Part shown: positions 1 through 31,197 of the stretch, in pieces
Position numbering within the stretch: the stretch's first letter is position 1
How the letters are laid out: each line of letters starts with the position of its first letter
Source: a virus
Strand: one strand, 5' to 3'
Length of the DNA stretch: 31,197 nucleotides
Virus record (IMG/VR): IMGVR_UViG_3300019487_000075
Span: 1-31,197 of that record
Program-made: the position numbers and the translations under genes
Notes under the pieces: model-generated
The model's input: the letters and a program-made list of their open reading frames with translations, nothing else
Told to the model about the DNA's origin: nothing
Database searches by the model: none

Positions 1-1180
1 CAAAGATCGCGTCCCGAAACCGGCCGATGCATTGCTCGCCGAGACAGAGCGCGTTCTCGTAGTTGCACGTCGTGAACGAGCCTATGCAAATACTATCCTC
101 ACCGAACTGTTCGATTGGGAACGTCCCGATCTGCACCGCTCGATCGCCGGAGATTGGCCCTTGTCCGAGGGGCTCATCGTGGCGCCCAATGCACACGGCG
201 TTCTCCCCGGCACAATCGGCCGGCGACCCCGCGCTCTGCGCGCCGATGGACACGGCGCCGATTCCGGTGCACTGCGCCCCGTCGCCGATCGCGATACACA
301 CCTGGGCCGACGCCGCGCCGGCTGGACCGACGAGCACCGAGCCGGAGCCCACGCCAGGACACGTACACGAGCTGAAGTCGACGAACTCGCCGTCGCCCGT
401 GAGCCCGGCGAACCGACTGCTCGCACCTCCAAGGATCGAGGTGTCGGCGCACAGAACTTGACATTCGTTGGCGGCCGGGAAGGGGCCGGCGTCGGCGAAG
501 TCTTGCAGGAACGAGAGGGACAGTTGGGTAGTGTTGGGGTCGTTATTGCTGACGTCGACCCACTGGCCGCCGTCGTACTTGAGGGTCAGCGCGTAGTCTT
601 CGTTGAGGTAGCGCGCGCCGTGCGGCGCCACGAAGACGCCTGCCTGGGTGTAGAAGCGCGCGTAGTTCGCGCTCGTGTTGACGATGACGGCGTAGTCGCC
701 TTCGGCGGCGGACGCCTCACTGACAGTGATGTCGCAGCCGTCCGCGTCGGCGACGGTGAGCGCGATGTTGCAGAGGTGGGCACAGGCGGGGTCGAGGACC
801 AACGTGCTGGGGTCGCCGTCGCCACTGTCGGGACACGTCGCCGTCGTCGTCTCAAAGCCGACGGAGCCGGGCGCGGGCGTCGCGCCACCGCCTCCACCAC
901 CGCCCTCGCATGAGCTGGCGAACTGCGCGAGTTTGAGCCGGCGCACGAGGTCTTTGCCCCAATTCTGTGAAGGTGGGTTCGTGTTGGGGTCGCTGAGGGA
1001 GAGGTGGAAGGTCGCGCACGGCGCGACGGTCGATGTTGGCGTCACCGTCGAGGTCGCCGTCGCGGTCGGCGTCACCGTGGGCGTGTCCGTTTGGCCTTCG
1101 GCCGTTGTCGCGACGAACCAGACGAACGCGAGCGTCAGGAGGAACCAGACGAGGAGGCCGTAGGTTGTTCGGTCGATCAT
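1..1180 (-). CDS. Tail-fibre/adhesin-like protein with YadA-type head repeats (C-terminus off window)
   Basis: An open frame on the minus strand starts at the ATG 1180-1178 and runs off the left edge, giving at least 393 residues. The N-terminus is a hydrophobic signal anchor (YGLLVWFLLTLAFVWFVA, residues 7-24), followed by a Thr/Pro linker (TDTPTVTPTATAT) and a Gly run near residue 95. From about residue 288 the sequence shows degenerate YadA-head repeats (AIGDGAQ, AVSIGAQ, NAVCIG, RAVQIG, SICIG, NALCLG), which in that family form a trimeric left-handed beta-roll. Many of these repeats carry a Cys. Its start overlaps the stop of the upstream 46-residue gene as ATGA, so it is translationally coupled. 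A trimeric surface or receptor-binding fibre is the inferred role. The hydrophobic N-terminus is unusual for a phage fibre. Partial: the missing end prevents a firm family call. Confidence 0.85.
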   Translation of the reverse strand, partial: MIDRTTYGLLVWFLLTLAFVWFVATTAEGQTDTPTVTPTATATSTVTPTSTVAPCATFHLSLSDPNTNPPSQNWGKDLVRRLKLAQFASSCEGGGGGGGATPAPGSVGFETTTATCPDSGDGDPSTLVLDPACAHLCNIALTVADADGCDITVSEASAAEGDYAVIVNTSANYARFYTQAGVFVAPHGARYLNEDYALTLKYDGGQWVDVSNNDPNTTQLSLSFLQDFADAGPFPAANECQVLCADTSILGGASSRFAGLTGDGEFVDFSSCTCPGVGSGSVLVGPAGAASAQVCIAIGDGAQCTGIGAVSIGAQSAGSPADCAGENAVCIGRHDEPLGQGPISGDRAVQIGTFPIEQFGEDSICIGSFTTCNYENALCLGEQCIGRFRDAIF

Positions 1181-1317
1181 GTCGAGCCCGCGCGTTCGAG
1201 GGCGCTCACGCGGCGTTCGAGCGCGGCGATTTGCGCATTCAATTGTTGGATGACGCGGCGCATCTCGGCGGGGTCGGCAGTGCGCGGCGCCGGCACGTCG
1301 ATGGTCTTCGCCGTCAC
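1177..1317 (-). CDS. 46-residue coiled-coil protein
   Basis: This short gene starts at GTG 1317-1315, overlapping the upstream stop as GTGA, and ends in an ATGA overlap with the fibre gene. The protein has a Pro-rich start (TIDVPAPRTADPAEM), then a clear heptad pattern (RRVIQQLNAQIAALERRVSALE), indicating a parallel coiled coil. Both overlaps fit the coupling seen throughout this operon, which is the main support for such a small gene. It could be a small trimerisation or chaperone partner for the following fibre; that is inference. I do not recognise a named family. Confidence 0.75.
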   Translation of the reverse strand: MTAKTIDVPAPRTADPAEMRRVIQQLNAQIAALERRVSALERAGST

Positions 1318-1919
1318 GGGGCGCCTCCGAGCGAGCGCACAATCGTCGCCAGCTTGGCGGCAGCGGCGGCGATCTGCGGGTCGCGGTGCGCACTCGGATG
1401 CAGGAGGTCGCGCGCCACGATTGAGCACGCGAGCGCGTAGTCGAGCCACGGGGCGAGCGCGTCGTCGGCGTCGCTCGTCAGCACGACGAGGCGGTCGAGC
1501 GGGTAGTTGAGGCCGAAGGGGTCGGGCGCGAGGACGGCGGGCGCCGACGTCGCATCGGGCGTCGGCCAGAGGTGGATAGTGAGGCCGCGCGTGTCCTCGT
1601 GTTCTTCGATGTAGGAGGTCGGGGTGCCCTCGGTCGCTTGCCACGTATGGTCGACGGCTTCCATCTCGACGAGCGTCGTGCGCGTCAGTTCGCGCGTCCC
1701 GAAGAAGGCGGCGGCGATGCGGAGTGCGCTCGCGTCCGACGCTTGGATCGCGTAGCGAGGCTCTCCGGCGGTGACGGCGATGATCGTCGCTTCGAGGCGC
1801 ACGCGGTAGTCGGTGATCGCCTGGATGGCCTCGGTGTAGTAACGGTCAAGGAGGACGGCGTCGGTCGAGGCGAGGCCGAGCGTTTGCGCGAGCGTGATGA
1901 TGTCGGCGCGCCCGCTCAC
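1314..1919 (-). CDS. Head-tail adaptor/connector-like protein (201 aa)
   Basis: The 201-residue protein begins SGRADIITLAQTLGL and has a helical N-terminal part (IQAITDYRVRLEATI). A middle segment follows in which a conserved Trp/Pro stretch (TWQATEGTPTSYIEEHED) leads into a strand containing IHLWPTPDA, and the C-terminal half is helical. This layout (a helix bundle, then a beta insertion ending in LxxWPxP) resembles the adaptor proteins of podovirus-like phages such as SU10, and recurs in the upstream 191-residue gene. The likely role is a neck protein between portal and tail. It is coupled at both ends (ATGA at 1916-1919, GTGA at 1314-1317). Family assignment is by pattern only. Confidence 0.7.
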   Translation of the reverse strand: MSGRADIITLAQTLGLASTDAVLLDRYYTEAIQAITDYRVRLEATIIAVTAGEPRYAIQASDASALRIAAAFFGTRELTRTTLVEMEAVDHTWQATEGTPTSYIEEHEDTRGLTIHLWPTPDATSAPAVLAPDPFGLNYPLDRLVVLTSDADDALAPWLDYALACSIVARDLLHPSAHRDPQIAAAAAKLATIVRSLGGAP

Positions 1920-2134
1920 AGGCCCTCCAACGTGAGGGCGAGATACTCGGCCGTCTCGCTCATGTAGACCACCTCAACGGGATTAGGCCCGAACAGGATC
2001 TTCGACTTCGTCGTGAGCGAACGTTCGTCCTCCTCGAAGATGTACTTCGGTTCCCATGGCTTGATGCACATGATCTGCTTGGCTGGGATGTACCAGTGGA
2101 CGCCAAAGACATCGACGACGCGAAAGATTTTCAT
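1916..2134 (-). CDS. Small conserved protein, tandem paralogue A (72 aa)
   Basis: This is a 72-residue protein with a beta-rich look and no signal peptide. It is visibly related to the neighbouring 80-residue protein. MKIFRVVDVFGVHWYIPAKQ followed by IMCIKPWE lines up with MKSVELYDLYTHQTYYINPT followed by VVCIQPWE, and both end in a hydrophobic ExLxLxLxE-type strand. It starts in an ATGA overlap with its paralogue and its stop overlaps the next adaptor gene as ATGA. The function is unknown; the position between two adaptor-like genes suggests a small virion or tail-assembly component. Confidence 0.75.
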   Translation of the reverse strand: MKIFRVVDVFGVHWYIPAKQIMCIKPWEPKYIFEEDERSLTTKSKILFGPNPVEVVYMSETAEYLALTLEGL

Positions 2135-2373
2135 GCGAATGCCTCTTCCCAGCGATGGGCGACGTCTGCGGCAGACTCATCAAGGAAGAGACACAATTCG
2201 CCGGCCGTCCCTTGGAAGTGGCGAACGGTGACGCGCGTCTGTGGTTTCATCTCTTCGTCTTTCGCATCAAACTGCACGACGCCTTGTTCCCACGGCTGAA
2301 TACAGACGACCGCCGTCGGATTGATGTAGTAGGTCTGGTGCGTGTAGAGGTCGTAGAGTTCAACTGACTTCAT
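2131..2373 (-). CDS. Small conserved protein, tandem paralogue B (80 aa)
   Basis: This is an 80-residue protein with the signature YYINPTAVVCIQPWEQG near residues 15-29, then a charged turn (KDEEMKPQTRV) and a C-terminal strand (GELCLFLDES). It shares the CI(K/Q)PWE core and general layout with the next gene downstream, so the pair looks like an old tandem duplication. It overlaps both neighbours by ATGA. No enzymatic motif is visible. The role is probably structural or regulatory within the neck/tail module, but that rests on position alone. Confidence 0.75.
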   Translation of the reverse strand: MKSVELYDLYTHQTYYINPTAVVCIQPWEQGVVQFDAKDEEMKPQTRVTVRHFQGTAGELCLFLDESAADVAHRWEEAFA

Positions 2374-2945
2374 GCGACTTGCCCCTCGATTGCCGGCAGC
2401 GCCTCAGCGAGTGCCGCGTCGCGCCCGCGCAGCAGCAGCACGGTCTCGCAGAAGTCGAGCATCGCCGGATGATACTCGGCGGGCAATTCGATCTCGACGG
2501 TGTCGTCGCCGAGCGCGGCCGGGCGGCGCTGATCGCGGATCGTCAGGTCGATGTCGCCGCCTGCGATGGTCGGCGCTGGCCAGAGCGCGAACAGCGTTGT
2601 GCCGACGTTCGCCCACGTCGTCGGCCCGGTCGCCCGTTGCGTGCGCCACCACAACTGCCCGAACTGGTGAACGAGCTGCTGCCAGTGGACGGGCCAGAGC
2701 CGCTCCTGCGTATCGGTGACGAAGATGTCGACGATGCGCAGCGTGTCGGTCGGGTCGAGTGGGTAAAGGGCGCGCGTCGGCGTCGCCGTGAAGGTGCGTT
2801 CGCGGATCAGCGTGCCGGTGTGGCGGACGTAGAGGACTTGGGCGCGATCGAGGAGGTCGCGTACGGTTGCGCGCGGATGCGTGGAGCCCTGCTGGTCACG
2901 CACACGTCGCAGGAGGTCATCGACGAGTTGGTCGGCTAGCGCCAT
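2370..2945 (-). CDS. Head-tail adaptor/connector-like protein (191 aa)
   Basis: The 191-residue protein has an N-terminal helical region (LADQLVDDLLRRVRDQ) and then the sequence YPLDPTDTLRIVDIFV. That is followed by RLWPVHWQQL, a Trp pair, GPTTWANVGTTLFALWPAP and a C-terminal helix rich in Leu and Glu. The order YPL..LRI..., L..L..., W, P, LxLWPxP is the pattern of SU10-type adaptor proteins that join the portal ring to the tail. It is coupled to the next gene by ATGA and sits 6 nt after the upstream 332-residue gene. The call is by motif pattern; the precise ring position cannot be read from sequence. Confidence 0.7.
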   Translation of the reverse strand: MALADQLVDDLLRRVRDQQGSTHPRATVRDLLDRAQVLYVRHTGTLIRERTFTATPTRALYPLDPTDTLRIVDIFVTDTQERLWPVHWQQLVHQFGQLWWRTQRATGPTTWANVGTTLFALWPAPTIAGGDIDLTIRDQRRPAALGDDTVEIELPAEYHPAMLDFCETVLLLRGRDAALAEALPAIEGQVA

Positions 2946-2951
2946 CGGACA

Positions 2952-3950
2952 TCACGGTCGGATGCCACGCGCGTAGACCTGATCGTAGGCGGTCGCGACG
3001 TCGCGTTGGAGGTCGGAGCCGAGCCCGCACGTGTGGAGGATAAAGGAGACGTCGTCCTGGCCCCGGTCGGCGCGAGCGGCCATCATCACGAACTTCTCCC
3101 ACGAGGTCTCTTGGGCGCGCGATTCGTTGCGCCAGTGACCGCCAACCTCGGCGCGCCCTGCATTGTATTCCTGCGACATGCGATAGCGGTAGACGTCGAT
3201 GAGCACGCCCTCGCGGAGCGCGTACGTATCAATTTCGAGCGGCAGCTCGTCGGTGAGCGCGAACGTCGGTGGCCGGCGCCAGAACGTGTAGTAGATCGTC
3301 TCCAGCGTCATCGAGTAGGGGTAGAGTTCGACGCGCTTGGCGCCGGCTGTGCCGAGGTTGAGCGTGTCCGAAGGTTGGTCGGTGGCCTCGGCGACCCACC
3401 ATGGGCCGTCGGCCGTGAGCTGGCGCTCGGGCGCGCTGTAGTCGAGCATGTGCGCGGAGAGCATGGTGAGGGGGCGGCGGCGCCGCGGGAAGACGAACTT
3501 GCCGATCCAGCGGGCCGTGACGTCGAGGACGTGGTAGCGGGGCAGGAGCGTGAAGCCGAGCCCCGTCGCCGTCGTCTGCGTAAACGGATTGTCGAGGGTG
3601 ATGTTCGGCGCCGCGTAGGACGCGATCTGGTACCAGACGGCCGAGCCGGTCACGCGGATGTGGCGGTCGGCGATGGCGGCATTGCCACCGGCTGCGGTGA
3701 TCGACGCCTGCGCCGTCGCATCGGCGACGATCGTCGTCGAGCCCTCGGTGACGTCGACCGTGCCGTCGGTGATCGCCGCCGGCAGCGTGATCGTGCCGAG
3801 CTGGCGCGACTGGCGCATGCGCGTGCGGCCGACCAACTCGGCGTAGCGCGCGTTCACCCAGCGCGCGGCCAGTTCGATGCCGATGGGACGGTCGGCGCTG
3901 ACATCGACCGCCGCCAGCGCGAGCGTTGCGACGTCTTCGACGGTCGCCAT
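2952..3950 (-). CDS. Neck/connector-like structural protein (332 aa)
   Basis: The 332-residue protein has an N-terminal helix with AARWVNARYAELVGRTRMR (residues about 29-47), a beta-rich Thr/Ala-rich middle (ITLPAAITDGTVDVTEGSTT), and a C-terminal helical region. A segment LYPYSMTLETIYYTFWRRPP resembles the ELxPxP..IxxxYxxxP motif of phage neck or adaptor proteins. It precedes two further adaptor-like genes and follows the capsid block, which suggests a head-completion or tail-connector role. A GGAG sequence lies 6-9 nt before the ATG. No hydrophobic segment or catalytic motif is visible. Confidence 0.7.
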   Translation of the reverse strand: MATVEDVATLALAAVDVSADRPIGIELAARWVNARYAELVGRTRMRQSRQLGTITLPAAITDGTVDVTEGSTTIVADATAQASITAAGGNAAIADRHIRVTGSAVWYQIASYAAPNITLDNPFTQTTATGLGFTLLPRYHVLDVTARWIGKFVFPRRRRPLTMLSAHMLDYSAPERQLTADGPWWVAEATDQPSDTLNLGTAGAKRVELYPYSMTLETIYYTFWRRPPTFALTDELPLEIDTYALREGVLIDVYRYRMSQEYNAGRAEVGGHWRNESRAQETSWEKFVMMAARADRGQDDVSFILHTCGLGSDLQRDVATAYDQVYARGIRP

Positions 3951-3962
3951 CGCGGGGCTCCG

Positions 3963-4151
3963 CTAGTAGCTGCGGATGCGTCCCATGCCACGCCGCTTGG
4001 GCTTGGCGCGTTTCGGGAGGCCCTTGGACGCGCCCCGCGCGAACTCCTTGAGTTGGCCCTCGGACATGCCGGTCTTGGTCTTCTTGCCGGCACGCTTGCG
4101 CCCGAGTTCGGCGCCCATGAAGCCCTTTTGGGCCTTCGACTTGGCGGGCAT
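3963..4151 (-). CDS. Small basic phage protein of the MPAKSKAQ type (62 aa)
   Basis: This 62-residue, strongly basic protein begins MPAKSKAQKGFMGAELGRKR and ends RAKPKRRGMGRIRSY. Short proteins starting MPAKSKAQ..FMG are common in tailed phages and some bacteria, usually annotated as a domain of unknown function. The start codon overlaps the upstream stop by one base (TGATG). Its very high Lys/Arg content suggests nucleic-acid contact or packaging inside the head; this is inference. Confidence 0.75.
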   Translation of the reverse strand: MPAKSKAQKGFMGAELGRKRAGKKTKTGMSEGQLKEFARGASKGLPKRAKPKRRGMGRIRSY

Positions 4152-4378
4152 CAGGCGCTCCGTACGTGGCCGAACGTGGCCCGCGCATCGGCGCTGGGGC
4201 GGCGGCGGGCCTCTTCGCGGCGCTTCATCGCCTCAGCGCGGAACTCGCGCTCGGGCGTCTTGCGGAGGAACTTGCGTACCTCCTCACGGCGCGTGTCACT
4301 GATATCGGCTAGGCGGACCTCGCCCCGCTTGACGGCGAGCGCCTCGTCCATCAACGACTGTTTGGGGTGCGTCGCCAT
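4151..4378 (-). CDS. Small charged helical protein (75 aa)
   Basis: This 75-residue protein is rich in Arg, Glu and Lys and predicted largely helical (DTRREEVRKFLRKTPEREFR, then EAMKRREEARRRP). It starts at ATG 4378-4376, two bases after the stop of the upstream exported protein, and its TGA shares a base with the ATG of the next gene. A longer open frame extends upstream but overlaps the signal-peptide gene and looks like a shadow. I do not recognise it; position suggests a minor head or assembly factor. Confidence 0.7.
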   Translation of the reverse strand: MATHPKQSLMDEALAVKRGEVRLADISDTRREEVRKFLRKTPEREFRAEAMKRREEARRRPSADARATFGHVRSA

Positions 4379-4380
4379 CG

Positions 4381-4842
4381 CTATGGAGCCGGCGTCGGCG
4401 TCACGGTGAACGCGCGCCGGCAGTTGTCGGCGCCCTGACAGTTGTTCTGCGTGCGCGAGAACCAGACGTACTCGACGTCTTGTTCGGGCACGTCGGAGCC
4501 GCACGTGACGATGAAGGTGATCGCGTTGTTGATGATCGTGTTGACGGTGGCAAAGCAGGTGGTCGTCAAAGGGTAGAGCACAATGAGGTCGCCCGGCTTG
4601 ATGCCGATGATCGTGCGTGTGAAGGTCGTCGGGCTCGTGCTCGCGTCGGCCTTGAACGAGCCGTAGTGGAAGGCACAGAAGTCGGACGTGCAGATGGGTG
4701 CGCGCGTGCCGGTGCGCGTCGCCGTGGCGGTTACGGTCGCTGTCGGCGTCAGCGTCGGCGTCAGCGTTGGTGTGTCGGTCTGTGCGAGCGCCGATCCGGC
4801 CGCGAGCACCGCAACGAGCACCGCGAGCATCACTCTGCGCAT
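4381..4842 (-). CDS. Exported Thr/Pro-linker protein (153 aa)
   Basis: The N-terminus MRRVMLAVLVAVLAAGSALA reads as a classical Sec signal peptide with an AxA-type cleavage site before QTDTP. A TPTLTPTLTPTATVTATATR linker follows, then a compact, presumably beta-rich domain with several cysteines (PICTSDFCAF, TTTCFAT, VTCGSD, NNCQGADNCRR) and a C-terminal TVTPTPAP tail. I prefer the ATG at 4842 because GGGAG lies 6 nt before it; an alternative in-frame ATG is at 4848. A small hairpin (CTCAG TGGG CTGAG, 4853-4866) sits between it and the capsid gene. The domain is unrecognised; export and likely disulphides point to a cell-surface or periplasmic location, odd for a gene placed directly after the major capsid gene. 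Confidence 0.8.
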   Translation of the reverse strand: MRRVMLAVLVAVLAAGSALAQTDTPTLTPTLTPTATVTATATRTGTRAPICTSDFCAFHYGSFKADASTSPTTFTRTIIGIKPGDLIVLYPLTTTCFATVNTIINNAITFIVTCGSDVPEQDVEYVWFSRTQNNCQGADNCRRAFTVTPTPAP

Positions 4843-4887
4843 GAGCATCTCCCTCAGTGGGCTGAGATGGTGGGAGCCGGCCGCGTC

Positions 4888-5796
4888 TCACCCGAACGAG
4901 CTGTCAACACCGCGCCACGAGCCGTAGCCGGTCGCGAAGCGCTGGTACATCGTGAAGATCGCGTTCTTCGTCCACGGGTCGTCGAAGGAGTCGAAGATCG
5001 GTTGGTCACGCCAGCGGAAGTTCATGTCGTGCACGCCCTTGGCGGCGACGAGGATGATCTGGGTCAAGTTGGTCAGGTAGTGGCAGACCATCCACGAAAG
5101 GTCTTCCTCGATGAGCGCGTTCATCTCGTTGTCGGCAGTGTACGGCTTGCCGCTCGACCCCAACACTTCGCGGGTCGCGATCTTGTTGCCCGGCGTGCAG
5201 ACCGCCATGACGGGGGCGAGCAGGCGCGGATTGTCGCGCTCGTCGGTCATCGTCTCGAAGCGGAGGACGGCGCCCTGGATGTAAGTAGTCGACATGCCGA
5301 TATCGACCGAGGGGCGATTGCGGCGGGTAATGCCGTCGTCGCTGACGTGCGCGCCGAAGAGTGCCTCGCCGGCCGTGAAGCCTACGAAGGCGGCATCGAA
5401 GCCGTTGGTGAAGAGGTTCCAGAACTCGATGTCCTGGCGCTGGCGCGTCGCGCGCCCGCCCTCGGCGACCATCTCTTCGAGCACGCCGTACTGCTCGTCG
5501 CGCCATGCTTCCCACGTGAACTCGATCGCCTTGCCCCACGCGGTGGCGAGGTACTCTTTGGAGCCCCCGATGTCGCCCGTGTCGAGTGCGAAGAGGTCGC
5601 CCTCGGGCTTCGCCGGCATGGTGCCGATGCCGATGGCCTGGAGATCCGTCTCCGGGTTCCAGTCCATGTCGGTCACGTTGGCGACCATCGGGTATTCGAG
5701 GGGCTGTTCCTTGCCCGACTCGTAGTAGATGGTCTTCAACCCCGGCGTGAGGAGGGGAGTGATGACGCCACGAGAGACTGGTCCAGTGATGGGCAT
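4888..5796 (-). CDS. Major capsid protein
   Basis: The 302-residue protein resembles HK97-fold major head proteins of the Mu gpT-like type. Features include an N-terminal arm, WEAWRDEQYGVLEEMVAEGG in the spine-helix region, FNGFDAAFVGF-like text (NLFTNGFDAAFVGFTAG), LFGAHVSDDGITRRNRPS near residues 160-177 (compare LFSTAHP..G..NR.S in the family), and PVMAVCTPGNKIATREVLGS followed by YTADNEMNALIEE. The length fits the family. The ribosome site GGAGG stands 6 nt before the ATG. It follows the decoration-like gene and scaffold-like gene in the usual head-module order. It forms the icosahedral shell; no protease gene is apparent in the window. Confidence 0.9.
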   Translation of the reverse strand: MPITGPVSRGVITPLLTPGLKTIYYESGKEQPLEYPMVANVTDMDWNPETDLQAIGIGTMPAKPEGDLFALDTGDIGGSKEYLATAWGKAIEFTWEAWRDEQYGVLEEMVAEGGRATRQRQDIEFWNLFTNGFDAAFVGFTAGEALFGAHVSDDGITRRNRPSVDIGMSTTYIQGAVLRFETMTDERDNPRLLAPVMAVCTPGNKIATREVLGSSGKPYTADNEMNALIEEDLSWMVCHYLTNLTQIILVAAKGVHDMNFRWRDQPIFDSFDDPWTKNAIFTMYQRFATGYGSWRGVDSSFG

Positions 5797-5818
5797 GTGC
5801 GCCTCCTAGTGCAGATGG

Positions 5819-6304
5819 TCAGTCGTTGAAGACGGTGACGGTGTCGAGGAGTCGGGCGCGCACGCGCCCTTGGACGGTGCCGATGGGATCGACGAGGGCG
5901 ACGACGACCGCCGCCGCGTTTCCGGTGTCGTTCTCGTCGAGATACCACGCGCCGGTCGCCACGACTTGGCGCAGCGCGTACTTGGCGTAGAGGTTGGCCT
6001 GCGAGAGTGGGTGGTCGCCGTTGGCTTGGTCTTCGAGGGTCGCCTCGAACTCGATGCCAGGGACGCACGGGATGTACGAGACGGGCGTTGCAGCGACGGT
6101 GCTCGCGTCCTGCGAGGCGAAGCCGACCGCGCCCGACGTGAAGTCGTCGGCGAGTTCGGCGAAGAGGCCGAAGGCGACACCGATGGGCGCACCGGACTTC
6201 CACGATTGAGCGCCGCCTTCCACACCGTTGGTACGGATGGGGACGCTCATCATGCCGGGCGCGGTGAAGTTGTTGAGCGGGCGAACACTGTCTTCGGCAG
6301 CCAT
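5819..6304 (-). CDS. Capsid decoration/cement-like protein (161 aa)
   Basis: The 161-residue, beta-rich protein lies immediately upstream of the major capsid gene. The C-terminal half (AKYALRQVVATGAWYLDEND, then VDPIGTVQGRVRARLLDTVT) resembles small head-decoration or structural proteins that sit next to HK97-type capsid genes. AGGAGG is placed 5 nt before the ATG, giving a strong ribosome site suited to a highly expressed virion protein. An inverted repeat lies just upstream at 6316-6330. Position and size make a decoration role likely; the sequence alone does not settle it. Confidence 0.6.
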   Translation of the reverse strand: MAAEDSVRPLNNFTAPGMMSVPIRTNGVEGGAQSWKSGAPIGVAFGLFAELADDFTSGAVGFASQDASTVAATPVSYIPCVPGIEFEATLEDQANGDHPLSQANLYAKYALRQVVATGAWYLDENDTGNAAAVVVALVDPIGTVQGRVRARLLDTVTVFND

Positions 6305-6315
6305 AGACGCCTCCT

Positions 6316-6330
6316 GCTAAGCAATTTAGC
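6316..6330. repeat. GCTAA-N5-TTAGC inverted repeat
   Basis: GCTAA (6316-6320) and TTAGC (6326-6330) form a perfect 5-bp inverted repeat around GCAAT. It lies in the only intergenic space between the 245-residue gene and the decoration-like gene. The same GCTAA/TTAGC word recurs in other non-coupled gaps of the leftward operon. Operator, promoter element or RNA hairpin are all possible. Confidence 0.4.
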
Positions 6331-7068
6331 CTAGCGACTAGCAGCTAATCCACGAACACGGCCCGTCCGTAGCATGGACGTCATGCGCTGTCCAGCGATT
6401 TGCTTCGCTTGGGCTTTGGCCATCGCGCGTTGCCTTTGGTAGGGCGTCAACGAGTCGTGGAGGATGACGCCGCGCTTGGCTCCGCGCTCGCCCATCTCCT
6501 TGAGCGCGCCGTCAATGCCCTCGGACTTCATGCGGCGCTTCAGGCGGTCGAGCTGGCGCAGTTCGAGGCAGCGGTCGAGTGGGATGCGCATGAGGATGAC
6601 GTCGCCGATCTTGCGCCGGCCGAGTTCGTCGCGGCAGTGCGTGCATTCGGGGTCGTCGCCCGCGACCACGACCCAACCGTCGACTTGGTGCGCCGTGATG
6701 TCGATGCCGTGCGCGGCGCTCCAGTTGCCCCAATAGTAGGCGAACTCGGGACGTGCGTTCGTCACCTTGAGATAATCAAACTTGGACGCGATCTCGTTGG
6801 CGATGTGAAGGCGGCTGATCTCGACGTGGAGGCCGCCGCTGTTGTCGAGGCCCATTTCTTCTTCGATGCGCGCAAGGCGCTCTTCGAGGTTGTCCTTGCG
6901 CTTGGCGACGACCTCGCGGCGCTTGTCGCCGGGCGGCGGCAGCGGTTCGGTGTCGGCGGGGACGAGCGCGCGACGCGGCGTGCCGCCGACCTCGACGGTC
7001 GCCTCGACCATGTCGGCGCGCGGCGAGCGCCCGCGCGCCTTCGGTGGCGCGGGTTGGCGAATGTTCAT
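6331..7068 (-). CDS. Conserved phage head-module protein of unknown function (245 aa)
   Basis: The 245-residue protein has a Pro/Arg-rich N-terminus, a coiled-coil segment (DNLEERLARIEEEMGLDN), and a middle domain with YYWGNWSAAHGIDITAHQVDG. Next come VVVAGDDPECTHCRDELGRR and IGDVILMRIPLDR. The C-terminus is basic and Gln/Arg-rich. Proteins with the combination of a W-V-V segment, a DDPE turn and GDVxLMRxP are found beside scaffold and capsid genes in many podovirus- and myovirus-like genomes, with no established function known to me. It begins in an ATGA overlap with the scaffold-like gene. The CTHC pair is a possible metal site but lacks a visible second pair. Confidence 0.65.
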   Translation of the reverse strand: MNIRQPAPPKARGRSPRADMVEATVEVGGTPRRALVPADTEPLPPPGDKRREVVAKRKDNLEERLARIEEEMGLDNSGGLHVEISRLHIANEIASKFDYLKVTNARPEFAYYWGNWSAAHGIDITAHQVDGWVVVAGDDPECTHCRDELGRRKIGDVILMRIPLDRCLELRQLDRLKRRMKSEGIDGALKEMGERGAKRGVILHDSLTPYQRQRAMAKAQAKQIAGQRMTSMLRTGRVRGLAASR

Positions 7069-7883
7069 ACAGCCTCCTCTTCGAACTCGGATTCCTTCAT
7101 GTACTTGTCGTAGTACTCGGCAAGGGACTTCGCGCGGCCGCGCGTGAACTTGCGGATGAACTCGTCCGGCGTTTTGCCCTGGAGCTTGACGGCGGCGGCC
7201 GTCTCGGGGCCGAAGAGGTCGGTGAGCGTCATCGCGGGCTTGCCGTCGCCGCCGGGCACCCGTTCGCTGGACTGCGCAGGCGGCGTGCCCGGCTCGGTCG
7301 CCCCGGCGCGGCGGCGCAGCTCGGCCTCGACCTCGCGGGCGATGATGCGCTTCTGGTGCTCCGGCTTCCCCACGACGTAGTTGTGCGCGAGGATCAGCGA
7401 GTCCTTGTTGGCGCGGGCCTCGGGCGGGAGGTTGCCGAGGAAGGCGTCGACATCGCGCTTGATCTCGGGGTCCGAGTAGTGCGGGATTAGGCCGCGCGCC
7501 TCGACGACCTCGCGGCCGAGCGCCTCCGCCGTCTGCATGGTGGCGCCCCGGAACTGGACGAAGGCGTCTTCGAGCGGGCGCTGCGTCTGGCGCGCGATGT
7601 ACTTCTGCGCTTCGAGGATTTTGCGGCCCTCGCCGCTCTCCAACATCTCGGCGAGTTGCTCCTCGGAGATGGTGGGCTCGGGCGGGGGACGCTCGACGAT
7701 GACTTGGCGGCCGGCGCCGGCCTGCAACGCGTCCATGCGCCCGCTGAGGTGCGCGTTCTGCGCGATCAGATTGTCGTACTGCTCTTTGGAGAGGGTGACG
7801 GTTTCGGTGGCGGTCGGCGCGGCAGCCGGCGTCTCAGGTGCGGGCGCCGGCTTTTCGGTCGTACTCGGCTCGGGCGAAGGCAT
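7065..7883 (-). CDS. Putative scaffolding protein (272 aa)
   Basis: I place the start at ATG 7883-7881 because AAGGAGG lies 6 nt upstream on the minus strand; a longer in-frame extension to 7985 has no such support. The 272-residue protein opens with an Ala/Pro/Thr-rich disordered stretch (EKPAPAPETPAAAPTATET), then a Gln/Leu-rich helix (SKEQYDNLIAQNAHLSGRMD) and long charged helices, and ends in acidic residues (KESEFEEEAV). This disordered, helical, charged composition and the location between portal and capsid are typical of scaffolding proteins that guide capsid assembly. The Asp/Glu-rich end is compatible, but no protease domain is visible. Its first 50 bases overlap the preceding small gene. 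Confidence 0.65.
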   Translation of the reverse strand: MPSPEPSTTEKPAPAPETPAAAPTATETVTLSKEQYDNLIAQNAHLSGRMDALQAGAGRQVIVERPPPEPTISEEQLAEMLESGEGRKILEAQKYIARQTQRPLEDAFVQFRGATMQTAEALGREVVEARGLIPHYSDPEIKRDVDAFLGNLPPEARANKDSLILAHNYVVGKPEHQKRIIAREVEAELRRRAGATEPGTPPAQSSERVPGGDGKPAMTLTDLFGPETAAAVKLQGKTPDEFIRKFTRGRAKSLAEYYDKYMKESEFEEEAV

Positions 7884-8079
7884 CACGATCCTCCTTGTCG
7901 ATTGAGTTAGCGAGAGCGCGCAGCGCGGCGTTCGCGCCTTGCGCACGAAGAACGTCTTCCCAGCATTCTGCGCCGAGCGCGTCACCCGCGTAGGTGCCGG
8001 CTCGCCACAAAATGTCTTCTCTGAACGATTCCATGAGCGCCTTGTTCTGGCGCAAATTCATGAGCCACGCGTTGTTCAT
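7834..8079 (-). CDS. Small protein after portal (81 aa)
   Basis: This 81-residue protein starts NNAWLMNLRQNKALMESFRE and contains LGAECWEDVLRAQGANAALR. Its ATG overlaps the portal stop as ATGA, and its 3' end overlaps the scaffold-like gene by 50 nt. The composition is helical and mildly charged, with no transmembrane segment. I do not recognise a family. The tight coupling to the portal supports a real gene and suggests a head-assembly accessory role. Confidence 0.65.
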   Translation of the reverse strand: MNNAWLMNLRQNKALMESFREDILWRAGTYAGDALGAECWEDVLRAQGANAALRALANSIDKEDRDAFARAEYDRKAGART

Positions 8080-10001
8080 TGGAGGCCCTCGGGACCATTG
8101 ATGCCAGCGCCTTGCGCGTTGGGCGGCGGCAGACCTTGGGGCGGCGGTCCCATGCCGTTGCCGGCGCCATTCACGCCTGCGCCCTGCGCGAGCATTTGCA
8201 TCAACTGCGCGACCTGTTGCTCTTGCTGGACGTCGGCGCTCGCCCGATTGATCTCCTCCATCGTGAGCACGAAGGCGGCGGGGTCGCGCACTTGATCGAA
8301 CGCGCGAATCGTGCGGTCGACCAACTCGCCGGCCTTGTCGACGATCATGAGCCCGGTCGCCTTCAGTTCGGGCGGCAGCATCGGGTTCGAGATGAGCGTC
8401 ATCAGCTCGATGAGCTGCTTGTAGTATTGGCCCATGAATTGGGCGAGGAGCATGGCGTTCTGCTTGTCGGCGTCGCGGTTGACGGACGCCGACGACGCGG
8501 TCAGCTCAACGAGCACGCCGTCATCGAAGTCGGGGTTGCGCAGCAACTCGATGACGAGCGCGCCGTCCTCGGGGCCGAGCATGCGCACGAGGCGCTGCAT
8601 GACGAGCTGGTCGTCGGCGAGCACGCGCTCTTGGTAGCGGAAGAGGCATTGCTGTACGGCGCGTGCCGTGGCGATGCGCATCTCGTCGAAGGCGGGGGTG
8701 AAGCGTTTGGAGACGTTTTGGATCGCAGAGAGCGCAGTGATGCCGGGCGTGCGCGACCCGAGCGCCGACGACCGCCCCTGCCCCAAGTCGCCGACGCCCG
8801 TGCGGCGCTCGGCGTACTGCATGAGGATGGTCTCGGCTTGGATCGCGGAGGTGTAGACGTCGGCCATCGCGAAGGCTTTAAAGTCATCGGCTGGGTTGGC
8901 GACGAGGATGACCTTGCCGGGCCACATCTCTTCGGTCTCGCTGCCGGTGCCTTCCTTGCGCACGTACACACGCGCGTTCGCGAGCAGCATGTTGAGCACG
9001 CGTTGGTTGTGGATCTCGGTCGCGCTGCGCTCGAACTCGCGAAGCATCTCGACGACGCCGAGCCCGTTGAAGAGGTGCGGGCGCGGTTGGTAGACCATCG
9101 ACTCGAAGGGGCGGCGGCGGTCGTATGGGTCGGGGCGCAGCTTGCAGACGCGGCGCGAGACGCGGTCCATCGCGATGTAGAGGTCTTCGGGGATGCCGTC
9201 GTCGTCGATGTCGAAGGCGATGTAGCCTTCGAGGATCTCAGCGAGGTGGCGAGTTTCGACGCCCGTGCGCGACGTGCGGCCGAGGCGCTCGCGGGTTTGG
9301 CGCACCGACATCGAGGAGGCGAGCGCCTTCACGCCCTCGATGTCCCAGCCTTGCATCTTGGCGAGCACCGACAACTCGGACGGTGTGCGGAACGACCGCA
9401 TACACAACCAACGGGCGTCTTCGAGCCACGCGGGCGCCGACCCCGGTACGATGAAGTTCTCGGGGGCGAGCGCGCGGATGCGTGGGCCGCTCGCGACGAT
9501 CGCACGCCCGGTGAGCGTCTTCCGAATCTGTTCGAGCCACGGGATGTAGTAGACGCCTGTACCGAGTTGGGTGTCGTCGGCGAACGCGTGCATGACGGCG
9601 CGCCGCAGGCCCCACTCGTTCTCGGCGCCGTGGTTGGCAAGCCGTTGGAGGGCCTTGCCGTGCTTGACCCAGCGTTCGTCGACTGCGCGGGCCGTGATCG
9701 TCGGCGAGATTTGGTAGACGAGGTCGACGGCCTCGGCGTAGATGGCGTCGGCCGCGATGGCGCCGACGGGCACTTCGATGTTGGGCGCGTTCGGGATGGG
9801 CGTGTTGCGGGCTTGGTGCTCGGGCACGCCGTCGTACATGCGGAGGCAGTCGCGCCAGTTGGCCTCGATTTGGAAGCGGGAGGCGAGCGCCTCCTCGACC
9901 TCGTAGAAGAAGTAGTCGGCGACGTCGGTGACTTGCTGGTCGCTGTAGCGCCGTGCCGGTGTTGGCGGAGGGACGGCGAAGGTGTTGGCGCGTTCGGCCA
10001 T
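8076..10001 (-). CDS. Portal protein
   Basis: The 641-residue length and layout fit a P22/T7-like portal. The N-terminal part has SRFQIEANWRDCLRMYDG and a Pro-rich PIPNAPNIEVPVG stretch typical of the clip-to-wing entry. The wing region carries LAPENFIVPGSAPAWLEDAR and the stem/crown carries long helices such as FERSATEIHNQRVLNMLLAN. The C-terminal part is Gln-, Gly- and Pro-rich (QQEQQVAQLMQMLAQGAG). Twelve copies would form the DNA entry ring that docks the terminase. Its start shares a base with the upstream stop (TAATG). Many podovirus and siphovirus portals diverge strongly, so subtype is uncertain. Confidence 0.88.
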   Translation of the reverse strand: MAERANTFAVPPPTPARRYSDQQVTDVADYFFYEVEEALASRFQIEANWRDCLRMYDGVPEHQARNTPIPNAPNIEVPVGAIAADAIYAEAVDLVYQISPTITARAVDERWVKHGKALQRLANHGAENEWGLRRAVMHAFADDTQLGTGVYYIPWLEQIRKTLTGRAIVASGPRIRALAPENFIVPGSAPAWLEDARWLCMRSFRTPSELSVLAKMQGWDIEGVKALASSMSVRQTRERLGRTSRTGVETRHLAEILEGYIAFDIDDDGIPEDLYIAMDRVSRRVCKLRPDPYDRRRPFESMVYQPRPHLFNGLGVVEMLREFERSATEIHNQRVLNMLLANARVYVRKEGTGSETEEMWPGKVILVANPADDFKAFAMADVYTSAIQAETILMQYAERRTGVGDLGQGRSSALGSRTPGITALSAIQNVSKRFTPAFDEMRIATARAVQQCLFRYQERVLADDQLVMQRLVRMLGPEDGALVIELLRNPDFDDGVLVELTASSASVNRDADKQNAMLLAQFMGQYYKQLIELMTLISNPMLPPELKATGLMIVDKAGELVDRTIRAFDQVRDPAAFVLTMEEINRASADVQQEQQVAQLMQMLAQGAGVNGAGNGMGPPPQGLPPPNAQGAGINGPEGLQ

Positions 10002-10276
10002 TAGATGGGCGGCGCGACCTTCGCGAGTACGTCGGGCGCGGGGATGAGCGCGCGCAGCTTGGCGGCCTCGTCAGGCGTGAGCCCGCTGTGGGTCTGGCCG
10101 CGCGCGGCGACGGCAACGGCCACTGGGAGCAACAACTTGCCAATCCAGTAGCCGGCGGCGCCGAACTCGCCGAGCGGCAACGTCGGCAAGAGGACGGCGA
10201 GGAACGCCATCGTCATGGCGAGCGTCTTTTGGAAGTAGGCGGGGTCGCGCCACAGTTTGGTAAGGAGAGTGCCCAT
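10001..10276 (-). CDS. Small membrane protein, holin-like (91 aa)
   Basis: This 91-residue protein has two hydrophobic stretches (TLAMTMAFLAVLLPTLPLG and IGKLLLPVAVAVAA) separated by GEFGAAGYW, a short basic N-terminus (LLTKLWRDPAYFQK) and a soluble C-terminal tail (LTPDEAAKLRALIPAPD). Two hydrophobic helices with a charged tail are compatible with a class II holin. The ATG at 10276 shares a base with the upstream stop (TGATG), so this start is preferred over a longer frame that begins at 10339. No endolysin is seen next to it, so a lysis role is only a suggestion. Confidence 0.65.
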   Translation of the reverse strand: MGTLLTKLWRDPAYFQKTLAMTMAFLAVLLPTLPLGEFGAAGYWIGKLLLPVAVAVAARGQTHSGLTPDEAAKLRALIPAPDVLAKVAPPI

Positions 10277-10428
10277 CACGCATCTTTCGAGAGGAAGCCG
10301 GCGACGACCGACAGGACGGCGATTACGAGACGGAGCCACGAGCCGACCTCGTCAGTGTCGAAGCCGGGCACGAGGATGGCGGTGGCCGTGCCGAGGCCGA
10401 GCGCCGTCGTCTTCCAGTTGGTGGGCAT
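10276..10428 (-). CDS. 50-residue membrane protein, holin-like
   Basis: A 50-residue frame begins at ATG 10428-10426 and ends at a TGA sharing a base with the next ATG. The sequence starts MPTNWKTTALGLGTATAILV and continues with a second hydrophobic stretch (LRLVIAVLSVVAGFLSKDA). An N-terminal NWKTT followed by a Gly/Ala-rich membrane helix is a pattern often seen in small phage holin-like proteins. GGAAGTG directly precedes the start. It is coupled on both sides to other small genes, which is the best evidence that it is real. Confidence 0.7.
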   Translation of the reverse strand: MPTNWKTTALGLGTATAILVPGFDTDEVGSWLRLVIAVLSVVAGFLSKDA

Positions 10429-10613
10429 CACTTCCACGGATTCAGGTTGCGCGGCGGGTTGCCCCCTTTGTGCTCGGTGCGGCAGGGCGCCGTCACGATC
10501 TTGACGGAGCGGTTCGGGGCCGCCACGGTGACGGCGGCGTTGCGCACGCCTGCGCCCGCATTGCCGCCGGGCGGCGGCTTCATGCCGTAACGCGTCGATC
10601 GTTTGTAGGCCAT
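10428..10613 (-). CDS. Small basic protein (61 aa)
   Basis: This 61-residue protein begins MAYKRSTRYGMKPPPGGNAG and ends with HKGGNPPRNLNPWK. It is basic, Gly/Pro/Asn-rich, and probably disordered at both ends around a short beta segment (AAVTVAAPNRSVKIVT). The start at 10613 is chosen because GGAGG lies 4 nt upstream; an in-frame ATG at 10640 lies inside the inverted repeat region. It is the first gene after a gap containing a perfect 8-bp inverted repeat, so it may begin a transcript that continues through the portal. Function unknown. Confidence 0.65.
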   Translation of the reverse strand: MAYKRSTRYGMKPPPGGNAGAGVRNAAVTVAAPNRSVKIVTAPCRTEHKGGNPPRNLNPWK

Positions 10614-10630
10614 GGGACCTCCGTAGGCGG

Positions 10631-10654
10631 TGCTTAGCACACGCCAGCTAAGCA
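10631..10654. repeat. Perfect 8-bp inverted repeat TGCTTAGC / GCTAAGCA
   Basis: TGCTTAGC (10631-10638) and GCTAAGCA (10647-10654) are perfect inverted copies separated by 8 nt, between the stop of the 470-residue fibre gene and the start of the next gene. No T-run follows on the minus strand, so it does not look like a standard intrinsic terminator. It belongs to the GCTAA-box set described under findings. Confidence 0.5.
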
Positions 10655-10657
10655 GTG

Positions 10658-12070
10658 CTAGTTGTTCTGGCCGTCATTGGCTGACTGGATGGTGAGCGCG
10701 ATCAAGCGCAGTGTCGAGGGCGTTGTCGTGTTCGCCGCATCAACCGACCCTCGCCAGATAAGCGTGTCACTCGGAGCGCACGCTCCACCACAGGTGATTG
10801 TGTTCGAGGCTTCTTGGAAATCGCCCGCCGTCGTCGAGAAGGTGAGATCGAGGTTGATCGCGGCAGGGAAGTTGGCGGCGTCGAGCGTTTGGTTGTCGGT
10901 GACGCAGAGGCACGTGAAGTCGATCGCGATCGTGCCGGCGGTGGCGGCGCCTTGCACGCCGGTCAGCGTCGCAGCGATGGGCACGCTCGCCGTCGCATTG
11001 ATTGGCATGCGCATGAGGCCGCCAACGAGGCCGGCCGCGTTGTCGCCACAGATGACGTAGGGACCGGGCACGTTAGTCGTGAGCGCGCCATTCTCGGTTT
11101 TGACGCAGACGAGCGCGTCGGCCGACCACCGCGAGGCTTCCAGTGTCGTCGTGGTGTCTTGGTAAGGTTGGCACGAGGTGACGCCGGCCGTGAAGACGGG
11201 AACGCCGTCGCACCCGGAGAAGTCGGAGCCGAGCCCGCCAAGTGCTTCATCGAGGAAGGTCGGGTACGTCCAGTTGCCGGCAGTGATGATCGGGACGCCG
11301 GTCGTCGCCGACGTGTTGTCACCCGTACCGCCGCGTGCAGCCTCAATCGTGCCGGCTGAGAAGAAGGCCGTTGCCGTATCGCCACACGTCGCGCAGCCCG
11401 CCGTGTCACCCGTTGGGACGACGACGAGCGTCGTCCCGTTGCTGTAGGAGAGGAGGCCGCTTTGGTCTTGCTGCCAGAAGAGGCCCATCGGGAGCGCGGT
11501 GCGCTCTGACGTTGCGGTGTAGGTCTCGTGCCACGGGACGTGGTTGGTCAAGTTGTCGACGTCGGTGATCGCCGAGCCCGCGATGGTGACGCCCATGACG
11601 AACATGGACTCGGCGGGGCGCGCCGGTCGCGTCCCCGACGCCGTCGTGCAGTCGGTCATGTAGTGGGTGCCGGCGACGCGCGTCCAGCCGGCGTTCGCCG
11701 TCGTCGTCAGCTTGGTCAGGATGACCCAGCAGAAGTCGGCAGCGGTCGCGCCCTGCGTGGAGTAGTTGATGGAGGCAGCCGGGTCGACGATGAGGACGCC
11801 GTCGACGAAGCCGAGGCACGTGCCGGCGAAGGTGCCGGTCATGCCGACGGCGGTGCCGTGCACGCACTGGTTGTAGGCGAGGTCGGCGAAGCGCCGGCCA
11901 TTGTTGCCGAAGGCGGCGTCGCGGTCTGCGTCTTCGCCGAGGAGGAATGTGCGGAGCGTGGAGAAGAAGGAGGCGTTCTCACCGGGGACCGGGTTGAACG
12001 TCGCCGGAGTCGGCGTCTGCGCGTGGGCGACACCCGCGAGCAACGCGAGCGCGACGATGAGCCGTTTCAT
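10658..12070 (-). CDS. Secreted fibre/adhesin-like protein (470 aa)
   Basis: I place the start at ATG 12070, which gives a textbook signal peptide MKRLIVALALLAGVAHA with AxA cleavage before QTPTPA; the frame stays open further upstream but overlaps two other genes. The mature protein is Thr/Ala/Gly-rich and beta-predicted. It contains an ARGGTGDNTSATTG motif of the kind found in tail-fibre repeats and ends in a region (SDTLIWRGSVDAANTTTPST, then LRLIALTIQSAN) like the C-terminal jelly-roll of fibre proteins. Cys pairs recur (GCATCGD, CLCVTD, CGGACAP). ATGA coupling links it to the upstream membrane protein. A receptor-binding or host-surface adhesin role is inferred; a signal peptide is unexpected for a virion fibre. 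Confidence 0.8.
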   Translation of the reverse strand: MKRLIVALALLAGVAHAQTPTPATFNPVPGENASFFSTLRTFLLGEDADRDAAFGNNGRRFADLAYNQCVHGTAVGMTGTFAGTCLGFVDGVLIVDPAASINYSTQGATAADFCWVILTKLTTTANAGWTRVAGTHYMTDCTTASGTRPARPAESMFVMGVTIAGSAITDVDNLTNHVPWHETYTATSERTALPMGLFWQQDQSGLLSYSNGTTLVVVPTGDTAGCATCGDTATAFFSAGTIEAARGGTGDNTSATTGVPIITAGNWTYPTFLDEALGGLGSDFSGCDGVPVFTAGVTSCQPYQDTTTTLEASRWSADALVCVKTENGALTTNVPGPYVICGDNAAGLVGGLMRMPINATASVPIAATLTGVQGAATAGTIAIDFTCLCVTDNQTLDAANFPAAINLDLTFSTTAGDFQEASNTITCGGACAPSDTLIWRGSVDAANTTTPSTLRLIALTIQSANDGQNN

Positions 12071-12294
12071 GTTTGTCCTCGTTCGTAGCGAAGGCGCGCG
12101 GCCTCGAAGCCCTCGATGTAGCCTTGGCGTGTCGACACGATGTTCTCGACCTTCAGGAGCCGCTGGTCGAAGTTGTTCAGCGTCTTTTCGAGGTGCGTAA
12201 GCGTGCGCACGATGAGAAAGCCGACCGTCGACACGAGGATGCCGATGACCGAGGCGATGAGCGCGCCGAAGCTGAAGGTCGGGTCGAAATGCAT
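12067..12294 (-). CDS. Single-pass membrane protein with coiled coil (75 aa)
   Basis: This 75-residue protein has a hydrophobic helix near residues 8-28 (GALIASVIGILVSTVGFLIV) followed by a cytosolic-type coiled coil (THLEKTLNNFDQRLLKVENI) and a charged tail. The start at 12294 shares a base with the upstream stop (TGATG) and the stop overlaps the fibre gene as ATGA. The build resembles XhlA/hemolysin-like or holin-accessory proteins, but those usually have the coil first, so I leave it as an unknown membrane protein. Confidence 0.7.
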   Translation of the reverse strand: MHFDPTFSFGALIASVIGILVSTVGFLIVRTLTHLEKTLNNFDQRLLKVENIVSTRQGYIEGFEAARLRYERGQT

Positions 12295-12578
12295 CACACG
12301 TCGTCGTAGATTGCGTCCAAGAACGGTTGGATCGTCGTGATGGGAACCCACCTGAGGCCGGCGCCGCCCGGCGGCGGCGTCTGGGCGATGAGCTGTGTGG
12401 TGCGCTGCACATGCTCACCGAGTTCGCGGCAGCACTTGTGGAGCACGGCGGCGTCAGCGAACTCGGCAATGTTCTTGCCGGCGAAGAAGGTCTGTGGTGT
12501 TGGCACGGGCGTGGTGCCGGCGGGCGCGCCGAGCGTGTACTTGAGTCCGACGTTGTAGCCTTTGAAGATCGTTGCCAT
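12294..12578 (-). CDS. Small unknown protein in the adhesin block (94 aa)
   Basis: The 94-residue protein starts MATIFKGYNVGLKYTLGAPA, contains a Pro/Thr stretch (GTTPVPTPQT), a helix with a CC pair (AAVLHKCCRELGEHVQRTTQ) and PPPGGAGLRWVP. GGGAGG lies 6 nt before ATG 12578, so I prefer it to the in-frame ATG at 12584. It is coupled by TGATG to the membrane protein downstream and lies 14 nt after the large LamG-type protein. No family is recognised. Confidence 0.65.
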   Translation of the reverse strand: MATIFKGYNVGLKYTLGAPAGTTPVPTPQTFFAGKNIAEFADAAVLHKCCRELGEHVQRTTQLIAQTPPPGGAGLRWVPITTIQPFLDAIYDDV

Positions 12579-12592
12579 GGGCATCCTCCCGG

Positions 12593-14566
12593 TTAGGGTG
12601 TCACCGCGTCACAATCGATCGCGGTGAGGTCACAGCCACCGCCGAGGGTGGCGTTGAACCCGGTGTCGACATACATCGTCGGGTCGACAGCCCAGCACGA
12701 GCAGGCGCCGCCGGTGATACTACACGACTGGATGCGGCAGAGCGCGGCGTCCGAGAGGAGCCCGTTGTAGACCCACACGTCGTCAAGCTGGCCGTTCCAG
12801 AAGGCGTTCTCGGCGGCGTTCGCCCCGAGCAGGAACTTGACCGACGCATTGGTGGCGAGGTTGTCGGTGACGGCGGTCGTCGCGCTCTCGATGCCGTCGA
12901 AGGTGATCTGGAGGGTGTTGCCGGGGTTGTCGAAGCGGCAGGCGAGCGCGTGGAAGGCGTTGATGGTGAAGGCGCCGTTGGCGGTCTGATTGAAGCGCTC
13001 GGTGCCGCCGGCCTCGCGCACATGGCACACGCCGAGATCGTTCGTGCTGTCGCGGTAGAGGGAGTAGTGGATCGTGGTCGACGTCGCCTTGGTGATGCCG
13101 CGAAAGAAGGCGTCCGAGACCGCGCGCCCGAAGTAGCCCCACGAGAGCGAGCCCGAGCCGCCGAGGTTGTACTCGGTGCACGCCGTGCAGCGCAGATAGT
13201 CGAGCGAGGCGGCGACGAAGTCGCCGGCGCCCGACCCGATGACCTTGTTGATGGTGTCTTGGGAGACGGCGCCGGGCGCGACGTTCTCCAGGTCGCAGTT
13301 GGCGGCCGAGCACGCGATGGTGCCTGCGCCCTTGTTCATCTCGCCGAGATCGAGCGCGTTCTCGAACTCGTAGCAGCCGACCATGGACTGATCGCACCAG
13401 TCGACGAGCGAGACGGTGCCGATCGAGTCGGCCGCGTTCGGCGCTTCGATGGCGAAGGCGTAGTGTACTTGGCCCGTGTCGTTGAGGGTGAGCGCGCCGA
13501 CGCCGCCCGTGCCGGCGACCGTGAAGCTGTTCGCGTCGAGGTCGCCGAGCACGTCGCCGAACGCGCCGTAGGCCCAGAGGGAGATGAAGTTGTTTGCCGT
13601 ATTGCCGGGGCCGACGACGGTGTCGCCCATGTTGATGCCGCGCACGACTGGCGCCGTGCCGCTGTGCGTGACGCACGTGCCACCGCCGCAGAGGTCGGTC
13701 ATGCAGCCCGAGACGAAGACGAAGTTGACGGGCGCCGGGCCGGGTGTGATGACCTGGAAGTCGCCCGCATCCGAGCAGCCACCGCCACTGTCACCGTTGC
13801 CGGTGAAGGTGCCGGCCTCGCCGTAACCATCGCCGTCGGCCCACCACCAACCACGATAGACTTTGCCGTTCTCGTTGGCGTCGGAACCGACGGTGAAGCC
13901 CGCACTCGTCAAGCTGCGGACGACCTGCGTACGCGCTCCCTCACTCACGTTGTACCAGCCGAACGACTCGGTCGCGGGCATATCCTCGGAACGGAAGTAG
14001 AAGTGGCCCTTGCCGAAGGCGGCGGCGGTCGAGTCGATTTGGACGCCGACCCACGAGGGCGCGAACGGCGTCGTGATCGTGCGCGGCGAGCTGCCGTCGC
14101 CCGTGTACTCGAAGGTGCCGTGGGTGGCACCGCTCTCGAACGCGAACCAGCAGTAGGTGTTGGAGTCACCGTTGACTTCGTCGGCCGTGCCGACCTCGAA
14201 GTAGTCGACGCCAACCGCTTGGATGCCGTTGGCCTCGCACTGCGGCGCTTCGAGGACCATGCCGCACGAGCTGTCGCCGACGAGTTGTGCGATACGGTAG
14301 GTCGAGTTCTCGCCCACGACGTCCGTGACTTTGAAGACCATGACGAGGCCGACGTTGGCGGTCAGCCCCGTCGGGATGCGGCGATTGTCTTGACCGTTCC
14401 CTTCGTAACACCCCTGGGAGAAGGCACTCGCCTCGCCCATGGCAACGATCAGTTCGTCGCAGCAGTAGGTGACGTCGCCCGCCGCGCAGCGTTGCGGATC
14501 GCAGAAGTCGCCTTGCGCCCACGCGAGCGCGGGCGCGAGCGCGAGCACGGCGATGAGCCGGCGCAT
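12593..14566 (-). CDS. Large secreted LamG-type adhesin/fibre protein (657 aa)
   Basis: The start at ATG 14566 yields a signal peptide MRRLIAVLALAPALAWA before QGDFCDPQ; the open frame further upstream overlaps another gene. Around residues 150-255 there is a segment resembling a domain repeated in phage tail fibres (FEYTGDGSSPRTITTPFAPS, then WVGVQ, then GFTVGSDANENGKVYRGWWW). The C-terminal third looks like a LamG/concanavalin-type lectin fold, starting at GCYEFENALDLGEMNKG, with HALACRFDNPGNTLQITFDG and ending FWNGQLDDVWVYNGLLSDA. About two dozen cysteines, many closely paired, suggest disulphides formed outside the cytoplasm. It likely binds glycans or a host surface. It lies 5 nt after the upstream gene, with no obvious ribosome site of its own. 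Confidence 0.8.
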   Translation of the reverse strand: MRRLIAVLALAPALAWAQGDFCDPQRCAAGDVTYCCDELIVAMGEASAFSQGCYEGNGQDNRRIPTGLTANVGLVMVFKVTDVVGENSTYRIAQLVGDSSCGMVLEAPQCEANGIQAVGVDYFEVGTADEVNGDSNTYCWFAFESGATHGTFEYTGDGSSPRTITTPFAPSWVGVQIDSTAAAFGKGHFYFRSEDMPATESFGWYNVSEGARTQVVRSLTSAGFTVGSDANENGKVYRGWWWADGDGYGEAGTFTGNGDSGGGCSDAGDFQVITPGPAPVNFVFVSGCMTDLCGGGTCVTHSGTAPVVRGINMGDTVVGPGNTANNFISLWAYGAFGDVLGDLDANSFTVAGTGGVGALTLNDTGQVHYAFAIEAPNAADSIGTVSLVDWCDQSMVGCYEFENALDLGEMNKGAGTIACSAANCDLENVAPGAVSQDTINKVIGSGAGDFVAASLDYLRCTACTEYNLGGSGSLSWGYFGRAVSDAFFRGITKATSTTIHYSLYRDSTNDLGVCHVREAGGTERFNQTANGAFTINAFHALACRFDNPGNTLQITFDGIESATTAVTDNLATNASVKFLLGANAAENAFWNGQLDDVWVYNGLLSDAALCRIQSCSITGGACSCWAVDPTMYVDTGFNATLGGGCDLTAIDCDAVTP

Positions 14567-14571
14567 CGTGG

Positions 14572-14961
14572 CTACGGCGTCACCGTGGGCGTCGCCGTCA
14601 CCATGCGGACCTCTTCGTAGGTGATCGTGCCGCCCGCCGGCATTTTGCACCAGTAAGTGATGGAGGCGAGGATGCGTTGGATGAGGCCCTCGTTGGGCTT
14701 GAGGCGGAAGCCGGTATTGGGGCCGGGGGTGATCGAGAGCGCGGCCGGCGTCGTGCCGCACGCGGCATCGTTGGCGCCGTCGACATTCTTGATGATGAGT
14801 TCAATGCGCCCGGAGCCCGAGCCCACGATCTGCGGCGTGTTGGCGACGAACGCGAGCGAGCGCCCGTCGCGGACGGGGACGTCAAGGCCGGCGGCCATCA
14901 TCGCCCACACGCACACGAGGAAGAGGCCGAGCGCGACGACGCGGATCGCGAGGTTCGTCAT
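14572..14961 (-). CDS. Exported/membrane-anchored small protein with TP tail (129 aa)
   Basis: This 129-residue protein opens with a hydrophobic segment (LAIRVVALGLFLVCVWAMMAAG) that could be an anchor or a signal peptide. A presumably beta-sandwich domain follows (AFVANTPQIVGSGSGRIELI, NEGLIQRILASITYWCKMP, GTITYEEVRM), and the protein ends in TATPTVTP. GGAGG precedes the ATG by 8 nt. It lies just before the large secreted protein and shares the Thr-Pro style of the other exported genes. Two cysteines in the mature part could pair. No family recognised; perhaps a partner of the adhesin. Confidence 0.7.
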   Translation of the reverse strand: MTNLAIRVVALGLFLVCVWAMMAAGLDVPVRDGRSLAFVANTPQIVGSGSGRIELIIKNVDGANDAACGTTPAALSITPGPNTGFRLKPNEGLIQRILASITYWCKMPAGGTITYEEVRMVTATPTVTP

Positions 14962-14963
14962 GG

Positions 14964-15290
14964 TCAGTCCTCCACGGCGGTGTAGACGACGAGGCGAGCG
15001 CCCTCGGGCATCTCAACACGGAGCCCGTCGCACCACTCGATGTTGATGGCGGACTCGGATTGGCCGTTCGCGTTGAGCACATCGCTGCGCCACAGTTCTT
15101 TGTGCTCAGCGGGGTCGATTGGGGTGACGACGCCGTTCGAGGCGATCGTCATGATGCGCGTGTAGACGATGATTTGGCCGCCGCTCGGGCCGCCCGTGGC
15201 GAGGAAGGATTCGACTTTGACGCGCTCGCGCAACTCGTCGTCGGACTCGGTGAACTCGTAGGCGGACGCGGAGATGGATGCGACGGTCAT
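14964..15290 (-). CDS. Unknown beta-rich structural-type protein (108 aa)
   Basis: The 108-residue protein lacks a signal peptide. It is acidic and beta-rich (GGQIIVYTRIMTIASNGVVT, RLVVYTAVED) with a charged segment ESDDELRERVKVES. AAGGAG lies 6 nt before the ATG, and it follows the 151-residue gene by one base. Position suggests a virion or tail accessory component. Not recognised. Confidence 0.65.
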   Translation of the reverse strand: MTVASISASAYEFTESDDELRERVKVESFLATGGPSGGQIIVYTRIMTIASNGVVTPIDPAEHKELWRSDVLNANGQSESAINIEWCDGLRVEMPEGARLVVYTAVED

Positions 15291-15291
15291 G

Positions 15292-15747
15292 TCAGGCTCC
15301 TTGTCGCAGGAGGGCGTAGACCTCGTGCGATCCCGAGCCCGAGATCCCGGTCAGCTTGAAGCGGACGAAGGGCCAGAGGATCGGTTGCGGGTCGAGGAGG
15401 ATGGGGTTCGAGAAGGCAACGGCGATGCGCGCCTCGGTCTCGGGAACCTGGTTGCCGGTCGCCGACGTGTTGATGAGGTCGGGGTGCGCCGAGTAGTCTT
15501 CGATGCGATCGGGTTGGCCGGTCGGGTCGCCCATGATGTCGGCGGTAGTGATGAGCCCGGCCCACTCGATCTTGTAGGTGAAAAGGCCGCTTACGCGCGT
15601 ACCCTTCGCGATGATCGAGATGATGTCGAGGTCGCGACAGTCGATGGTGCCCGACGTGCGCGTGCCCGCCGCTCCGATGGTTGGCGTGTCGAAGAGCGAG
15701 ACGGGCTGGACACGCGCCGTCAGCGATCTGACGACGGGGAACGACAC
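15292..15747 (-). CDS. Unknown beta-rich protein (151 aa, GTG start)
   Basis: The 151-residue protein begins at a GTG (15747) and reads V/M SFPVVRSLTARVQPVSLFDT, then GTIDCRDLDIISIIAKG, and ends with FVRFKLTGISGSGSHEVYAL. This alternating pattern is typical of small virion beta-sandwich proteins. No strong ribosome site precedes the GTG, so the start is uncertain; it lies 12 nt after the small basic gene. It forms an apparent pair with the 108-residue gene just after it. No family recognised. Confidence 0.6.
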   Translation of the reverse strand: MSFPVVRSLTARVQPVSLFDTPTIGAAGTRTSGTIDCRDLDIISIIAKGTRVSGLFTYKIEWAGLITTADIMGDPTGQPDRIEDYSAHPDLINTSATGNQVPETEARIAVAFSNPILLDPQPILWPFVRFKLTGISGSGSHEVYALLRQGA

Positions 15748-15759
15748 GGCGCGCTCAGC

Positions 15760-15942
15760 TTAGCTGTGCTTGTAGCCCCGAGTGGGTCGGTTGATGCCGC
15801 CGGACTTCGTCGGGTTCTTGTCGCCCCGGAAGTGCATCTTGGGGATCGCGGCGTCCTTGCCGCGCCCGCCCGACGGGTACGTGCTCTTTTCCTTCTGGCT
15901 GATACGCCGGAGCCCCGACTCTTGGCTGCTGCTGTCTGGCAT
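15760..15942 (-). CDS. Small basic protein (60 aa)
   Basis: This 60-residue protein is basic and Gly/Ser/Lys-rich: MPDSSSQESGLRRISQKEKS followed by a stretch with HFRGDKNPTKSGGINRPTRG. GGGAGG lies 5 nt before the ATG, and a predicted promoter sits about 30 nt further upstream, so it is probably the first gene of the adhesin transcript. It is similar in style, though not clearly homologous, to the other two small basic proteins of the late region. Unknown function. Confidence 0.65.
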   Translation of the reverse strand: MPDSSSQESGLRRISQKEKSTYPSGGRGKDAAIPKMHFRGDKNPTKSGGINRPTRGYKHS

Positions 15943-15975
15943 GCGTGCCTCCCGTGTTCGGGTGAATGTGTGTGC

Positions 15976-16005
15976 GGATTAGCACGCTAGCTGGCGGGGC
16001 GTCAA
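15976..16005 (-). promoter_or_regulatory. Predicted sigma70-type promoter for the adhesin block
   Basis: On the minus strand TTGACG (16005-16000) is followed after 18 nt by TAATCC (15981-15976), overlapping the TAGC-AC-GCTA inverted repeat. It lies upstream of the 60-residue gene, the first gene after a 207-nt gap. The match is moderate and inferred from sequence alone. Confidence 0.45.
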
Positions 16006-16009
16006 TGCA

Positions 16010-16049
16010 CGAACGCCGTCGAGGCTTGGAGGGCGCGGGACGGCGTTCG
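16010..16049 (-). terminator. Hairpin after the terminase genes, possible terminator
   Basis: CGAACGCCGTC (16010-16020) and GACGGCGTTCG (16039-16049) form a perfect 11-bp stem with an 18-nt loop, about 100 nt downstream of the terminase nuclease stop on the minus strand. It ends just before the predicted promoter of the next block. No T-run follows, so factor-independent termination is uncertain. The rest of the 15943-16149 gap shows nothing else I can support. Confidence 0.4.
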
Positions 16050-16149
16050 CGTGGCTGTATGACCTGTGGGTGGTCGGTTTTGTTCGGCGATAGAGCGGGA
16101 CTCCTTTCTGTTGGGATGCGCGCAGTGTAGGCGCGACGCGAGCGCGCTG

Positions 16150-16818
16150 TCAATGTTGTCGTGGAGGGATCGGGGGGACGCCGCCCGCGCGCAGCTGCAT
16201 GCGGCGCTTGGCGAGTTCACCCTCGATCTGCGTCGGCGGCATGCCGCTGCGACGCAGGTAGACGGCGAGCCCCGAGAGGTCGTCGGCGAGCGCGTCTTCG
16301 CGTGGTTGCTTGCGAAGGAGGCCGGCGGCGGACGCGATCGAGTCGACGATGTCGAAGGTGGGCGACATGGGGTGGGACTTCAACTCGTCGCGCGCCTCGA
16401 TTTGCGAGACGTCGTCGAGCATGAAGAAGCGGGAGTCGTTGATGATGGGTTGGAGGGCGGCGCGGTTCCGAAACGGTTTCTCGACGTTGGTCGGCTGCAG
16501 GACGTCGACCAGCGGGATGCGGTCGGCGCGAAAGCGCGCCTCGCGGCGCACGCTGTCGGCGAAGAGCGTCTGCATCGCGTTGGCCTCGATGCCGAAGAGG
16601 CGAGGGCGCCACGCCTCGTTGAGCGCGAAAATCATGTCGACGAAGCGGTCGGTCGTCGTACGCTGCGCCCACGCGTGGAGCAGGAAGACGTGGTCGTTGG
16701 GGCCGCCCCCGAGCACGACGATCGCGCTCCGCGCTTGTACGCGTTTCACCACGTTCTTGCCGCCGGCCGGATCGGCGAAGGCGACGATGTCGAGGATCGC
16801 GAGGTCGTGAGCGGGCAT
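16150..16818 (-). CDS. Large terminase, nuclease domain encoded as a separate gene
   Basis: The 222-residue protein matches the RNase H-like nuclease half of large terminases. VAFADPAGGKN (Asp16) begins the first strand, ARSAIVVLGGGPNDHVFLLH the second and third, RPRLFGIEANAMQTLF carries the second acid (Glu78), PTNVEKPFRNRAALQPIIND follows, and FDIVDSIASAA (Asp156/Asp159) gives the last acid. The ATPase half is absent from this gene and is encoded upstream at 17249-18526. A ribosome-site-like GAGGTG lies 2 nt before the ATG, so it is translated on its own. It cuts concatemeric DNA during packaging; the two chains presumably assemble together. An HNH gene lies between the halves. Confidence 0.82.
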   Translation of the reverse strand: MPAHDLAILDIVAFADPAGGKNVVKRVQARSAIVVLGGGPNDHVFLLHAWAQRTTTDRFVDMIFALNEAWRPRLFGIEANAMQTLFADSVRREARFRADRIPLVDVLQPTNVEKPFRNRAALQPIINDSRFFMLDDVSQIEARDELKSHPMSPTFDIVDSIASAAGLLRKQPREDALADDLSGLAVYLRRSGMPPTQIEGELAKRRMQLRAGGVPPIPPRQH

Positions 16819-16840
16819 CTCACCTCAGCTGGCGCGGATG

Positions 16841-17247
16841 GGCGCCCAGCGCGCGCGTCATCAGAAGGGCGCCTCCTCGTAGTACATCTGCCGCGCCGCC
16901 GTCAGTGCGTGGTGACAGTCGGTGCAGAGGAGCTGACAACGCGTCAACTCGTCGAAGAGGCGGTCCCACGTGCAGGTCATCACCTTGGTCACAGAGACGA
17001 GTTTGACGCCGGTATTGTGATCGAACTCGAAGTCGCGTTGGTCGGCGCCGCCAGCGTCGCCACACAGTTCACATCGTCCGCCCATCCAGAGGACGCACAT
17101 GCGCTTGCGCGCTGCGTAGCGAGCGCGACGCGAGGCCGCCTGGCACGCGCGGTGACGCGCACGGTCGCGGTAGGGCATCACACCCCAGCCTCCACTGTTT
17201 GGCGCCCAGCGCGCACAACCGGCGGCAGTGATAGGCGCCCAGCGCGC
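16841..17247. repeat. Three direct copies of GGCGCCCAGCGCGC flanking the HNH gene
   Basis: The 14-mer GGCGCCCAGCGCGC occurs at 16841-16854, 17201-17214 and 17234-17247. One copy lies just beyond the HNH stop and two just before its start; the third ends right beside the stop codon of the terminase ATPase gene. The copies border the inserted gene rather than lying inside it. Confidence 0.6.
16861..17178 (-). CDS. HNH endonuclease inserted between terminase halves (105 aa)
   Basis: The 105-residue basic protein has the layout of a small phage HNH nuclease. It has an Arg-rich N-terminus (RDRARHRACQAASRRARYAA), CELCG (first zinc pair), EFDHNTG (the DH of the HNH motif), and LLCTDCHHAL (second zinc pair and final His). 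These form a beta-beta-alpha-metal active site that nicks or cuts DNA. I use ATG 17178; an adjacent GTG at 17181 is possible. Free-standing HNH genes beside terminase genes are common and may aid packaging or act as homing endonucleases. Here it lies exactly between the ATPase and nuclease parts of the terminase, flanked by 14-bp repeats, which favours a homing origin. Confidence 0.85.
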   Translation of the reverse strand: MPYRDRARHRACQAASRRARYAARKRMCVLWMGGRCELCGDAGGADQRDFEFDHNTGVKLVSVTKVMTCTWDRLFDELTRCQLLCTDCHHALTAARQMYYEEAPF

Positions 17248-17248
17248 G

Positions 17249-18526
17249 TCACTCGAACCTCACGTGGCGCCCGCGCCGCAGGTACTCGGTGCGCGCCCGA
17301 AAGACGTCGTAGCGGCCGGTCTTGCCGGTGGGCTCACGGCCCTCGGCGCGGGCGGCGGCAGCGGCCTCAAGGCCCTCGCGCAGTTGGGCGGCGAGCTGGC
17401 GACGCTCGATCGCGAGCGCGTCGTGCTCGTTCTCGTCGTAGCAGACCTTGCCGTCGCTCATCCAGAAGCGGCGCACCTTGTCCATGTTGAAGTCGGTGAG
17501 GGTCGGGTCAGTTGCGCTGTTCATATAAAGGAGGGGGAACATCGAGCCGAGTTCGCGTTGGAGGCGATTGACGGTGTCGATCGAGAAGCGTTCTGGGAAG
17601 ATGGGCTCGCCGCCCTCGACGACGCGGCGCACGATCGGCTCGACGGTCGGATCGTTGCGGATGATGTACTCGTAAAGGTCGGCGACGGCCCACCGCGTGC
17701 CGACGGTGTATTCAAGGGTGCGGTCGGGGTCGTCCATAAGCGCGCGCGAGGCGCGCCACCACTCGATCGCCGTCTGCATCGTGGTCGGCGAGTTCGCGTC
17801 GTTGATGTCGACGAGGTCGTCGAAGATGTGCATGTTGAAGTGGTAGCCGGTGATCTGGCCGCCGACGCCGATCGTCTCGATCGTGGCTTCCTTGTAGTGG
17901 TCCTGGCGGGGGAAGACGATGCGCTCTTGGTTCCACCAGCGCGCTTGCTTGCGGGGGTCGTCCCACATGGCCGAGGGCCAGAGCGCCTTCAGAAGTTGAT
18001 TTTCTTCGGCGGCGACCATGATCTCGCTCAGCGTCGAGCGCGCGAGATCGGCGCCGCGCGACGCGAAGAGGATGCGCGTCGAGGTGCCTCGGGCGTGCGT
18101 GAGCGCGCCGATGCCTTGCGGGAAGTAGACATTTTCGAAGGTACCGTCAGTGCGAGGGGTGCCAGGTTGAATGACGGCGTGGAGCGCCTGGGTCTTCAGG
18201 ATCGTCGTCTTCAGGTGGCCGCGTGGCAGGAGGAGAAGTCGGCGCCACGGTGGGGGCGCCTGCATCGCGTTGCAGAGGGGCAAGTGCAGCGTGGGCGTGA
18301 GAAGATCGTAGCCCATGATGATCTTGCCGAAGAGGTACTGCGAGCGCTCGCAGCGCGTGCGCAGTTCGTTGACGAAGGCGCCCTCGGCGTCGGCGCCGGT
18401 CTGGCGCACGCGCCCGTGCTTGTCGACAACGAACTCAGCCGCGCCGCTGAGTTTCGTCCACTCGCGTAGCGAGTTCGGTTCGGAGTTGCTCGATGGATTT
18501 GGCAGAAATGGGCGGGCGTCCGTCAT
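17249..18526 (-). CDS. Large terminase, ATPase domain encoded as a separate gene
   Basis: The 425-residue protein holds the packaging motor ATPase. LLLLPRGHLKTT (Walker A variant, residues about 97-108), an adenine-binding region upstream, NMHIFDDLVD (Walker B, Asp236/Asp237), and TVGTRW (coupling motif) are in the expected order. The chain ends soon after a charged linker (RAEYLRRGRHV-like text) where a complete terminase would enter the nuclease domain. That domain is encoded separately downstream at 16150-16818. The start overlaps the small terminase gene by 92 nt. It powers DNA translocation into the prohead through the portal. The split appears to separate complete domains rather than break a fold. 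Confidence 0.88.
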   Translation of the reverse strand: MTDARPFLPNPSSNSEPNSLREWTKLSGAAEFVVDKHGRVRQTGADAEGAFVNELRTRCERSQYLFGKIIMGYDLLTPTLHLPLCNAMQAPPPWRRLLLLPRGHLKTTILKTQALHAVIQPGTPRTDGTFENVYFPQGIGALTHARGTSTRILFASRGADLARSTLSEIMVAAEENQLLKALWPSAMWDDPRKQARWWNQERIVFPRQDHYKEATIETIGVGGQITGYHFNMHIFDDLVDINDANSPTTMQTAIEWWRASRALMDDPDRTLEYTVGTRWAVADLYEYIIRNDPTVEPIVRRVVEGGEPIFPERFSIDTVNRLQRELGSMFPLLYMNSATDPTLTDFNMDKVRRFWMSDGKVCYDENEHDALAIERRQLAAQLREGLEAAAAARAEGREPTGKTGRYDVFRARTEYLRRGRHVRFE

Positions 18527-19199
18527 TGGGTTCCTCGGGCGTCACGTCGATGGGGACGGCGCCGGCCTCGTGGAGCGCGGTCGCGATGCGCGCGAGCTTG
18601 GCGCCGTCTAAGGAGACGCGGATGGTCTTCTCTTCTTCGTGCTTGGTTGTGCGCGGGAAGGCGCGGTCGACCTCGTGCGAGATCGCCTTGGCGGCGGCGA
18701 GCCGAACTTTGGGATCGCCCCCGTGTTCGCCCGGATCGTCGCGTACGGCGAGCATGACCTCGATGTTGCGGATCGCGACGAGCGGCGACTTCAGGAAGTC
18801 GATGAGGTTATCGAAGCGCGTGCCCGCGAGTTTCTCGTAGAGCATCGCGCGCTGTTGCTGGTAGAGGGGCGAGGCGCGGATCGCGCTTACCGAGGTCGCC
18901 GCGTAGCCGACCTTCTTGGCGATGTCGGCGACGCGCTCGCCCGCGATGTCCATCCACAAGACAAGCTGGTGGCGGTTGTTCCAGTTCACGCGCTCGGTGC
19001 GCGGGCGCGTCTCGTCTTGCGGGATGCGGCCGTTGGCCCAACGGACGACGCCGTGCTCGTCGCGATACTTGACGCAGTTGGCGGGTTGCTTGGGCGCGGC
19101 GTACACCTTCGGGGGCGGGTCCGCCTTGCTCCGGCGAGGGGGGACAGCCGGCGGCGGCAACGGCCGGCGCGCGGGCGGTTTGGGCAGACGGAGCGCCAT
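18435..19199 (-). CDS. Putative small terminase subunit (254 aa)
   Basis: The 254-residue protein has a Pro/Arg-rich N-terminal tail (PKPPARRPLPPPAVPPRRSK) and then a DNA-binding-like helix-turn-helix segment (RVADIAKKVGYAATSVSAIR, about residues 89-108), followed by helical oligomerisation-type sequence. This is the layout of small terminases that recognise the packaging site. It lies directly upstream of the terminase ATPase gene and overlaps it by 92 nt. A promoter-like pair lies just before the start. The N-terminal tail is longer than usual. Assignment rests on the HTH and gene order. Confidence 0.7.
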   Translation of the reverse strand: MALRLPKPPARRPLPPPAVPPRRSKADPPPKVYAAPKQPANCVKYRDEHGVVRWANGRIPQDETRPRTERVNWNNRHQLVLWMDIAGERVADIAKKVGYAATSVSAIRASPLYQQQRAMLYEKLAGTRFDNLIDFLKSPLVAIRNIEVMLAVRDDPGEHGGDPKVRLAAAKAISHEVDRAFPRTTKHEEEKTIRVSLDGAKLARIATALHEAGAVPIDVTPEEPNDGRPPISAKSIEQLRTELATRVDETQRRG

Positions 19200-19205
19200 G
19201 CGCGG

Positions 19206-19235
19206 CGCTTAGCATACGGCGTTCGACGTTGACAA
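19206..19235 (-). promoter_or_regulatory. Predicted promoter before the small terminase
   Basis: On the minus strand TTGTCA (19235-19230) is followed after 18 nt by TAAGCG (19211-19206), with TATGCT overlapping at 19216-19211. The spacing and the GCTAA word repeat the arrangement of the promoter at 15976-16005. Only 6 nt separate the -10 from the ATG, so any transcript would have a very short leader or be leaderless. Confidence is therefore limited. Confidence 0.35.
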
Positions 19236-19279
19236 GGCGAACGCGCGTGGTAGGAGGGGGACGTCTCTCCCCTTGCACC

Positions 19280-19321
19280 GGGCTGGCGCCCTCACGGGCA
19301 GAAACACGAGGGCGCCAGCCC
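19280..19321 (-). terminator. Strong 14-bp hairpin between the basic-protein gene and small terminase
   Basis: GGGCTGGCGCCCTC (19280-19293) and GAGGGCGCCAGCCC (19308-19321) are perfect inverted copies with a 14-nt loop, lying 12 nt beyond the stop of the 78-residue gene. There is no T-run after it on either strand. It may act as a factor-dependent terminator, a processing site or a transcript-stabilising hairpin that isolates the first late gene. Confidence 0.45.
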
Positions 19322-19332
19322 CTCCGACAGAC

Positions 19333-19569
19333 TCAGCCCCGCTTCAGCAAGCGGGCGAGTTTGACGAGCGCAGTTAGCTCGGTGATCGTCGACATGAAGT
19401 CGCCGCTCGTGGAGCGGCGGCGACGGCGGCGAGCGCGACGCGCCTTGCGACGCGGCTTCTCGGTGGCGGCGGCGCGTCGCGGCTTGGCGGTGCTGTTCCC
19501 CCGCGTGGCGGCAGGGCGCGGCATGCGCGGGATCGTGCGCTCGACCTCGGTAGACTCGGGTTCGGCCAT
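19333..19569 (-). CDS. Arg-rich small protein, first late gene (78 aa)
   Basis: This 78-residue protein has a disordered, extremely basic centre (KPRRKARRARRRRRRS) between an acidic start (AEPESTEVERT) and a short hydrophobic helix (ITELTALVKLARLLKRG). GGGGGTGA lies about 6 nt before the ATG. The Arg cluster is typical of nucleic-acid-binding tails. It is the first leftward gene after the divergent control region and is separated from the terminase by a strong hairpin, so its expression could differ from the rest. Function unknown. Confidence 0.6.
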   Translation of the reverse strand: MAEPESTEVERTIPRMPRPAATRGNSTAKPRRAAATEKPRRKARRARRRRRRSTSGDFMSTITELTALVKLARLLKRG

Positions 19570-19914
19570 GCGAAATCACCCCCTCTCGGCCATCAACAAT
19601 GTGTACACACGTAGATCATTGCTAGACGCAAACGTCAAGGGGGCGCGCTCAGCGCGGGCGCCAGCGCCGGACATATTCGCGGGGCGCGCTCGGGTTTTGT
19701 CCGGGAAAAAAAATTTGCTGTGCGCGGCCTCGCACGGCTTCACCCCGTCTTCGGGGCCGGCCTGGGGGGCACTCCCCCTCGCCGTTGCCGGCAACGCGCA
19801 ACGCGAGCGCGGTGAGGCGGCGAGCGCACGGCGGGCGGCACGTGTGTGCTATGCTGTTAAGCGAGATAGCAGACAGCTAGGCAATGTCGCCTAACTGAGA
19901 TGGAGGAGAGACAG
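19570..19914. promoter_or_regulatory. Divergent control region between late and 52-residue genes
   Basis: This 345-nt gap separates leftward and rightward genes. A candidate leftward -35 is TTGACG (19638-19633, minus), with a poor -10 near 19615-19610. The word CAATGTGTACAC (19597-19608) nearly repeats one at the 23.4 kb promoter. Also present are a perfect 14-bp palindrome CGTTGCCGGCAACG (19783-19796), a run of eight A at about 19696-19703, and an inverted pair TGCTAT / ATAGCA (19847-19852 and 19866-19871) just before the rightward gene. No convincing gene is present on either strand. Confidence 0.4.
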
Positions 19915-20073
19915 ATGAGCAGATTAGAAGAGGCTGAACGAGCACATCAGCGAGCGCTTACGCGATTGCGGCAGATAGTCAAAGCGCTACGAGAGCCTAG
20001 TACTCGCGGGATGCGTGACCAATTGCTCATCGAAGCTGACGACATGCTCGACGAACTGGGCGAAGACAGCTAG
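19915..20073 (+). CDS. 52-residue helical protein
   Basis: The frame starts at ATG 19915 with GGAGGAGAG about 5 nt upstream and encodes a charged helical protein: MSRLEEAERAHQRALTRLRQ, continuing to EADDMLDELGEDS. It has no membrane segment. The protein could form a helical hairpin with a central RGMRD turn. It is the only rightward gene between the late operon and the leftward cluster. Its stop codon lies in the first copy of a 13-bp tandem repeat. The good ribosome site is the main support. Possible small regulator; unknown. Confidence 0.6.
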   Translation: MSRLEEAERAHQRALTRLRQIVKALREPSTRGMRDQLLIEADDMLDELGEDS

Positions 20074-20090
20074 TCAGGACAGCTAGTCAG
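20065..20090. repeat. Tandem 13-bp duplication GACAGCTAGTCAG
   Basis: Two abutting perfect copies of GACAGCTAGTCAG span 20065-20077 and 20078-20090. The first contains the stop codon of the 52-residue gene. CTAG lies at the centre of each copy. This could be a recent slippage duplication or a pair of binding sites. Confidence 0.6.
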
Positions 20091-20158
20091 CTCAGCGTGA
20101 ACTTGCCCTCACGGCCCTCCCCGCGTTCGCCGCTCGGAGGGGTCGAGAGACCAGAAAA

Positions 20159-20187
20159 GCCCGCCTCGCGTTCTCTCCGAGGCGGGC
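20159..20187 (-). terminator. Intrinsic terminator for the leftward small-gene cluster
   Basis: GCCCGCCTCG (20159-20168) and CGAGGCGGGC (20178-20187) form a perfect 10-bp stem with a 9-nt loop. Read on the minus strand the stem is followed directly by TTTTC, giving a good Rho-independent terminator for genes coming from 22.2 kb. It protects the late control region from read-through. On the plus strand it may also act weakly. Confidence 0.7.
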
Positions 20188-20199
20188 CGTCTGTGTGGT

Positions 20200-20236
20200 G
20201 TCCGCTATAGCGGACGGCTCGTCCGCTCGGGCGGAC
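20200..20236. repeat. Two adjacent palindromes sharing GTCCGC arms
   Basis: GTCCGCTATAGCGGAC (20200-20215) is a perfect 16-bp palindrome. GTCCGCTCGGGCGGAC (20221-20236) has the same 6-bp arms around TCGG. They lie between the terminator and the end of the leftward cluster. Identical arms in register suggest paired protein-binding sites or alternative RNA hairpins. Confidence 0.55.
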
Positions 20237-20246
20237 GGCGCATTGA

Positions 20247-20396
20247 TTAGCAGGCGCGCGCTGCTAGCGCCGCCAACACCGCGACGAAGATCAGCAGGGA
20301 CAAGGCGCGGTCGCTGGAGTTGCGATCGTTCGTAAGCCGGATGCGCTGCTTAGCTGGCGCCGGCGTTGCGTCCCGCTCGACTTCGCCTTGTGTCAT
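20247..20396 (-). CDS. 49-residue membrane protein
   Basis: The frame starts at ATG 20396, overlapping the upstream stop as ATGA, with GGAGGAGCGG just before it. It encodes MTQGEVERDATPAPAKQRIR and then a single C-terminal hydrophobic helix (ALSLLIFVAVLAALAARAC). The soluble N-terminus and tail-anchored helix suggest a small inner-membrane protein. It is the last gene of the leftward cluster, followed by the palindromes and terminator. The role is unknown; small tail-anchored phage proteins are sometimes exclusion or lysis factors, but nothing here shows that. Confidence 0.65.
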   Translation of the reverse strand: MTQGEVERDATPAPAKQRIRLTNDRNSSDRALSLLIFVAVLAALAARAC

Positions 20397-20656
20397 TCCG
20401 CTCCTCCATGCTGCGTCAACGCCAACATCCTCCTGACACGTTCGCGGAACCGACTCTCAGGCGACCCAGCCTCGTAAGCCAGCGAGTCGCCAGTGCGTAC
20501 AAGGAACAGGTCGAACGCGAGCCGCGCCCGATCCGTGCTGTGCAGGACGTACTCCCACATGACGGCGCGGTCCAAGCCCTCGCGTTTGGCGCGCGCTACC
20601 GTCGCCGCGAGCCAATCGAGCATATCGGCATGTGTGTATGTCTCTTTCTCCTTCAT
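20393..20656 (-). CDS. Unknown helical protein in leftward cluster (87 aa)
   Basis: I use ATG 20656; the longer in-frame start at 20743 would run over the previous gene's repeat-rich end. The 87-residue protein begins MKEKETYTHADMLDWLAATV and continues with charged helices (RAKREGLDRAVMWEYVLHST) and an Arg-rich end. It overlaps the membrane protein as ATGA and lies 19 nt after the upstream gene. No family is recognised. Confidence 0.6.
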   Translation of the reverse strand: MKEKETYTHADMLDWLAATVARAKREGLDRAVMWEYVLHSTDRARLAFDLFLVRTGDSLAYEAGSPESRFRERVRRMLALTQHGGAE

Positions 20657-20675
20657 CCGCGACCTGCCACGAAGC

Positions 20676-20915
20676 TCAAGATATCCCCCATGTCCAAGAT
20701 GCCCCCCATGTCCAATGCCTAGAAAAAATATATGCGGCTGCATCTTCGCGACTCACAATGCCGTTTCCGCCATAGCGGCGAATCTCGTCCTCCGTCCGCA
20801 GCCACGCGGACCAAAAGCGCACATGCAGCTCGTGGCCGAAGTCATACTCAATCCAGAGTGGCCGAAACAGGGGATTGCGACTGACCCGGACGGTCACGAA
20901 TTCGGAGATGATCAT
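20676..20915 (-). CDS. Unknown small protein with WTWG repeat tail (79 aa)
   Basis: Starting at ATG 20915 (ATGA overlap with the upstream stop) it encodes 79 residues: MIISEFVTVRVSRNPLFRPL, then YDFGHELHVRFWSAWLRTED. The C-terminus HWTWGASWTWGIS arises from a 13-bp direct repeat (20685-20697 and 20703-20715) with an 18-bp period, i.e. an in-frame duplication of six residues. The core looks like a small alpha/beta protein. Function unknown. Confidence 0.6.
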   Translation of the reverse strand: MIISEFVTVRVSRNPLFRPLWIEYDFGHELHVRFWSAWLRTEDEIRRYGGNGIVSREDAAAYIFSRHWTWGASWTWGIS

Positions 20916-21118
20916 GCGCGCACCAAATGCAGTGGTCGACCGTGCAGAGTACAAATGATGTGCTCGCTAGTCCACACTAACGCACCCACGCGTGCAGCGT
21001 ATTGAATCGTCGCCGCAACGTCGTACGCATCAACTGACGCGATTTCATAGCCGTCCTCGATAAGTGCGTCTAAAATGTCGTACTTCGACGCGCACGCAAT
21101 TGACTCAATCGTTCTCAT
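20912..21118 (-). CDS. Unknown small protein (68 aa)
   Basis: The start at ATG 21118 has a purine-rich ribosome site (GGAGAGACGGAG) directly upstream. The 68-residue product reads MRTIESIACASKYDILDALI, then a stretch with SVDAYDVAATIQYAARVGAL and a C-terminal beta segment (EHIICTLHGRPLHLVRA). It starts within the end of the upstream gene (14-nt overlap) and overlaps the next gene as ATGA. Unrecognised. Confidence 0.6.
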   Translation of the reverse strand: MRTIESIACASKYDILDALIEDGYEIASVDAYDVAATIQYAARVGALVWTSEHIICTLHGRPLHLVRA

Positions 21119-21311
21119 CTCCGTCTCTCCTCTCCCCGGTGATCCAGCCTTGTGCACGTGGCGCATTGCAGCAGCCGCGTTCGTGCGTCGCTACGCAGTT
21201 GATGACCAGGGCGACGCATTGACTGCATTGGACGCGGTAGTAGCCACGATCGTAGCACGTAAGATCGAAGCCGGCACGTCGCAGGCGATCACCGAGTCTA
21301 TTGCGCTTCAT
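21105..21311 (-). CDS. Small Cys-rich, possible zinc-binding protein (68 aa)
   Basis: The 68-residue protein begins MKRNRLGDRLRRAGFDLTCY. It carries CSQC, then a Cys, a His and CC in CVATHERGCCN, an arrangement that could bind zinc. It ends in an acidic tail (GDEND). GAGGG lies about 5 nt before the ATG. The basic N-terminus and metal-site-like core suggest a nucleic-acid-binding role; inference only. Confidence 0.6.
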   Translation of the reverse strand: MKRNRLGDRLRRAGFDLTCYDRGYYRVQCSQCVALVINCVATHERGCCNAPRAQGWITGERRDGDEND

Positions 21312-21336
21312 TTCGCCCTCGTCATTTGTCTCTCCT

Positions 21337-21678
21337 CTACTCTAAGGTCTCAGCGGGCAGATCAGCGATGCATTTATCAAGCAAGTCGTGCCAAATCGTC
21401 ACGTAATCATCATCGACCACAATGCGCGCGTGCACCCGCTTGATCGCAGCTACCACGTCCTCGCGAGGTCCGAGCAAATCCCCAGCGTGTCGATTATGCC
21501 AGCGCGCATACACGATCGTTCGTCCGTCCGCGTGTTGCCGTACCTGCAAGAACCCTATCCACTCGGCCCACGTTTGGCCCGCTTGCGCGATGCACGGCCA
21601 GTCGCGGTCGCGAATCTTGACTGGCCGCCGACCTGTGAGGACAATCGTTATGATCTCATCGTCTATTTCTAACGTCAT
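21337..21678 (-). CDS. Conserved phage/bacterial protein of unknown function (113 aa)
   Basis: ATG 21678 has GGAGGAGAG 7 nt upstream and is preferred to a longer frame from 21735. The 113-residue protein contains ITIVLTGRRPVKIRDRDWPC near the start, FLQVRQHADGRTIVYARW in the middle, DLLGPREDVVAAIKRVHA next, and LLDKCIADLPAETLE at the end. I recall this LTGRxPV, WPxIA, VRQHxDGRxIVY, CIADLPAE pattern from conserved hypothetical proteins of tailed phages and prophages. It has no established function that I know of. Soluble, alpha/beta. Confidence 0.7.
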   Translation of the reverse strand: MTLEIDDEIITIVLTGRRPVKIRDRDWPCIAQAGQTWAEWIGFLQVRQHADGRTIVYARWHNRHAGDLLGPREDVVAAIKRVHARIVVDDDYVTIWHDLLDKCIADLPAETLE

Positions 21679-21718
21679 TTGCTCTCTCCTCCATTGTTGG
21701 GGGTCAAAGGTTTCCGGC

Positions 21719-22234
21719 TTACTCTCCGAACGCATCGCGCAGTGAACGCAATATGTCGTCGAGCTTATAGCGTTCTACCGCCTCGCGTGCGGTGAGAGGC
21801 GTGAGAGTGGCCTGGAAGCTACTCCATTCTCCCTGCCAGTGTGACCACGTTCCCTCACGCGTGGCAACGCTAAGCGATCCGTCCAGCATAAGGACGAGTC
21901 GATCACCGCAAAACGTACCGCGGTTGCCTGTTTCATCGCTGTCATTATAATACTTATTAACAAGAATCAGTCCTGGACTGTCGAAATAGTCGCGCACTTT
22001 CTGCGGGTTGCAACCATTTTGGCCGCCCGTCGAGGCGTAATATTGCAAGAGCTTACTGGTCACTGCGCGCAGCGCTGGCTTGGTGAGAGCAATTGCGCGC
22101 TCGAGCACAGCTGCCTCGGCGTCTCGCTCAGCAGCGATTGCGGCCTGTGACGCGTCGTATTCCGCAGCAGCTTTTTGAGCCCGCTCGGCGATCTGGTCGA
22201 GCTGGGTGTTCGTGTCGCTGGCTTTCTTGTCCAT
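21719..22234 (-). CDS. Unknown soluble protein heading the leftward cluster (171 aa)
   Basis: This 171-residue protein starts MDKKASDTNTQLDQIAERAQ with a coiled-coil N-terminal half (KAAAEYDASQAAIAAERDAE). The C-terminal half is a compact domain containing YYASTGGQNGCNPQKVRDYF, then LVLMLDGSLSVATREGTWSH and SLRDAFGE. GGAGAGGG lies about 9 nt before the ATG. It is the first gene of the leftward cluster, reading away from the mirrored control region, and its DNA is visibly richer in AT than the structural genes. No catalytic motif is recognised. Confidence 0.65.
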   Translation of the reverse strand: MDKKASDTNTQLDQIAERAQKAAAEYDASQAAIAAERDAEAAVLERAIALTKPALRAVTSKLLQYYASTGGQNGCNPQKVRDYFDSPGLILVNKYYNDSDETGNRGTFCGDRLVLMLDGSLSVATREGTWSHWQGEWSSFQATLTPLTAREAVERYKLDDILRSLRDAFGE

Positions 22235-22459
22235 CGTCTTGTCCCTCTCCTGCGATTGTTGGCGACTGGATTGCCGCCGGATCTATCTGTCTGGTTTTAC
22301 CTCCACCTACACTCTATCAGACTTGTCCTCGCCGAGATCACCGCCTTAGAGCACCGGACGCGCCCAGCTTAGCTCCTTGCCGAGCCCCCGACGACCCCTC
22401 GCCCCGCCCCCTGGCATTGTGCAAATACGCGTAAATACGCGAAATCGTTGGCCTCGCTC
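22235..22459. repeat. Leader of leftward cluster with iteron-like direct repeat
   Basis: This stretch holds no convincing gene. At 22423-22431 and 22433-22441 AAATACGCG occurs twice, separated by one base, like a pair of iterons or operator half-sites. An AGCTTAGCT word at about 22366 belongs to the GCTAA-box family. The remainder is the probable 5' leader of the 171-residue gene. Confidence 0.4.
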
Positions 22460-22815
22460 AATACCATCATGTAAAGGGAAAGTGAGTTCCTAGAGACGGT
22501 CGCCGTCGCAAGTATGCGGGATTAGCGAGCGTTTCCAGTACCTCAAGCGCCAAATCGAACAAAAGTAATTACTGCCTTAGCGCCCGCGCGGGGTACGGAC
22601 AATGAACGAGAGGAGGGCTGATCCCTCCCCCCCTAGCCCACCCCTTTTTTTTACTTAACATATCCTAATACCCATGTCGCTTACCCCCCGCCTGCGCGCC
22701 GGCAGTAATTACTATTTTGCGATTGAGTGAAAAATGCCTGGAACTGCGAGGAAAGTCGTTGACTTATGGCGAGGAGCCACGCTAGTAACTCGATTTCCCT
22801 TAATATGATGGTATT
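22460..22815. promoter_or_regulatory. Mirrored (inverted) control module, divergent promoter/possible origin
   Basis: Two arms are inverted copies. The outer ends 22460-22481 and 22794-22815 match at 20 of 22 bases. GAGTTCCTAG and GAGTTACTAG follow inward, then CTAG-N16-AAGT with identical spacing in both arms. AGTAATTACTGCC at 22564-22576 and its exact inverse at 22701-22713 come next, and GC-rich similarity reaches about 22600 and 22677. Arm lengths to the inner box are nearly equal (117 and 115 nt). The right arm contains TTGACT (22759-22764) and, 18 nt on, TAGTAA (22783-22788) facing the rightward genes. The centre holds a small GGAGGG/CCCTCC hairpin (22612-22628) and an AT-rich T-run. 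Bidirectional early promoter, operators or an origin are possible. Confidence 0.6.
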
Positions 22816-22836
22816 CAATGTAGAAAAGGAGGTCAC

Positions 22837-23385
22837 ATGGTCGAGCGCCGAGTGTTCAAGAGGTTAGGGTGGACAAAGGACGATGACGGCTACTCGCACG
22901 TCATCATACAGGTTGCCGACACGGGGACGATCCGCGTCATCTGCGGTCAACGCGACACACCACTCGACGAGGTGTACGACGAGCCGACAACCGAGCCATG
23001 TCCGATCTGTGAGACGACCAAGAAGGTACGCTTCGCCTACACGCCGAGTGGGCGCCGCAAGCGGATGCGAAAGTGGTACTACAGAGGGCAAACGCAGCGT
23101 GTCGCTGTCGTCGACATCGAGCGCCTCAAGTTGGTGCCGAAGTACGGCGTCGTCGGTTGGACGATCCCGCACTCGATGTCGGGCGGGCGCTACGGCCTGT
23201 ATCACATCGTCCTCGAATACGACGGCCACCGATGGGTGCGCTGCGATCGAGGACGCGCGACGAGCACCGACGAGGTAAGCGCGTACATCCCACCCATCGA
23301 GCGTCAATGCAAGCGGTGCCGCAGGCCGTGGCGGCGCTACGAGATGGTCTCAACCAAGCGGGACGTGGCCAAAGAAGGGTCTTGA
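22837..23385 (+). CDS. Unknown protein with zinc-ribbon-like Cys pairs, first early gene (182 aa)
   Basis: The 182-residue protein starts MVERRVFKRLGWTKDDDGYS after a near-perfect AAGGAGGT ribosome site. It has two cysteine pairs, CPICETTKK (residues about 54-62) and CKRCRRPW (about 159-166), which may form a metal site. Between them lie a basic stretch (GRRKRMRKWYYRGQTQR) and a beta-rich part (GLYHIVLEYDGHRWVRCDRG). It is the first rightward gene after the mirrored control module and so is probably made early. Its family is not recognised; nucleic-acid binding is plausible. Confidence 0.7.
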   Translation: MVERRVFKRLGWTKDDDGYSHVIIQVADTGTIRVICGQRDTPLDEVYDEPTTEPCPICETTKKVRFAYTPSGRRKRMRKWYYRGQTQRVAVVDIERLKLVPKYGVVGWTIPHSMSGGRYGLYHIVLEYDGHRWVRCDRGRATSTDEVSAYIPPIERQCKRCRRPWRRYEMVSTKRDVAKEGS

Positions 23386-23410
23386 CAATAGCGTGCGCAA
23401 TGTGTACGCT
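23382..23410 (+). promoter_or_regulatory. Sigma70-type promoter for the small-gene operon
   Basis: TTGACA (23382-23387) is a consensus -35, followed after 17 nt by TACGCT (23405-23410) as -10. The start codon at 23435 lies 24 nt further on, with GAGGAGGAGA between. It overlaps the end of the upstream gene. CAATGTGTACGC (23398-23409), straddling the -10, nearly repeats a word in the 19.6 kb control region. Confidence 0.65.
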
Positions 23411-23434
23411 TGTTCAACGAGAGGAGGAGAGCAC

Positions 23435-23614
23435 ATGGACCCGAACGAAGCGTTGACGCAGTGCCGCGAGGCCGCCAAGGTCATAGTCGATCAGGAAGAC
23501 GACTACGGAGCCGCCGAGGAACTTGCGGAACACTTCCACGCCCTCGACGCTTGGCTTGTGCGCGGCGGCTTCCTGCCCGCCGACTGGCAGACCGCCAAGA
23601 GGGAAGGCCGATGA
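23435..23614 (+). CDS. Small acidic protein (59 aa)
   Basis: The start at 23435 is supported by GAGGAGGAGA and the promoter just upstream; a longer in-frame ATG at 23393 lies inside the promoter. The 59-residue product MDPNEALTQCREAAKVIVDQ, then a stretch with EELAEHFHALDAWLVRGG, is helical and acidic and resembles small phage early proteins of unknown function. It is coupled to the next gene by ATGA. Confidence 0.65.
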   Translation: MDPNEALTQCREAAKVIVDQEDDYGAAEELAEHFHALDAWLVRGGFLPADWQTAKREGR

Positions 23615-23754
23615 ACGCCTTCACCGTGTACCTCGACGGGAAGAAGATCGACACGATCTTTACCACCGACACCGACGCCGACGCCGTGCGCGTGTCTCTC
23701 ATCGAGCACGATGGATACAGTCCGCGCATTGTCGTCGAACGGGAGGACCGATGA
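23611..23754 (+). CDS. 47-residue conserved small protein
   Basis: Encoded between ATGA overlaps on both sides, this 47-residue protein reads MNAFTVYLDGKKIDTIFTTD, then DADAVRVSLIEHDGYSPRIV. A TVYxxGKKIDTxFxT..D.xxVxxSLIxHDGY pattern occurs in small phage and bacterial proteins that I know only as conserved hypotheticals. It is probably a compact beta-beta-alpha-beta fold. Coupling and conservation pattern support a real gene. Confidence 0.7.
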   Translation: MNAFTVYLDGKKIDTIFTTDTDADAVRVSLIEHDGYSPRIVVEREDR

Positions 23755-24092
23755 CCGGCCGCGGCATCGTCGAACGCGCCCATACACGCCTCGCCGCCCA
23801 ACCCGGCGACTGGCAGGCTCGTCACCTCGCCGCCGTCCGCCGGCCGCAGGGCTTTGAGGCCGGCATCGTCTACCTCGTCAACGGGCTCGCAGCGTACCTC
23901 GACGCCTACACAGGCTATCCGATGGAGGATACGCTCTCAGACAATGGTGTCTTCGGCGATGCCTGGTTCAAGGCTCTCAAGGCCACCAGAGCCCTCCTGA
24001 ACGGCGAGACGGGCCGACTCGATGCCGGTACTCTCGACGCGATCCTCTGCGATCTGGGGCGCCTCGCTGGCTTCGAGGAGGGCGACCTGTGA
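23751..24092 (+). CDS. Unknown early protein (113 aa)
   Basis: Starting in ATGA overlap, the 113-residue protein MTGRGIVERAHTRLAAQPGD has a largely helical make-up with FEAGIVYLVNGLAAYLDAYT and GDAWFKALKATRALLNGETG, and an acidic end. Its stop overlaps a GTG start (GTGA). No known motif. Position in the coupled early operon suggests a small takeover or regulatory protein. Confidence 0.65.
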   Translation: MTGRGIVERAHTRLAAQPGDWQARHLAAVRRPQGFEAGIVYLVNGLAAYLDAYTGYPMEDTLSDNGVFGDAWFKALKATRALLNGETGRLDAGTLDAILCDLGRLAGFEEGDL

Positions 24093-24415
24093 ACCGCCTC
24101 CCGTCACCCCGGCGCTTCGTGCCCCTCGGCGAGATCCCTCGCACCGGGGCCGAAGCCGAACCGCGCCAGCCGGTTGAGCGCCAGCCCGACCGCCGCGATG
24201 CCGAGCCCGTGCGCTTGCCCAGCCCCCAACGCCCCAAGCCCGCCCTCGCCCCGCAGTACCAACGCATCGCCGTCCACGTGACCGCCGACCTGAACATCCC
24301 ACCCCAACGCTACTACGCGCGCCACGTCTCGACGTTGCTGAAGACGCTGCGCGAGTTGATCGAGGAGGAGTGCCCATGGCTCGACGACGTGCGCGTCGAC
24401 ATTCGCCGTCCGTGA
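24089..24415 (+). CDS. Pro/Arg-rich early protein (108 aa, GTG start)
   Basis: The GTG at 24089 overlaps the previous stop as GTGA. The N-terminal 55 residues are Pro/Arg-rich and probably disordered (RQPVERQPDRRDAEPVRLPS). The C-terminal half looks folded (YQRIAVHVTADLNIPPQRYY, then HVSTLLKTLRELIEEE). It overlaps the HTH gene by 40 nt if that starts at 24376. Function unknown. Confidence 0.6.
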   Translation: MNRLPSPRRFVPLGEIPRTGAEAEPRQPVERQPDRRDAEPVRLPSPQRPKPALAPQYQRIAVHVTADLNIPPQRYYARHVSTLLKTLRELIEEECPWLDDVRVDIRRP

Positions 24416-24609
24416 CGGCGTGGGCGCGCGCTGTGCGCGACCTGCGCACCGCCATGCGCCTCTCGCTCACCGGCTTTGCGCAGCTCGTCGGCGTGGTCCC
24501 GCAGACCGTCTATCGGTGGGAGCACGGCGAGGCTGTCCCGCGATTGAGCGCGCAACGCCGCCTCGACGACTTGACGGGGCGGATGCGACGCGACGCGAAG
24601 GTCGGATGA
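24376..24609 (+). CDS. XRE-family helix-turn-helix regulator (77 aa)
   Basis: The 77-residue protein contains a lambda-repressor-like HTH: LRTAMRLSLTGFAQLVGVVP followed by QTVYRWEHGEAVPR, i.e. helix, turn, and recognition helix with the VYRWExG signature of XRE/Cro-type regulators. A basic N-terminus (ARRRARRHS) precedes it. I prefer ATG 24376 because GGAGGAG lies 5 nt upstream; GTG 24412 overlapping the previous stop as GTGA is an alternative that would keep the whole HTH. It is coupled by ATGA to another DNA-binding protein. No dimerisation domain follows, so it is Cro-like in size. Confidence 0.78.
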   Translation: MARRRARRHSPSVTAWARAVRDLRTAMRLSLTGFAQLVGVVPQTVYRWEHGEAVPRLSAQRRLDDLTGRMRRDAKVG

Positions 24610-24866
24610 CACGTGAACAGTTGTACTGGTTTCGCTATCGCTTCAAGGTTTTCTTCGGGCGTCGTTTCCCGGACGTGCCTATATGGGTCGACGGAACGAG
24701 GGTCCAGCAACGGCGTTGGATGGCTATTCGCGCATGTGTCGATGGACGTTTGACGCAAGCAAAAGCGGCTCGATTCCTTGGAGTTTCACGAACCACAGTT
24801 CGGAATGCTGTCGTGCGTGAACGCCGCTACCAAGTGTGTCCGACATGGGACGAAGGGTGGTGGTAA
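24606..24866 (+). CDS. HTH DNA-binding protein (86 aa)
   Basis: Starting in ATGA overlap with the XRE gene, the 86-residue protein reads MTREQLYWFRYRFKVFFGRR and has a C-terminal helix-turn-helix (LTQAKAARFLGVSRTTVRNA, residues about 50-69) that resembles resolvase- or Fis-type recognition helices. The N-terminal part is aromatic and basic. Two small HTH proteins in tandem suggest the regulatory switch of the early operon. Codon use drifts toward AT-rich triplets in the downstream half. Confidence 0.65.
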   Translation: MTREQLYWFRYRFKVFFGRRFPDVPIWVDGTRVQQRRWMAIRACVDGRLTQAKAARFLGVSRTTVRNAVVRERRYQVCPTWDEGWW

Positions 24867-24899
24867 GATGGGACAAAAGGGCGAAAGGAGTTGAAGCCA

Positions 24900-25187
24900 A
24901 TGCCAATCATCGGAAACGAACTCACACTCGCGGATCTCGAATCAATGGAGCCTGGGACGGTCTTCTTTGAGGGGACGATCTCTGATACGCCGCTCGGAAC
25001 CGGAAGTGGCCGAGTTATTCACTATGTCGCAGTGCGTGGTGAGATTGCGGATTGGGCGATCTACGCATCTTGGGCTGAGGACGACGCTGGATATGTTCGC
25101 TGTCACGGTGAGAAGGTCAGGAGTCCGGCACACATTCGACGTCTCGTTCCGTGCGACGACCCCGCATTCGCTCGGTACAGGTATTGA
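24900..25187 (+). CDS. Unknown early protein (95 aa)
   Basis: I use ATG 24900 with AGGAG 9 nt upstream; an in-frame TTG at 24891 is closer to the site but less likely. The 95-residue protein MPIIGNELTLADLESMEPGT continues with FFEGTISDTPLGTGSGRVIH and a beta-rich end (GYVRCHGEKVRSPAHIRRLV). It is acidic and appears to be a small beta-barrel-like domain. Not recognised. Confidence 0.6.
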   Translation: MPIIGNELTLADLESMEPGTVFFEGTISDTPLGTGSGRVIHYVAVRGEIADWAIYASWAEDDAGYVRCHGEKVRSPAHIRRLVPCDDPAFARYRY

Positions 25188-25190
25188 GCC

Positions 25191-25460
25191 ATGGGCAAAG
25201 CCCTGCCCGCCCGTGCGGGGTATTGCTACTACTTCACGCGCCATCTGCCGCTGCGGCTTCGCGAGCGGATGCGCATGCTCGCGATCAACGACGGCATTGC
25301 GATGGAGGAGATTCACACACAGGCGCTCGAAATCGGCGTGACGCTGATGGAGCGCGCCAGAAGGAGGGACGATGAGAGTACGCGTGACAATCGAGGAACG
25401 TCTCGTGACGACGGCCGAAGCGAACGCGAAAAAGCATTTGCGCATTGTAATCGACTGTGA
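25191..25460 (+). CDS. Ribbon-helix-helix-like small protein (89 aa)
   Basis: The first 55 residues (RAGYCYYFTRHLPLRLRERM, then RMLAINDGIAMEEIHTQALE and IGVTLMERARR) have the strand, helix, helix pattern of Arc/CopG-type DNA-binding proteins. The remaining residues (DDESTRDNRGTSRDDG...) are charged and repetitive, and look like read-through over the next gene's frame. No strong ribosome site precedes the ATG, which lies 3 nt after the previous stop. The stop at 25460 leaves an 89-nt overlap with the gene at 25372. Confidence 0.55.
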   Translation: MGKALPARAGYCYYFTRHLPLRLRERMRMLAINDGIAMEEIHTQALEIGVTLMERARRRDDESTRDNRGTSRDDGRSEREKAFAHCNRL

Positions 25461-25539
25461 CGAGGAGTGGTTGGCAAGGCTCATTGCGAATCAGCTCGTT
25501 TCGGTGCAGCCGGTTTTCGTTGCGGAAGGGGAAAATTGA
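25372..25539 (+). CDS. Small unknown protein (55 aa)
   Basis: ATG 25372 has AAGGAGG followed by GAC and G, one of the best ribosome sites in the block. The 55-residue product MRVRVTIEERLVTTAEANAK, then HLRIVIDCDEEWLARLIANQ, ends in a hydrophobic strand. The pattern is strand, helix, strand, helix, strand. It overlaps the end of the ribbon-helix-helix-like frame in another frame. Function unknown; the ribosome site is the best reason to accept it. Confidence 0.6.
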   Translation: MRVRVTIEERLVTTAEANAKKHLRIVIDCDEEWLARLIANQLVSVQPVFVAEGEN

Positions 25540-25604
25540 CGTAGCGGCTCCGGGCGCGTGCCAGCGGCTGCCATACCCGCAACGAAAGATGAGGAGGACA
25601 CTGG

Positions 25605-25880
25605 ATGGACCAAATGACCCGCCACGAACTCGCGCGCGAACTCGCCAAGGCGGCCGAGGCCCTCCTCGTGGGCGCCGTCGGCGGCTGCCTCGTCATCGTC
25701 GTCCATCCCAACGAGGCGACGACGACCATCCTCGCACCGCCGAACACGAAGAAGGGCGCCAAAGAGCTGCTCGCCGAGGTCGACAAGGCGCTCTTTCGGT
25801 TGAAGGCCGTCATGTATCTCGGGCCGAAGGGCGGCTCGCCAGCGGCACCGATTGTCGTGCCAGAAGGGGAGAAGAACTGA
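25605..25880 (+). CDS. Unknown early protein (91 aa)
   Basis: GAGGAGGAC lies 5 nt before ATG 25605. The 91-residue protein has a helix (RHELARELAKAAEALLVGAV), a hydrophobic strand (GGCLVIVVHPNEATTTILAP) and a second helix (AKELLAEVDKALFRLKAVMY). The middle is hydrophobic enough to be buried core rather than a membrane span. Its stop shares a base with the next ATG (TGATG). Unrecognised. Confidence 0.65.
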   Translation: MDQMTRHELARELAKAAEALLVGAVGGCLVIVVHPNEATTTILAPPNTKKGAKELLAEVDKALFRLKAVMYLGPKGGSPAAPIVVPEGEKN

Positions 25881-26080
25881 TGCAAACACTTCAATGCATT
25901 TGTCACGCCTGTACGACACCAATGTCGAGCGGAAGGATGCCACCAGTAGCCGAGTTGATCCTTGGTGGTGACGGGTCGATCTTCTCGCACCATGGATGGG
26001 AGGACAACAGTGTCCATAGCTACATCTTGACCGGCGACGATCTCGAACGGCTCGCGCGATGGGCGAAGGCGGTCCAATGA
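25880..26080 (+). CDS. Unknown small Cys/His protein (66 aa)
   Basis: A 66-residue product in TGATG and ATGA overlaps reads MQTLQCICHACTTPMSSGRM, then GGDGSIFSHHGWEDNSVHSY. The clustered Cys and His (CICHAC, SHHGW) may bind a metal. It is placed directly before the PD-(D/E)XK nuclease and is coupled to it. The role is unknown. Confidence 0.6.
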   Translation: MQTLQCICHACTTPMSSGRMPPVAELILGGDGSIFSHHGWEDNSVHSYILTGDDLERLARWAKAVQ

Positions 26081-27087
26081 TCGTTGATGGCCGCACCTAC
26101 CTCGACAACACGCTCGCGCGCTCCGCGCATGCCTGCTCGCTCCAGATGGTCCTCCGCCACGTCCTCCACTGGAATTCCCGCGACGCGACCAGCTATCTGC
26201 GCGCCGGCACCGCCGCCCACGAGGCGTACGCCTACTGGAACACGCTCATCTGTGAGGGCCACGCCTACGACTCAGCTCGCGAGGGCGCCAACGCCGTCTT
26301 CGCGGGCGCCTACCAGCCGTACAGCAACGAGTGGGTCGGCGCCGACGACCGCATGCACTACGAGAACCTTGCCACGATCCTTGACGAGTGGTTCACGACG
26401 CGCGCCGGCAAGTTGCCGTGGGTCGTGCCAGACAAGCGGCTGATCGAGGTCGGCTTCGCCTATCCCCTCGACGACGCCGGGCGCGTCATCGCCTACGGCC
26501 GGATGGACGAAATTGGGCGTGACCGCCACGACGGCGCCTGGGTGCCCGTCGACCTGAAGACGACCGGCCGCATCGACCAGGCGTGGACCGACCAGTGGAC
26601 GCTCGATCCGCAGATCACGCACTACACGTGGGCGGCGCTCCAGCACGTGCCGCACATGCGCGGGTTCTACATCAACGGCATCGAGTTCTCGCGCCTGCCG
26701 CAGAGCGATCGGAAGTGCCCGACGCACGGGCTCAAGTATCACGAGTGCGGGCGCGCTCATCTGCGCGCCGAGGTCGTCGGCCCCATCGACCGTACGCCCG
26801 CCCTCCTCGACCGCTGGCGCGCCGACGCGCTCCGCGCCGCCGAGAAATACACGTTCTACGCGCGGGCGTACGACCCGGCGAACGTCGGGACGACGCCCGA
26901 CCTCTCGAACGTCGAGTGCGAGGGGCCGTTCGTCGGCGCCTGTCGCTTCTGCACGTTCAAGGACTGGTGCCGGCTCGGCCAGCGCGCCGAGATGCTCCCG
27001 GCGATGTTCGTGCAGGACGAGTGGCACCCGTACGACCCGCGCGCGTTCGAGGGCGCGAGCCCGGCCGACGAGGTGCTCAACCCATGA
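26077..27087 (+). CDS. PD-(D/E)XK nuclease, Cas4/RecB-like, with Fe-S cysteines (336 aa)
   Basis: The 336-residue protein starts in ATGA overlap. AGTAAHEAYAYW gives the RecB-type first motif His. GRMDEIG gives the first acidic metal ligand (Asp144), and VPVDLKTTG carries the catalytic Asp159 and Lys161. Cys20 in SAHACSLQ and three C-terminal cysteines in CRFCTFKDWC (residues 289, 292 and 298) match the one-plus-three arrangement of 4Fe-4S cluster ligands in Cas4 and AddB nucleases. It is likely a DNA exonuclease for recombination or replication, working with the Sak4-like ATPase encoded 2.2 kb downstream. No helicase domain is attached. Confidence 0.85.
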   Translation: MIVDGRTYLDNTLARSAHACSLQMVLRHVLHWNSRDATSYLRAGTAAHEAYAYWNTLICEGHAYDSAREGANAVFAGAYQPYSNEWVGADDRMHYENLATILDEWFTTRAGKLPWVVPDKRLIEVGFAYPLDDAGRVIAYGRMDEIGRDRHDGAWVPVDLKTTGRIDQAWTDQWTLDPQITHYTWAALQHVPHMRGFYINGIEFSRLPQSDRKCPTHGLKYHECGRAHLRAEVVGPIDRTPALLDRWRADALRAAEKYTFYARAYDPANVGTTPDLSNVECEGPFVGACRFCTFKDWCRLGQRAEMLPAMFVQDEWHPYDPRAFEGASPADEVLNP

Positions 27088-27424
27088 AAGCCTTCCTCAC
27101 CGGATCTCGTGTCTATGGGCGACCAAATGGCATCGGGTCCGAGAACCCTTCCGATATCGACCTCGTTCTTTGTGCCGAACCCGATGCGATGCTCATCGTC
27201 CAGCAATACGCTGACGACAGCGGGAGCGGCAACGACGAAGCCCGGCGTCGTGGCGGCGTGTCCGTCCACTACGGTCTCCTCAACCTCCTTTTTGTCACTG
27301 AAGAAGACTTCCCAAAATGGAAGCAGGGAACCGAGGAACTTCGAGCCCGCACTCCGGTGACACGCGAAGAGGCGGTGCGACACTGCAAACGACTTCTTGG
27401 CGAAGAGGACTGAGTGCTCAACCC
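27073..27424. repeat. 11-bp direct repeat bracketing the nucleotidyltransferase gene
   Basis: GTGCTCAACCC occurs at 27073-27083, at the end of the nuclease gene, and again at 27414-27424, immediately after the nucleotidyltransferase stop. After the second copy the nuclease frame would continue for one codon to a stop (CTCAACCCCTCGTAG), as if the gene originally ended there. Confidence 0.5.
27084..27413 (+). CDS. Minimal nucleotidyltransferase-like protein (109 aa)
   Basis: The 109-residue protein begins MKAFLTGSRVYGRPNGIGSE and continues with PSDIDLVLCAE. The GS...Y..x(n)..SDIDLV pattern is the hallmark of polymerase-beta-like minimal nucleotidyltransferases, in which the two Asp bind Mg-NTP. 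The C-terminal half includes HYGLLNLLFVTEEDFPKWKQ. Its start overlaps the nuclease stop as ATGA. Members act on tRNA, antibiotics, proteins or as toxin-antitoxin parts; the substrate cannot be read here. The gene is bracketed by an 11-bp direct repeat. Confidence 0.7.
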   Translation: MKAFLTGSRVYGRPNGIGSENPSDIDLVLCAEPDAMLIVQQYADDSGSGNDEARRRGGVSVHYGLLNLLFVTEEDFPKWKQGTEELRARTPVTREEAVRHCKRLLGEED

Positions 27425-27465
27425 CTCGTAGCTAGTCGACACGTAGCACTACCAGATACAGTGGC

Positions 27466-27495
27466 TTGACGGCGGCGTCGCACATGGCGTAGAAG
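27466..27495 (+). promoter_or_regulatory. Predicted promoter of the metalloprotease cassette
   Basis: TTGACG (27466-27471) is followed after 18 nt by TAGAAG (27490-27495). AAAGGAGGAGA and ATG 27528 follow. The 114-nt gap (27414-27527) is one of few non-coupled junctions in the early block, supporting independent transcription of the cassette. Confidence 0.5.
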
Positions 27496-27527
27496 GGCGC
27501 CGTCGTCGTCGAAAGGAGGAGAGACCG

Positions 27528-27803
27528 ATGATCGTACTCGCGACCCTATTCATGCTGGCCATGTGCGGCGACTGCGACGGCGACCAGCGCGTGACCATCG
27601 CCGAGCTGGTGCGCGCCGTTGGCAACGCGCTCGACCCCTGTGGCGAGGACTGCGCGGCCTGCCCCGACACGTGCGTCGAGTTGCCGGTGGCGATGGTCGA
27701 CGGCGTCGAGGTGCACTGCGACGTCGCCCTCTGCGGCGATCCCGAGGCGTGCGTGCGGACGCTCTATGCCGACGGCGACGCTCGGTGCTGGGCGGCGCCA
27801 TGA
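27528..27803 (+). CDS. Exported EF-hand/dockerin-like small protein (91 aa)
   Basis: Starting after AAAGGAGGAGA, the 91-residue protein has a short hydrophobic N-terminus (MIVLATLFMLAMCG) followed at once by DCDGDQRVTIAELVRAV, a calcium-binding loop plus helix resembling the dockerin/EF-hand units of secreted proteins in Binatota and Deltaproteobacteria. The rest is Cys-rich (CGEDCAACPDTC, HCDVALCGDPEAC), suggesting extracytoplasmic disulphides. A LAMC sequence resembles, but does not match well, a lipobox. Its stop overlaps the metalloprotease start as ATGA, so the two are co-made and may interact. Confidence 0.75.
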   Translation: MIVLATLFMLAMCGDCDGDQRVTIAELVRAVGNALDPCGEDCAACPDTCVELPVAMVDGVEVHCDVALCGDPEACVRTLYADGDARCWAAP

Positions 27804-29080
27804 CGCGCTCCAACAGTGTACTCAGCATCCTCCTCGTCTTTCTTGCGCTCGCCCTTGCGATCGTGGTCGGCCTCGGGCTCTTAGCCAACGTCGCGCTCGG
27901 CGCGTTGTCTCCCTCGCCCTTCGCCGACGACGCCACCCTCTCGTGGGAGGACGCCGATGGCGTCATCGACCCCGATCTCAACGGCTATCCGCTCGAATCC
28001 TGGCTCTCCATGTGGCAGCAGCCGGCCCTCGAAGCGACCTTCGCCTGGCACGGCGAGGGCGAGGCCGCCGCCGATCAGGAGGGCGAGTGCGCCGGGATGG
28101 CCGGCGGCGCCGAGGTCGCACCGGCCGCGGGCACCGTCCCCAACTGGACCCGCGTCTACCGCGTGCGCATCGGCATCCAAGTCGAGGCGCTCGACGATTG
28201 GACGTGGCAGACCGGCGGCGCCTTCACCGAGGTGCCGCTCCACGTCCGCGATGCGATGCAGGCCGTGCGCGTCGCCGCCTGGCGCGTCGGGCTCGACATC
28301 CAGGTCGGGCACATTCACATGATGGCGGGCGGCTGGGACGACGACACCGCCGCCGAGCGCACCGCGTCCGCGTGGGGCACCCACGACAAGTGGCTCTCAG
28401 GCGCGCTCACCATGCACCAGCCAGTCGCGCACGTCCTGCGCCTGAGTTCACTCCTGAACGGCGGATGGTCGACCACCGCCGGTCCCTGCGCCCCGCTGAA
28501 CGTCAGCCACAGCCGCTTCCGGTGGAACCTTGGGTCGTCCCGCTATCTGGCTCTGCGCTTGGTCGCTCACGAGCTGTTTCACGCGCTCTTCGCGCTCGCG
28601 CATACGCAGTGCTACCGGATGCCCGAGGATCCGAGCGAGCCGCTCGAACACTGCTACGAGGGCGTTTGCTGGCCGCACGTCGAATCCTTCCCCGGCCACT
28701 GCCCCAGCCAGGAGGCGTATTCCGTGATGGGCTACTGCACGAGCTGCACGAGTCTCTACGAGCCCGTGCTCCGGCTCGGCCCCACGCGCGGCCCGCTCGA
28801 ACGGCGCGCTCGCCTGACCCTCGTGGCCAAGGCCGATACGGGCTGTCTCGGCGAGTCGGTCGCCGAGTGGCCGATCTACGCCAGCGCCGCCGACGCTGAC
28901 GGCGACGAGCAGTGGGATGCCTACGACAACTGTTCTACTGTGCCGAACGCGGACCAGCGCGACAGCGACATGGACGGGCGCGGTGACGCGTGTGACGGCG
29001 GGTGCGCGGTTGCGCCGGGGAGCGCCGCCGCGTGGCCGCTGCTCGTCCCCCTTCTCGTCTTGTGGAGGTCGCATGCCTGA
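27800..29080 (+). CDS. Membrane-anchored metzincin-like metalloprotease with TSP3 repeat and sorting-like tail (426 aa)
   Basis: The ATG at 27800 overlaps the preceding stop as ATGA; the longer frame upstream is a shadow. An N-terminal hydrophobic helix (residues about 5-29) suggests a signal or anchor. HELFHALFALAHT (His257, Glu258, His261, His268) is a zinc-protease signature, and SVMGYC at 308-313 resembles the metzincin Met-turn. The third His is one residue further than in HExxHxxGxxH, an oddity. Residues 365-399 form a TSP3-like calcium repeat (DADGDEQWDAYDNC, then NADQRDSDMDGRGDACD). The end, Cys402 plus a hydrophobic helix and WRSHA, resembles MYXO-CTERM sorting tails. It probably cleaves proteins outside the host cytoplasm. 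Phage cargo of this type is unusual. Confidence 0.78.
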   Translation: MTRSNSVLSILLVFLALALAIVVGLGLLANVALGALSPSPFADDATLSWEDADGVIDPDLNGYPLESWLSMWQQPALEATFAWHGEGEAAADQEGECAGMAGGAEVAPAAGTVPNWTRVYRVRIGIQVEALDDWTWQTGGAFTEVPLHVRDAMQAVRVAAWRVGLDIQVGHIHMMAGGWDDDTAAERTASAWGTHDKWLSGALTMHQPVAHVLRLSSLLNGGWSTTAGPCAPLNVSHSRFRWNLGSSRYLALRLVAHELFHALFALAHTQCYRMPEDPSEPLEHCYEGVCWPHVESFPGHCPSQEAYSVMGYCTSCTSLYEPVLRLGPTRGPLERRARLTLVAKADTGCLGESVAEWPIYASAADADGDEQWDAYDNCSTVPNADQRDSDMDGRGDACDGGCAVAPGSAAAWPLLVPLLVLWRSHA

Positions 29081-29297
29081 CGATGACCACGTCCCGTCGA
29101 CGACGCTCGTGCTCCGCGAGGGTCGCCACGTCGCCGTCGCCACGCACGCGCTAATCGACGCCGAACTCGTGCGGCTCGCTGCCGAGCAACACGCGAAGAT
29201 GGCGACGTCGCCGCCGAAGCACCGGGACTGGCACCGCGACCGCATGCTCGCATTCGAGCACGTGCTCGCCGGCCGAGAGCGGTTTCGCAATGGCTGA
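29073..29297 (+). CDS. Small unknown protein between cargo and Sak4-like gene (74 aa)
   Basis: The 74-residue protein starts at ATG 29073 with GGAGG 6 nt upstream, inside the end of the protease gene, and its stop overlaps the next gene by 8 nt. It reads MPDDDHVPSTTLVLREGRHV, then THALIDAELVRLAAEQHAKM, with an Arg/His-rich helical end. It has no signal. Coupling to the Sak4-like gene suggests it belongs to the recombination block rather than the cargo. Confidence 0.6.
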   Translation: MPDDDHVPSTTLVLREGRHVAVATHALIDAELVRLAAEQHAKMATSPPKHRDWHRDRMLAFEHVLAGRERFRNG

Positions 29298-30081
29298 CCG
29301 TCCAGCCATCCACTGCATCACCTACGGCGATCCCGGCGGCGGCAAGTCGACGTTCGCGACGACGTGGCCGCGCCCGATCCTCGGCTTTATCTTCGACGCG
29401 CACGGCAAGGACACGCCGTACATGCGATGGGCGCGCGCCAACGGCTGTACGGTCACCGACTCCGTCGACTCATGGGGCCTCCCTGTTAAAGAGATCATCA
29501 ACGCGGCCGGCGAGATCGAGATGCGCCTCGAATACTACAACGACATCTCGCCCATGCTCGGCGAGGACCGCGTTGGCTACCCGCACACGTGGGAACTCTT
29601 CGAGTGGCGCATGAGAGAGCGCGCCTTCTTCAACGAGGGGTGGCAGACGGTGCTCGTCGACTCCGTCACCTTCATGGAACTCTGCGCCCGCATGTACGCG
29701 AAGTTCGTCAAGAACCCCGACTCCAAAGAGCCCCGCCAGTGGTTCGGCTACTCGACGGACGCGCTCGAACTTGCCCTCCTCGTCCAGTTACAAGCGTTCA
29801 CCGGCAACCTCCTCGTGCTCGCCCACATCCACCACGACAAGGACGAGGTGTTGCAGACGTTCGTACGCCAGCTCGCGGCGCCCGGCCGGCTCACCGCGCG
29901 CAACGAGCTGGCCGGCGGCTACTCCGAACTCTACCGCGCCTACGTCGTCCGCGAGCGCGGCGGCGAGACACAGTTCGTGTTGCAGACGCAGCGGGACAAC
30001 CTCTTCTCGTGCGCGACACAGATTCACGCGCCGGATCCGTGTTGGCAGGACTGGACGGCGCTGTGGGAGAACTTCACATGA
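29290..30081 (+). CDS. Sak4-like RecA-fold ATPase / single-strand annealing factor (263 aa)
   Basis: The 263-residue protein has YGDPGGGKST (Walker A, Lys19), FIFDAHGKDT after the first strand, TVLVDSVT (Walker B, Asp124) and LLVLAHIHHDKDEV (a sensor-like strand). The C-terminal half carries a beta-rich segment (SELYRAYVVRERGGETQFVL) as in phage AAA/RecA-type ATPases of the Sak4 group. Members promote annealing or loading in phage recombination and often lie near a PD-(D/E)XK nuclease, as here. The start overlaps the previous gene by 8 nt. Alternative: a RecA-like replication accessory. Helicase use cannot be ruled out. Confidence 0.78.
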   Translation: MADRPAIHCITYGDPGGGKSTFATTWPRPILGFIFDAHGKDTPYMRWARANGCTVTDSVDSWGLPVKEIINAAGEIEMRLEYYNDISPMLGEDRVGYPHTWELFEWRMRERAFFNEGWQTVLVDSVTFMELCARMYAKFVKNPDSKEPRQWFGYSTDALELALLVQLQAFTGNLLVLAHIHHDKDEVLQTFVRQLAAPGRLTARNELAGGYSELYRAYVVRERGGETQFVLQTQRDNLFSCATQIHAPDPCWQDWTALWENFT

Positions 30082-30341
30082 GCGAAAAGACGGACCTCTT
30101 CACCGCCGAATGTCAGGCGATGGGGCAACGACTGCGGCAGTTCGTTCGCGCTCCGAACGGCGCTGACGCGTCGTTGACGCCGCTTTCCGGCGACGAGTCG
30201 GCGTACCTCAAGATCATGCATCTCGTCCTGATGGACCATCTAATTGGGCGCCTCGACGAGGTCGTCGAGAGCATGCGGCGTCTCGAAACGCGGTTCGAGC
30301 AGATGAACATCGACTTCGACAACGCCAGGTTTGGGAGGTGA
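30078..30341 (+). CDS. Unknown helical protein after Sak4-like gene (87 aa)
   Basis: Starting in ATGA overlap, the 87-residue protein reads MSEKTDLFTAECQAMGQRLR, with a C-terminal coiled coil (HLIGRLDEVVESMRRLETRF). It lacks a signal. Its position immediately after the ATPase suggests a partner or single-strand-DNA protein helper, but no OB-fold signature is seen. Unrecognised. Confidence 0.65.
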   Translation: MSEKTDLFTAECQAMGQRLRQFVRAPNGADASLTPLSGDESAYLKIMHLVLMDHLIGRLDEVVESMRRLETRFEQMNIDFDNARFGR

Positions 30342-30343
30342 GC

Positions 30344-30565
30344 ATGACGCGACACAGATTGCGCGCCGCAATGCGTCTGACGTCGCGACGGCTGCACACG
30401 CTGCCTGCCGAGTTCATCGTTGACTTGCGTGAGGCCATGCTCGCCGTCGCGCGCAAGCACCGACTCAGCCCAAGCGCGTTGCAATGCCACTTCGGGCATC
30501 GGCCGTGCTCGCGTACGTACAGCGCATTCGAGGATACGCGCTGGGTCGAGGAGGAGGACCAATGA
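30344..30565 (+). CDS. Small basic protein (73 aa)
   Basis: ATG 30344 has GGGAGG 5 nt upstream; a GTG at 30338 overlapping the previous stop (GTGA) is an alternative. The 73-residue protein MTRHRLRAAMRLTSRRLHTL has a basic N-terminus and a helical centre (REAMLAVARKHRLSPSALQC), and ends in acid residues. It might bind nucleic acid. It is coupled to the lipoprotein gene by ATGA. Unrecognised. Confidence 0.6.
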   Translation: MTRHRLRAAMRLTSRRLHTLPAEFIVDLREAMLAVARKHRLSPSALQCHFGHRPCSRTYSAFEDTRWVEEEDQ

Positions 30566-30834
30566 GGGCGCTCCTCGAAGACTGCCTCGGCGCCCTCCTC
30601 CTCATCGCCCTCGTCGCCGGCTGCGCCCACGTTTATCAAGGCGCCATCGCTCTGCCGACCAAGCCCACCGGCCTCGTCTTCAGACACGCTCCGTCATGCA
30701 CTCCACCAGAGGGCTGCTTCACGAACGCCGCCTGCGTGACGACGCGCTGCTTCTGTCCGGCCGTCTGCGCTCGCGAGATGACGCCGCTCTGGTGCCCGAG
30801 CTGGGGATGCGCGACGACCGCGTGCCCGTGCTGA
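30562..30834 (+). CDS. Cys-rich lipoprotein (90 aa)
   Basis: The N-terminus MRALLEDCLGALLLIALVAGC contains a canonical lipobox (LVAGC, lipidated Cys21), so the mature chain of about 70 residues should be a membrane lipoprotein. It carries ten further cysteines in pairs (SCTPPEGCFTNAAC, TTRCFCPAVC, WCPSWGCATTACPC), a knottin-like density that suggests disulphide folding outside the cytoplasm. Start in ATGA overlap. Small phage lipoproteins can act in superinfection exclusion or as spanins. The Cys richness is unlike a typical Rz1, so exclusion or cargo is more likely; inference. Confidence 0.75.
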   Translation: MRALLEDCLGALLLIALVAGCAHVYQGAIALPTKPTGLVFRHAPSCTPPEGCFTNAACVTTRCFCPAVCAREMTPLWCPSWGCATTACPC

Positions 30835-30837
30835 ACG

Positions 30838-31164
30838 ATGTCAGACTGGTTCAAAGCCGGCGAACGCATGTTCTGGCAGCGAGAGCGCTTGCCAGTGACG
30901 ACGGCCAAGATCGTCGAAGTGTGCGATGAGTGGGCGACTGTTTCAAAGGGCGACGTCCACGTCTACGGCCTTATCGTTCCTGCAATTGCTCAATGGGAAA
31001 CGCGAGAAGCTGTCGTAGCGATCCATGGAACGACGTTGCTGTACTCAGTCCTCTCGTGGTGGGACGGCCACTATCTCTTCTGCAACAAAGAGGCGTTCGA
31101 GCAACTGCAACCGTTCGCTGCCAAAGAGTTTTCGAATCGCCGTCCGGTGATCTATTTCAGATGA
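30838..31164 (+). CDS. Unknown early protein (108 aa)
   Basis: The 108-residue protein starts 3 nt after the lipoprotein stop. It reads MSDWFKAGERMFWQRERLPV, then TAKIVEVCDEWATVSKGDVH and GTTLLYSVLSWWDGHYLFCN, and ends RRPVIYFR. It is aromatic-rich, apparently a compact alpha/beta domain without signal or membrane segment. Unrecognised. Confidence 0.6.
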   Translation: MSDWFKAGERMFWQRERLPVTTAKIVEVCDEWATVSKGDVHVYGLIVPAIAQWETREAVVAIHGTTLLYSVLSWWDGHYLFCNKEAFEQLQPFAAKEFSNRRPVIYFR

Positions 31165-31179
31165 AGGGGAGGACTTACA

Positions 31180-31197
31180 GTGACACGTACGCGCGCA
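31180..31197 (+). CDS. Start of a further gene, cut by the window edge
   Basis: GTG 31180 follows AAGGGGAGGA with 6 nt spacing and opens the codons V/M T R T R A before the edge. Only six codons are visible, so its product cannot be judged. The ribosome site is the evidence. Confidence 0.4.

Follow-up and report, generated by a model that had tools for sequence, protein, structure and literature searches.

A mirror-image element with an AT-rich core in a podovirus-like phage and its relatives: a putative replication origin

Gene surroundings and structure of the mirrored element

The window, that is, the whole stretch of DNA analysed here, is an IMG/VR virus record of 31,197 bp and represents a fragment of an unclassified podovirus-like phage. 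Its leftward genes encode head and packaging functions, among them the portal (8076-10001), the head protease (4888-5796) and a large terminase that occupies two separate reading frames (17249-18526 and 16150-16818), and its rightward genes include those of a PD-(D/E)XK-type exonuclease (26059-27087) and a Sak4-like protein (29290-30081). A mirrored element of about 360 bases was found between two gene clusters transcribed in opposite directions (Table 1). The leftward cluster, from 22.2 to 20.2 kb, is followed by a GC hairpin that by eye resembles a terminator (approximately 20156-20190) and then by a short plus-strand gene (19900-20073), suggesting that this cluster is a transcription unit apart from the late genes. 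The divergent clusters flank the element in the window, yet the plus-strand gene parts the leftward one from the late genes.

No Pfam or PHROGs match was obtained with the product of either the first leftward or the first rightward gene. The preliminary description had pointed to XRE/HTH proteins at 24.4-24.9 kb; a helix-turn-helix protein is indeed encoded there, although it could not be recognised as XRE, and it is a candidate DNA-binding partner of the element. A further early-region product (27800-29080, plus strand) is predicted to be exported; it has an HExxH metalloprotease-like motif, a hydrophobic C-terminus and a thrombospondin type 3 repeat, and it matched the MYXO-CTERM protein MtsC weakly, below the cutoff, which hints that the host may be a myxobacterium.

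Table 1. Features of the mirrored element and its surroundings (window positions unless a related locus is named)
Feature	Position	Strand	Description
First leftward gene	21719-22234	-	171 aa; starts 224 nt from the left arm
Tandem 10-mers	22423-22442	+	AAATACGCGT / AAATACGCGA; just outside the left arm; possible iterons, without right-hand counterpart
Left arm	22458-22600	-	143 bp; outward is leftward; 66.7% identity to the right arm over 144 columns
Outer box, left arm	22460-22493	-	TTTCCCTTTACATGATGGTATT and CTAGGAACTC on the outward strand; 34 bp, 85% identical to 22782-22815
Inner box, left arm	22564-22576	+	AGTAATTACTGCC; contains the palindrome AGTAATTACT; exact inverted copy at 22701-22713
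Low-melting core	22644-22675	.	T8 tract and ACTTAACATATCCTAATA; presumed duplex-unwinding element
Right arm	22676-22817	+	142 bp; outward is rightward; aligned to the left arm
Inner box, right arm	22701-22713	-	Reads GGCAGTAATTACT; exact inverted copy of AGTAATTACTGCC
Outer box, right arm	22782-22815	+	CTAGTAACTC and TTTCCCTTAATATGATGGTATT; the rightward gene's start codon follows after about 20 nt
First rightward gene	22837-23385	+	182 aa, two CxxC pairs; ATG with AGGAGG, 20 nt past the right arm
Helix-turn-helix protein	24420-24866	+	Pfam HTH_29 (2e-6) and HTH_psq; not recognisably XRE
Second inverted repeat, L037	9084-9430		
Second inverted repeat, L034	7807-8179		
Second inverted repeat, L032	581-941		

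When the reverse complement of 22458-22600 was aligned globally with 22676-22817, 96 of the 144 columns were identical, the identity peaking in the inner boxes (columns 24-48) and in the outermost boxes (columns 108-144) and being low in the middle. The preliminary description had reported outer 22-mers matching at 20 positions in inverted orientation, an inner 13-mer exact in both arms, a CTAG-N16-AAGT spacing common to both and arms of nearly equal length, and each of these details was recovered from the sequence (the 22-mers at 22460-22481 and 22794-22815). Its estimate of about 120-140 bp per arm proved short, the symmetry reaching further inward, to about 22600 and about 22676, and what it had called a T-rich centre is a low-melting core rather than a pure T tract. 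In a local alignment the arms scored 47, and none of 2000 dinucleotide shuffles was as good (mean 16.7, maximum 28), so that the match did not dissolve under the shuffling that had been named as a way to refute it. The element was also the top mirrored repeat of the whole 31-kb window, with a score of 47.6 as compared with 30.3 for the runner-up and a shuffle maximum of 27.1.

The palindrome AGTAATTACT, with up to one mismatch allowed, was present only in the two inner boxes in 31 kb (expected 0.05), and the outer motif likewise occurred twice in the window, once in each arm. A series of T7-like phage promoters was rejected on the latter count, and a structured RNA on the lack of any Rfam match; the single strand of the element folds well (z -7.7), as follows from its mirror symmetry. 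The AT content of the core (0.84 in the 25 bp at 22646-22670) was the joint highest in the window, the other peak sharing this maximum, at 21944, being inside a gene. The core is also part of the 60-bp segment (22623-22682) in which the pyrimidine content of the window is highest. Iterons inside the arms of the window were weak, each box being present about once per arm. On the minus strand, a G-rich run (GGGGTGGGCTAGGGGGGGAGGG, 22623-22658) adjoins the AT core and could form a G-quadruplex, and a C7-TAG-C7 tract similar to it was seen in the related locus L022 (3898-3914).

Mirrored repeats in related phages

DNA searches of phage records returned no relative of the element region. The sole match was elsewhere: 64 bp (23524-23587) were 81-83% identical to gene 56 of Roots515 and other Mycobacterium Bixzunavirus phages, whose genomes are otherwise unrelated. 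Searches with single proteins (first rightward gene, exonuclease and terminase) gave no usable relatives, and two AGTAATTACT palindromes at a spacing of about 130 bp, used as a search key in viral contigs, gave 11 unrelated AT-rich or repeat matches. Relatives were gathered by means of a terminase profile built from a two-sequence alignment. Their terminases were mostly 24-51% identical to that of the window, and one of them, ctLwi270 (MW202554; L007), has a complete circular genome. The complete genomes of ctMlz233 and of the cultured Microcystis cyanophage Mel-JY34 (PP438425) are related through the exonuclease only. The relatives encode a family-A DNA polymerase together with exonuclease and Sak4-like proteins. 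A large terminase split into two genes, one for the ATPase part and one for the nuclease part, was seen across the phage group (window 16150-18526, minus strand; L022-L037, L058-L065, L080 and L081), the two parts being separated by anything from a slight overlap (L026) to more than 1 kb (L022); in the window, the space between them contains an ORF of 105 aa, for which the match to Endonuclease_VII was very weak (E 0.067).

The scan of each locus for mirrored repeats made no use of window motifs, and gene calls in the relatives were approximate. About 20 related loci or complete genomes carried one mirrored repeat stronger than anything in their own shuffles, which numbered only 6-8 per locus, and in nearly every relative whose sequence includes the region upstream of the terminase the best mirrored repeat was located there. 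When the central 50 bp were left out, the mirrored repeat still exceeded the shuffle maximum in the window and in 18 relatives, in the upstream or early region (ctLwi270, L022, L023, L024, L026, L027, L028, L031, L032, L034, L037, L043, L048, L057, L060, L061, L065 and L080). Low-complexity AT DNA could raise mirror scores, but the outcome survives this removal of the centre, the mirror still ranking top, and an artefact of that kind was rejected. The strongest mirrored repeat was likewise above the shuffle maximum in ctMlz233, Mel-JY34 and TR020. Scores above 40 were reached in ctLwi270, L032, L060 and L080; a single top repeat was separated from the next by a wide gap in ctLwi270, ctMlz233 and G012 and by a small margin in G004, G001 and G005. 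No mirrored repeat above the shuffles was found in lambda, T7, c2 or A-4L. Among the relatives, L081 had no such element in 7.6 kb of upstream sequence, the mirrored repeat of L025 was not above its shuffles, and that of L059, in a background of 70% GC, ranked only second.

The sequences of these elements were unrelated to that of the window, indicating that the layout is what is shared: long, imperfect mirror arms stand on either side of a core, and this core is often where the AT content of the locus is highest. That the relatives keep this architecture while the sequence changes supports the selection on sites which the preliminary description had proposed. The mirror centres of the relatives consisted of AT-rich DNA or dinucleotide repeats, and in 11 of them (ctLwi270, L022, L023, L026, L032, L034, L037, L060, L080, ctMlz233 and Mel-JY34) the locus-wide or genome-wide AT peak, measured over 40 bp, lay at most about 50 bp from the mirror centre. 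In L060, each arm contained two copies of CAGAAAAAT and three of TTCTTCCTGAT with a pitch of about 10 bp, facing outward on both sides at similar distances from the centre and rare elsewhere. Mirrored repeats of this type were present in the arms of L080 (AACGAACGTAGC), L032 (AGAAACGGCTT) and L039 (TGTAGAAAACG), iterons being clear in L060, L080, L032 and L037/L039 and weak in the window. Judged from this anatomy, the layout of the relatives is that of a putative unwinding core between two opposed arrays of predicted initiator sites. DnaA boxes (TTATCCACA, up to one mismatch) were absent from the window and occurred as single boxes only in L007, L024, L034 and L043; an origin of the DnaA-box type was rejected, since there were no clustered boxes and no consistent signal across loci.

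Gene direction, promoters and alternative explanations

In L032, L034, L037 and L039 a conserved leftward gene is placed between the element and the late operon, so that the late-side arm faces the 3'-end of this gene. Both genes flanking the element have the same direction in ctMlz233 and in Mel-JY34, where a single strong mirrored repeat, coinciding with the AT maximum, lies inside a one-directional early gene run. The presence of the element inside a one-directional run in these three settings rules out a divergent promoter pair as its general function. In the L032, L034 and L037 subgroup, a second inverted repeat, about 320-370 bp across (Table 1), flanks a conserved small leftward gene beside the origin-like element. 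The genes beside the element in L025 (5371-5583) and L026 (2742 leftward), on the minus strand, encode products that resemble ribbon-helix-helix proteins by eye and that may be site-binding regulators or initiators.

The preliminary description had offered a bidirectional switch as one of two readings. As a transcription switch only, the element would consist of two mirrored promoter-operator modules, one per operon, obeying a single phage regulator in the style of lambda OL/PL and OR/PR. This agrees with its location between divergent operons in the window, L022, L024 and others, with the AT-rich outer boxes, one of which has the first rightward start codon 20 nt beyond its end, with the outward TTGATA-16-TAATCT in one arm of L022 and TTGATA-16-TACTAT in the other, and with the repressor-like appearance of the ribbon-helix-helix neighbours in L025 and L026, the former having a weak YlcI/YnfO match. 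The lambda sites are also similar control sites facing opposite early operons, but according to the annotation the two operator sets are about 2.3 kb apart around the immunity genes, whereas here there is one compact mirror with an AT core, which is also found away from divergence points in relatives. Moreover, no consensus sigma-70-like promoter was found at 22000-23400 of the window, no mirrored -35/-10 pair could be aligned in the window, and in a comparison across 16 loci the best promoters facing outward did not outscore those facing inward. A switch predicts AT peaks in the arms, whereas those of the relatives are at the centre, and it leaves the elements inside one-directional gene runs unexplained; we consider it unlikely as the only function.

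A packaging or terminal element (pac/cos or a genome-end site near the terminase genes) would fit the position upstream of those genes and the location at the record ends in the deposited Mel-JY34 and TR020. However, the element is separated from terS/terA by distances that range from less than 1 kb to about 6 kb, and the circular records of ctLwi270 and ctMlz233 place it well away from the record ends, on the early side. Sites of the pac/cos or genome-end type are, moreover, not known to be built as an AT core with mirrored iterons, and we consider this explanation very unlikely. Inverted repeats bound by a DNA-binding protein are also known in partition and recombination sites, and the element might be a centromere-like site or a recombination site whose inverted arms flip DNA. 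We regard this as highly improbable, given that the arms are only 67% identical, that the flanking genes are not alternately oriented, that no invertase or integrase was found beside the element in the window, and that the ParB-annotated protein of ctLwi270 is a fusion of ParB_N with a DNA methylase. A decayed inverted duplication without function, or a chance structure, is scarcely credible; the imperfection of the arms would agree with it, but it is largely refuted by the recurrence of a top mirrored repeat with unrelated sequence in about 20 related loci or genomes, and the arm identity is concentrated in the inner and outer boxes. In ctLwi270, the fusion just mentioned (L102, 573-1853) joins a ParB N-terminal domain to an N6/N4 DNA methylase, and the gene next to it carries a DNA polymerase annotation but encodes a fusion of a uracil-DNA glycosylase with a 3'-5' exonuclease domain.

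A probable replication origin

The explanation that we favour, and hold to be the probable one, is that the element is a phage replication origin, made up of an AT-rich unwinding core and mirrored initiator-binding arrays, with a right arm that probably also holds the rightward early promoter. The origin was the other reading of the preliminary description, and it is preferred because in most relatives the core is at or near the AT maximum of the locus, in several the arms carry mirrored iterons and in several the element lies inside a one-directional gene run. The element is mirrored, unique in the window and AT-rich at its core, and it recurs in relatives, also at points where genes do not diverge; from this anatomy and recurrence we infer origin function, initiator binding, bidirectionality and promoter overlap. 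The core (22644-22675) would be the unwinding site and the arms would carry the sites for a putative phage initiator; the replication machinery would be loaded on both sides of the core and would depart in both directions. The ribosome-binding site of the first rightward gene is immediately next to the right arm, suggesting that the rightward early promoter is probably contained in the same DNA; as the arm ends 20 nt before the start codon, this promoter must overlap the arm or lie inward of it. Binding of the initiator could also regulate early transcription.

The GC-skew analysis that had been suggested was carried out with ctLwi270. The minimum of the cumulative skew (34047) was 1.8 kb from the mirror centre (35885) and the maximum was near the convergence point, a pattern consistent with an origin, although gene direction is a confounding factor. 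An initiator gene was sought in this phage group and none was identified; the AAA+ protein of L024 was rejected as initiator, as it occurs in that phage only and is not shared by the group.

The origin of Ceduovirus (lactococcal c2/bIL67) is a non-coding region between divergent early and late modules, and Ceduovirus origins vary in sequence between phages while the function is kept, with direct, inverted and palindromic repeats drawn there (PMC7150918). The element of the window also lies between divergent clusters, although the leftward one is parted from the late genes, and its layout is kept in relatives while the letters differ; unlike it, c2 has no long mirrored arms above shuffle level, and several of the relatives' elements, unlike the Ceduovirus origin, are away from the divergence point. 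The c2 phages are, moreover, unrelated siphoviruses, whose origins replicate plasmids without other phage proteins. In the lambda ori, short repeated initiator sites (O iterons) are next to an AT-rich unwinding region (PMC7466680), but there the iterons are direct repeats inside gene O and occupy a single side of the AT tract, whereas the element described here is mirrored. In Sulfolobus oriC1, inverted initiator sites (ORB) flank an AT-rich unwinding element, ORB3-DUE-ORB2 spanning about 130 bp (PMC12141716); this is a cellular archaeal origin with Orc1/Cdc6, and the likeness is in layout only. By analogy, the element would combine features of the Ceduovirus, lambda and Sulfolobus origins in a mirrored form, of which we found no description in a limited search of the open-access literature.

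It is possible, and we propose it tentatively, that these elements represent a widespread, undescribed class of tailed-phage origin with an AT core and long mirror-image initiator arrays, the architecture of which would be kept across very diverse podovirus-like phages even as the recognition sequences change along with rapidly evolving initiators. The replication origins of most uncultured phages are not known. If the proposal is true, a signature independent of sequence, namely the AT maximum combined with the strongest mirrored repeat, would allow origins to be predicted in genomes without sequence homology and would focus the search for initiator proteins. Phages with symmetric initiator arrays would also offer a helpful point of comparison for studies of how helicases are loaded bidirectionally.
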